Program-made: the position numbers and the translations under genes | DNA from: Marchantia polymorpha subsp. ruderalis | Lineage: Eukaryota > Streptophyta > Marchantiopsida > Marchantiales > Marchantiaceae | DNA length: 64,000 nt | Assembly: GCA_037833965.1 (NCBI GenBank) | Contig: AP031351.1 | Location: 3,608,501 to 3,672,500 of the forward strand | Reading direction: 5' to 3' | Shown here: piece by piece, positions 1 through 64,000 of the stretch | How positions within the stretch are numbered: the first letter of the stretch is position 1 | How the letters are laid out: each line of letters starts with the position of its first letter | Notes under the pieces: generated by a model | Database searches by the model: none | Seen by the model: only the letters and a program-made list of their open reading frames with translations | Told to the model about the DNA's origin: nothing

Positions 1-1213
1 AACTGCAGGTTGAGGTGGGCGAACACATCGTCGCTGGGCAGCTGGTAGTTGTGGGCGAGGTTCTCCTTCTCGGTGATGGGAACCACGGCCACCAGCAAGG
101 TCAGCATGCGGTCGACGGTGATCTCGACCACGTTGGTCTCGTAGGTGCGCTCGACCTTGACGTCGCCGGACTCAGACCTCCAAATGGCGCCAACCTCTTC
201 CTCCAGGGAGAATGCCACTCCGTCGTACGAGAAGATCAGCTGGTCGACGTTGTCGTTCCAGACCGACACCTTCTTGGCTCCGACGGAGAACGAGTGAGAC
301 CCGAAGAGCAGTCCCAAGGCCTGGATCCAGGTGTAGTCCCTGTTGCGTCCCTCGGGCCTCAGACCGATGAAGTGACCGTTGATGTGCAAGTTCCTATCGG
401 TCACCAAGCAGAAGTCCTCGTTCGACGCTCCGTGGAAGTAGAACATGGACCCGTCTCCTCCCACCAGGCGAGGGTCGTAGCAGATGGATCCGAATCCATA
501 ACAGTTTGGCTTGCGGTCTGAATTGCACCGATCGTCATCAGTTTCCAACAATATAAGCTCAAATTCACATACATACGAATTCCCTGTACAGCTGTGGCTG
601 CAGTCTCTCTCCCTCTGTACTGGTGGAAGCAGCTCGAGAGAATCCTCCATCCACCATCCAGCCGTGAGTCCAATTTGCTTATCTCAAAAATTTCATTAAC
701 TGCAGCATGAGTAACCTTTCATATGTGCATGCAAACCTCGAAGCTCAGTGAAGAGCATCAGATCTATCGATGAGATTCGCTCGAGTCAATGTACCTGCCG
801 GATGATGAGATGCTTGGCTAGCGAGCTATGATGATGTATGCGAGAAATGGATTGATTCAAAATGGTGAGACAGAAGGAGAATTGAGAAGAATTGAGAAAG
901 GAATAAAGGATGTAGATTTTGTTCACGTACGCTTGCATGTGGCCTCGCATTTGACACAGTCGATGAAGCAGGCACTCCTTCCAGCTCCGAGGGTTGAACG
1001 CTTGGGGCACTCGTTGGGGCACGTGAGGAGCTTCAAGTAACATTTGCCGAGTCCGATACATCTGGCCCTCTCAGGAGCAGAGGCTGAAGCTTGGGACACC
1101 AGAACGTAGTCGTCTGGTTTGGCTGGGGTCGCTGCCATCGCGAGTCCTGCCAAGGCTACAAAAGCCACAGCCACGAAGGCAATTGCCACTGTGGATTTCA
1201 TCGGCACTGCCAT
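1..1213 (-). CDS. Root-cap domain (LEA-related) secreted protein, 3' end beyond window
   Basis: Two exons are visible: 931-1213 and 1-517, the second running off the left edge. The 413-bp intron has donor GTACGT and an AG acceptor, and it splits a codon (C|AC, His) so that CK-HRKPNCYG reads through in frame. Residues 1-27 form a signal peptide (hydrophobic core, small residues AMA before the likely cut). A Cys-rich segment follows, with many cysteines in CIGLGKCYLKLLTCPNEC and later repeats. Exon 2 encodes the plant 'Root cap' domain seen in LEA-related proteins: CYDPRLVGGDGSMFYFHG, FCLVTDRNLHINGHFIG and RDYTWIQALGLLFG are recognisable blocks. The family is secreted and of unknown biochemical role. 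Two in-frame Met codons (1213 and 1201) could start it; I took the upstream one. Family assignment is strong; the C-terminus lies outside the window. Confidence 0.85.
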
Positions 1214-1360
1214 GATTGTGACTGAGGGTGCTGATTCTCTCGACTCTCTCGCTCTTCCACGAGTAGAGAGCGAGGTGAGATGCGAGTGAGGGAGATGAGA
1301 TGAAAGAGGGAGAGAGAGAGAGAAGATGGAATGAGATGATTGTCCAGCGACGATCCGGTG

Positions 1361-1368
1361 CTTATATA
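1361..1368 (-). promoter_or_regulatory. TATA box of the root-cap domain gene
   Basis: On the minus strand this reads TATATAAG, about 150 bp upstream of the start codon. The expected leader contains a long GA/CT-rich stretch (about 1237-1330), common in plant 5' UTRs. Position and sequence fit a core promoter; there is no direct transcript evidence. Confidence 0.55.
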
Positions 1369-1370
1369 GC

Positions 1371-4300
1371 GTATCAGTGAACGACTTTCAGCTGGTGAAG
1401 AAGATCCATCTCGCTTGCGCGTCAGATGGATCTTCGGTACCAAGTTGCGCAAGCTCAGCACTCGCAAGTGGTGGAAGTGTCTGTCACGTACTTTCGAATA
1501 GACGTGCCATTGTCGCCGCCTGATCCCTCCCTCCCTCCCTCCCTTTGCAGCTACGTTTGCTGGCATCATCATGAAGCCATGAATCCGATCCCATGCACGC
1601 AGTGTAGCATGCTTATGCATCATTCTCCTCCTCCTCCTCTCTCCATCAATCGATCCTCCCTCCCTCCATCATCATCATCCTCTTCTGAGACCCGGGCCTC
1701 CTCTCCTCCGCCATCTCTCTCTCGACGTGCTCTCCCTCTCTTTCAGATCTCTAGATCGTGCCAACCTTCTCTCCTCGCGCCGCCACAAGGCATCAGACCA
1801 TCAATCATCCTCGAAATCAATCAATTAATCAATATCTTTATCTTTCTACTCGTCTCAGTCCCTACATTCCCGCGGCTTCCTGAATACATTCCTTCTCAGG
1901 CAGCCCCAGCAGCATGTCTGGGTCTGTTTGTCAACGAGATATTTTAATCTTGCGCATCCCGATGCGTCCTTTCTTCGGCACCAAATACTGAGCACCCACT
2001 CAGCTCCCTCTTGGACTGCACCTCTTACAGTGAAGTCCACTGCAGCCTCACGGGAGTAGCCGTAGTACACGGGGTCTGAAGAAGCACTCCGCAGAAACTG
2101 CATGAAAATTCGATCCGGTGTCAATTGCAGCTACTTCTTTTGTTCGAGTTGTCCGAGGCGTCCGATTCTCAGCTTTCCCAGAAAGGATTTTCCGCAAGTC
2201 TGCCTGGAGATAAACTGGACTCGAAACAGCGCAAGATTATGTGTATAGTTCTATTTTCCCAATTCTGTCTGCATCGTGAACTGTTCGTTTCTGGGATTGG
2301 AACCTCCAGAAACAGCGGCTCTGCTCTCCACAGTAGGAAGGTCCTGTATTCGTTTGTCTCCGTACGTCCCGATCCTTCTCCTGGGTCGATAAGAATGCAC
2401 AGAATTACGCTGACTTCATGTAATTTGCTCGTCCTGTTGTAGTAAGAAAATGAAACGCGGACGAGGGGGACGAGGGTGCTGGAAGGAACGCAACGAATGT
2501 CGGAGTGTTTTATCGCGTGGCCAGTGGTCAAGGCATCCGTGCTGCACTTGTGGCAGATGGCAAACAAATAAATGCAACTGGATTACTGCCCTGTATTCAC
2601 CACTGTACTGCACTGTACGTGTCCCTCCGCGTCCAGTGTGGAAAATCCTTAAATGATCCCTCCATAATACAATTAACGCAGCATCTGCTCCATGCTGTAC
2701 ACTTCATAATTCTTCTCAAGCATAATATGAAGGACAACGACAATGAAAGACTTCAGCATATAGTACCACTCCCCAGATTCTTTACTCGCTTGAACACAAT
2801 CATCGGCAAGTTTGACAAGTTGACCACAGATCATTTAATGAAAGATGCTTAATTGACAGTGTATTCTCTCTAAGTGGACCCTCGTTAATTGGGAAGGAAT
2901 TTTATAGAAATTCGTGACCTCATGAAATTTGCTGCTCCCGAGTAAGATATGTTACTACGGCTCCACTGCAACTTGAGCATGTGTCCCAGCTTATGAGCAT
3001 GACAGAAACCTCCTCCCTTATCTGCGTTATATGTGTGCAAATAGGAATGTTGGGAACCTCCCGAAAATGCCCATGACTATTGTCATAATGTCGTAAAGGT
3101 TACTAATTGCATTTGGAATCCCGTGTGAGTTGTTTCCATGTGCTGTATATCTTGTTATGAAAATTTCTGTAAACACTAAAAAGCTCTTTGATATATACAT
3201 GTAGAAATAAAACTGTATGTTCAAAGTCAGCATTTCTTGTTTCGAACAAATGGGTTATCGATCCATCGTGGAAGCAATCTGCGACTAGTGGTTGTTGGCC
3301 ACGGTGATACTCCACCGGGAGGACTGTATGGAGCTATGATTGCTCCTCCTTCCAGCGTTACTATCCTTGGACACTCTTCTACTGTCCGAGGAAAGAAAAT
3401 AACATCAGCAGTATATAAGACTCGTTTTGGTCTTGTATCGAAGCTGTCTTATTAAGGAGGGTCCAGTTAAGCACAATTCTTTGATTTTTGTCTTACAATG
3501 ACTCAAAGGTTATTCTTCTTATTTCCATACAAGGGCCAAGTGGACAAAAGTTGGACGGTAATAACCCTCCCCCATCCCCCTTGACAAGCCGTACAATGAA
3601 TTGGTACAAGGGCTAGGCGCCAAGAGCAAATAGTATCACAATGATAATAGCGAATAGGATGACAATGATAATATATGCTACCGGATGCATTACCTTTGTA
3701 TCCATCTTTCTCTCACGATCTTCAGTGATTGCATTAACTTGTTTGGCCAATGAAGCAGTTACTGTACCACGAAAGCAGCACGAGTGCATCTCTTGAGAAT
3801 GTGTTGAATCATTTATACACGTGCACTTTATTCACTTTTTGATGGTTATGCAATCACGAGGACTCGGATATACAGAACTAGCACCAATCAGTAAAACCAA
3901 CGACGTTTGCACCTTTCGAAAAAAACCTGAAGCTTTTCAACTTTTTGCAACGTTAGCAACAGCAAAGCAACTCGTATCTTATCGTAGATATTGCCCCTTT
4001 CATTGTATCTGGAACAGACCACAGCTAGTGAGTGAACTGAATGGTGGCACATAAGATCACAATTTCATTTGCCCACTGTCAAAAGATTTCGTTGTCTGTG
4101 ATTCAAAACGTGATTAGGTAAGCAGGCTCACCTCACCAACTGATTCACAAGACCACACACCAAAGATACAAAAAAACTGTGATATCACTGCTCATGTATA
4201 CGAGCTCACGCTGTAGATTCTCGTACGAAGAGAAGTACAATACACTTCGTGTACTAACTGGCAAGATGCAGACTGTACATGGATATTCCCGATATCAACA

Positions 4301-5218
4301 GAAAAAAGTACACTTTTATTCGTCTACTGTCTTAATGATAAGAGTCTTTTCTGCACGAGTGATCTCCTTGTACAACCGTAATTATACTCAAAAGTAGACG
4401 TTTGACCTCAAAGGAAAGAAGAACACGTGACTGATATTTTTTCGAGGGCAATTCGATGCCTCAGGATCTTCTTTCCGTACTCACATACTGCTCGAAAGCA
4501 AATTTAGACAATAGACTTCAAAAGAAAGAATTACAGATGATCTAGTTATGATGTCTAGCTCTGTGCATCGACGCAGATTGTCCACCCGAGCTTTCGTCGA
4601 CATTATTGGACCTAGTGTAAAGTGAACGCTTCGAATGTAATTGAGCAGGAGCACCAAAATAGAAAGTTCCTGATTTGCTAACTCCAGAAGGTGATTAGAC
4701 TTGAAGATCCCTTCATCAAGATGTACAAGGACATTATTAGATTTTGTCTCTTGAAAATACCCCGTCTGTTCTGGCTACTTTTCTCCTCGTCCACGTGTGA
4801 GTCTATTGACTTTTGGTACAGTACATGCATAGTTTATAATGACGTCCGTCTACCTTTCTTTGCTTAATGGACGGGGATAGAACCATGAGGCATGGATTAA
4901 TCAGATTACATACATCTGGTAGGCTGAGGGTAATTAGACCTAAGGGAGAGATAACTAGACCCACCCTCTAAAACTATCATTCAATGTCATAAATCGCGTA
5001 ATACACCTCGTTTAGATATAGGGTTGAGTACTTGTTAGTTTGCAAAGAAAAATGTGGAGTTAGAGCTAAATCACACTACAGTGAACCTCGCATGTCATTG
5101 GCAAATCAGCTCCCCTCTTTAACAGACGGGAGGGAGTGGCAATTTGATATGTCCTAGGTGGCAAAGACTCTCCACTGCTCCAAACTACCCGGCACTTCCG
5201 TTGGAAATCCGGCTTTTC
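1371..5218. other. Intergenic region, no gene recognised
   Basis: It begins with promoter-like CT-rich sequence, including CCCT repeats around 1526-1545 and CTCC-rich runs near 1625-1680. Short open frames occur on both strands (for example 132 codons on the minus strand at 2169-2567). None shows a recognisable domain, a convincing splice structure or protein-like conservation blocks. I see no RNA gene here. Confidence 0.5.
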
Positions 5219-5551
5219 GGAATTGCTAGGCACACACCCCCATCCACTCGTCCACAAAGCACATTTCTGCGTCAAAACACCAAAAGCTAAACATTTCTGC
5301 GTCGAAACATGCCAGCGCTTCGTCAAACAAGGGAGAAAAGCTGTTTACGGGTCCAATCATGCCGGCGCTTCGGCAAACAAGGCGGTAAAGCAGCAATTTT
5401 TGTTTGGAAGGTACCTAATTGGGAACACGTTCGAACGCGAGTCGAGTTCTGCAAGTGAGACGGCTACTTCTATCGATCTGAGCGTGCTATTAAGGTCACG
5501 GGCGGTCATACCTCTTTTGGGGGGGAGGGGGGGTGTGTGCCTAGCAATTCC
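5219..5551. mobile_element. Short non-autonomous TIR element (MITE-like), 333 bp
   Basis: The ends are perfect inverted repeats of 23 bp: 5219-5241 begins GGAATTGCTAGGCACAC and 5529-5551 is its exact reverse complement. Inside, two 25-bp near-identical copies (5308-5332 and 5358-5382, both with GCGCTTCG and CAAACAAGG cores) are spaced 50 bp apart, and an ATTTCTGCGTC motif also appears twice. No obvious target-site duplication flanks it. There is no credible coding capacity, so it would depend on a transposase encoded elsewhere. The superfamily is not determined. Confidence 0.6.
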
Positions 5552-8500
5552 CTATATCTACTCCACATATACGACTTCTTGGGTTCCTCCTCCAAGTACT
5601 TCTTACCCCTGCATTGCAATTAGTTGAGACCCTACGAAAACTTGGTTTTCTTCTAGCCAGTAGCTTGTTGCCGGCTGCTGCAGGTCGTGTGGTTTGGCAC
5701 TCAATGTATATCACCCTAACATATGTATGGACTCCTAAACTATATCCAGATCTCTAGTAAACATACGATAACTTTGATCAATCACATTTTTTTAGTTCAA
5801 CATCTCATGGATTTTCATTTGTCGAGTAATGAGTATTCTTACTTTGAAACTATTGAAATATCTATCTAACATAAGAGAATTTTACTTCAAACTCTTCTCT
5901 CACTTCGAATGAGAGGAATTGATATTCTATATAACAACTTGTGCTTAAAAAGTGATTCCATTACCTTGAATATATGGGTGTTACCTAGACTTCAATCTTT
6001 CCTTTGAGAGGTAAAGAGAAGTATTATCATCGTTCAAATTAACTTCATAATATTCAAAAACTTTTCAACATCTTCCAAAATTGCATTTGCAAATAATTCA
6101 TTATGTACATGAATAAATTACTCAAGTTTTTTTGTCTAAAAACAGGATTTAATGTTCCGATAGCTTGTGCAATTCAGTTCACTAAATCCTCCATCTTGTT
6201 CATTGTTTACCTATTGATTTTCAATGTAATTATTTTTGTCTTCACGAATCGATATTTGAAGAGCTTAGTGACACGGATTTCCAAGCTTCACTTACATAAC
6301 TCGCAGCATTGAGCAGATCAGTTCAATGTTGACATGCAATTTTAGCAGCACAGTGTCCTAATATCACTCCTACAATCTTTTGTTTGAAGTTTTAACTCCT
6401 CATTCAAATCATAGAAGTTAAAATTATCCTTGGAATAGAATTATTTGGAAAAAATTTCAAAGCTAGGATTATGTTCTTATCGCAAGGTTGTTTACAACTT
6501 ATGAAATTTGGAATAAACAATAGAATACTAACATTGTCGTGTTCAAAAGTCTTAAAATTTTCTTTGTCATTTTAACCGTATGCGGGGAAACTTGCACGTG
6601 CGGTTCTTAGGAGCATTGTGCAATAGAAAAAAACTCAATGTTATTTTTTTTTTACTATGGATGGAAAAATAAACTTATTGAATCACTTCAGCATGTTTCA
6701 ACGATCATCTAAGATTTCATTTGGTTGAATTATGGAACAAAACATTAACTCCTTGATACATGAGTAGTTTCTTGTTGTTATTACTTTCAAATTTTAGTTA
6801 CTATAATATATCTCATCATTGATACTCATTAAGATGGTTTTTAAAAAAAAAAAAACTTGACATTGCAGCCCAATTAGGCGATTAAGAAATGATTCTTCTA
6901 AGATTTTCTTTTTTTGGTTTTTTGACATTGCAGTTTAATGAGACGAATAGGAAGTGATTCCTCTAAGATACACACAATACTTCAAAGTTCAAGTTGGCAT
7001 GTTAGGCTGACGAATATTGTAACAAACGATTTCAAATACTTTGAGTATCAATTATCTTGTACCCAAGATTGGATAAAAGTTAATTAAATGTACTAGTTGA
7101 ATAAATTAGAATTTATTGAAAAGTTTAAATCAGAACAGCAAAATTTTTTACAAAAATTAATATTCATTGATAAAAAAGATTTTTTTGTTATGTACTTGAG
7201 TAACTTGGAGAAAAAATCATTATTAATCCAACAAAATAGAATATTTCATTTTTCTTGTGATAAATTTATCTCATTACATCTACATTGCATGCAACTAATG
7301 TTGATTAGAGATGAAAAACAAATGTCATCAATTGGAACCAGTTTTCTGATTGATTTGTATGACAATAACACATTTTTTTATGTAGATTTTTTACATGCTG
7401 AAATATGCATGCTAAGATATCTACAGGATGTATTTGTATAGAATATACATATTTCATCCCAAAAAATTTTACAAAACTTTGGACTAACCATCAAAAACTT
7501 CTTGGATCGAAATAAATTTATTATGTATTGAATTTGAATTAAATTAAAACATATCGATATTGAGTACAAAAAGATCAATGTATTATTTCTTACATGATTC
7601 TAATTGATATTACACATTAAAAATATAATAGAGAGATTATTGCTTATTTTACCTAGAACAAAAGCAATAAAAAACTTCATATAGAAAACATTGAAGATTT
7701 TTAAAACCTCTAGTTATGATGAATTAAAAACTTAATAATTTTTTAACATCTTTGTGAAAGATTGTGCAGAGAATATCATAACATGTGATATGATATCAAT
7801 ATTATTATCAAATTGTGAAACATATTTTAGCAAACATGTTATCACTACTTCACAAAATCACTAGTTAGTATGTATAAAATTTAGCATTCACATTAAATGA
7901 TTATCTTTGTGTTTTTTTGTATATTTTTCTTCTCAATCTTTGGAAGCTTCTCAATAGTTTGTGTTTTTAGGATATATGTCTATTTGAAAACAATTGAAGA
8001 ATGTACTTTGATTTTTGTTTGCATTTATTTCTGGTTATAAAAAAATTAATTCATACATCAATTTTAATTTTTAAGGATTTATGTTCAGTAATTTCAATAA
8101 TTTGATAAATTTCAAAATCATATGTTTATGGCATATTAATATAGATAATAATACAATATCATAATATTTTGATTGATAAAACACATCAAAATTTACATCC
8201 ATTTTATTTTCTCATGATTTAAATTGAGTGAAGACAATTTAAAAAGTAGATAGTTCATGATTAACATTCAATATTCCAAATCTCAAGATTTTTCATAACA
8301 TATAAATTATTTTAATTGATTTTGATAAAATGATATGAAATAATTTTATTGAAAATATCAATATTTTTTAAATAAAAATTTTAATCTTCTTAAAAACATG
8401 AAAATTTAGTGTTTATCAGGTATTTTTACTCAAAAAAAATATATATACTTGACAAAGAAGTTGAACTATAATCAAATCAAATGTGAAATATTTCAATAAG

Positions 8501-8638
8501 ATTAAATAGAGAAATGAAAGAAGATTGAGGAAGACATTTGCATGTATTTTTTTCCCATTTTGCATCATAATCGTCAACTTTCATTGCAATGATCATGGAA
8601 AATAATCTTGAATCACAACCTTTCCGTGATGATGACAT
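5552..8638. other. AT-rich island with no intact gene
   Basis: Very AT-rich, with homopolymer A/T runs and short degenerate open frames. The longest is 114 codons on the plus strand at 7097-7441; it is rich in Ile, Leu, Phe and Lys, as expected from base composition, and I do not recognise it. A group II intron domain V remnant near 6590 (listed separately) suggests that part of the island came from organelle DNA. The rest looks like decayed transposon or organelle sequence. Confidence 0.5.
6573..6609 (+). other. Group II intron domain V remnant
   Basis: The sequence folds as the conserved catalytic hairpin of group II introns. The lower strand AACCGTATGCG pairs with TGCACGTGCGGTT through a GAAA tetraloop, with the upper stem TGCGGG/CTTGCA closed by one G-C and two G-T pairs. 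Known domain V sequences have the same layout (GAGCCGTATGCG, GAAA loop, CGCACGTACGGTTC). No surrounding exon or intron-encoded protein is visible in the AT-rich flanks. It is most simply an organelle-derived insert in nuclear DNA, and the source intron is not identified. Confidence 0.65.
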
Positions 8639-8646
8639 TAATTTAA

Positions 8647-9112
8647 GGGAATTGTTAAATACACCACTTTTTACTAAATACACCACACACACTGCACACC
8701 ACACCACACTTTCTAGACACCTAGAGTCCACCACCCTCGTCCACGTAAACGAGGACCTCACGGACAGAGCCCATCACCTGCTACTCGCGCGCGGGGAGGG
8801 AAGCTGAGGAATAATCTCGTCGGACAAGCGACTGCCCACGAGGGAGCCCCAAACACCGCAGACCACACCACACCGGCACACCCGCGACACGACCATACTG
8901 AGGTGCGCGCACGAAGTTCATATCTCATGCAGACGGACACATCCACGCTCTCTCCTTCTTCTCGGATACGGACACTTTGTCTTTTGTCTCAGATATGGAC
9001 ACTATCTCTTTCCTCTCAGATACGGACATTTTCTCTTGCGCTCATCTCCGCAACAGATCCATAAGGGTGTGTAGTGTATTTAGTAAAAAGTGTGGTGTAT
9101 TTAACAATTTCC
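8647..9112. mobile_element. TIR element, 466 bp, with 8-bp target duplication
   Basis: Inverted ends of about 45 bp are clearly related. The left end begins GGGAATTGTTAAATACACC and the right end, reverse complemented, begins GGAAATTGTTAAATACACC; both continue into TTTTTACTAAATACAC. An identical 8-bp direct repeat, TAATTTAA, flanks the element (8639-8646 and 9113-9120). The interior is more GC-rich than the surroundings and contains three copies of a 27-bp tandem repeat (starts near 8961, 8988 and 9015; core CTCAGATACGGACA). It has no transposase. The target length fits hAT or Mutator-type insertion; a 3-bp TAA duplication of PIF/Harbinger type is less likely. Confidence 0.75.
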
Positions 9113-9442
9113 TAATTTAAACTCTAGTCTTGTATGGAATAAATCATACTAGTATTACAATTCAATATCGTAACAAATTTTTTCAAAGTTCTAGTACAGT
9201 ATTCTTTCAGTTAAGTTTACAAATTGTTCATAGAAGAATTTTGCGTACTTAACACAAACAGATTCTCCAACTAAAAAAATGTACTTAAGACAAACTGATA
9301 TTTTTGCAAACTAAACAAATACATGTTTTTACTAATAACCATATGTTACATTGTTGTCGCATATAATTTTTTATTAGAGCTTATTGTTTTGATCTAATCG
9401 ATTGAATAAGACGGATGTTAAAGAGTTGACAGTTTCATTTGC

Positions 9443-9569
9443 CACTCGTAAGTTGTTGCTAGCATGCATGTTATTGCATTGGTGATGCAAATGATGGCAG
9501 GTTAGTTCGGCGCTCAGAAATTGTTGTTGGCATGCATGTGTATCGTATTGGTGGTGCAAAGTGTGGCAA
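9443..9569. repeat. Diverged two-copy tandem repeat, 68-bp period
   Basis: Two copies share TTGTTGCTAGCATGCATG / TTGTTGTTGGCATGCATG followed by TATTGGTG-TGCAAA blocks. They lie just upstream of the decayed pogo/Tigger transposase and may belong to that element's 5' region. No TIR was identified. Confidence 0.45.
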
Positions 9570-9744
9570 CAAACAACTATTTTATTGAATAAATTTTCTT
9601 CTCTTTTCCACTCGCTTTTGCTGTAAACAAGAATTGATGCAAATGATTGTAGCTGGTTAGCAAACGAGGAAAGATGTGAGTGTTCATATCATACGTTGGT
9701 AATTGCTGAAACTACATTATTGAAGAAATTTGCCCAAGCTACAA

Positions 9745-11300
9745 TGTTAAAAAAACTGATCAGTAAACGCCTCAATGAGTTCTAGCAATGGAGTATCATC
9801 AAGAAGCTGAGCAAGGCAATTTTTTATAGTAAAAAGTCTTTAGCGCGTGCGTACGATGTAAATGAAGGAGCAATCAAGCAAACAAAAATAAATTTTAAAG
9901 CAATATATTTTCATGTGTGATGAGACTAAAGAGAAATTTGTTTGGTTCATTCTTGGTCATTTTACTAAACTTGAAGACATGTTTTGTATATGGATTGACA
10001 TCATGGATGTCCATCTACTTCTTCCGTCATCTATAGCCATTGCCAAAGCAAAGAATATTGCATCAAGATTATTAACTTCAAAAATTGATTATAAGTCATC
10101 TTGTCAATGGTTGTACCCATGTGAAGTGCGTCAAGATCTCTAAAAGATGCTACTTCACGAAGAGTGAGCTGAAATCAAGAAATTTGATATTGTGTTGTTG
10201 GCAACTTTAGACAAACTCCACACAATCAAAGCTCAATATGATACTTAAAACATCTATAATATGGACATGATAGATTTATTTATTCATCTAAATAAATATA
10301 TCAACAACTAGAGAGAAAAAAAAATCCAAGTATCAAACTTCTCTTATCGTCTTTGCAAGCACTATGGAAACTCACATAATACCCTGCACATTGATTGATA
10401 AACCCAAAATATTGATATTAAAAATTGTCAATGACATGTTCCATATATAAGTCAAATGAAAGCTTGGATGTATATTCAAACATGCTGACAAATGGTTCAA
10501 CAAATTATTTTTTCTAGAGATGGAAAAAAAACCTAACATCAGATTTTTTTGCTCATGGACAATGCCTCAAATGATTAAGTCTTCTAAACGCAAAAATGTT
10601 GGTTGCGTCTTCTTTCTTGCAAATTGCACAAGTTGGAAATAGCCTTGCGATATGAACAGAATCACATCTCCGAAGAAGAGGATCAAAGATCTCTATATCA
10701 AGTATGTTCTTGACTTTTATGAACTGAATGAGGAGACAAAACTTCAACTAAGAATGCAGGAACAGAGATTGAAATGTGGTGCAGTTGGAGTTGCATACAA
10801 ATTTCCAACTCACTTGTTTGATATTGTAAGTTATGTCAAAGAAGCTTGGCAATCAGTGTCACCAAGCTTTATCAAATAAATGTCTTTGTTGTGGTAGAAA
10901 TAATGACATTGGAAGCCGATCAGGAAGCAGTGAACAAGATGAAAGATTTGATGAGCAAAGTTACACAAGCTATTGCAGCTTTCAATCTTTTGGTTGAACC
11001 AGAAGAACTTGAAAATCTTGTTCATGTTGACAATGTAAACAATAAAGTATTTTATAGCTAAAATTTTGGACAATGTTTAATAACTTTTGGAGATTATGAA
11101 TATTGCAGAAAATAATATGTATGAGAAAAATGATGATGACCTTCTTGATTCTCAAGATCCAGATTCGGATCTATGAAACAACTTTGTATTTAAGGAATTT
11201 GAGTCATTTTATAAGCAAGTTGTTGATATAAAGTATTAGTTGCTATATTCACAAGTTCAAAAAGAGTCAAAGAAACAAATTGATGATCTTAGATAGTTGT
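9745..11300 (+). pseudogene. Decayed pogo/Tigger-type (CENP-B-like) DDE transposase
   Basis: Fragments in all three plus frames follow the domain order of a Tigger transposase. First comes an N-terminal helix-turn-helix (about 9745-9900, SLARAYDVNEGAIKQTK). The CENP-B-type DNA-binding half follows (9913-10143, KAKNIASRL then DYKSSCQWLYPC). The first catalytic block, NIYNMD, matches the family's IYNMDETG. A block KAWMYIQTC precedes LLMDNASND (about 10550), the family's second catalytic Asp region. After it come a DIVSYVKEAW / VSPSFIK region (10800-10880, family: AW..V...TI..CF) and an acidic tail with EADQEAVNKMKDLM and ELENLVHVD. Many stops and frameshifts interrupt it and the catalytic Glu of MDETG is gone, so it is inactive. 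Element ends were not found. Confidence 0.75.
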
Positions 11301-13315
11301 TTAAATCATTTTATAGCACGGTATGGGCTGTCACTTTGAAAGCAAACGCAACGAACTTCAAAACTTGCAAGAAATGATAATTCATGACATGTTGAACTAA
11401 ATAAACTTGAGTAGTGTTTTTTTGAAATAAGTACGGGAAGGTACTCCTAGTGTATTCTACCAAGTTAGCATCCCCATCAACAAGTAGTATAACAACTGCG
11501 GATATTTCAAATAATGCACAGTTGAAAATGGGATCTATTCAAGTCAATAGAAACACTCAAAAGCAACATTTTCATAAGTAAGTAATTCTTTGTTTCAAAA
11601 TTTTAACTCGCCATTGCAATGTACATTTGTGTTTTCTCTTGTAATACATGAGAAACAGATTAAACTCAAGCTTGTTCTAGAGTTTGTCATAAATAAAAGC
11701 TTTTATATATTTATTTCAGAATAAATATGATACAAGTATACAGAGGTCAACATTTTACTTCAAGTTTCTATCAGACCATAATCATCAACAGCGAACTGTG
11801 CCCACCCATAGCAATACCTATTCCCACCCGTGCTATTCAAGTTAGGGCAATTGTGTTAGATGTATTAGCCTCGTACACCACTTCTTGTTTGAATCAAACA
11901 AACAATGCCCATAGCATTACTTGTGTCCACCCATGGAAAAATAATGTCACCTCAAAACCCATGTGCATGGGTGAGGCAAGTGCACCCAATGTTGGGAGTA
12001 CACGCCTCTAGGACTTATAGTAAGCGCGTTCCGCTTAGAAAATCTAGCATATAACAACAAGATGCTGCCCATGCACTGAAAACTCTGTAACGAATGTGAT
12101 ATTGATTATCCCATCCAAGTCCATGTCTTACCCACATGAGCTTTGTCTAACTAGGGTCAATACCAAACTCCAACATTCAGTACCAATACGTTTAATAGTG
12201 ATTTAGCTCACCTCAAAATAGTCTAAAAACTTATAAATTCAGTTTATGAGAATGAATGTAATAAGAATATGGTCCATTCGTGTAACCGAAGGGTTACTTG
12301 CGGTTAATTGATTTACCGTAACTAGAGTCGCTAGCTGGTAGTGTTATTCTGGTAATAATAAGCATGAATGTACATATTCTAGATGTCGCCAATTGTGTGA
12401 AATTCAATAGAAAACTTGAGTTAGATTTTTAACTCCAGCAATTTCTCAGACAGATATGAGCAATTATATCAATAAAGAAGGAATTTAATTGATATTTTTT
12501 CTTTGCTGTAAAAATTAATCGTCACATGTATAAGCTAGCCCAGAAGACTTAGCTATTGTATACTTTGTATTATTTTCAATATCCCAGTCGGAAATTCTAA
12601 ACATTAGCGGCGCGATTTTAATTCCACCTCGCAGAAGCTGCACTCGATGGACTCAAGATAGCATGAGCTAGCGATTCAAGGTCAAGCTATGGTAGTACAT
12701 GAAAGTACACAGAATAAATTGGCTCACATGCACGGGAACTGACATGATTGGATTTATAACAAGCACACGGTTCTCCTCACAGCATCATCTGATTTGCTGC
12801 TTTACTTCTGATTCTTCCGTAGCATTGATGTCTACGTGACAACGTTTGCAACGGGACTTGGAAGGAGAAAACTTGTCACAAGTATCAACATTGGGCTTGC
12901 AAGCAAAAACATCAGATAAGGGACAAGTAATGTAGAAAAAAACTTTATAGATCCAACAAGTCGTACAGTGATGAATGCAAAGGGGTGGGATTTTATAAAT
13001 AACATCAATTCAAGGGTATCTTTTGGGAAAATGAGTCTTCCCAAGCATCGAAAACCGCGGGCATTATATAACTTGGAACTGATGGTCTAGAAGTCGTGCA
13101 ACCCAAACAGGTTTTGTCCAGATCCTAGTCATGAGCAAGAAAATTTGAGCCTGTGATGTGAATACTCGAGGAGGTGACACGCTCTATCTCTCTTGGGAGT
13201 TGACCCAAAATCTAGGCCACATTCTATACAAATGATGTGCAAGAGGAGATTCTTTCTGATAGAATTGTGCGAGGGGATGCTTCATGCGTGGGTATTTGAA
13301 CCAACATTGGGTTCT
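11301..13315. other. No gene recognised
   Basis: Mixed-composition sequence. Around 11795-12080 there are several GCCCAC/GCCCAT motifs in both orientations, and near 12280 a small inverted repeat (GTAACC-GAA-GGGTTAC). These may mark another decayed insertion. Open frames are short and unlike any family I know. Confidence 0.4.
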
Positions 13316-13344
13316 CAGAGCTTGTGTTGACAACACAAGCTCTG
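13316..13344. repeat. Near-perfect palindrome, 14-bp arms
   Basis: CAGAGCTTGTGTTG is followed by a single A and then its exact reverse complement, giving a 29-bp hairpin-forming sequence. It is isolated, with no gene nearby. It could be a transposon end or a relic of an inverted insertion. Confidence 0.6.
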
Positions 13345-16300
13345 CGTCATAAAAGCATCAAAGTCCGAATGATTGCATTATTGTTACATGAGCCCGATGT
13401 CCAAAGAATACTTGAAACAAGCCTTGATCAAATTAGAAGGATTTAGATTTCTCTCCTGATAGATATTGACACGTTGACCATTCTCCATGACTGTAATTTA
13501 AATTGCAATTTTATGATGCTCAAGAAATTCCAGTTTAAATGAGGTATCATGGACGTCCTATGTTCGAGGGACATACAAAGCATTTCTAATATTGATATAC
13601 AATACAGTGGAGTCAAATTTCTTGCTTTCCTTCCACCCAGTTCACCTCACATGAACATATTGAACTTTTAATACCTTCTTCAGAGTCAATCATGGATTAG
13701 GAAATATACAAATCGAAAGACTATATATTTCCTATCATCCGAGAATGCAGTCCAACAAGAGTGGATTATAAGGAGAATTTTCAGGTTTTTTTGCACCAAG
13801 TTTCTAACACAGCTCGAAGCTATGCAGTTCCATTTCTGGGCATGGTCACTAATTCATTTTGTTTCACAACAATGATTCTCAATTCTTTTTCTCTTACTTT
13901 ATTGTGTTCCCGTTGTTGTAGCTTTTTCTGAAAAGAGCATCATTAGCAGTTTGTAGTCTATCTATACGATCAGATTACACAACGAATTACATGCCCAACG
14001 AAAAAAATCCTCCATTGGGAACAGTCCAGACATGCTGAAGATGTTTAAGGCTTAGGGTGATGCATTAAGTTGATCGTATTCATGTGTATGATTTTTCAGT
14101 ATAATTATTTTGAAAGTCCTTGTCATTTATAGAATGTAGTCATGGCCTCAGATTTCACTTTTGCACAGTGTTGATTTTGGGGAATAATCTACAAGAAAAT
14201 ATTTTAACGAACTTTGGATGTGTATCTCATCCAAATGTATTCAAATCAATTTCTGCATTTGTTGCCAAATTTCATTTGACTTAAGTTCCATCCACGATAT
14301 AATGTCTTGTGGCTGCGGGTCATGTATTCCCAAGACCTTAAATTCTTGATGCTTCACGTCTCCTTGACAATGTAGAGGTATATTCGACATTTTTCTTGAA
14401 GACTTGTCGCCATCGTCAGTAGCGACTAACCTCAACTCTTGTTTCTTGTGTCAATTCCCGTATGACGGCAAATGTACCGTAAATACAATTTCTATAGGTC
14501 ATCCTCATTCTCGCGGTAAGTAGCAGCTTCTCTTCTCAATTGAATTAATTTAACATGTCCCGATGAATAGCTTGAAAATCTGTTGTCGTATTATTTCATA
14601 CACAGCACGGCACCTTTATCTATTGTCTTGGTGTATGCAATTTATGTGTGGAAGATACACTCACCGGATGTACATGTTCATATTGTTCATGTGAGGTAAG
14701 AGTCAAGAATGAATATGAGACTTAATCATGAGGAATAAGATGGCCCGGAAGGCCTACGTGTCTCCAGACTTTGACAAGGCAAGGACAGAATTGCGAAATA
14801 CTCCGATGGAGAGAAAGGTTCCTCCTTCACACATTCAAGGGAGTCCCGATCTAGCTCAGTTGAGGATTTCTTTGATAAAATCTCCAAGATAAGATTGACT
14901 ACTGGTTGAGAACTTCCACACATACAAACTAGCGGTAGTGAACCTGATTGCATGAGTTTATATCAACAGTAACTCCGGCCACTCTTGAGCAGAAAGCAAC
15001 ATGTTCACCACTACATACATTCAGACGTCTGAGTGTACGTAGTGTAGCCTTAAGATGGAATCTCATGCCGGCTGAGCAGACTTCTGCCGTAGTAGGCACT
15101 ACTTGACATTTAGAACCGTTCGCTCTACAATTTCCGAACACTCAGCAGTGACTTGGCATAAAAGAACGCTGCCCTTCTCCAACGTTCACTTTCTGTTCCA
15201 GTCGCTTGTGCATCGACTACGCGTGTAAATAAGAAAGATGTTTCTTCTCAGAGCTCTAAGTAGCTTTCAATCTCGTTGTGCAACACTTGCACATTTGAGC
15301 ACCCTAAGTTAACCCTGCTGCACACGGGAAGTGATCACTTGAAGAACTTCTGTCGAAGTTTTGTAAATTACAGTAGGCTGTGTAAGATTTCAGAAGTTTT
15401 AATCTTGGATATTACAACCACAGGTCGATTATCGTCTTGGCCACCTTTCCCCCACTCTCCTCAACTAATGAGAGTTAGAAGTAAACGATCCACGTGTGCT
15501 GCGTTTGACAGGGGTCCCATCAGATAATTTTCTGTCTTTGCTAAATAACTTTCTGATATTCTGGAATAAGACTCAATGGTGGGTTTGTCTTCGTTACGTC
15601 AGCATTGTGCTTAGCCTACTCCATTATACTACATGCAGCTTCAAGTCGTTTCGTCAAATCTGGCTTTCGTGCGAAAGTATCGTTGATATGTTTATTCCCT
15701 AAAACTTCCGGGACTCCTTGATACACTAGGATAAACTAAGATGACCTAGAAACGTAGGGAGAACGAATGAGTTCATTTCAGATAAGGCGTCAGAATACCA
15801 ATGCTTCCGGAAATTTGGGTTTGACTCGATTAGCTCGACATTCGCATACTCGAAATGATCCGTGCTTTTGCTTCCACATTTTAGACTAGGTTCCGCTAAT
15901 TTTCAGAAGGCAACTCCATCGACAAGGGCGCTTACTTACTTCTTGTCATGGAAAGGAACCTCATGAAGGTCGAACTACGCCTTTGAACACAGCAGACGCC
16001 GAACCGAAGATAGATTAATGCTAGGACCATATAGGTGGTAAGGGAGCACCTCCTCCCTTCATCATCCTCAACTTAACTATTCACTGGCTTGACATGGTAT
16101 TGCAGATGAGTTTATCGCCAAGATGATAACTGGGTGGAGTTGATTTACCCGTGCATACCTGGTTTTGGGTTGCAGCCGGGTTGACGCTGTTAGAGTTGTA
16201 TGTCGTTCGCAGAATAAGGAGTGCCCATCATAATCCTCCACCATTTGAAACATTGTGCATTGTCTTACAAGCAATTGCACACTTCACATGCAAGTACTTA

Positions 16301-16860
16301 TACGGAGCATAGTTCCACCAGGATTGTAGCAGTGCGCCAAGTGCCAAATCTTAGGATAGAAAGTGCATATCACTCACAAACGTAGGCTATGAACAAGAAA
16401 TCCAACATATCCAAAGAACGAGAATATACTTGATCTACCTCTAACGAAGTAGCCAAAGTATGATGTGCAAGTACCTTGACTCCTGAGGGACAAGACTCAC
16501 TCCCTGCTTTTTCACCAGATCATTCATTTCACTTTCATAATGACAGAGGGAAGGGAATCCATTACCAAAAGAAAAACAAAAAACCAAAAAAATAACTTAA
16601 ATGCATACGCTGGCCATACCCAGAGGAAGTCCTTTACCTGTACAAACGCATCGTTCATACATCTGAAAGTGAATGACATTTTTACCAAAATAAAACTAGC
16701 GATGTCCTTGAGGTAGATATAGATCCGCTCATGACGAAAGTGCCAGCAGCAATCAATGAACAAACCTGAAATCCAAGGGCATTTCCGAGGGCTATCCCGG
16801 GCGCGACAGCATAGTGGACGTCCAATCTCTGGTTCGGGCCTTCGAATAGGTTCTCTAACT
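13345..16860. other. No gene recognised; 3' flank of U1-70K at right end
   Basis: Two adjacent minus-strand open frames (14929-15141 and 14726-14953) encode short peptides without recognised domains; they could be exons of an unknown transcript, but nothing supports this strongly. The final 300 bp or so (16540-16860) probably carries the 3' UTR of the U1-70K gene. No RNA gene was recognised. Confidence 0.4.
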
Positions 16861-19800
16861 TCAGACTAAAGAGCAGCGGACTCTTGCTAAGAGCAAAAAT
16901 AAAAGCCTTCTAAGGCGTTCTAAGATATACACTACCACCTGTGCCAAGTGACCAGCTCCTTTCTCCATGAGGGATGAAATACTCACCACGTCAACTCCAC
17001 AACAAACCTGGCCGGATACTCACCTATCTCTGCAATTCCAGGGCCCACGACACCGGAAAGCTTACCCTCCAAATACCTTCTTTGATGAAGAAAAGTAAGC
17101 ACTACTACTAACATCACAAGCCCAATGACAGTTCAGCTAAAAACGACCACACTAACCTCATTTCGGAATCAAAAATTCCGTAATCCAAGTAGCTGGATAA
17201 TATATCAGTTCAACAATATGCTGCCATGAAAATTCCTGAAAGACCGCCAACTCAGCGAAGTGATAAAGAAAACATAGTTTCGACTAGCTCAAGCAACATA
17301 AGTCATGCGAACTAGGACGCAGTGTGCTGGAAAAGCATTTACAACTTACCTCTCTCTGTCCCTCTCTCGAGAATGAGAACGCTCAATACGGTCTCTGTCA
17401 CGATCCCCACGATCTCTTTCGCGTTCTCTGTCATGGTATCGATCTCTCTCCCGTTCACGACCTCCTCGGTCCCTATCACGCTCTCGATCGCGGCCTCCCC
17501 TATCACCACGATCTCTTCCCCTGTCAACATGTCGATCATAATCTCTGTCTCGATCACGCTCACGATCGCCCCCTCCCCTCTCTTTCTCCCTGTCTCCACG
17601 TTCCCTGTCTCTGTCCCTATCACGGTCATGGTCACGATCGCGCTTCTCCGGCTCTCTGCAATCACCACAGCCCAGATGAAGAGTTGAGATTGAAAACTAG
17701 AACAAAAGACATGGGGAAGAACGAACGGACTCACCCGTCTTGTTGGGGGACACGCTTACTGGACCAGATACCGAATGCTTTTGCTGTAGAAAGGAATGAG
17801 GTGGTTTAATCTCGCACCTTTCTTCATGAACTCGTTCAGGCTCTCGCGGCTTCGGCTCTTCAGATCTTCCCGCGGGAGCCGCTGTGATAACTTGTGGTTC
17901 ACTGGATCAGACAAGAGACAACGTGTCAGATATATTGCAACTCCCGTCCTTCAATCAAAGGACTAGCATACAAGGCAATCAACGCCTCTAGTACGCACGT
18001 ACCGTCCGGAAAATTTCTGATTCACTTCGTCACCTCCAACACGCGTTGATCCTAGACCTCCACCGAGTCTGCGAGGTCTCCAGTTCGGAACAGTTCGACC
18101 TCGTTCAACATCAACAAGAACACGTCGATTGTCGATCTTCCGACCATCTGCTTGCTTATAGGCAGCTGAAGAACATCAATGTAGATATCACTTAAATCAG
18201 GATTCAAAGACCTCAGTCGCCTTGTATGACAACGTGTAAATGCTACCGACCACGTGATTACACTTCTTGCGGTTTGATAAGAGCACAACATGACCATCGA
18301 CCTGAGCATCGAGCATTTAGTAGAATGCAATGACTGGAAAGAGAGGAAGTGACCGTAATGCTGTAACAAAACTAGTGGGGACATTCATAGCCGTGGAAAG
18401 GCATCAAGTCAGATTTAGGTCTCCGGCACTTCCACAAACGTGTCCGTTTCCGATCGTACGTACTCTTCATATCGCGGGTGTGTTGATACTCAATGAAAGC
18501 GTAACCGCGAGGCTTCCCGCTAAGCTTGTCGTTGACTAGACGAACCTGAGATCAATATGTGCAAACTCAGATCAGGTAAGAGGCTAAAGGCTTTTGGCCA
18601 AAGACAAACATTGCCTTAGCCAATATTGACTTATCAGACACCAAAACCCTCACCACACGTCAGTTACAATTGGTGGCATCCAAAATGAACACATCACGAA
18701 CGCATAGCTTGCTTTACGTTAAGGCATCTTCGCTAAAGAAGCACGGCAGACAGGGGCACTGAGCCTCGCTGACCGTGCTCACCTTCGAGACGTACGACTG
18801 CACCACGCAAGCTCAATAGCAGATCGCAGCGCCCTTATAGCGATGATGCTGGCAGACAATCCCCAGGCAGATTGCCGACTTACCCATGATTAACGTACTT
18901 CTCCCCCTTACCAAGGATAATTAAGCAAGAAACTATAAGGAAAGCTATGATCCAAATTGCATCAGTTACTCCTTTAATTAGTTCTTTGCTTACAACATAC
19001 CGCTAAGCCAACAACTACGATGGCAACACACCAATACTCGACTACATTACTCGACTCAGACAAGGGCGATTGTCCACCTGTAGCAAAACTCCTTAGACTT
19101 CCAGTCAAGATTTCGGACAAGCTCAAAAGTTGATCCAAGATTATGCTCGTAACAAGCTGAAGGTAATATTTTAAATATAAAAAACCGTGAAAATCAAAAG
19201 AATCGGACTCTACACTGTGCAAAAGTAGGTAGGCTTGAACTGGACATAAAAAATCTCCAAGAGAGAGGATTCATCACTGCAAATGAAAAGCCGAGGATAG
19301 TAAACTTGCCAGTAACAAACCTATGAAAGCAGTAACGTTGTAATACAGAGCTCACACAACTATCTGAAGATAAACCACAGCAGTATTCAGCCTACACATC
19401 AGTGCATATGAACCTTTGGCAGCCTTTTTGCTTTGGCACTCGCCACGAGTGCGAAACAATTACTTCTTACCGAGAGCAGTAATGAGTCATAAACACCTTG
19501 AAAACCAACCAATCGACCTACCCGTTTTATTGGACCATAAGCCTCAAACTCTCTCTTGATTTTGTGCTCCGTCGTCTCGTAACTCTGCATAATGTGTAAG
19601 TGGAGCTCAGCGTAGATCGAACACAGTGAAACGCACAAAATACGTACCGCCCACAACCAGAAGGATAATCCGCGGATCGTGCAAGCTTAACAACATAAGC
19701 CAACGAGCGTCAGTGTACAAAAAGACAAGTAAATCCTGCTAGTCAGAACAAACACTCTGAAACTTCCTAAGCAGGTTTGAGATACTTACAACTCGCGCTA

Positions 19801-21067
19801 CGAATAAAGTCTTATAAGGATCACCTTCAACATTGACATCATTTTGCGGATCATCTGCAATTCGACAGAAAAGGTCAACATAATTTAGCCTCTTTACCCA
19901 ACAAAGATAATTAGAGCATATACAGTATAAGACTTAAGAAAGGACCTCTTCCACTAATGTAACAGACAGAAACTGCTGTCTCTACCCAAACTACGGTAGT
20001 TGGACAATTTAGATCATATTCTTACATTTCTCCAGTTCCGAAGCAGCCTTTTCAGCTCCTTTCTCCAGTCTTAAGAGATGAATCCTCGCTCTACGTTGGG
20101 CCTGTGAACACAAAGCCCCGTGTCAAAATTTTGTTCCATGATGGGCGGGACGAGAGCGTAAAATTAGTAACCACGCACATAGACTATAAACACGCACGTA
20201 CACACCAGAGTCAATTCCAGTTCAGACTGATGATCGGGCACTTACCGGTGTTTCTCCTTTAGTAACAGGAGGTGCATACTCGGGCTCCCCAGGCTCTGCA
20301 AACTGGCTGACGAATTGCCCAATCCCTGAAGGTCTCAACCAGAAGATCGAGAATAAAGGACAGTTATAATCTTCTAAAGAACAGTGAACACCAAGCGTGT
20401 GTACATATCCTAACCCCCATCTTCATGAGATAATTTCTAAAGGACAGAATAGTTGAAATCTCGCAATGTACATGCGATCAGATCGCTGAAGAATTTGGAA
20501 ACAGTTAAAATAGGACCCACTTCCCACCTGCATAAGGAGGGCATTTCCGCTTTTCTGGAGGTGGTTTGTACTCGAGGGGTGGGCGGGGTTCGAAAAGTTT
20601 CAAAAGGTTTGCAGTTAAACCTGTGGGATGGCTCTGCCCAATCTGCAGCCGGTTAAATATCAAAGATCGGTCAATATCGAGGTTAAATCACATTGACAAT
20701 TAAAACGACAAATGAAAAGTTTCAACCCAAAGCCGAGGGCAATGCTGCCGAATTCGAGGCTCTAAGCTGGCTACATTCACTATCAGGACGGCACAAGATA
20801 CACGTACATGTGAGGCGACCAGATAAAATTACCAGAAACAGAGTTCATAGGACATGCATTCTCTGTGTGCAACCTAACAAAACTAGCCATTACAATTCTC
20901 CGAGTTAAGCAAGGTCAAAGAATGCTCTCAGAGCGTTCTCAGCAACAAACACTTGGTCGAGGACAAACCAGCTTCAGTTGCTGCACGGTCGCACGATTCT
21001 GCGCCTTCGTACGCCCAGGCGGACCTGCTCCATCTTTCCGCATGTACACATCGCCATAATCCCCCAT
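16861..21067 (-). CDS. U1-70K: U1 small nuclear ribonucleoprotein 70 kDa (U1-70K)
   Basis: U1-70K binds stem-loop I of U1 snRNA and helps define 5' splice sites. I resolve 13 exons: 20969-21067, 20528-20642, 20246-20325, 20026-20101, 19790-19854, 19522-19584, 18464-18545, 18003-18165, 17735-17901, 17350-17653, 17157-17192, 17024-17079 and 16861-16886. All phases join, giving about 443 aa (Arabidopsis about 427). The N-terminus starts [30 protein letters not shown] and [18 protein letters not shown] are family signatures. The RRM spans about 137-215, with RNP2 LFVARV and RNP1 RGYAFIEY (179-186), then [16 protein letters not shown]. Exon 10 encodes a long Arg/Asp/Glu tract of RD/RE repeats. Exons 1-10 are secure; the last three are short and less certain. 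The exon 10 acceptor (GAG|AG) was chosen to keep the RD frame. Confidence 0.92.
18546..19521 (-). promoter_or_regulatory. U1-70K: Oversized intron 6 of U1-70K, candidate retained regulatory intron
   Basis: At 976 bp this is by far the longest intron of the gene (the others are 77-326 bp). It splits the RRM between [12 protein letters not shown] and VRLVNDK. If retained, translation continues 41 codons past the exon and stops at TGA 19399-19401, removing RNP1 and the whole Arg-rich tail. In Arabidopsis an alternatively retained intron 6 of about 0.9 kb in the U1-70K gene is established. Matching ordinal position and size suggest the same switch here; this is inference. Confidence 0.5.
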
Positions 21068-21700
21068 TGCGACCAAAGCTTGTGAATCGACGAAAGACGG
21101 GCAGAAAAGATTTGTCAGGCTGCTCAGCTCTTACTACCTGTAACCTTCGCACATGTTCGCCGCGTTTCAATGCAGGAAATCCTCCAGTCTTCGTAGAGGG
21201 CAATTCAACTTTACTCCAACCCCACTTAAAATTAAAGCTCTCACTTATTTCTCGTGATCACTATCCAGACGAACCAATCAAGAGCAAGGTCACAACAATC
21301 GCGCAGGAGAAGGGCAATCACAGTTGAGAAAACCAAAATGTCGTCCGAAAGCAAACTCTTGTTCTTCCAGACAAACACGAAATACTGAAATTCGACTTCC
21401 CACATTCCAAAAAAAAGAATTTCGATTGTCGACCGCGATTACACGCATTCTTAAAATGTACCTCTTCCGTGTGCTCGGTGTTCCCTTCGCTCTTCCCGCG
21501 CCCTCCTGCGAGGGATTTAGGGTTCTTCCCTTCTGTCAACTACAACAGGCTGTAAAAGGGTCGCCCGAGCTCGAGCCCTATGACACGATAAAGCGGAAGA
21601 TAATACGCTCACTGTCCGCGCATTGGCGCCGGCCATACTCGATGATGTATTTTCGTACCGCGCATTTCCCTTTCTCCAATATTTAAGTTTCCTCGGGCCA
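21068..21700 (-). promoter_or_regulatory. 5' leader and promoter region of U1-70K
   Basis: The region upstream of the start codon includes, on the minus strand, AACCCTAAATCC (21513-21524). This resembles the telo-box found in leaders and promoters of plant translation and RNA-processing genes. It is followed by a GC-richer block with an AATATTTAAG-like stretch near 21680 that could lie in the core promoter. Exact transcription start not determined. Confidence 0.3.
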
Positions 21701-22160
21701 CGCTTTTTCAGCTGGTTTCTATAAACTATTGTCCCCTTGACGAACGACGTGGTATCATCCAGAAAAGTCAAATAATGACGGTTTGATGAATGAAAACGGT
21801 GGAGTTGTGGAGCAATGAAAAGTCTGGGATTTCTTTAGTTTGGTATTTTTCGAAGCTACGAACACATAATTCCACGTGATTTTACACTGTTGTGCAATAG
21901 CCTGTTTTGAGAGAGAATTATTATTATTCTTATGTTCTTAGGTAACAGACTTTGGCAAGACTTATTTCATTGATATGTATACAAGTCTTTGAATCTTATA
22001 TTCAAAATCATTCATGTCAGTCGGTACTTTCATAGATCCTAATATACAAAGTCTGGATGGATTGGTTCATATCCAGGCCTGCTTAATGAGATCGTATACC
22101 GCGAGAACTACATTACGTAAACTAGACTACTCGGGAGCGACTATTTATCCTAGTCTTCAC

Positions 22161-23143
22161 TTGTACGTGGGATTTACGTGGTTGGTTATTTGATAGTAAT
22201 GGGAGGTAGTCTATAGCTTCTAAACGTGAAAATGATTTCCCCTTGGGTATAAAACATACTACCCTTCACTTAAAGCATGGGAGTTGCATGGTTTGTTATT
22301 GAAAGGGATGGGAGATGGGAGATAGTCAGCCGTTTATAGTTTTTGGCGCCTGAATTAGCTAAAATAATTCTGGTGATCCCCTAGGGCACCATGGCCATAC
22401 CCCCATTAGATTGCTCTCGTCCCTATTTCAATGTCAAAAAACAATAGCAGCTCTGCCTACATCAAGACCAATGATGCTAAATGTCATATCTAGAATTCTC
22501 AATGCTTGTAGACAGAGCTTTCGCTTGCAGCATCGATACTCGGCGACACGAATAGATGTTCATTGCCGACGTAGCATAAAAGTATTCTTTGGTTTTACCG
22601 CAATGAGCATGTGTTGCTAGAGAGCATTGATGGCTGTAATCAAAAGACATTTTTTGACAATGTTTGGACCTTACTAAGTACTCACTTTCCAAGCTTGTTC
22701 GAGTTTTGCGATGATATTGCAACTATATTTTCTAGCACGAATATAGTGGAGTTTGACTTGTCAGGTTTGGGGTGAGAGAAAGTTGATCATATCAAGAATC
22801 TTTCATACTTTGCACTTGAAGGTGTGCTTGCAGGAGAAGCAGTATATGCAAATTGAGTCAGTTGCAGATTGTGATAATTGAGGAGCAATCTCGCATCTTG
22901 ATTACTGATCAATCAATTGATCGGTATTACACATCTTGTTGTACGAAAAAAATTTCCAATTCTTGTTTTTTGGCCTTCAATCTCGACTAAATGTGTCTAT
23001 AGTTTAAATTAAATCTGAAACAGTGCCTATATTATTTTAATTTAGGTAATTCATGCGATTGTCTATTATAAGGAGGCTTGGAGATAGTCTATAATTCATA
23101 AGCTTTCAAATGACTTATCTTTGAGTATGAAGCATGCTGATGA
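22161..23143. repeat. Three diverged copies of a ~100-bp direct repeat
   Basis: Copies at about 22161-22260, 22261-22345 and 23041-23143 share the order GGAG(A/G)TAGTCTATA, then a TTTC/AAATGA block, then (T/G)GGTAT(A/G)AA(A/G)CAT(A/G)CT. The first two are adjacent; the third is displaced by about 700 bp. No coding potential is seen. The family is unknown, possibly remnants of a repeat array or an element's subterminal repeats. Confidence 0.45.
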
Positions 23144-23149
23144 AGTTAT

Positions 23150-25850
23150 TTTGAAGAAAACCAGGTGTGTTTCTGATTGTAATTAAATTTACACATTAAG
23201 AATCTACGGAGAACCAAAACTGCTACTCGAGGATTATTACGAAGATTCAAGTACATATACTAAGTACATCTTGAGCTGACGGATTTAGACACATAAGGGT
23301 GTTGGATTTTATAGAAATAACCTGAAGAGCTCAATTATATAAGAGGTTTCTTTGGATGAAAAATTATAATTACTTCGTGGTCATGGATATTAGATAATCA
23401 AATATATTATATTGGGCTACATTTAGTTCCGTATGATAGCATTATAATATTGAAGAGTAGGAGAAATACAAAGAATAAAATAGGGTGATAGACAACCTAA
23501 ATAAAGGTCTGGTATACATTGAAGAATTATATATATGATGGGATCTATCAAAACCTAAATTGTTTCATGGGATCCATCAAGATTTGTTTTATCTGATAAG
23601 ACCTCATCGAGGGCACACCGTTGTAAAGGTCTAAAACGTGTTTCTGTACATAGCGAATTTGGGATGAGTTCTAATTTGCAACAGTTTTTTTTTGTCCAGA
23701 GTCTAGAAGTTGCGGTGAATTGTACAAATAAGTATGCCTTTGCTTTTTTTCGATTGCCGAGTATCTACCACTACAAAGGGATACTGCTTCCGATGATTCA
23801 CGGTGTATCACCTCTATGAAATATGCTCTCAAAGACTCGACTTGGGAAGTGGACATCACTCTGGTTTGCAATAGTCAAACCCTCTACAATTGTATCGTGT
23901 ATATGCGTGCAAAGATCTACTATTGCAAGGATTTTGCAATTCAATACACAAAAAATCATGCGCTCTGACTTTTTCACCTATTCGATGTTGTAAGTGTAAA
24001 AAGTTCGCAAACACATGAGGAAACAAAATGTACAAGAAAATCGCTTAGACAGAGTTTCATTGCCTGAACCGCCTGTTGATACTCGAACATGTGTGAAGTG
24101 TACTGTAGGTGGGATTCCATGAGATAAAACTAAACTTAAAGAGTCATAGTAAGCATTTTAGGTTACCATATGATTACATCAAGTAAATACTTCATGAACT
24201 ACACATGTCTCCATTTGTGAAATCTAAATGTTTAACAAAGCTTACAATTACACATTTCTAAACTAGTTTATTCCTGTGTGTCTAAATTAAGCTAATTTAG
24301 GCGCCCCATTAGACTAACTAGGCCAATTCATATCCAATAGATGATGCATCGCAAACTTCATTAAATTAAAATGTATCATTTCATTACTTACTTTCGTACA
24401 ATTTTTTTATATATCACTAAACCACATAGTTGATAAGTACATACTTTTGTTGACATTTTATTGGAATTTAGTTTCGTGTCATCCATTATAGTTCATACTT
24501 GAATTCATTTATAACATCATACTTTTTTGTGTTGATTTTAATGAATGTTTACCATGTTGAATCATCTAATATATCATCTCTAATCATGATAATCAAATCA
24601 AATAAAACTTGCATATACATCAAATAAAATTTTGATTGAACATATTTGATGAAAGTAAATAAAATCATGATGATGTTTATATCAATGTATAAACCACGAT
24701 TACATTCAACATAAATGATTGATCTCACATGTTTCAAAATATTTGTTCTCTTTTAGTATGACAATGTATTTGAGTAAGTTTTGTTTGAGTCTTTCAATTA
24801 ACTTTAACTTTCATTAGAATAATATTTTGTAAATACTATCCTTGGAATTGATACATAAACATTCGAGTTTATGCTATAGCAATTTTATGGGCTTTGAAAA
24901 TCATGGCAGCTTGTTTACATCTTTGTAATTACGTGAAGAGAAGTTTAGTCTGATTTTTAAGTTTTGAAATCTAAGAAACTGTCTTTTAATAATTTGTTTG
25001 GATTATTTTTTAAGATAAATTATAAATTATATACAAAAAAATTACACATCTCTATATTATCCATAATTATGAAATCATGTTAATTTCAAAATCTTGTAAT
25101 CTTTAATCATAAATAAATCTAAATTGTTTCAAAATGAATGTACATATAATATCCAAAACATAAGATAATGAAATAATTGCTTCTTAAAAAGTTAAGATTA
25201 TAAATGTCTAAATGCAATATTACTAGAACATAGACATTCACACATAATTCTTGTATAATATTATCCATTGAACTGAAGTTACATTTAATTCAAATCAAGT
25301 ACTTTGTGCACAATAAATCAGTACTTTAGATTGTATTTAAATAATTTTAAAAAAATAGAATATACAGTTTTTAAATAGAAATTGTATATTCTACAAACTT
25401 CAACTCTGTAAATTATAATGAGAAAATCAAAATGTATTTTTAGAAAGTCAATATATACCAAATATCATGTATGTTTTGCTACTAATAGTAATTATAAGTA
25501 GAAAATAAATGCTTAAATATGTCCTGATTCTTTTGCTCCCAAGTTATTTGGGTACAATTAAGATTTATAACATTACATATATCAGTGATACTTTAATTTT
25601 GTAAATTTACAATATCCAATTATACAAATGTAATAATAAATGAACTGGTTTTCAGTTTCTATATTAAGCTCAAAATTAAGTAGAATATTTTTGACGTAAA
25701 AAATACTTGTCTCTTTTTGCATACGGTTATTATATTTCCCATATAATTTTTTTGTCCACTTACACCGTTCCAGGTGTACTATATATCGCATAATAATCAC
25801 ACACATGTTGTGAAAGATTGCGTTGCAAAGACAAACTCATTGCTATGTAT
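23150..25850. other. AT-rich island upstream of the hAT element
   Basis: From about 23950 the sequence is strongly AT-rich with no open frame beyond about 75 codons and no recognised domain. I see no RNA gene. It ends abruptly at the hAT insertion point. Confidence 0.5.
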
Positions 25851-26499
25851 GTCTGTACCAGGGTTTGACATTCCCCCGGGAATAGGCTGATCATTTCCGG
25901 TACAAGGGGAGAAACGGGGGGACAACCGGAAGGAACCGACTGACCCCTTAAAAAGACTCAGAGTTACAATCCGAATCTTTTTAGAGTAAACCCGGGGAGA
26001 CCCCAGGTTTTACCGTAAAAAAATTTATTTTACTGGCGTACTGCGTGGAAACCTACAGCAAAAGGAGCACAGACTTCTTGGGACAGCGGAAGAGCCTAAC
26101 GCTGCGGTGAGAGGCAGGGAGCGAGACGAGAGGGAAGAGTTTTTTTTCCTGCTTGCGTGCGCGCTTCTTACATTTTTGGATTTGCTTTCGCTGGTCGGGA
26201 GCGAGGGAGGGAGGCCGAGGCACAGAGAGTGTAAGGGACTCACCTCTTGATGCATACGGATACAGTCAATAGATCCGAAATCTTGAGCGTGCAGATGCAG
26301 CAGGGCACGTACTTCGGAGGGACCCACAGTGTAACTTTTCTCCGGGTCGCAGCTCGTTCGGCCTGTGGTGATCTGTTGACGCCCGATTTCGGGTGGGGTT
26401 GACATCAGCCATGTATGCTGGCCATGTATGTATGCGAATGGAAATGAGAAAGGTGGCTGTAAACTCTGCACTCTGCTGAAAAGCACGACTTGAATCTGA

Positions 26500-26595
26500 A
26501 AAGTACACGAGGTCAGCGCTGTTATCTGTGTCTACCATTTTTAATATCTCTTTCAAACCTACAATGTCCTCTTCCGACAGATTTTTGGCTATAAC
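26500..26595 (-). pseudogene. Captured CDPK EF-hand fragment inside the hAT element
   Basis: On the minus strand a pyrimidine-rich tract ending in CAG (26596-26598) precedes an open stretch beginning VIAKNLSEEDIVGLKEIL and running into KMVDTDNSADLV. Plant calcium-dependent protein kinases carry IAE.LSEEEI.GLKEMF...DTDNSG.I at their first EF-hand, just after the autoinhibitory junction. In many of these genes an intron ends immediately before VIAE. The calcium loop keeps DxDNS but the conserved Gly is Ala, and the similarity stops mid-loop. No kinase domain or further EF-hands follow. The simplest reading is that the transposon captured a genomic segment with its splice acceptor. It is not a functional kinase. 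Confidence 0.7.
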
Positions 26596-26944
26596 CTGTA
26601 GAAAAAATCGTGGACCGTGAAAAGTTAAATTTCATAGTACTGGATGCCGAGACTCTACTTATAATTTAAGAGAAGCATTCTTCGACCAGAGGATGAAATT
26701 GATTTCGTAAGCCCGCAATAGAACGTATCAAGTATAGGAGTAAGCTATGACTTCGTACTCGGATTGCCATCTTCTTTAGCTCATTCATAGCTTATTTGCA
26801 GTTGGGCTCGAGCTTTTACCGGATGTCAAGTTCCTGAGTGACCCGTCCGGCAATGTGCGAGATGTACAGTTGGGACAGTGCATCATCTTTGTGCTGCTGA
26901 AAACATCACCAATCAATTGCAACTTGACCTTGGCCAAACCGAGT

Positions 26945-29532
26945 TGTGTTTTGATTGCAGAGTTGCAGATGCAGCTATCAAAATTTATGCTGCAACTGGT
27001 AAGAAAATACTGTTGGTACTTGTTTTTCTAGCAACATAGTTATTTTTGATACCAACCATATATTAACATAGTCTTGACTCTATTTGCAGACCACAAACCA
27101 AGCGAGCAGACCACAACATCAACTCTCAATAAGAAGAAGAAGTATGCTGCCTCTGATTTGACAGTGCAAAGGTGGATGGAGAAATATGAGTGGGCTACAT
27201 TGGTAGGCAGGAAAGAAGATGGACATCCCCTCATAAGCTGCTCTATATGCACAGAATCACAAGCCGCAAATAACTTTGCTTCCAAGACCGGCGCTGTTTG
27301 CAAAGATGCAAGTGAGTATATATATTTTTCCAAATCTTCTCATACTTGCTTTTTGCAATAAATATTATAATGTTATATGAATTTTTACATGAATATGATC
27401 TAATGTTTTTTTATGTAGACTATGTAAGCGATGATGCTTCATCGATAAAGCATAAGGCAGCTGCGTCAAAAGTAAAGCAACGGCAAGGGTTTAAGAAGAG
27501 CAGAGCAATAGCTGTGTCTCATTCACAAGCGGCAACAAATAAATTTTTGCACACAGCATTTTCTCTAACGCTTCTAGTTGTCTTAGAGAATTTGCCCATT
27601 TTAAAATGGACTGTTTTATTAGGATGAGTAAGCAAATCCTTCCAATGCATGCACTACATCATGTGGGTTATACTTTCATTCAAAATTGTTGGTTTTCAAG
27701 ACTAGTGAAGTATGTAACGATATATTTTCATCTGTGTGCCAATGCAGTTACCTTGTTTGGTTGGGGCATCCATGCATTAACCGGAAGTATAACCAGAAGC
27801 GTTACTTTTGGTCATTCCTTTCGGTGATCAGTGAAAGCCTTCTAGCATCACAGTTGGCTAGGGTAGCTTCTAGTGCTTTCTATTCTGTCTTACTAGACAA
27901 TTCTAACGACATCGGCAACGAGGATCACTGTTTGATATTTCTCAGGTGATCTCTCTTCATTCAAAGAAATATTGCAGAAAATTGTGTTAAAATGTAGTTG
28001 GCAATATTGATGAATCATTAACCATGTTGTGTTGGTAATTGTATAAATTAGGTACTGGGATGGTGATATTTGGATGCCACGATCGAAGTTCTTGTGCGCC
28101 GTTAGTTTGGGTGATAAATCAGCCGAAGGGATGTGTCAGATGCTATGTGCGGTGTTAAATGTCTTTGATATCCCAATATCAAAGATGGCGGCTATTTGTA
28201 CTGACGGTGACTCCACACTAATTAGTAGATACAATGGGTTGGGCGCAAAGTTGCGAAAAACTGTGGGTTATCTTTTGAGTGTTCATTGCGCAGCGCACAA
28301 GACTGCCCTAGCCCTTGAAGACACAGCCAAGGAAATGGAAGATCTTCAAGAGTTGGACGTTGTTCTAAAGGCGGTGCATAATCTGTTTAGCAAATAAGGA
28401 TCTCGTCAAATGCAATGGACACGCTTTGCTAGGAGGCGAGGTGTGTCCAAACTACAATATCCATTATTCAATGCCACTATGCGGTTTTCCAGAGCTCAAT
28501 GTGTGGGAGCATTACAAGAGAATTTAGTAACGCTGATTTTGTTTTTGAAGAGAAACTCAGGCAAGAAGGGTTGGGAGAAAGTTGCAGATTTACTTAAGTC
28601 TCTCACTGATGTCACTTTCATCTGCCTACTGCATAGTGTTGCTGATGTATTGAAACCCTTAGAGGAATTTAGGAAAATATTTTGAGCAAGACAACAACCT
28701 ACCTCATAAAATTCCTCGTCGACTTGAGGTGTGTTTGTTTGCTCTGAGATATATATGTGGCTCCGAGTATCGGGTTGGTGGTGATAAATTGAAACAGTTT
28801 TTAAAATCTGTTCAAGAGAATGGGACCACAAAGGGTCTAATTTGGCATGTCAATGAGAGTTGTAGGATTCCTTTGATATGTCATCCTGGTTTCAGTGTGG
28901 AACACGTCTATATGTTCATCAAGGTGCTTGTGGAAGAAATTGAGTCAAACCTTTTGGAATGCTTTCCCGATGGAGATGTGGTTAGTGCCTTCAAAATTTT
29001 TGATCCTACATTTTATAGAAGCCTAAAGCAGTCAGAGCTTGATAAATTTGGTGTCTTAGATTACAAAATTCTGTTGAGCCATTTTTGCAACAGGACAAAG
29101 AGAGAGCAGCTGTTCCCAATTGCCCCGTCCGTATTGTCTCAGGTCAACAAAGAGTTTTCGAAGATGAAGCAACTGTTGTGGTTAGTAGCCAAGAATCCGC
29201 ATGCAGAGTTTCTTCTCGTCTGGAGGAACATTCATGATGAGCATGGGCTGGGGCTAGGCTACATGTTTAAATTTGTGTATCTTTGTCTAGTCATCCCCCT
29301 CAATAGTGCCATTGCCGAACGAGGTTTTTCTTTGCACAATAGTATTAAAACCAAGCTTAGAAATAAGCTGTGTATCAAAACAATTGATACACTCATTACG
29401 ACCAAGACTTTGGCGAAGTCTTTGGAGAATTTCGATTATTTACAACTAGAGGAACTGTATCATAATACTCAGAACTTCAAGTTGCCATCATTATTCCAAG
29501 CTCTAAATGCCCTTGATTATGATGGGAACTGA
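26945..29532 (+). pseudogene. hAT transposase (ZNF862-like lineage), interrupted
   Basis: An N-terminal exon ending KIYAAT joins through GTAAGA...TTTGCAG to DHKPSEQTTTS. A zinc-finger-like segment follows (RWMEKYEW, ISCSICTESQ; 27074-27312), then HKAAASKVKQRQ. The core catalytic region shows LLDNSNDIGNE, FLRYWDGD, AICTDGDSTLIS and LLSVHCAAHKTALALED (28074-28397), typical of this hAT lineage. The C-terminal dimerisation domain contains LNSAIAERGFSLHNSIKTKL (about 29310-29370). In-frame stops near 28396 and a frameshift near 28683 (the reading continues as EQDNNLPHKIPRRLEV in another frame) break the gene. An intron could explain one interruption, but together they suggest inactivity. It would normally cut and paste CAGGG-ended elements in the nucleus. 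Confidence 0.82.
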
Positions 29533-29844
29533 GATGATAGTGACAACGTAGATCTTAATCAAGATGTTGAGGATGATAATCTAGATGAGCATGCTTTCTA
29601 TGATGTTGATTCATAAGAAGATGATGAAGAACCAGTGCAAGCAATTGTAGTTGAGGAACCTAGTGGTGTTGAGCTGGGTGAAAAATTCATTGAGTTCTTG
29701 GGAATGGGCACAAGTTGAAAGTAAAGTTTAAGATTTTCAAATCCATGTTTCATTTGTTCACAAATTTCTATGTTAATACCAAGAAAGATCCAACATGTAT
29801 AAAATAATTTTGAAGACCACCGGAATTTTATTTTGGACAAATCG

Positions 29845-29925
29845 GGGTCACCCCGAGGAATAAAAAATATTCAAGTCGAAAAGTCGGTGCTAGCCCCGAC
29901 TCGTGTCGTATTCCTGGGGTGACCC
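29845..29925. repeat. Subterminal inverted repeat of the hAT element
   Basis: GGGTCACCCCGAGGAATA (29845-29862) faces TATTCCTGGGGTGACCC (29909-29925), reverse complements apart from one base. Between them is a smaller GC-rich palindromic patch around GTGCTAGC. Subterminal repeats of this sort often serve as transposase binding sites in hAT elements; the function here is inferred. Confidence 0.55.
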
Positions 29926-29964
29926 GGTGGCTTTCAGCCATGCGTGTCAAACCCTGATCTGTAC

Positions 29965-30827
29965 TCCACGTAGCTTCAGACGGTCATAGACGTTGTGAAA
30001 TTTCCACTTGTGTGGGAAAGTAGGCGGCTTGCCATTTAAAATACAGAGGCCACAGAATGAAGAGGTGATATTGGATTTCAATGTCGAAGTGGAAGGCGAC
30101 TGGAGCACGATGAATGACCTTTACAACTTAGAAAATTAGTACAGCGCGTTACCCTTGCATTCCGTACAAGCCCGCTCGGCTGATGCTACAGATCTGGACC
30201 CATTTGGGTGATGATTAGCATTAAGGTTGGGTCCGGCTTCTCGCCTGTCAATTTTAGCGAAGCTGACTGCACCAGTTACGACCTTCATCTGTATATATAT
30301 ATGTATTGTCCTCGCCTTCTAGATCTTGGACATCCACATTAGTGGTGTAGGTTTCTGAAAGCACCAGATGCTTTGGGATTTAATGTACAAGAAGGATCCG
30401 CCACAACTCATTTAAAATATACAACTGGAGCTGAACAGAAGTTATTTTGGAGGCACCACAAAGCATTTCAAACTGGCCCATTCTAGATGAAACTTCATTT
30501 CTCGTGGAGCCACAGACGGCTATGGATGGCTCGTGACTTGACGCCCTTTCTCAAAATTTTCTCCCAAGATTCCAGGTTCATGTGGGCACCACAGAATGTT
30601 CTTATTACAAGGCTTCATCCTTACCGGAACGCTCTCCTTCCCGACTGTGAAGATAGTTGACAAAGATTCAAAAATTCGGACCAGCCTATACACAGAAGAA
30701 TTGCAACCAGTTTACAAGGAAATTCAAAGTCAAGCTTCACTGAGACGTAATCAATATACATCTGTGGTGTATCTACACGGAATCGGTGGTTTGTAAAGAC
30801 TGCGGAAACTCCAGAAAATAGAGAGTG
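29965..30827. other. No gene recognised; likely 3' flank of PBB
   Basis: The sequence between the hAT target duplication and the stop codon of the proteasome gene has one 66-codon open frame on the plus strand (30596-30796) without recognisable domains. The right part probably includes the 3' UTR of the minus-strand proteasome gene. Confidence 0.4.
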
Positions 30828-33297
30828 CTACTCCTCCATAGCTTCGCCCTCAATAATAGCTACATGGTCTTTCAGCGGGGTGATCTTCGTCGAAAGCACA
30901 GCTGCAAACAACCATCGAAAACCGACTTGTCAATGAACATCCATACCCCTAAGAGGAAGTGGGGAGTCCTCTAATCGTCTCCTCATGCCTAGTACGACTA
31001 TGGTTAATTCAATGCAGCGAGACTGTCTCAGCGCTGCTCTTGGACCCCGGTCCATCTACTTAATATACGGACAATATGGAACGCGCTTAACGAGGATACC
31101 GAGAGGAGTTTATACCTGTGTGGCCCTTCACAAAGTCGTAACCCTTTGACCGTACGTAGCTTCGCGGGTTGGGCTTTTGATAATTTCTCAAATATTCAGC
31201 CTTTTTCTCACCCTGTAAACAAAAATCGAAAGTTGTAAATCATATGTTACAATGCCTCATCATCGTGATTGCGCAGACTCTGAGACAAAAAAGCTCCTCT
31301 CCTCAGCACAAGAACGGAAACACAAGTTCGATTCACAGCTTATGTTCAAAACTGACAGTCGCAGTACTGACCTCGTCATTTGAATAAAGATGATCTCAAG
31401 GTTGGTCGATGTATGACCATTCTTTGCTAACTTCTATAAGAAACTATTCTAGTCAACGCTACAAAAACCTTGTGAGGCATTACCTTCGTGAGGATGCAGA
31501 GATCAACATTGCTTCCACTTCCGAGATCATTGAAGATACCGGCACATATGGCGGCGGCGACAAGCTCCATACCTTCCTCTTTCTGCATTTCTCATATGCT
31601 ATGAAGGTTAGTAACTCGATAATTGAAGATTGAAGACACAACATCCTCTCAGAAGTCAGAACGAAGAAACACTGCTTTGGACTTACCGTCATATTTTCCT
31701 TGTATCTGGATTCGAAAACAGACATTGCGGCCAGAGAACCGGAACCCATAGTAGCAAATGGTAGGGTGTCGGTAGAACCATGAGGGTAAACCTGTTTCAC
31801 CAAAAATAGGAAATTCAGTTTCGACATCGTCTTCGATCCTTTCTGATTTCTAACTGGTGCACAAGACTAGGACCACAAAGATGTAAGACTGTTTGGTAAC
31901 GAACTAGATGTGCTCAAAAAACGAAGACAATCGAGACTCCATGTAAGAAAAGATCTAACTACTTACTGTATGCAGATGAGGACCTGTTACGTCAACTCCT
32001 CCAAGAACAAGAGCGGCACTCACTTGTCCTCGGTAGCTGAAACATGGCAAATATACGAGAAGAAATGAGAAAAGAAAGGCACCAACGCAAAAACAACCTC
32101 GTGATCAAACAAAAAAACAAGAGTTGTCCATATTTGTACTCATGGAAATTGGCGAACAAAACATGCTCCCGCTCACGACGTGCAGAGGGCACATGTCAGA
32201 GGATGACTGGGTCGAGAGCATACCCAAAAAGATGAGTTTTCAACATTGTCAGGGCCGTCACCACACGTGAGTCTCGGTTTGTAGCATAGCGGTGAAGCTC
32301 GAGTTGGGATCTCACCATATCTGCGTAAACACCACCGATTCCAACATCGATTGGAAAAAAATTACAGTTTGTAAACATAACGTTTTGTATTTACAACATT
32401 TGGCAGCTGCCAACAGAGGGATGGAAAGGGAAAGTCGGAGGCTCTGTTCGTGACCGATTGCATATTAGGTTAAAAATAATTCTCCACACATTGTGTAACG
32501 GACCTTCAAGGTCTCGGAACTATCTCAAGAGATAGAAATGAGTGAAATATAGGAAGCTACAATCAACTCAATGATGTGATGCCGCTTCTCAGAAAAAGGC
32601 AAGTAGTGAACCTGTGACGTTCTCCGTGTCAGCTGCAGTACCGGCACCACAGCAGTAGATGTTGGGAGCAATGTAGTGAATTTTCTCGCAGTTCTTGTCA
32701 CAGACAATTTCCCCTTCCGTTGCTCGAGTATCTGCTCCTAAGATCACTCCATCCTGAGCGCGGAATTAATCTTAGAGCCCAAATTAAGCATGGCTTCCAC
32801 TCGATTAAGCTCAAAACTATCAGATGTAACAACTGGCTTCCATCCACAAATTTTACAGAATTGCATCTTGTGAGTTTCCAAGTTATCAGCAAACAGACAA
32901 GTTCCTGGCGGAAATCAGTGATTAATCACACCAATCGACTCTTCAGACTGCAATACGGCGAATATCATCCGATTTATCCATAGGTTTAAGCCTGATGCCG
33001 TCGCATGATCATCGTACACTTCCCATCTCAAAAGCGTACACGATCGTGGACAGACCAGCGCAATTCCTTTTGAAAGGGTTGACTTAAGAATTTAAAGAGC
33101 TTCTTGAGGACCGCAGAAAAAACTGTCACTAGAAATCAAACAGCTGAGCATACCTTGTAAACGAGACCCACAATTGTCGTGCCGGTCTTCCTGAACCGGG
33201 GCAACGCAATGCCATTCTTTTCCAGCATCGCATTTCTCCGGCACAAATCGAAGCTAAACCCTCCTTTGGGTGGCAAATCGATCATCGTTTCCGCCAT
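30828..33297 (-). CDS. PBB: 20S proteasome subunit beta type-7 (beta-2)
   Basis: Beta-2 carries the trypsin-like active site of the 20S core. Eight exons with matching phases: 33154-33297, 32612-32753, 32224-32320, 31967-32036, 31687-31791, 31484-31582, 31116-31212 and 30828-30901. They encode 275 aa (Arabidopsis PBB1 is 273). A 39-residue propeptide ends FRKTG, and cleavage exposes Thr40 of [11 protein letters not shown]. Catalytic partners are in place: Asp17 of the mature chain in GADTRAT and Lys33 in NCEKIHYI. Further signatures are [55 protein letters not shown] and [15 protein letters not shown]. The C-terminal tail ends IIEGEAMEE and would wrap onto neighbouring beta subunits. All junctions are GT-AG. 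I consider the model complete and functional. Confidence 0.95.
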
Positions 33298-36200
33298 GTT
33301 CGCAAGCCTGACTTTCTCGAGTTTCCCAACCCAATTGATGGATCAAACTGGACAAAAGATCTGTGACAAAAAAACGTCGATCAAATGCCCTCCCGCACTT
33401 GGTCTCCGTCTCCTGACGAAGTATGAGCACCAGCAACAGCAAAACGAACAATTATGCTCCTCTAGGGTTCCATCACTGACAAGACCTCCAGGCACTTAAC
33501 CAGCACTGTCTGTCTGAGTAACCAACAAGCAACCTTGACGGCTCCCAAGTTCCTTCTTGGCTCACGGTTATTGTGTTTATTAGTCCCTGGAGACTGCCAA
33601 TCTCTCAATTGTAAGAACCGATGTGTCCGGCGCAACTCACATGTCTACAAAATTAAAGACATGAAGATACCTTGCGTTGGAGGAATATAAAGTACTTATA
33701 ATTTAACAGCAGTGATTTTGCAATTTACAAACATACAGTTTAAATTTCAGAATGTGTCCATATATGTCGAACTTAAATATTCCATCTTCATTGCTTAATC
33801 CTCAAGCGTTATAGAACTGGATGATTGTTTTTGGGTTTTTAACCATAATAGTGTTGGGGACAATTTAAAAATCGCCTCTTTGAAAATCCTATGTTACACC
33901 ATGATTATTGTATATGTGAATTGATTGTATTGAAATTAATATGCTTAATTATTTTTAACATAGTAAAAAAAATTTCAATAATGTAATAATAATTAATAAA
34001 CGTTTCTTTTACATCTTTAATAGATCACTAATAGAGATTTAGTAATACAAGCGAAATCTATAAATTTCATTTGAAAAAATGCCTTGAGTTGTGTAACAAA
34101 AACTGGTAACCAAATCTCAACTTATCAGCTTAACATATCTGATCTTCTTACACATTTGCAATGTTGAATAAGATATGTAAATTATTGAATCTTTGTGATT
34201 TATGGTATTAAAAAAATTGAATGAATATATAAATATATAAATATATATATAAGATTGTGTATTTTTTCTACATTTCAATATTAAAACTAGGAATATATAC
34301 AGTCATTTACATATCTTGCTTACCACATTTTCAACATGAATTAAAGATATAACAAATTTGATTTTTGAATAACATTTTAACAATACTATCCAAAATAATT
34401 AAATTTACTTGTTTAAATTTGATATCAAAATAAAATGTTTTCATTTAAGCATCTAAAGTATATAAAAATATTGATTGTAAAATTTTGAATTAAATATTTC
34501 AGATATTCGTAATTTTAATATAATCCTGAATAAAATCTATTGAAATCTAATTTATTTATATATAGATGAATGAAAATCATTTTGCTGTAATTATATTTTA
34601 GATTATATAATTGATAACTTTGTTTAACATTTCTTAAAATTTGATTCAAAATGTACATGTTAACATACATTTTATCTTAAAAAACAGAAATAATTGTAAT
34701 AAAGTAATAAAAATGATTACTTTGTATTATATAGCAAGTATAATAATTTTTGAGTGGATAAATTTGATAATTGATTTGAAGTTTTCTTTGAAATCTATTA
34801 TATATTATATAAATCGCACATAAATTATCTATAATTATGTAAATTATAGATAATCTTCAAAAAATTACATATGTTGCAAATATATTTGATATTTGATATT
34901 TGATACTTTTGTTATACCTTGTAAATATACAGAATTTTTGGTTGATGTTTTTTTGAAAAATTTTCAAGTGAGATATTTGATGAGATATTTATCTCATCAT
35001 TTGTATTTGTTCAAATTAATTTCATAAAAAATTCATTTTAAAAATTTAAAATTTTACAATCCAATTTTTTCCAGCTTAATCAATATTTTAGCATTAATAT
35101 TAGGCCATTGAAACTTGAACAGCAGATAAAAAATTATAAATTACTAGCTAATATAGATAAGAACATGTAAGATAATCAATTGAGCACGGAACATCTTATG
35201 ATTTGATCATCCAGAAACCTTGTTATATTTTGATTTTTTTGGTGAAAATGAATAAAAATGTACAATAATCAGCTATAGTGTTAAAAATAGAACTTTAAAG
35301 AAATACTAATTTGTGCATTATTGAGTATTATTTTGTATAAAATGTTAATGATTTTTTTCATGGATATGAAAAGACTTTTTAGTATCATCTATCTAATAGA
35401 TTTGACAATAATAGAAAGCACAAAATAAAAAACATGAAATTAATCTATCATAAAATTATTAATTGGATTATAATTATTCAAAAAAATATTAACAAAATCT
35501 ATTTGAGATTAATCTTTATATTGGTAATTAAATCAAATATTCCCATTTGAGTGTATTAATTATCATTGTAAGATTAAAAATATTCTATAAAAGATACTGA
35601 GGAATGATCATGAACTAATTCATGCACTCAATACAATATTCGTTCGAAATTATATTTTTTATAGAAATGATTACTTCTAAAAAAATTTAAATCTTTTATG
35701 CAACATAAAGTTCTTTGTAATATAATTTAATACATTTATTTCATAATATTAAAATACATGATGTGTCATAGAAACATACATAATTCAAAAATTTGAGATT
35801 TTCTTTTTTTTTGAATTTTTTTGCTGAAATCTTATTATCTAATTTTCAAAGTCAATATATGTTTTTCAAATCATACATATCTCATTTGATAATTAGTTAA
35901 ATCAAAATTTTTAAACGTTGAACTGTTCAGTAGATTTATTAAGTATTTTACTGATCAATCTATGTATAAATCCATTATGCGATGATCTATAGTTATTTTG
36001 ATGGTGTTTTAATAGTGTAACCCACATTGATTTCAATTTATAACCAGACATAATGTAAAGAATAAAATTACTTGCATGAAGTATAACAAGCAAAGTCATT
36101 CCTTACATTTTCAGGCAGGGTTAAAGATGTAATTCTTTGAAATTAAATAGTCGTATATTTAGACCATCTAGCTTGTAGAAAAGTCGTTCCAAAGTTTGTA

Positions 36201-37466
36201 TTATTTACTTCAAAGAAAGCAACTTTTCAAGGGAAAATGTATTTTTTCAAGAATTGTCGATTGATAAAGGAACAACAATTCACAAATAAACTTGCACAGA
36301 TTCTTTGGTTTGGTTAAACCTTCGCAGGAAGAGACTAGAGCTGGAATCAAGCTCCCTTAATCTCGACAAATATCCCGAAACTTTCAGAAGCTGAAACCAA
36401 CATGTTTCTCAGCGGTAGTACACGTCTGTCACTGGTTCTCATCCAAACACCTTGTACTGACGGCAATAAACTACACCAGGAGATCCTTGTGTACACATGA
36501 CGAGACAAACATTCTTAGATGGGGAATAAACAGTAGGAGTCCAGGTAACTAGAGTCCACCTTCAAGACATGCTCAGCAGATTCATAAGGTTTTCCATCCA
36601 TATTCGAGCCTAGATTCAAGGTGTCCAGGCGTTAGCTGGAGAAATTGTACATGTAATGGTTGATAACCAAAGTTACCTTCCGGTTTGCAACCCAAAGCAC
36701 CATCATACATCAAATGTTTCCTCGTTTTGTCGAAAGTCCTGATTCTAATTTAATGAAGGACTTTGCTGACTGTCAGCAATTGAGATCTTATAAACCTCAA
36801 AAGATTTCACTGGCCCCTTTAGCGATTGTCTGAACATTGGGATCCAGAGCAGAATTACTTTGGCAGTATGATGTATTAGGGTTGGCTGCCTTCTTGCTGC
36901 ATATGCAAGGCTCGAGATGATCTCACTTTGTAAGATCAAAACTTGTGCTAAATAGTGCCATGACGTATAGGCGGATAGATCCTAACAGGAGATATTTCCC
37001 GCGGAATGGAAGCCTGCAAGATTAAAATGGATAGCATCTCGATAAATTAAACCAGCGCAGCGCATGAACAATGTTCGCAACTCATCTACTATTCGACTCC
37101 TAAAGATAGCTTTCAGAAAGTTAAGGCCATCCATCGGTCAGAACTGGATACATCTTGACACTGCTCAACTTGTAATGGTGGTCAAAGAATTCTGGATTAA
37201 ACTGATCAACGCAGACTATCTACACAGGAGTTGGAGCATTCCCATCCTCATCTACACAGGAGTTGGAGAAAGACAAGAAGACATGAAAAACATACTCTCT
37301 TCATCCTCTCGTTCACAACATTAAACCAACTAGACCATAAGTACAGAAGCGAAAATCGGCATCCTGTGGACATTAGCTTTTGTCTAAGTGAGCAAACTGT
37401 CTACCGATCCAAAAGAGTATGTTAAAAAAAGGGATAAGGCCACAGGAGAGAAGACTTTCGGATTCT
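33298..37466. other. PBB promoter side, AT-rich island, apyrase 3' flank
   Basis: The first 350 bp presumably hold the PBB promoter; no clear TATA box stands out. From about 33660 to 36250 lies one of the most AT-rich tracts of the window, including ATATAA-type microsatellite sequence near 34225-34250 and no recognisable coding sequence. From 36300 composition returns to normal and the last several hundred bases likely include the apyrase 3' UTR. No RNA genes seen. Confidence 0.5.
37218..37268. repeat. 19-bp direct repeat pair
   Basis: ATCTACACAGGAGTTGGAG occurs at 37218-37236 and again at 37250-37268, 32 bp apart, inside the probable 3' flank of the apyrase gene. It looks like a recent local duplication. 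Confidence 0.6.
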
Positions 37467-39987
37467 TCAGAAAGAGGTCGATGTCAGTGAACCCACCTTC
37501 GGAACCTGAGAATTGTCAACAGGCGTGTACAAACTCAAATCTTCTCTTGATTGAGTGCGACGGCTGCAAAGCCTCGAACCTTTCGGGTGAATTTTCAGGG
37601 GAGCAAGTTGGATCTGCCCTCCACTGCTTGTCCCCGTTCCTGGTTGTAGTACATCACACGCCAAGAAAGGTCCGTCCCCACCGGCCATGGCTCCAAAACC
37701 GAACATAGTATGATGGAAAGTGTTGTTCGGGCCTGATGGAGCTGGACTATGGGGCTGCTTCACCCGACCGTCACCTGCACTTCCATTCGAAATTGATTAC
37801 CATAAATACACCAAAAAACATTATACTCATTACTTTTTGCTGAACAAAAACTCCTGGAGGAACTATAAACGAGAAAACATATTCTGCTGAGACGGAGAAC
37901 GTACCAGACGGACTTGATCCACCACCATTATTCGCCCCGAGATCCATTTGGAAACGGAAGGTCGGTGACCACCACGAAAAAGGACTACTGTTCGCAGATG
38001 GCGTTACAAAGAGGGGCAGGTATGGTCGTCGCCATCCACGGGAAGGAAGGCATCGCCGGTAGCAAGTAACGAGCATAAGAATCAAGAGAATAAAAACGAC
38101 AACAAGAAAGGTAATCGACTGTACATCGAGAGAAAAGGCAGATTCTCTGAACCGGGCAAACCCACTCCTCTCCACCCCCGCTCTCCGGGTTGCAGGCAGC
38201 AATGCACCAGCCTCATTCAGAGCTGCACCCAATGTCCACGCAAAATCTCCAGAACCAATCTGAATCTGATCCGCTCTAAGGTGGAGACCCTCGAGCAGTA
38301 GAGATACGACATAAGGTGCACGGAAGCAGTAGCGATCTATGCTAGGCTGAGGTGGAACACTCACTTTGGCGTCCTGCCATTTCATCTTGCAGAACTGATG
38401 ACCTTTGATTAAAAGATCATTCAAAGAATCTGTTGACGTCAGGCCAAAAAATTTGTAAACCACAAAAAAACCTGCCAGGGCATAGAACTGGCCCTGAGGT
38501 TCAGGTTGATGCTTTCCCAAAGCACAAGGGGGAAATTCACATTCACTAACCCCGGTAGTTTGAGGGAGCCCAGACTCATTGATCACAGACAAAGCCAAGC
38601 TCTGACAAGATGACCAGTTCGACTTTCCTACCAACTGCACTTTGCCTCCAAAATCCCCTCCTGCTAACAGGCTCCTGCGTCCCTTGTGTGGTTCATTAGC
38701 GTGCGGAAAAGGCGGAAGGGCGCAGTGCGAGCAGACAAAAGGCTCTTTGTACCCTGGATTCAGACACGGATGTTGAACAAAGATCGTACCTTTTTTCCTG
38801 GTATATTCACCCCGCTGAATGAGCAGGGCTACAGACTTCTCAAAAGCATCATTCAGGCCAAACCCAGGATGAGAATATGCATAGAGATGATGTTCTTCAG
38901 ATCCTACACTCACATTGACTCCATAGGCTGCCGGGGGGGTCCTATCTGGCTCGAAAGTCACTTCTAATGAAGAACCGCCGAGGTCGAGAGCACCAAAGGT
39001 GTCCTTGGAAGATCGTCCAAGCCTGTCCTGGTTGTAATTCAGGGCAATCCATCCATAATAAGCCTCTTCTTGACCACTTATAATTCTCACCCATTCTCTC
39101 ATAACCAAGAACGGGGATCGCTCCAATGAAGACCAAGCCTTGTCTAGCAGCCAGCCCGAATCGGTAGGGGGCAACTTACGCAGACCAGCCGTCGCTAGGA
39201 AAAAAAGCTTTGTCCTTTTATGAGATGATCGTGGAATTTGCTTCCCTGCCCACTCGATGAGCGGCTCAATGGCACCCTGTACTCCCGACTCGTTGTGCAA
39301 AAGCTTATCCAATCCTGGTTCTGTCTCCATTCGTTTGTATGCTCTACTTTCTCCTTGTCTCTTCCCCTTGTCGAATGTCGGCGCTCCATCGTATTTCTGA
39401 GGCCCGGAGTACACAGAAGAAGGATGCACCATTACCGGCAGGGAATCCTTTCCTAGCATCATCTCATGCGTCCACGCATAAACGTGGACCCTAGTTCCAG
39501 TGCTTCCGCAGTCCATAACAATCGCATATTCCAAATCTCCATCGGCAAAATGAACACCTGCCCACAGTAAGCACAGGTAGAGCAAAGCAAGGCCAAAAGT
39601 GATACAGCCCAACAAAGCTCCTCCTTTGCTGAAGATGGCATTGCAACCAAAGGGTGGACTCAAAAGGCCAGAGGGCCTTCTTACTAAATTGCTCTTAATA
39701 GTTGTCAAGATGGGTACTCCTTGACCTTCACTCCTCGGCACCTGCTGGCCAGAAATTCCTGGTCCAAAACCAGCAACCGAAGAAGCACTTCTCGGAACTC
39801 CACTGGGAGAAGATCCATTCCAAAATGGGGACGAAAAGTCCTGTAGAGACGATGATACGCGTAACCTCTCTTCCCTCGGCGGGCCAGTTCTCACCTGTAC
39901 ACCGGCTGATCCTTGAACCTGAGAAGATGAAGAAGAAGATACTGCTGCAAATTGCTGGGCTCCAGCCGGCATCCCACCAACACCCAT
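37467..39987 (-). CDS. Apyrase, APY7-like (GDA1/CD39 nucleoside phosphatase)
   Basis: Exon 1 (37905-39987) and exon 2 (37467-37774) join in phase across a 130-bp intron (GTACGT donor, GTGCAG acceptor) to give 796 aa. The Ser-rich N-terminus is followed by a membrane segment (about 122-146). All five apyrase conserved regions are visible: ACR1 IVMDCGSTGTR (156-165), ACR2 LFFLATAGLR (261-270), ACR3 ISGQEEAYYGWIALN with the catalytic Glu (303-317), ACR4 ALDLGGSSLEVTF (333-345) and ACR5 IGSGDFAWTLGAAL (577-590). A second membrane helix (about 624-642) is followed by a cytosolic tail with SRRTQSREDL near the end, typical of plant APY7. Such enzymes hydrolyse nucleoside di/triphosphates in the secretory pathway; APY6/7 have been linked to pollen exine. 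Length matches the APY7 clade (about 740). Confidence 0.92.
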
Positions 39988-41699
39988 AGCACAGGTTGCG
40001 ACGCAGGGGGGGATTTAACTGCGTGCTCAACACGCTTGCCGGGCCAACTCTGCCATATGCCCATGGCCTGCTCCGTCCCACCTTCTACTTTGTTGCCATA
40101 ACCTCCTATTATCCATATTCCATAATATGCCCGGCCACCACACACATGCTTGAACGTCAACCTTGAGCATGAGATGGGCCCTCATTCATCTGTTGCTCAC
40201 CAGGCACAGGCCGGTCCTCCAAAGAAACCAGGATTCTTTTCAGCGATGAACCTGTCCTCCAGTCCCGATCTAGAGCGTAGTCAGGAGCTAACCTTATCAT
40301 TGGCACCATGTACAGAACCTTTAAAACGCTACCGAAATCTACGAGGGCTGTATCACTACCGCGATCTCTGGTGTGCGACCCGGACAATGCGTTTGCCCAC
40401 AGAATTCTTGCTCGTGGTTTTTCTCAACCGATTATGAAACTCAATTCCTTCCATCCAAGTGTGCCCTAGACAGGAACTTGTCGAGCATTTCCAATCGGGG
40501 GGGTCCGTGTGAAGGGGAGCTGTACTTGACAAAATTTGTATTTTCGATCCGCCTGGCGTTCGCGCTCCATCCCTTCATGTAGCTGTAAAAGTCAACTGCC
40601 GTCGGTCAAAAAATTTGCATCAACGTTCTATTCAGATCGGACTGGCAAACTTGAACTAAACACCGCCACGATGATCCCATCCAGATGTCATTCTCATACA
40701 CGGGAGAAATGAATAAGTTCAAACGAGCACACTGTACCCTACCCACACAGACAATATAATTTAAACATTGAAAGCACACGCGATCCGACCGCCATAATCT
40801 GACTTGTTCTCATCTTACTCCTTGATTATTCTAGACCGGAATATCCTTCAAGAAATTGTACGATCGAGCTCGAAAATTCTTATGCATGTACTTCACTCCC
40901 ATGAGTTTGGGGAAGCAACAAATGCAGATTCCTTCAAGCGATCTAAACGATACACGGACCAACTCCGCAAGATGCGTCCAGATCTACTGAAAGATCGGGG
41001 AGAATTGGACTGCAGAATCGCCATAATAGAAGAAAACACGCCAACTCCTGATGTTGAGACAGCATATGAGACCAACAAAGAAGCTCTCCGAACAAGGCAA
41101 ACTTCAAAGCTGGTGACACGCTCGACTCTGGCGCTCCAGACCGGGCATCAACACAATCGTGCCCTCGTGACCAACTTCCTAAATACATTTACGGCAAGAT
41201 GCGACGGATGGCTCTTGCTGAGCAGAGTTCCTTCACACAATGCCGAACCCGAAATCCACGATCATTCCGGCATTGGCGAGCAGAACACTCGCTCAAGAAG
41301 AAACACAAAACTGCAAGCCCCACAGTCCATGCCACCTAGCGACATATCGAGCTCAGCACCAGTTGAAAAAGTCCAAGGGTTCTGGGTTCGTTACCGAAGC
41401 CTGAGGTGAGGTGTCACGGCGGCCACACGAGGTCGTTCCTTCTTCGATGCACCCACCACTGCCCTGACTAGCACCGGCGCCTCCAATATTTCTAGCTCGG
41501 CGATAGCTCGCCCCAGCGCCCCTCACCCCCGTCGACCCAGTCGGGTTGGCGAGTCGATGAGGCAACCACACCAATGCGCGGCTATAGGCACCGAGCGTCG
41601 AAACAATGCTCTACTTAGCGTAATCCAGACGATCAGCCTCCGCGAAGGAAACTAAATATCCAGGTCCAGACTTTACTGCGCGAAATTTGCGCCGGGCTC
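39988..41699. other. Apyrase 5' flank; no further gene established
   Basis: The region just right of 39987 is likely apyrase leader and promoter. On the plus strand a 201-codon open frame (40804-41409) is hydrophilic and charged but has no recognised domain. Its position upstream of a minus-strand gene makes it equally likely to be chance or an unannotated transcript. Confidence 0.35.
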
Positions 41700-43060
41700 C
41701 TGATCCTCGCGTCAATCGACAAATCCAGCTCCCGCTCGCAATATAAAATTCCCCGCTCTGCCTTCTTGGCGCAATGCACCGCTCTCTCCCTCTCTCTTTC
41801 TCCAAATGTCCTCTCGCACATTCATTCACCTGTCAAGGCCCTCCCTCGACCCCGGGGCCCGCCCTGCCTGCGCATCGGGCACCGTCACCCTCATCATGCA
41901 TCGATCGCCAAAGTCCTCGTCCTCGTCTCGATGCCCGAGACGGCCCAACTCGTCGATCGATCGATCGATCTCCCTCCCTCCCTCGGACGACGATGATATG
42001 GCACAGGACGCAGCCGCACCCGCGGACGCTACCGCGGCGCGCTCCGTTCAGCAACGGCAACAGACCCGTCGCAACGAGGAAAGCAGCGGCGGCAGCAGAC
42101 GCTCCACCCACGCTCCCCGCCCGCTCCCCGCGCCTGTACAACGGACGGGCCGCGGCCTCCCTCCTTCTTCACCCGCTCCTCCAACGCCACGATTGGCACG
42201 TTGCTCCGCTCTCTCTCAAATCGCCTCTCGTCGTCTCCTTCTCTTTCTTCCTCCTCGGCACGCGGCCCCACCACGACGGCGCACCGTTGGTCCACTCCGT
42301 TCCTTCGGTCGTCAGTCAGTCGGTCAGGTCGGGTCAGAATCAGGCTACCGTTCGCCATGTAAAGTGGTCAACTCGCATCCCGCCTTCCCTAAGTTCGGCC
42401 GCCGTCTACGCTCCCACGGGACAGTACAGTACCGTCCGCGTCGAGCGAGGGCTGGCTGGCTATATGTAGCTGCGGGGGGGCTGGAAACGAAGCAAGCCAC
42501 CGGAGTCACCGGAGCGACCGGAGCGAGCTCACCCACTATCTTCGGTTGTTGTTGACGTTTGAGCTCAGAAAAGATGGTGCTGGATCTTGATCTTCTTCGC
42601 TCAGGCGTTGGGTTGGGTCGTGGGTGACTGACGTTATCCGGACAACATGAGGCTTGCCGGAACGGGACTGACTGGATTGCCTGTACAATGTAGAGCTGTA
42701 CTGTACTTCCTGGTGCCTGACAACTGGACAGGCGCTCGGCGTGGCACCTCCGAGCTCTAGCTATAGCCTGCTTTGTCCTGGACGGCAGATTTCCCGAAGA
42801 GAAACGGGGCCTGAAAGCGCCCGGAAAGCTGGACCGCGAGAGCCCGGCTGCTCCGAAGGCGGACGGGTGCGTTACACGGCGAGGCGGATTCCGAGGGACT
42901 GGCACGGGAGACATCAATGAATGGAAGGAAAGATTCAGTCGTCGTACCGCGCCAGCTGCCGTGGCGACGGACGGATCGGACGACGATGCCCGCTTCCGAC
43001 GCCGGCCCGTGACTTGTCATCTGTAGACTCGCGCTGCTGTACTGCACCTTCCGCCTCCTG
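41700..43060. other. GC-rich promoter-like region
   Basis: GC-rich with CT-rich tracts, CGATCGAT-type repeats near 41955 and long overlapping open frames in several phases on both strands. These are the expected by-product of high GC, with Ser/Arg/Pro-rich low-complexity translations. A TATA-like ATATAAAA at 41741-41748 and TATATAAG at 43061 flank it. I regard it as regulatory or non-coding leader DNA rather than coding. Confidence 0.45.
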
Positions 43061-43068
43061 TATATAAG
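43061..43068 (+). promoter_or_regulatory. Strong TATA box with no obvious downstream ORF
   Basis: TATATAAG follows CT-rich sequence at the right edge of the GC-rich region, so a plus-strand transcript would start near 43090-43100. The next 400 bp hold no open frame longer than 68 codons and then become AT-rich. A non-coding RNA, such as a microRNA precursor, is possible; I found no convincing hairpin or known microRNA. Confidence 0.4.
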
Positions 43069-43499
43069 TCAACCTGCGGTGCGATCATCGTCGATTTATT
43101 GCCAACTTCCCTTATCGACATCTTTAACAGCTTTTTTATTCTGCGATGTGCAGTGGCATGTCGACTATCAGATACCTATCTATAGTCCTCTCTGTCTCAC
43201 ATTCCGTCCTGTTCTCGTCATTCGAATTTCTGCAGCAGCCTTGCAGGTTGTCATCAGGTTAGCGCATTCTACCACGCAATTGTAATTCTTGTTTGTGCTT
43301 CACTTGTTGTCACAGATCTCTGATGAGTATATGGAAAAAAATTACAAAGCCATGGATCCGAAGAAGCAATGATTGTTATGAATATGAGGTGATAGTATGA
43401 AGATGCACAGGAATCGCCAAGCCAAAACAAATCCTTATCGTTCAAGAGAATTTAGCATGCGGGAGTCCGACAACCTTGGTGCATGACCGATCCATGAGC

Positions 43500-45221
43500 A
43501 TGCAACCTTGTCACATCATGAGCGGAAATTAGTATTACATGTTGAAATTGTAGATTTATCAAACTAAAGATAAGTTACATACTATGTTAAATGATATCTT
43601 CTTCAATAGATGAAGAGAATATAAATATAAATAATTTAATAACATAAAAAATCTTAAAATATGCCGTAATTGATTTTCAATATATAGATACATGATCTTC
43701 CAATGTAAATATTTTGGTAATTTGTAACATTTAATTTGAAGTATTTGAACATTTTATCATGCAACTTACCTGCATCTTAAATAACATAATAGAATATAAC
43801 GATATTATAAGCTGTTTAACATGTTGACATAATATGAATTACCATAACAAATTTCAATTATATAATTAATATATATTCATATATTTCAATTATACAATTA
43901 TATTTCAATTATATTTTAATTATTAATTTTTTTAGTAAAAATAATTTTAAAAAATCATTTGAATTGAAATATAAACAAAAAATTGATTATAGTTATTGAA
44001 AAATATTTGTTTGTAGAATTCAGCTCTCATATATAAGATAAATAGGATAGAAGAAAATCATACATTCAAAGAGTGTCATTTAAATGAATATATATTGATG
44101 ATGTGAAGAATTATAGACTATGAAAATATAACATATAAGATTATTGTAAATTAGTTAATTTTTTTATGAATCTAGTTCATAAGAAAACAAGATTGTTCAA
44201 GCTCTTCAAACTAACGAAGACAAATTTACAGTCATGATTTTTGTCTGAAATTTTTTTAATAAAAAATAAGAATTGTAAGTCACTATCGATGATTCTCAAA
44301 ATATTTCACCATATAGTAGAAAATAATAGAAATTGGGCAAGCAAGTCATTGTTAATGAAACTCAAAATATTCACACAAAAAAATAGACCAAGATCATCTC
44401 CTAGGAGATTATCAAACTCATATCAATGAAGCTTTCAAAAGACATAAAATTTAGATTGATTCATTTATTATTATAATTATGAAATTGGAACTGAAATTAA
44501 TGATAAAAATGCATTGATCTTATATTTAAATAAAAACTTGATCTTAATTTTGTTTATAAACTTGAGTCAAGTATTGTTATCAAGCGCAAACTATAATCAC
44601 GGATTGATAACTAGACATGAACTCTATAAGAATTTTCAAAAGATGAACTTATGATTTATAGTAATTGGATATACAAGCTGATGTACAATCAAACAGATGA
44701 CCAATGACAACAAGAAGAGCAATTTCAAAGCCAAGTTGGTGAATGGGAATCTTACGTAAAATAAAACTCTGGATTGGAACTAGAAGTTTCTCACTTGTAA
44801 CAAAATATGTTACAAATCTATTGAACTAATCACTTGCTACAATGTTCATTTTGGTAATTTGGTTTTCGCATAAGATGTATGTAATCACAACATTTAATTA
44901 CAAATATTTAAATTATGAAATTTACATAAAATAGCCACTTAAATTTAAATGACAAGTTAAAAAATGGTTGATATGTAGATTGTTGAAATCATTGTAAGTG
45001 TTTAATTAAACTCATATATATTGCAATGTAAGGTATGATGAGTTCATCAAATCACAACAATTTTCACAAAATAAATATGATCTATGCACATGAAGAATAC
45101 GTTGTATAATCAAATTTGTAATCCCATTTTTCTAGTAATTTATGTGTGATGATGCATTTGAAAGTTGTGAAGCAAATTTTCATGAAGTTCAATTTTCAGA
45201 AAAATTAGTAAATATTATCCC
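43500..45221. other. AT-rich island, left part
   Basis: Very AT-rich with many homopolymer runs and no recognisable coding sequence apart from the polymerase remnant that begins after a C10 tract at about 45222-45231. Confidence 0.5.
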
Positions 45222-45227
45222 CCCCCC

Positions 45228-45760
45228 CCCTTGTTTGGGAGAAAGCGCAGAGCGAAAAAAGAAAAAGGACCCGGAGCTCATGTTATGCTCATATCACAAG
45301 GACATTTGTCTGTTTTAGCATTAGCCATGAAGATTTTTCGCTCTAACTATTATGCTAAAAGTTACTTCTTGGAGAAGACCTTGGAAGCCCAATTTCTAAG
45401 AAAGGTTTATTATGGTGGACATACGTATGTTTACAAGCCTTATGGCGAGAATCTGTATGTATTCCTTGTATACTTTTTCGACGAAAAAAAATGTCCGGTG
45501 GTAAGCGGACCGATGATCGAAGCCAGCACCAAAGGGAAGAACGTTCTTTTGGAGGCTAATATAGAATGCCCCTAATATTTCAATAGGCCTTTTCTACCAT
45601 TCAGGCTCCCTCAGCTAAAGTACCTTATTTTTCCTACCGGCAACTGGAAGGGTACTTATTATTCAAAAAAACTAAAATACGCAAAAAGCCTGGGGGTATA
45701 ACATAAATCTCTTAAGAGGTTATGTATTCGATGAAAGCACATTTTGGATTTTGTGAAATG
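45228..45760 (+). pseudogene. Family-B DNA polymerase remnant of mitochondrial-plasmid type
   Basis: The open stretch 45231-45575 contains LSVLALAMKIFRSNYY followed by YYGGHTYVYKPYGENLY. This matches the block before motif A in protein-primed family-B polymerases of linear mitochondrial plasmids (typically SLAlkiFr..., YYGGR.EVFKPYG.NLYYYD). The expected YDvNSLYP motif is degraded to FFDEKKCP. After a stop at 45573, similarity resumes as RPFLPFRLPQ, LIFPTGNWKGTYYSKKLKYA (family: PLLPYR, YPTGTWTGWYFSEEL) and then GYVFDESTF. So about 180 residues of a polymerase of perhaps 800-1000 remain, with stops and a lost catalytic motif. Flanks are AT-rich. It is probably plasmid DNA that reached the nucleus, directly or through mitochondria. 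Confidence 0.75.
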
Positions 45761-48433
45761 ATCTTTCAGCTCCACAAACCCAGCGCTTGAAATTTTTTTT
45801 AAAAATCGCTGAAATTTTCATAATGCTTTGTTGATGTTGTTTATGGAAAAAATCTGGATAATAAAAAATCTATGACAACATATATGTTTGCATTTGATAT
45901 TGGATGTGTTAATCAGAATTTTAATTTAGAGATGTGTATAGCTTAGTGATCTACATAATCAAAATATATGAAGAAAATCAAAGCAACTAAAAATACTAAT
46001 TGGGAGAATAGACTCATCATTGATTTTTTTCATTAAGATGAAAACAATAAAGGATGTTATACATCTTCATCTTGATAGTAAAAGTGTATCACATCTTATA
46101 AAAGATTGAATCATAAAAAAATGAAAAAATATATTAAAATTAAATCCCAATTTATTATCTATATAAATTTCGGAAATAAAACTCAAACTAGTCAATATTA
46201 ACTATCAACTCATTGTAATTTATCATTGATAAAAACCGTTTTTTGAAAAATATTAGCAAACGTTGTCTATTTTACACTAATTAACTCCTACTCATAATGA
46301 TAATGTTGTCATGCACAAAAGTCACGTTCAAACTTCGAACTGAAATTTGATTGATGTATCATGTTAGGTTGTAAAATGTTCAAATTCATTCCAACAAATA
46401 ATAATGTTTATGCTATCAAAATAAATGGAGTAACAATAAGTTAGAATACAGATAAATTATCCACAGATCAGTCATAATTTTATTGTAAGGATATATTATA
46501 ATCCATAACAAATATGCTCTCTGTATGTTTTAGTTACATGATGAGTTGTTATTATCCATGAGTTGCAGTCATGAACATGTACCTGAGTTAACCCATATTT
46601 TGGCATTAGCATGTTTGCTACAAATTTTTGTGACATAGATCAACTTCTACACACCACAAATTAGTTCTTAAGTTCAAACTTTAGTCAGCGTGAATAACCG
46701 ATAGAATGTTCACAAAACAATTTGTACTGCAATGAGACACAAAATAGTGACGATGTAGGAATTAACACACTGAAACTGCTATAGTGATCATAAGTGAAAC
46801 TGCAAAACCTTTATGTCTATGCTATATCTCAGCTCATTGAGCTCTATGCATATTACGGATGAACGTAACCTTAAATATCTCTTTGTATAGGCGATTAAAT
46901 ACGATTTTTGAACTACCTTTGTTGAAAAAGAAAGGTAACTGGAAAAGTGAAATACTTCCTTCCTTTCTTGCTGAAAATATGTCATGATTGTACAGAAAAC
47001 CTGCAAATGAATATGTATTCATCAAAGAAAACCAAGAGGTGACTTCTGAAAGATTCTACGAAAATGGCTTACGAGACGAGCACAAGTACTCGGGATGTAC
47101 CTTGGGGCTATATGCATGCATATATGTTCATTTTATTAACTTTCGGAATCTAGAGTTGGAACAATCCAAATTTGTTGTGATTTACATGTACATTTACAAC
47201 ATTTACTACATGGCACTGAAGAGTGGTAGTCTGAGTTAAGTATTATTCATGCTCCTGCATTGTCAAATCTGAACAGCAAGGTAACTGGTGATATCTGTCA
47301 AATATGAACACAAATATACGTGCTCATATCCAACATATTCAAAGTTCGAAAAATCAGCATCCAAGTTCCATTTGACTGACTCGTACCTGATGCAAAGCAA
47401 AATATCCTAGGGTATGAGGTAGGGTAGGGTAGACACTGTGCAAACATTTGATGTTTCCGCCCACGTATCTAGCGAGGAAGAAGGGAATGGAGTGGACAAA
47501 GCTCGTTGAGTCATAATTCCTACTAAAGATATGTCAGACCAAAATTTTGAAAGATTTACAATCGGCAAGTTTTAAGTTTACCCCTTATCGTAGCGTTTTC
47601 AAGGGTTCATAACGTGAAACAGTAGATTGTGTCAACGAGAATTACGAATCTTGAAACCGGCTTCAAAGACCTGAATAGGACAAATGCATAAGATATCCTG
47701 AAATCTTTAACTACCAACTCCACCGGAACCATTAAGAAATTCCTTCAAACTTGAGAACAATGATCGATGTAAACTCTCGCAGTGAATTAGAACAATCTCA
47801 GGATTGCTTCAAATAACTTTTCTACGAGTGTCCACCTAAAAACTTGGCACTGCAAAGCTGAGATTTGAGAGGAGCCCAGTACAACAAGGACCGGAGTTAC
47901 TCCTTGTAAGTACCTACATTACTCTTGGAAAAAAACAAGAGGCAACACCTTTCTGCATGGCTTCCATCATAAGAAAATAAACAGTCAACTCTTATCTTGC
48001 CCTCCTAATCAGAAGTACCACCGAACTTCGAAATGATCAAGCACAAATTGAATTCGTCTGCAAGATTCTCACATACAAGTAGCTAGAAGAAAGAAATATG
48101 GTTACAACCAATTTCTTTCATACTCCCCATCTCCTCTCAACTGCGACAGCACACTCTAAGTACTTCAAGGACATATGAAAAAGCGCGGTTACTTTTGAAC
48201 GTGTACATTTCAAGAGTAAATGATGCATTCTTGAAGCAAAAAACTGTCATTTGGCCAATGGGTGGCATGCACAAATTAACATCCATGTAGTAAGCGGATA
48301 CTTCTTCCTTCAGTAACAAAGAACTGTTATTACAAACAATTTCGTTCGACACCGTCTCTGATATGACAGCGCAATCTGGCTCATAAATTACCCCATTAAA
48401 ACAAAACTTTTCTTCATAGGAGATTAAACCACT
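45761..48433. other. AT-rich island, then DNL gene 3' flank; no gene recognised
   Basis: Sequence to about 47200 stays AT-rich without recognisable genes. From about 47300 composition rises and the last few hundred bases probably contain the 3' UTR of the DNL zinc-ribbon gene. A short (AGGGT)n-like run occurs near 47420. Confidence 0.4.
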
Positions 48434-51400
48434 CTATGATTCATCCGTACCAGTATCTTTTCTGAAGTCATACTCCTGTATGAGGTTCAAATTATCTACC
48501 AGCTGATGATAGGCCTCACATCCAGCGCACTGCATCCACGAGCGATTGACTGAGCATTAAAATCTGGGACGAAAGTCAGTATAGTCAACAAATATGACTG
48601 TCTCTCCAACACACTGGCTGACGAGAAAATAACTAGCGGAGTGAACGGTGTTAGGCGAGACTAATGAAGCACTAAGAAGAGAGATGCTTCGGGGCCGGTT
48701 GCTAATTTTCTGATCATATTTAAAAACAAGGATAAGGTAAGACTACCTGTACGAAAACCGTGCCACGTTTGTAAGCCTCGGGATTGATAAGCCGCTGAGT
48801 TCGTGTATTACACACGTTGCAGGTGAACTCAACTAACATCCGTCTTCTAGGCAAATTCAGGTCAATTTGGACATCCTGATAGAAAACCACAAACGTTTGA
48901 CATGAATATCTGTGATCCGTATGACAAAGCTCACAGCGAACATACATCATCCGACTCAAATAATCGGTATGCGTCCACCGCAATCAGAGAAAAAAGTTTC
49001 GTCAAAAGAAGAAGGAAACATCACAAACCTGGAAAAAAGGCTGATCAGCTCTTAACTCCAGGCTTTCTTCTTCTTCATTATAGTCTCCACCGGATGAGGT
49101 CGAGAGTTCAATAGACGAGGCTTCTCCTTCAGTAGGCACTGCAAGATTCAGGTACTCACATAGCTAAAACAAGTGAAGTAAAAAACTGTCTGACAAAATC
49201 TGTGCAAGTCCGACCATAGTAACCTGATCCACTGAAACTTTGCCCAGAATGGTTGAATTTGTGGACCAGTACCAACAATTCACAATTCGCTTGAGTCTTT
49301 CTTTGACTCAGGACGGAGTGTATGTCAACCGTACCACCAATGCTTAAGGAAACCTACTTTCGGATATGCACCTGCATTGCTTCCTCTTCCCCAACAATTC
49401 AAGACCGCGGTGAACTGAACCTGGAAATACTGCTACACTTGAGTGCCTGCCCACAATAACAGATAATCGATGAGAGACTTCATTCTTGTTCCGATGTGCA
49501 TCATCGTTACAGGCTCGAAATCAAAAGCTTGCAAGTAACAAGTCCCACAACAAGTCTAAGCAAGTCTTTTCCTCAGCCAGAGAGGTTGAGTGACAAAGTC
49601 AGAATCCCGATATTGAACTAGGTCAATAGCACGGTGAACAACGATCAGCGAGATTCAGAGTTATCAAGTTCAAGCTTCACTTCTCGCTTGACACTGAGAT
49701 TCAGTCGGTACTGTTGCTTGATATTTTTCTCAATAACATGAAATCACTTGATGGCGCGTGCCACTACCACTTCTTTCCAGTAGCAGGAAGTGCTTGGGCA
49801 CAAATATGTCCATCCAATATAAGGCATCATGAGGAAACTTCACACTGAGACCTAACATTGTGAACAGGCCACATACAGAGCCAGATATGACGTTCGAACT
49901 GTGTACAGCCCACACGGAAGCCCTACAGATTCAACCATAATTACTGTGCGCACCTTGTATGAAGGGAGTACTGTACAGGGAATGACGTGCGACGAGTGTG
50001 GGAACTACAAAACCCCAGGGTATGGTTCTCTCCATGAATTCTAGTGATGCTAATAACGAAACACCCAAGACTAAGACATCTCCCGAGATTACTTACAGCA
50101 CACAGGGGATCGACGTGAAAACAAAACTTTTAATGGACTTAACCAAACCAGTAAATAGAGGAATGTGTGAGCGATGTTGTCTCCATTTCACGAAAACTTG
50201 AATGGAGTTTTACGGGTGTTTAAGGAATATTAAATAGTTAACATCCTCTCGATCGTGTTTCAGAGATTACGTCGAACATGCGGATGAAAGGACGATGTAC
50301 AATTAACAATATTGACACTGGCGAGACCTGGGTTCGGTAAACAAAACGAGAATCGTAGGTTTTCGTCCATTCTGTTGATGAAATCCAGAAAATATATCAC
50401 TAAATCCAAACAAAAAGTAGCAACACCTCTAACTGACATACATTTTGGGAAATCTCGTGGTATTTGTCGTTTAGAGACCTTCTCCGCAGTCACAACGGAC
50501 CCTCGTCTACGTAATGTGTGAGATGCAATGTTCTCGACACATGTTTTCACATGCCATCTGCACCTAAATTGTTACTCATTAGGGGTCACTGCTGCACTTT
50601 CCCCAGCCAAACCTTCAACCAACTTCAGCAAGCTGATTATCTCGCTATAACTGCAAGTCTTCTGCTCAGCCCTTACTGCTAAGTATCCGAAAACAAGAAA
50701 TTCAAGAAAAGTGTCGATCCGGTGTAACTAAAAAAAAATAAAAATGACATCTCCCCACTTAATATTACTTCATACAGTAGTCCTCATGGCTCATTTAAAG
50801 TCTTCGAGACAGTTAGATGGTGATAGCGATTGCTTCCCTTACAATTCGTCAGTTTGGATTCTATATGTTACCACTTATATTTCCAACCAGCGGGGAGCCT
50901 TGTTTGATGAATACAGGCCTTTCTGAGGTCAAGTCCTACTGAGATGTTCGAGAAAAGCCCGAGTGCATCCCCGGAGACCAACTGAGCTGGAGGTTCTTTA
51001 CTGTGGAGCATGCTGACGGGCAGCATCGCCAGAATTAGAAAGTGGCTCTACGAGAATGTAAAAGTTTGTATTAAAAAAGAAGGCGATCTACGCGAATTAT
51101 ATCACAGGACGTGAGTTCAAAGAATACCTGGTGAATGAAAGCGCAGCAACCGAGAATGCTGCATTTCTACTCCGCTCTCCAGAGAAAGATGAGGACACGG
51201 TGAGTCGCATTCCCGATGCCGGTACGACGAAACCTTGATGGCGTGATGGAACCGCACGAAGCACATTTTTTTCACAACGTACACTCTGAATCACTCCCTT
51301 TCCTGACTGCAATTGGGAAGAAGTGAGCCGACCGAATCAGAATGAAGCCTCTAGCGTGGTACACAAGTAGCAAAACCATTCTAAAGAGGCTGAAACCGCC

Positions 51401-51515
51401 GGTGAATTATGACTACATCGTCAGCTCATGAGAGGTTAATGAAATCGCCTACCAGTCCTACACCGGCAATGTGCTTGTCGAAGGCCCGCGGCAGGTGCAA
51501 CAGTTCCCTGCTCAT
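48434..51515 (-). CDS. DNL-type zinc-ribbon protein (Zim17/HEP family), organelle
   Basis: Zim17/Hep proteins keep organellar Hsp70 soluble. The last three exons join cleanly: 49029-49138 (acidic, ending LELRADQPFFQ), 48747-48875 (DVQIDLNLPRRRMLVEF, then TCNVCNTRTQRLI) and 48434-48529 (CAGCEAYHQLVDNLNLIQEY, stop). Together they supply the four zinc Cys as CNVC and CAGC plus the plant version of the DNL motif (VDNLNLI). The N-terminus is less sure: 51453-51515 (MSRELLHLPRAFDK...) joins in phase to 51128-51306, a Ser/Arg-rich, acid-poor segment fitting a transit peptide. Exon 2 ends in phase 2 while exon 49029-49138 needs phase 1, so at least one exon between 49139 and 51127 is unresolved. Plant members act in plastids or mitochondria. 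Confidence 0.8.
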
Positions 51516-52958
51516 CTTGACAGAGACGGCTAAAACAGAATACTAATATGCTCCTCGACCTTCCTCCCACCTTCAATGCCCAGCACCTCGAGAAAAACTG
51601 TCGACAAAAGACTAGACGTTTTTTATTGCTCCGACAAAGCGCTGGAAAAAATCAATACAAAGATTATTGTCCCGGCCCTTCGAACTTACAATTTTATTCC
51701 AAAATCTCAACCTCTCGCCCTGGCAAAAAGCCATGAAAAACAGCAGCATACACACGGCACCCAGGACTACGGAACCTACACAGAAACGAGGGGACATATA
51801 CATTTTGACTACCACCAATCTCGCCTCCACATATACCTTCGATTCCAATCCAAGCCCACGAGAGAAAGGGGCGGCACCGGCCAACAGTTCCCTCAACCAC
51901 AGATTCCCACACAACATCCACCTCCGCTTGCGGGATTCAATTCCTGTTGCGATTTTTTCTTGCGGCTTTCGTCGGGCGACATTAACTACTTGCACGGTGA
52001 CATGGATTCGGGCTCTAACCCTCGGGCGCCATCACCCAATCATTGTTTCCATGCAACCGCTGCTGCTGCTGCTGACCAGGGCCAGCCTGCCGGGCAGTCT
52101 CTGGGTCCGGTCAGTCCGGCGCGGTCCGGTCGCTCACGAGATAAAACGAGCAAGCGGGGAAAACCACATCTCCGTCGCTCACGAGAGAAAACGAGCAAGC
52201 GGGGAAAACCACATCTCCGTCGGCTTTGGAGGACGCCCCCAAAACTGCGGCCGGTGAATTCTTAATGTCTGACCCGTCATTCCCACCTGGCCTAACCACG
52301 CCACTCCGCCGCACGGTCAAGTGTCCGATCGCGGTGGCCCGTCCGCTTATCCGTGCACCATCTCATTCCCTCTCATGCTATCATGCCCATCAATCATGTC
52401 GACGACGCATCATGCATGGTATACGGTTCCCCTTTCGCAGTGCAGTGCAGTACAGTACGTCCTGTCCTGTAAGCCCACGTAATCGAACTGCGTGTGGTGG
52501 CACTCGTTCTCTCGAAGTACCCTTGCCCCGTCGCAACGATTTTCCTACGAGGTTCGAGACTTTAATCTTACTTTAGGGCTGCTGCCTGCCCTGGTCACAT
52601 TATCGGCCTCGGGTCAATATATATGTTCACCTTGCCCAATGTCGGGACTGGAGGTAACCCTGGGTACGGTTTAACCCGTCTCAATTTTCCTGGGATCCGA
52701 GAAGATAAGCCATATCCATTTCGTCACCGAGACTAATGTATATTTCATTAATTGTCTAGAGTGTTTGTGCGGGCTGCGAGTACCTTGGATGTGTTTTATG
52801 TTAGAATGAAATATTCGCCAAATCATTTTGCTTCTTGATCCTTGATCTAGCAATGTGTACTCTAAAATGATGTAACGCAAAGACTTGATTTGATGCACTT
52901 TGACGGTGGATTGTGACTTGTGTATGGAGGAATTGTCACCTAACTTATGGTGTATTAG
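51516..52958. other. Promoter-like region, no gene recognised
   Basis: It contains the presumed DNL gene promoter and, further right, GC-rich sequence with a TATA-like CAATATATATG at about 52615-52625 on the plus strand. Open frames up to 229 codons (51576-52265, plus) overlap others in different phases and carry no recognised domain. Confidence 0.4.
52129..52218. repeat. 45-bp tandem duplication
   Basis: Two nearly identical 45-bp units each contain CGCTCACGAG, AAACGAGCAAGCGGGG and CCACATCTCC. They start at 52129 and 52174 and differ at about one base. The unit length is a multiple of three, but no gene is established here. Confidence 0.7.
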
Positions 52959-53849
52959 TAGCCTCTGCAAGGTAACGTAATAGATTACTAGGTAATGCAT
53001 GGGCCTTTAACTTTGCGTTACTTGCACCATTACTATCTACTTTTACCTTATTGTAATTTACCAGATTATCTGGTACACATTTTCTATGTGTATCACGATT
53101 GTGATATACTAGTACATTACGGTTAGAGGTAGACCTCGGCAAGGTAAGTTAAAAGGTTACTGGGTAATGCATGGGCCTTTAACTTACCCGCACCACTACT
53201 TTCTACTTTTATCTTTACCTAATGGTAATTTACCCGTTTATCCGATACACATTCTCTATGTGTACACAATATTGTGATTTACCAGTACATTACGGTTAGA
53301 GGAGCAGCCTTGACTCCGAACGTGGGATTGATACGACCTGCTTATCTTTGGCCGATGTAGTATTTTAACTATGTGTTTAGAGAATCAACTTATCAGGACT
53401 TCAAGTGGACAGTAGTGGAACCTGGACTTGTTCGATGCTGTTTATTATCTTGAAACTCACCTCTTTGTGTCTTGACAGGATTGGGACAAAGCCTTGCATG
53501 CAATCATAGATTGCACCTTGAGTTTGATCACCATAGATACGAAAAGAACTATGTTCGCGTCCAAAGATGTTTTGATCTTTGGGAATTCTCTCCAAGTGTG
53601 AAAAGTCAACTAAACATTACTCACAGAGTATGCTCTGCTACTCAACACTGGGAGCATACTTGCTTCACACTTCGACGAGCCGTGCAATGAACTCTGTGGC
53701 AAACTTTTGCATTGGTAAAGTGTTACCCGGTAATTACTTGGGAATCCATTAAGCTTTATTTTTACTATATTTTGCCTTTACCTTTTAACTGTACCTTTTA
53801 CCGATTTATCGTATAGTACTAAAATGTTTATTTACCTTGCCGAGGCCTA
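52959..53849. mobile_element. GGTAA-rich TIR element with tandemly duplicated end, ~891 bp
   Basis: The left end TAGCCTCTGCAAGGTAA and the reverse complement of the right end TAGGCCTCGGCAAGGTAA are related inverted repeats. The left 171 bp are tandemly duplicated: a second TAGACCTCGGCAAGGTAA begins at 53130, both copies share GGTAATGCATGGGCCTTTAA, and both finish with TACATTACGGTTAGAGG. GGTAA/TTACC motifs recur throughout. Flanks GTGTATTAG (left) and TGTGTTAG (right) may be a degraded target duplication. No transposase is present. The superfamily is unknown; Mutator-like is possible. Confidence 0.55.
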
Positions 53850-55257
53850 TGTGTTAGATATGTTTTTGGAGAATGAGACAATGCCATTGAAAACTCTACA
53901 TACAATGACGAGGTCGATGTCTTCTTCATGCTCACAACGAAAGCGGATTTACACGTGTCCGACATACTGTTGTGGTGGAAACAACACTGCAATCGTTTCC
54001 TAACCTTATCCATGATGTCCATGGATACAAGGTTCTTATGTGGCATCTAAATCGACATTTTTGGAGATTGGTGGGTTTGTTAGTCGAGATCACACAAAAT
54101 TATAGAACTAAAATATCGAGATAAAATTGAAAAGTTGGTACCCTTTATTCCTATAGCAAACTTCTCAAAAATGATAAAACTTGGACTTTGTCACTTTTTC
54201 TCCAAAAAATTTGAATTCACTGGTTAACCTATTGATTAAGTAGTTAATTAACAAATTTAGCTTCTTTTTTTAATTCATTAATGGTACCGTGCCCAAACCT
54301 AATACTACTTCTGTATCTTGGATTTCAGCGTGGCTCCAACCCAGCTTGAGTACGACGTAATGTACTATCTGATCATGTTAAGGTTCCGCTTAGTTCCACC
54401 ACCGTATAACTAGTTGCAAATCTTGAACTAGATATATACGCGACGACCGAATTAACTTTTTGGATGTTTTCACTAGGCGACATGAAACGTCAGTCGAGCT
54501 ACATCTCCAACGGCCCAAAGCTTACATACCAAGAATGTGGATATAGCGCTGTACCATGAAGTATAGTGTTGTGTTTGGATTATTCTTACCTGCAATTTCT
54601 GCTTGAGGAACGACAAAATAGTGGTCACTGATTAGTTGCTTGAGATCCCAGGAAGGTACTTTATGTAATCCCGTCGTTTCAACAGTTGGTATGTTCCAGG
54701 CCCGGTACCGATGTTTGTAGCAAAGCTGAATTCCAATTCTCTTACACTCCAAAATAAATCATTTGTCCAGTTTTATGATCTGTTGTTTGTAAAACACAAT
54801 GGGAAATATATTCACATACATATATATCGTTTGTGATTCTATGGAGTGCCTAGACCATATTGACCATTTGGTTTTATCACGTATGATTAGATGAGGTTTT
54901 TCATCCTTTTTGTTCTTTTAGTTTTTATTCTTTTTAGGTTTGATGTGAACAAGTTACATATTCTACACGGCGGTAATGGTACGGAGTAGGGTCAGTAGAA
55001 AGGCGAGTCTTATGACTTCAAGAGAGTGTGACATGAAACAATTTCTCGTCCACGTGTGTTCCTCCATAAAACAAATTTCGATGACAGCGATACCTTCCAA
55101 CCCTTTTGTCATCTTGCCTCTTACTGGGATGGTCAAGGTCAGGTTAACCAACTTGATACGCACTCACTGCCTGATAAGGGGCTACATATCCCAAGCACAC
55201 TTATACAATCCTAGTCCGATTGCCCGGGCTGAGCAGGTTATTGATATTAGCTAGAGG
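53850..55257. other. No intact gene; possible start of organelle insert
   Basis: Nothing recognised from 53850 to about 55100. From about 55130 the plus frame gives VRLTNLIRTHCLIRGYISQ and PSPIARAEQVIDIS before a stop at 55252. This resembles the C-terminal part of a group II intron maturase and is in frame with the HNH fragment that follows. Confidence 0.35.
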
Positions 55258-55410
55258 TCGACCCGATCCGCTCTTTTTAGAACATGTGCTCTTTGCGGAT
55301 CAACGAAAGTCGAGATGCATCATATCCGTTATGTCAAAGACGTTAAGGCCAGGATCCGCTACGTCACTTGCGCTTATTCTGAGTGGAAGGGCGCCTTGAA
55401 ACGGAAGCGT
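55258..55410 (+). pseudogene. HNH-domain fragment of a mitochondrial group II intron protein
   Basis: The frame reads STRSALFRTCALCGST, then KVEMHHIRYVKDVKARIR and YSEWKGALKRKR. The CxLCGST...EMHHIR...K core is the HNH nuclease signature at the C-terminus of group II intron reverse transcriptase/maturases in plant mitochondria. The fragment is cut off before the second Cys/His pair by a junction to plastid sequence. It is a non-functional remnant in nuclear DNA, inferred to be part of a nuclear insertion of mitochondrial DNA. A better match to a plastid or bacterial group II intron protein is possible. Confidence 0.75.
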
Positions 55411-55603
55411 TTCAATAAATAGCTAAAACAATAGCTAATCCTATAGTAGCTTCAGCAGCAGCAATGGCTATAATAAAAATAGAAAAAATTTCTCCTTTAA
55501 TTTGTGAGCTATCTAAAAAATTAGAAAAAGCTACTAAATTAATATTAACAGCATTTTAAATTAATTCAAGACACATCAACGCTCTTACCATATTTCGACT
55601 TAA
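55411..55603 (-). pseudogene. ndhE: Plastid ndhE fragment (NDH subunit 4L)
   Basis: On the minus strand the frame reads SRNMVRALMCLELI, a stop (TAA where Leu is expected), [27 protein letters not shown] and [16 protein letters not shown], then AIY and TGA. This is the middle and C-terminal part of NdhE, a small membrane subunit of the plastid NDH complex. The TGA sits where Arg (CGA/CGT) is expected, consistent with C-to-T decay. The mitochondrial paralogue Nad4L is a poorer match. The start is missing and two stops interrupt it, so it is a nuclear plastid-DNA remnant, directly abutting the HNH fragment. Confidence 0.85.
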
Positions 55604-56811
55604 CGTTGAACCCGATGGAACTGCCAAAGTACGAAGAACAAAATTATTAGCCTCGTGCAAGTAGAAACGACGGGACATTAGCGCAGTAATCACATACTAA
55701 AACCGTAACTAGGGACGGTTTCGTCTGTCAGTCATTATGTAAGTCTGTCAGCTTGTCCATCTGCTTTCCAATGGCACATGAGAAGAATGTGAGCTACAGC
55801 TCGGTACTCATTTTGTGCGAAGCGAATCTAGAATTAAGCTCGGCCGTGGATTGCAATTCGGTCGGAGCCGATATCGACTGAATCCAAACATGTCATTTCC
55901 TCATGTAGACGGTCAAATCGGCAGTGTCGAGGAAACTTGCCCGAAAGATGGTCGAACAAAAACCGAGTCGCATTCCAGCGTTCCATGTTCGAACGACTCG
56001 GTCCACTCCAAATCACATCGTTCATCCCTTGCATCCCACGTGGATATACTTGCTTTGTTGTTGTGGGCAGGGACCAGAATCGCGATGAATCAATCACTCA
56101 CGAACTGCTTGGGGCGGGGAGGTGTCCGATTGATCCTTCCATGCGCGATTCATTTCATGTCAGTTCGCTTCACACGAGGCCACCTCATCCTTCGCGAAAG
56201 CTTTACTCTCTCGAACTCTCCCTCCGATACCACCACCACGACTTTTCCTTTTGTGAGACCTACGATTTACGTTACCGGACGACTTGCATCTCACAAAAAT
56301 CTGCGTCACGACAGTCGACCTAGATATTATTCTCTTGTAGTCCTTTCTCTGGCTAGGAGCGCACCGGAATGTGAATCTCGTGTCTCGGCCAGCATAGGGA
56401 CGGAATTTGCAACTGCCAGGCGCCGAGCCGAGCCGAGCTGAACCCGAGCGGACCGAGCCGTAACTCTACATTGCAATTTGATTCGTTAAGTGTATCCCGG
56501 GACCTGACTGAGTGAATCATGTCATTCTCCGGTAACTCTTTCGTTATCTATCCTTGCATTTGCCTGTTGACCGTCCACATTTGTAGTCGGCATGAAGCGC
56601 AAGTTGGCGGTCATCTGAAGAGCCGACGGAGCACGTTGCTGATGTTGGGTTCACATGCACTTCTGAATCTCCGGTCGGCAAGGTTGGAAAGCAATCAATG
56701 TTTATTTGTAGAGTTAAAATTTCCATGTTAAGCAAAGGTGTATCAAACTATGGGTAATTTTCCCCCCGGAATTCTTTCCTACATAACTATTACGCACATA
56801 GTGTATATCAA
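55604..56811. other. No gene recognised
   Basis: A 208-codon plus-strand open frame (55815-56441) has no recognisable domain and an irregular Ser/Arg-rich composition. A (CCGAG)n-like run lies at about 56419-56460. The origin of the segment just right of the ndhE remnant is unclear. Confidence 0.35.
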
Positions 56812-56820
56812 TTATCAAGT

Positions 56821-57157
56821 GGGACAGACTAGAGCCACACCCACACCCGCTACATACAAACAACTGATTGCGCGTCAAAGCACGCCTCCCCTCAAACCCA
56901 ACTGCTAAGCCGAGGTCGTCCGCGAGGCAGAGGAGAGCGTAGTCGAGAGGCTTCGAGGGGCGCGGGGCCGCTGCGGCCGTCGCTGTCTCCCGCGTTGATG
57001 CCGCTTGTATCGGTTGTATCGTTGACGCCAGTGCTGCTGTTCTATTGATCTATTTCGACTGCCATGCCGCTTCAACTCCCTTCGGCAGCTTTGATCGAGT
57101 CAACTTACACGGACGGGTGTGGCCGTAGCAAAAACGGGTGTGGCCCTAGTCTGGCCC
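56821..57157. mobile_element. Mutator-like non-autonomous element, 337 bp, 9-bp target duplication
   Basis: Perfect 9-bp direct repeats TTATCAAGT flank the element at 56812-56820 and 57158-57166. The ends are inverted repeats of about 22 bp: left GGGACAGACTAGAGCCACAC, right (reverse complement) GGGCCAGACTAGGGCCACAC. The GGG start and 9-bp duplication are typical of Mutator-like elements. A second ACGGGTGTGGCC copy lies just inside the right end. The interior (about 56920-57010) is strikingly GC-rich compared with the AT-rich right flank. No transposase is encoded. Confidence 0.8.
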
Positions 57158-57313
57158 TTATCAAGTGGATACCAAACTAGCATACATTAATCAAGGCTAA
57201 GTAGTGGACTCCAATTGGAATTTAAATTGTGATTTCTGACCATCGTAGTAAATTTCATGAATTTTTTTTCCTGCATACATGCTAATCATATCAATCTGGA
57301 TAGAATTTGAAAG

Positions 57314-57348
57314 ACTACCTAGTCTTGTTTTTTGTAAGACTAGGTAGT
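57314..57348. repeat. Perfect 13-bp stem hairpin
   Basis: ACTACCTAGTCTT and AAGACTAGGTAGT are exact reverse complements separated by a 9-nt GT-rich loop. The right arm is followed by ATG rather than a T-run, so a terminator-like role is not suggested. Confidence 0.65.
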
Positions 57349-58118
57349 ATGAAATATTTTATGATCTCATATCAGATATTGGTTTGGATAAGTTTTAAAA
57401 AATGAAACCTAATGTTAGTGATATATATTTCAAATGCAACATGAAATAACATATTCAAGCTAAATCTTTTACGTGTATCACAAAAAGATCCAATACAGCA
57501 AATTTTTGATCAAATTTACCGTTTCTTTTGATCATTTTCCGAAAAATAGAAAATAGAATTTAAATAAATATTAATTCATATTTTTTTGAAATAATTCAAC
57601 AAAATTTTGAACAAGTATTAAAATTCAATTTTCATACCATCATAAATAATTATATGATTTCATTTAATATATTTTTAACATGATATCAAATAAGTTAATT
57701 TCAATAACATAAATTTCATTCAAAAAAATTTTGATATTTTTATTCCTTTATAAATTATATTCTGAAAAAATATGCACAAACTATTGATTTTGATATAGAT
57801 TATATTAAATTTCAGTTTCAATTTTGTCCACTTACATGTATTATTCTCCTATACTATTTTATCACTTCATAAATCCAATCTGTAAAACTTACAAAGAATC
57901 ATGTATTAAGGATAATTTTTTTCTCAACCAAGATTTTATATTGAAAGCATAAATATAAGGTAATCAAGTCGAAGTTTGTAAATACATTGAGATCGACTTC
58001 CATGCATTTCTAATTAGGGATTTTATTGACTTCTTCTTTCATGTATAGTAGTTTGTCTCAAAATAGTTATTATTTATTTCACAAAATTTCTCTTGGATGA
58101 TATTTTGTTGTTTTATGG

Positions 58119-58148
58119 TTCTTGATAATGATATATCATTATCAAGAA
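58119..58148. repeat. Perfect 30-bp palindrome without spacer
   Basis: TTCTTGATAATGATA is followed immediately by its exact reverse complement. The symmetry ends sharply on both sides (G against T). A 15+15 spacerless palindrome can extrude as a cruciform. No gene is adjacent. Confidence 0.7.
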
Positions 58149-59525
58149 TTATTTTTTATTTTTTATAATCAAAAGATATTCAATCTTTGTAGCCTGATGG
58201 ATGTGTCTTTCCACTTCACCCAAACCGACTATGATTGTTTTCCAGTTGAACCATATTTGATACTTTACAACATAATATAGTTCAACATTACATACAATTG
58301 CAATAAGTGCTCCATAAATGTGAAAATAATAAATCATATGTAGAGCAGGAAAAAAAAAACCAAGATGCATCATGCGAACAATAACCGGTAACTGCACTCT
58401 AAACATCATCATCGTAGCTTCTTGTGATGGGATTCTGTCTACTTGCAAAGGCTAAAATGATCATCTAAGGCGTCTACTTGAAGATCAAATTGATCCCAAG
58501 GCCATCAAATTGCAATCCAAATTCAACTTCAAGAGTAGTATCTTAGAGAAACTCCGATAGCCGTCAGAACGATATATAACGTGTTGGCTCCAAGAAATGA
58601 ACAAAAAAACACCAGTCAATAGTATGATTAAAGATGTATGAGACTTTAAGTAACGTGCGATTGATCGAAGATTTTTTGTAGTGCTAAAATAAGACCCCCT
58701 GACTTAACTTAACGGAACATTAATAAATTATGAATCGAGCTCCATTTACATTCTGCGTATCACGTTATAGGAAGCATCAAGTAACTGACAAGTTTTATTC
58801 AGGATTTTGCGATCTTTGCCTTATTTCTCTCTGTAGTTGGTATGTTTAAAACTTTGTCAAATGTAAATTGTCTACAGCCTCATTATACTTATATATGGAT
58901 ATATGGGGACTTATGCGTGCAAGCTCTTCTCCTACACAGCAGCTGTATCGGAGGTTTGAAGTAACAAAGGCCGTGGCCGCAGCTGTCAGCTTACCAATAT
59001 CTCTTGGTCTATTGATTCCTGAGGATCAGGGCCAGATGTACATGTATATATTCGCCGATACCACGGAATCCTTCGGGACAGACTCTTCCGCTGCTGGATG
59101 TGACCAAACATGTGGAGGCATGGACCGAACTCGTCCCTGTCAGAGAACATCTGTGTAGCTCTGGCCGTGAGAGATGTCACAAGCCAAGAGCGGATTTGAA
59201 AGCGCGTCCTGTCGCCTTCGACTTTATGCTTGTTCGGTCGAATTTCCCGATTTATACGAAACAGTTTCCACCGTCCTGCGCGGCACCGAATTTATCCGTA
59301 CCATACACGCGTCAGGACAGAGTCCTATCGTCGTAACAACCCCGATTATCCACGCAAGCTACATAGTACCATTATAGAGCAAAAACATTTCCCCATTCCT
59401 TAATTGTGGTTGGAATGAAAGAGGAAGCTCTCCGCTACCGAGCAACTGGTTCGTGACATTTTACACACAACCGTCGAGTATTTTCAGCCTCATTAGTGGC
59501 CCTAATTTTGTTTGGCAGTTCACAC

Positions 59526-59664
59526 TTATTGTGTTTCACGTCTCTCTCATACTTCCCAATTTAATTCAAGGAATTATTGAGGTTTCCATATGAACCGAGT
59601 GGGACGAGGCACATTTTATTGTGTTTCATGTTTCTCTCGCACTCTCCAATTTAATTTAAGGAAA
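59526..59664. repeat. Two-copy direct repeat, ~50-bp units 90 bp apart
   Basis: Both units carry TTATTGTGTTTCA, TCTCTC and CAATTTAATT(C/T)AAGGAA in the same order, starting at 59526 and 59616. Just right of the second copy AAATGGGTTTCC is itself repeated in tandem. Non-coding; family unknown. Confidence 0.55.
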
Positions 59665-60162
59665 CACTTCCAAATGGGTTTCCAAATGGGTTTCCACATG
59701 TCCTCGAATCAAATTTCCGAATGGATCGAATGGGACGGGACACATCAACCGACAGAATAGGACGGGAGCGAACGTAGCATCCCTAAAGTGGACTCTTATC
59801 CGCCACCGAATTCCAGAGAGGAGATATCCGCCGTACAGACAGACAGTTCACTGAGGATGAAAGAGTACAATCTTCACGGAGGATGGAAAGACTGACAGCG
59901 GCGTTCCTGCATGGCAATGTCACCGTTCTCATCCGGACCTAGTCGGGATTCAGCCGCAGACAAGTTGACGTTGGAGAGTAAACGACCTGTGACCGGAAGG
60001 CCACTTCACCTACTACGGCGGCATAATCGACCCTGTTTACACGAAGATAATCACGAACCTTCTTCGAGTCGCCCTCGTGTTCGAAAAGATCCGTCGCCCC
60101 AGAAGAACGAAACTTCAGATAAGACATACAGAGAGACAGAGACAGGGAGGGGAGAATTAGGC

Positions 60163-60475
60163 ATGCGGACCATGGCAACGACGTCGAACCCCAGGCGCTA
60201 TCTTCCACGACTGTTTCAACAACCACGTAGAGAGAGAGAGAGAGGGCTCAGCACAGTTCGACCATGGCAACTACGTCGAATCTCAGGTGCTTTCTTCCAC
60301 GACTGTTTCAACAACCACGTAGATAGATAAATAGATATATAAATAGAGAGAGAAAAGGCTCAGCAGAGTTCGACCATGGCAACTACGTCGAATCTCAGGC
60401 GCTATCTTCCACGACTGTTTTAACAACCACGTAGGTAGAGAGAAAGAGAGAAGGCTCAGCAGAGTTCGACCTGCT
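60163..60475. repeat. Minisatellite-like array, ~3.5 units with embedded GA microsatellite
   Basis: Units share CATGGCAACTACGTCGAA, TCTTCCACGACTGTTT and CAACCACGTAG. Each is followed by a GA/GATA microsatellite of variable length and GGCTCAGCA(G/C)AGTTCGAC. CATGG starts lie at 60171, 60263 and 60374, and a last partial unit ends at about 60475. Unit length differs (92 and 111 bp) mainly through the GA run. The array sits about 1.2 kb upstream of the BYPASS1-like gene. Confidence 0.75.
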
Positions 60476-61680
60476 GAAACGGAGGGGAATCGCATCGTCC
60501 AGTCACTCGCGAGCAGCGTGGTACAGTCGACAGACGGGAGAACCGAAGGCAGGCGGTGAGCGTAAGGAGGATGTCAGTCCCTACCACGACCACGGTGCAC
60601 GGTGGGTGCGGTCGTGGTGGTGGCACCCACCGACTCGCGCACCGGGCGGGCGGGCGGGAGGCAGGGCAAAGCAGGGCCAGGGAAGGATTCCTGGCGAGAG
60701 AGCGCGGGGAGGGGAGGCAGGGGAGCGCAGGAGGTGGAGAGGCGATCGAGGCGCAGAGAGAGAGAGAGAGCACGAGGAGGAGTCGGACATAGCTGATCTT
60801 GCTCGCATTACCGGCGAGTTCATTATCTATCTGTAGACAGGTGTGGCGATCTGGAGGAGATCGGGTGCAAAGATTGGCAGGAAAATTCGCAGGGCCCGTT
60901 GCTATTAAGTCTGGGCAAGTGGGCGAGGGATTTCGTCTTTGTCGTGTTTGACGCGGGGCGGAGAAAAATAAAATCTTGCGACGCTCTGAACAGGGGCTTT
61001 CGATGGTCAATCGGCTTCAGAATCTGGAGCACAGAGTCGACACGAGCAAGAACGCAAGCGGAACACCCTGTTTCACGGCGCACATGCACGCCTGAAGAAG
61101 GGTAAACAAAAACTGTCTGCCTCCGGGTCTGTGTCTTCTCGGACGCGCAATTCTTGATCAGGGCGACCGGCAGCGTTTACCGCCCTCATCCGGCAAGATC
61201 TGGCAGAAATCGCATCGTTCGGTCGATGCGAGTGGGCTTCCGACCGAGCGAAGTTCCAGGCACGAGTATGGTATTAGATACCGTGCCGTCTGGTGGAAAT
61301 TAATGAGTGCAGCAGCCAACTGGTGACCGGCACGCAGAGAGACGAAGAGCGTGAGTTGCTGGTCCCGAGCAGGCACACTGGTGAGCACCACGAAGAGATG
61401 AGTCTCTGCCTGCGCTGCTTCTTGGCTTTTCTTCACCTCGGGACGAGCAGTTGATGACATGAAAATTGTGCGACGAGACAAACCCCGTGTAAGGACACCG
61501 CGGGACGCTTGAATTTCGTGGACGCCTCGTGTGATCTTTTGTTGTTGAAAAAGATCCTTCTGTAGAGCTCGGAGAGGATTCCGCGTCTCCCAGGCTACGT
61601 TTCTCACTGCCAGCCGGTGTGTGCCCGGATCAAGTAGCCGACCTCAGTGCGGTCCAGCTTGTGAGTCCGGCCGCAGAAAA
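60476..61680 (+). other. GC-rich upstream region of the BYPASS1-like gene
   Basis: GC-rich sequence with GA-rich runs and overlapping open frames in several phases, most likely promoter and 5' leader of the gene starting at 61681. An upstream intron or exon cannot be excluded. In-frame sequence runs upstream of the chosen ATG to about 61621 without another ATG. Confidence 0.4.
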
Positions 61681-62724
61681 ATGGTGCTTCTTTTCCCTTT
61701 CCGATATCATGGGTTTCAACCCGAGAGGAAGGAGCTGGCGCACCTTTACACCGAGGATGTTACCAATTTTTTCTCGACGCTCTCCAAAGGTCTGGACAAC
61801 CTCGAGAAGGCTGTCAGTTCGGATGGCTTGTCCTTTTCATTCTTGGGGATGGCCATAGATCTTTTGAGGTCTACTCACTCAGGAGCTCTTCTTGTGACAG
61901 AGAAGTTGAGGCTTCCTGCAAGTTGCAAAGGCGAAGAGTGGCTGAATGAGTACATGGACGAGACGGTGAAACTGCTGGATGTTTGCAACGTGCTGAAAGT
62001 CGGGGTTTCTGGCTTGGAGCACTATCAAAATCTGGTGGACGTGGCCGTCCGAGGGCTGGAAGCGGCCATAATGTTCAGGCATCAGGGCCCACGAGCTATG
62101 CATGCCCTGAACGCTTGCAAGCAAGAAATGGCTCGGATTGAGAACGAGCATAAGATTTTGATGGAACACAAGATCGAATCCGAAGGGAGGCTCACTGTTA
62201 ACAACCTCGGCGACAAGCATGTGGAGAACAAGTTTGTGAAGTGGAATGGATTCTGGGGTGTCCTCTTTGCTATGAAGATTACGAGCTCTTACATTTGTCG
62301 ATTACTTCTCTCCGCCATAGTCTATGCGGGGCCGAATCCGTCCTTGAATTTTGAGACTGTGGCCGTGAGGGTACCGTGGACAAATTCTCTCGTGAGATTG
62401 CAACAACGTGTGAACGATGAGGTTTCAAAGACCCGCAACGTGAGGAAGTGTACGACAATGCTGTCACATGAAATGGAGTTTGTGGAAACAACGTTGGCAG
62501 AGGTGCGATCACATATCCCAACTAGCCTGAGGGGACCAACACTTCCTCTTCCGAACACTGAAGGTCTAGAGAAAATTAGGCAACGTGTTTCGGCTCTGAA
62601 ACAGCTTCTGCAAAAGTTCCAGACTGGAGTTGAGGCCATCGATTGGCACGTCAATGACCTATTTGACGAAATAGTAGAAGGACGCAACAAGCTCCTGAAT
62701 ATTGTCAACAGTTCTTCGAGGTAG
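61681..62724 (+). CDS. BYPASS1 (BPS1)-like protein
   Basis: The single-exon frame encodes 347 aa from the first ATG (MVLLFPFRYHGF). An N-terminal helical region contains HLYTEDVTNFFSTLSKGLDN. The signature segment EWLNEYMDETVKLLDVCNVL (about 87-106) corresponds to the W...Y.D.SVKLLDLCNA block of Arabidopsis BPS1. A hydrophobic stretch (around 205-232, ICRLLLSAIVYAG) is followed by VPWTNSLVRLQQRVNDE, matching the PWA.SF...Q..MN.E block. The C-terminus DEIVEGRNKLLNIV matches the family's GRD.LL..L ending. BPS1 proteins limit production of a root-derived mobile signal and are plant-specific; the biochemical activity is unknown. Length agrees with the family (about 350). The start is the first in-frame ATG; a 5' non-coding exon is possible. 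Confidence 0.82.
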   Translation: MVLLFPFRYHGFQPERKELAHLYTEDVTNFFSTLSKGLDNLEKAVSSDGLSFSFLGMAIDLLRSTHSGALLVTEKLRLPASCKGEEWLNEYMDETVKLLDVCNVLKVGVSGLEHYQNLVDVAVRGLEAAIMFRHQGPRAMHALNACKQEMARIENEHKILMEHKIESEGRLTVNNLGDKHVENKFVKWNGFWGVLFAMKITSSYICRLLLSAIVYAGPNPSLNFETVAVRVPWTNSLVRLQQRVNDEVSKTRNVRKCTTMLSHEMEFVETTLAEVRSHIPTSLRGPTLPLPNTEGLEKIRQRVSALKQLLQKFQTGVEAIDWHVNDLFDEIVEGRNKLLNIVNSSSR

Positions 62725-64000
62725 ATAGACAGTTCGAGTGTAGTATAGAGTGGGCACGTACTGTGCTGGGAATTAGAGCCTTAAGGATGGAAGGAGCGTA
62801 AGTTTCATGATGCAATTCTTGTCAAGCAAACCTTACCAACACCCCATCCAATAGCAAGCAAATGATACAGGAGCTTGAACAATGGTCTACTAAACAGAGT
62901 TCAAAGTTTTGTCAGATGAACCCTTCGGATGAGGAACTCTTAAGTAAAGCGGTCTAGCTAGACATCGGCTTCGGTAATATCTGATTTCTCAGATTTTTGG
63001 ACCAAGGTACTGTTTTCCTAGCAAGGAGATTCTTCCATGGAAATTTAATCAAAGTTCTTACAGTATGCCCATGGGTAGTCTTTAGAAGATGAGGCCTGTA
63101 TAGTAGAAGGTGTATAGGTGTCAAAGATGAGACAACAGCGTTTGCAAGGATAAACTACGCGCGCTTGTGGACACCAGGAAATGCAAATGGGATTTGTTTA
63201 CTTGTTCCATGCAGTGCTGAGCGTCGTATTCCTTAGTTATAGCTGCAACACTCTTACGAAGGTAGTACTTCGAGTAGCAGCACAAGACTACAGGATATAT
63301 GAAAGATGTCACTCATGGGTCATCTTTTGTATAGCAACCCATTACTTGTCAGTTGGGAATTGCTGGTGTAACATGTATATACTGGTACAAGGTACCCTAT
63401 CAGTGTACAATCTAAGCATTGGAGTTGGTCTTGTTGATCCATTGTTGTGCAAGATGTTCATTTCCAACTACGCGCTTCTGAAGGGTACGAGGTGCCCGTT
63501 CAAATAGCTTGTTTTTTACAGGCCAGCTTAAACAGTAATCACGTTGTTGTCTTAGTCACATGGGAAAAGTAGATACTCGTTTGTTCTTCATTTTTGTCAG
63601 CAAAGTCTTTTGTGATCAGGATTGAAGCTGGAAAGTATAAGGTTAGATGGATCGTCATGGGCCTAATTGAATTCATAACCTTCGAATTGAAATCTCCACT
63701 GTAATATTATCAAATCGGATGCATCTAGTCATTCTATCGTGATGTCATTCATCTCATTCTTCATATAGTATATATACAGACACACCCTTCTTTTCTCTCT
63801 TCTTGTCAACTACTAAAATTGACGCTGGCAAGCATTAGTTCAATAAATTTTCATGAGTACTAGCTGACCTCTTTGCATTTGAACTTGAAGACTGTGAACA
63901 ACACGATAAGTTCGGAATTCGCATCGAAGTTCAGCTCGGATCGTGATCCAAAGTGGTGAATGTAGTAAGTCTCGTGTTTTTTCATGGTTTACTATCACAG
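62725..64000. other. 3' flank of BYPASS1-like gene; possible promoter at right edge
   Basis: Contains the presumed 3' UTR. A 108-codon plus-strand open frame (63181-63507) is unrecognised. At about 63768-63777 TATATATACA resembles a plus-strand TATA box and could serve a gene beyond the window. No RNA gene seen. Confidence 0.4.

What the first reader, a model, noticed from the sequence alone, without database searches (positions are those of the whole stretch)
45228..45760. Mitochondrial-plasmid-type DNA polymerase remnant in the nucleus
Motifs YYGGHTYVYKPYGENLY and LIFPTGNWKGTYYSKKL mark a protein-primed family-B polymerase of linear mitochondrial plasmids. It sits in an AT-rich island after a C10 tract. 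Integration of such plasmids into plant nuclear DNA is rarely described in bryophytes and hints at a past or present linear plasmid.
Basis: partly seen in the sequence, partly recalled or inferred. Interest (0 to 1): 0.72.

Follow-up and report, generated by a model that had tools for sequence, protein, structure and literature searches.

The report
Nuclear scrap of liverwort mitochondrial DNA
A half-kilobase scrap of a broken DNA-polymerase gene, of a kind already known from liverwort mitochondrial DNA, sits in a plant chromosome and looks like ordinary organelle-derived debris, with more than a dozen similar scraps elsewhere in the same genome.

Summary
[quoted passage not shown]). The block (left edge 45231-45267, right edge 45790; about 39% GC) lies in 16-28% GC sequence on a 31.6 Mb contig.

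Plasmid integration as such is not supported. The genome holds 13 other fragments of the block (32-213 window bases, scattered ends, none full length). One lies in a patchwork with pieces resembling bacterial-type SSU rRNA, a group II intron, a reverse transcriptase and plastid rpoA. The rpoA-like and SSU rRNA pieces recur at similar and higher density, so the polymerase piece shows no special mobility.

Remnants of such a gene in Marchantia mtDNA were reported in 1995 (reference seen), and nuclear and/or mitochondrial copies in liverworts in 2023 (PMC10583447).

Best reading: a decayed nuclear mitochondrial DNA fragment (NUMT) whose polymerase was probably already dead in the mitochondrion. 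Low interest. The donor mitochondrial genome was not available, so that link rests on literature.

The parts
45219..45230 (+). C12 tract at the left edge of the block
   Evidence: 45219-45300 as a query found only itself
45231..45266 (+). left edge of uncertain origin: GC-richer than the flank, no clear counterpart found in the other copies
45267..45790 (+). organelle-derived block (NUMT), fragments of which recur elsewhere in the genome; right breakpoint at 45790
45276..45575 (+). polymerase piece 1 (PF03175 profile 180-235), open up to a stop at its end; lacks a short stretch at about 45460 that copies L010 and L135 carry, about where motif A of the family is expected (motif position recalled)
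45579..45701 (+). polymerase piece 2 (PF03175 profile 290-331), in the same frame as piece 1, ending in a stop
45702..45790 (+). tail of the block, frame broken; aligns without gaps to copy L009; no Pfam match on its own
44600..45218 (.). left flank: AT-rich; the part up to about 45158 resembles a decayed dispersed nuclear repeat (40 other scored matches, 64-83% identity)
45791..46400 (.). right flank: AT-rich, 3 other weak matches (71-73%)

Best explanation
The block is a NUMT: a roughly 0.5 kb fragment of liverwort (probably Marchantia-type) mitochondrial DNA that was joined into AT-rich nuclear DNA, most likely by double-strand-break repair, and then decayed. [quoted passage not shown] Shown: the polymerase homology, the nuclear setting, the many short copies, and the mixture with other organelle-type pieces around one copy. 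Inferred: the mitochondrion as immediate donor, end joining as the mechanism, the organism's identity, and that the gene was already broken before transfer.
For: PF03175 matches. 13 other fragmentary copies on seven contigs, 81-100% identical, with scattered ends, together covering 486 of 504 bases of 45287-45790; at least four further fragments match sequence adjoining the polymerase piece in L013. Two other copies (L009, L138) share about 93 more bases past 45790, so the donor seems longer than the window copy. L013 joins a polymerase piece to SSU rRNA, group II intron, RT-like and plastid rpoA-like pieces, and none of the 28 other matches to its stretch 5045-5420 crosses query borders near 100 and 244 by more than 7 bases. 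Density: 13 other matches for the 581-base block, 4 within the 237 bases of the rpoA-like piece, 45 for 395 bases of the SSU rRNA piece, some in tandem. L009 and the window copy align without gaps over 45658-45790 and so share the broken frame there. Literature: title of Weber 1995 (references); PMC10583447; mosaic mitochondrial-plastid insertions are a described kind (PMC6215612, search listing only).
Against: No mitochondrial genome of this plant was on hand, so the donor was not seen. The genome-wide family searches did not complete. The link to mtDNA rather than to a free plasmid rests on literature and on the company in one locus, L013; Rfam scans of 12 other copy loci and of the window found nothing at gathering score, and tRNA scans of 13 loci found none. 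That the SSU rRNA piece is mitochondrial, not plastid, is only suggested. The density controls come from one hand-picked locus. L009 and L138 could descend from one nuclear copy.
Confidence: 0.85

Rival explanations
1. Direct nuclear integration of a linear mitochondrial plasmid, or of its fragments, without passing through the main mitochondrial genome.
For: The polymerase is of the type that such plasmids encode; plasmid sequences in plant nuclear and/or mitochondrial genomes are reported. Fragments need not keep plasmid ends.
Against: Copies have scattered ends and no excess over an rpoA-like and an SSU rRNA piece; one copy lies among other organelle-type pieces; no inverted repeat over 19 bases in 44700-46300.
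Confidence: 0.08
2. Relic of a nuclear Polinton/Maverick or another virus-like element with a protein-primed polymerase.
For: PF03175 is described as organellar and viral, so the match alone does not decide.
Against: Copies are 32-213 window bases with scattered ends, one embedded in organelle-type debris. No Polinton-type domain in the few other window proteins scanned (2, 4), which is a weak test.
Confidence: 0.02
3. Chance resemblance.
For: Each Pfam match is below the curated cut-off.
Against: Two collinear separate matches on one strand.
Confidence: 0.01

Closest known systems
[quoted passage not shown] title seen as a reference, paper not read)
   Same: Broken plasmid-type polymerase gene of a liverwort mitochondrion; the likely source.
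   Different: The window copy is in a nuclear contig; no base-level comparison could be made.
Mosaic nuclear organelle insertions, numts and nupts (PMC6215612 and PMC7037861, search listing only)
   Same: Pieces of mitochondrial and plastid type joined in nuclear DNA, as in locus L013.
   Different: The window block looks like a single fragment; its left 36 bases are of unknown origin.
Plant mitochondrial linear plasmids (PMC10583447, parts 1 and 2 of 3 read)
   Same: Polymerase family; sequences found in liverwort nuclear and/or mitochondrial genomes.
   Different: No terminal inverted repeats and no intact gene found here.

Membership tests
[quoted passage not shown]
   Two collinear pieces, E 1.2e-5 and 6.4e-3, each under the curated cut-off
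[quoted passage not shown]
   In-frame stops and a stretch near 45460 missing relative to L010 and L135; motif position recalled
Linear mitochondrial plasmid | Terminal inverted repeats | tested here: not met
   44700-46300 holds only inverted pairs of 12-19 bases; a fragment would not be expected to keep them
Linear mitochondrial plasmid | Second gene, usually RNA polymerase (per PMC10583447) | tested here: inconclusive
   No long open frame beside the block; not every frame was scanned against Pfam
NUMT | Lies in nuclear chromosome sequence | tested here: met
   31.6 Mb contig; dispersed repeat on the left; GDA1/CD39 and ROH1-like/BPS1 proteins in the window
NUMT | Matches the organism's mitochondrial genome | not testable with these tools
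   No mitochondrial genome held; supported by literature only
NUMT | Short fragments with scattered ends, in part mixed with other organelle-type pieces | tested here: met
   the mixture was shown for one copy locus (L013)
Polinton/Maverick | Integrase, packaging ATPase or capsid genes around the polymerase | tested here: inconclusive
   None in the few other window proteins scanned

The most novel reading that the evidence does not exclude
A free linear plasmid still lives, or lived recently, in this plant's mitochondria and seeds nuclear copies on its own, alongside a dead relic in the main mitochondrial genome.
Probability: 0.04. Interest if true: 0.5.

Novelty: new member of a known kind. 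Interest (0 to 1): 0.12.

Why it matters
Little on its own. It adds a nuclear copy to a story already told (fungal-type plasmid, to plant mitochondrion, to nucleus). The separate nuclear fragments could serve as a fossil record of the mitochondrial relic: damage shared by independent copies should date from the mitochondrion, private damage from the nucleus.

Tried and rejected
Linear plasmid integration was rejected as the main reading because of scattered ends, no long inverted repeats nearby, and no excess over other organelle-type pieces. Relatives in viral contigs by protein: 6 pattern matches, none confirmed; by a 27-base word: none. A 14-base word matched 119 stretches, which I take for chance because the word is short; none was examined. 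Plasmid records by tblastn: 3 records, E 2 or higher; phages: none. PDB: four unrelated sequences. A 26-residue tail piece gave no Pfam match, so a frame change near 45696 is my reading of the frames, not a profile result. Organelle RNA genes near the other copies: none in 12 loci by Rfam, no tRNA in 13 loci. The SSU rRNA piece of L013: the highest bit scores among the 20 of 527 records listed were alphaproteobacterial, over 45% of the query; cyanobacterial sequences were not compared. A control that turned out weaker than planned: the 291-base stretch beginning with the intron piece gave 22 other matches, but 19 of these start at or after query 83, mostly outside the Rfam intron match (query 22-96), in sequence that I did not identify; likewise 11 of the 15 other matches lie in its first 161 bases, outside the rpoA-like piece. 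Only the 4 within that piece are counted.

Full report
What is there. The frame with the two quoted motifs is real and lies on the + strand. Piece 45276-45575 matches PF03175 (DNA polymerase type B, organellar and viral) at E 1.2e-5, profile 180-235, and piece 45579-45701 at E 0.0064, profile 290-331. Both are under the curated cut-off, as short broken pieces may be, but order, strand and spacing agree. The frame is broken by a stop at the end of each piece and by further stops in the tail.

Where it sits. The block is about 39% GC (45200-45800); 100-base windows of the flanks run at 16-28% GC. It lies at about 3.65 Mb on a 31.6 Mb contig of a 241 Mb, nine-contig assembly. The left flank up to about 45158 resembles a decayed dispersed repeat: 40 other scored matches, 64-83% identical, of 115 candidates; the right flank has 3 weak matches. 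Elsewhere the window encodes a GDA1/CD39 protein and a ROH1-like/BPS1 protein. The assembly shape and the literature fit a Marchantia-type liverwort, but the species is my inference.

Copies. A search of the same genome with 45220-45800 gave 14 matches: the window itself and 13 fragments, on C2, C3, C5, C6, C7, C8 and C9. They span 32 to 213 window bases, start and stop at scattered places and together cover 486 of the 504 bases of 45287-45790; the 18 bases missed are 45640-45657. A search with L013:5045-5420 added four more fragments (on C4 twice and C7 twice) that match the part adjoining the polymerase piece. L009 and L138 share about 93 bases past 45790 (88% over 156 bases), where the window copy stops; beyond that L009 meets a dispersed repeat near L009:3044 (39 other matches of 79 candidates, 40 scored). 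Copies L010 and L135 hold a short stretch near 45460, and L013 and L139 hold extra bases near 45276-45289, that the window copy lacks, so the window copy seems to have losses of its own. In contrast L009 and the window copy align without a gap over 45658-45790 and so share the broken frame there, although their ends differ; this suggests, without proving it, that the gene was already broken in the donor.

Company. Locus L013 (C2:2286000-2295900) holds one polymerase copy together with a piece of bacterial-type SSU rRNA and a group II intron piece, an RT-like piece (PF00078, E 9.7e-5, under cut-off) and a plastid rpoA-like piece (PF03118, E 1.8e-6, over cut-off; the plastid origin is inferred). 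Searching with L013:5045-5420 gave 29 matches, the query included; the 28 others fall into three groups, and none crosses the borders near query 100 and 244 by more than 7 bases. This is what is expected when organelle fragments are joined end to end. On C4 a polymerase-adjoining match (7558654-7558712) and a match to the intron-bearing stretch (7558916-7558960) lie about 200 bases apart, a possible second mosaic. Against this, 12 other copy loci gave no Rfam match at gathering score, so the mosaic is shown for one locus only.

Is the polymerase piece special? The 581-base block has 13 other matches. The rpoA-like piece (237 bases) has 4, and the 395-base SSU rRNA piece has 45, some in tandem arrays and clusters. 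Per base the polymerase block is close to the first and well below the second. The tool says such counts are lower bounds and the controls come from one hand-picked locus, so this only shows no sign of excess. A third control proved unfit (see Tried and rejected).

Literature. [quoted passage not shown] Passages of PMC9744193 and PMC4814812 cite Weber et al. [quoted passage not shown] that paper was not read. Mosaic mitochondrial-plastid insertions with end-joining evidence are described in PMC6215612 (search listing only).

Mechanism. Most likely a plasmid-type polymerase gene entered the mitochondrial genome long ago and decayed; fragments of that DNA reached the nucleus, were joined at breaks, at least once with plastid-type fragments, and decayed further. 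Shown here are the homology, the nuclear setting, the copies and one mosaic. The donor and the end-joining step are inferred. I give this 0.85.

Noticed in passing
L013 (G000:C2:2286000-2295900), about 2900-6740: Patchwork of organelle-type pieces (RT-like, rpoA-like, group II intron, polymerase, SSU rRNA) in one nuclear locus.
   Followed up: partly
G000:C7:6741073-6741811 and 6731831-6732221: The SSU rRNA piece recurs head to tail with a period of about 130 bases, as if an organelle fragment had been amplified into a small nuclear tandem array.
   Followed up: no
window 6576-6611: A 36-base, 94% identical match to the intron-bearing stretch of L013, possibly another tiny organelle fragment in the window (G000:C2:3615076-3615111).
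   Followed up: no
window 45219-45230: C12 tract directly at the left edge of the block, the only C or G run of 9 or more in the window.
   Followed up: partly
window 28663-29532: Open frame of 289 codons that looks to me like the end of a hAT-type transposase (recalled resemblance; no Pfam match at E 0.01).
   Followed up: partly
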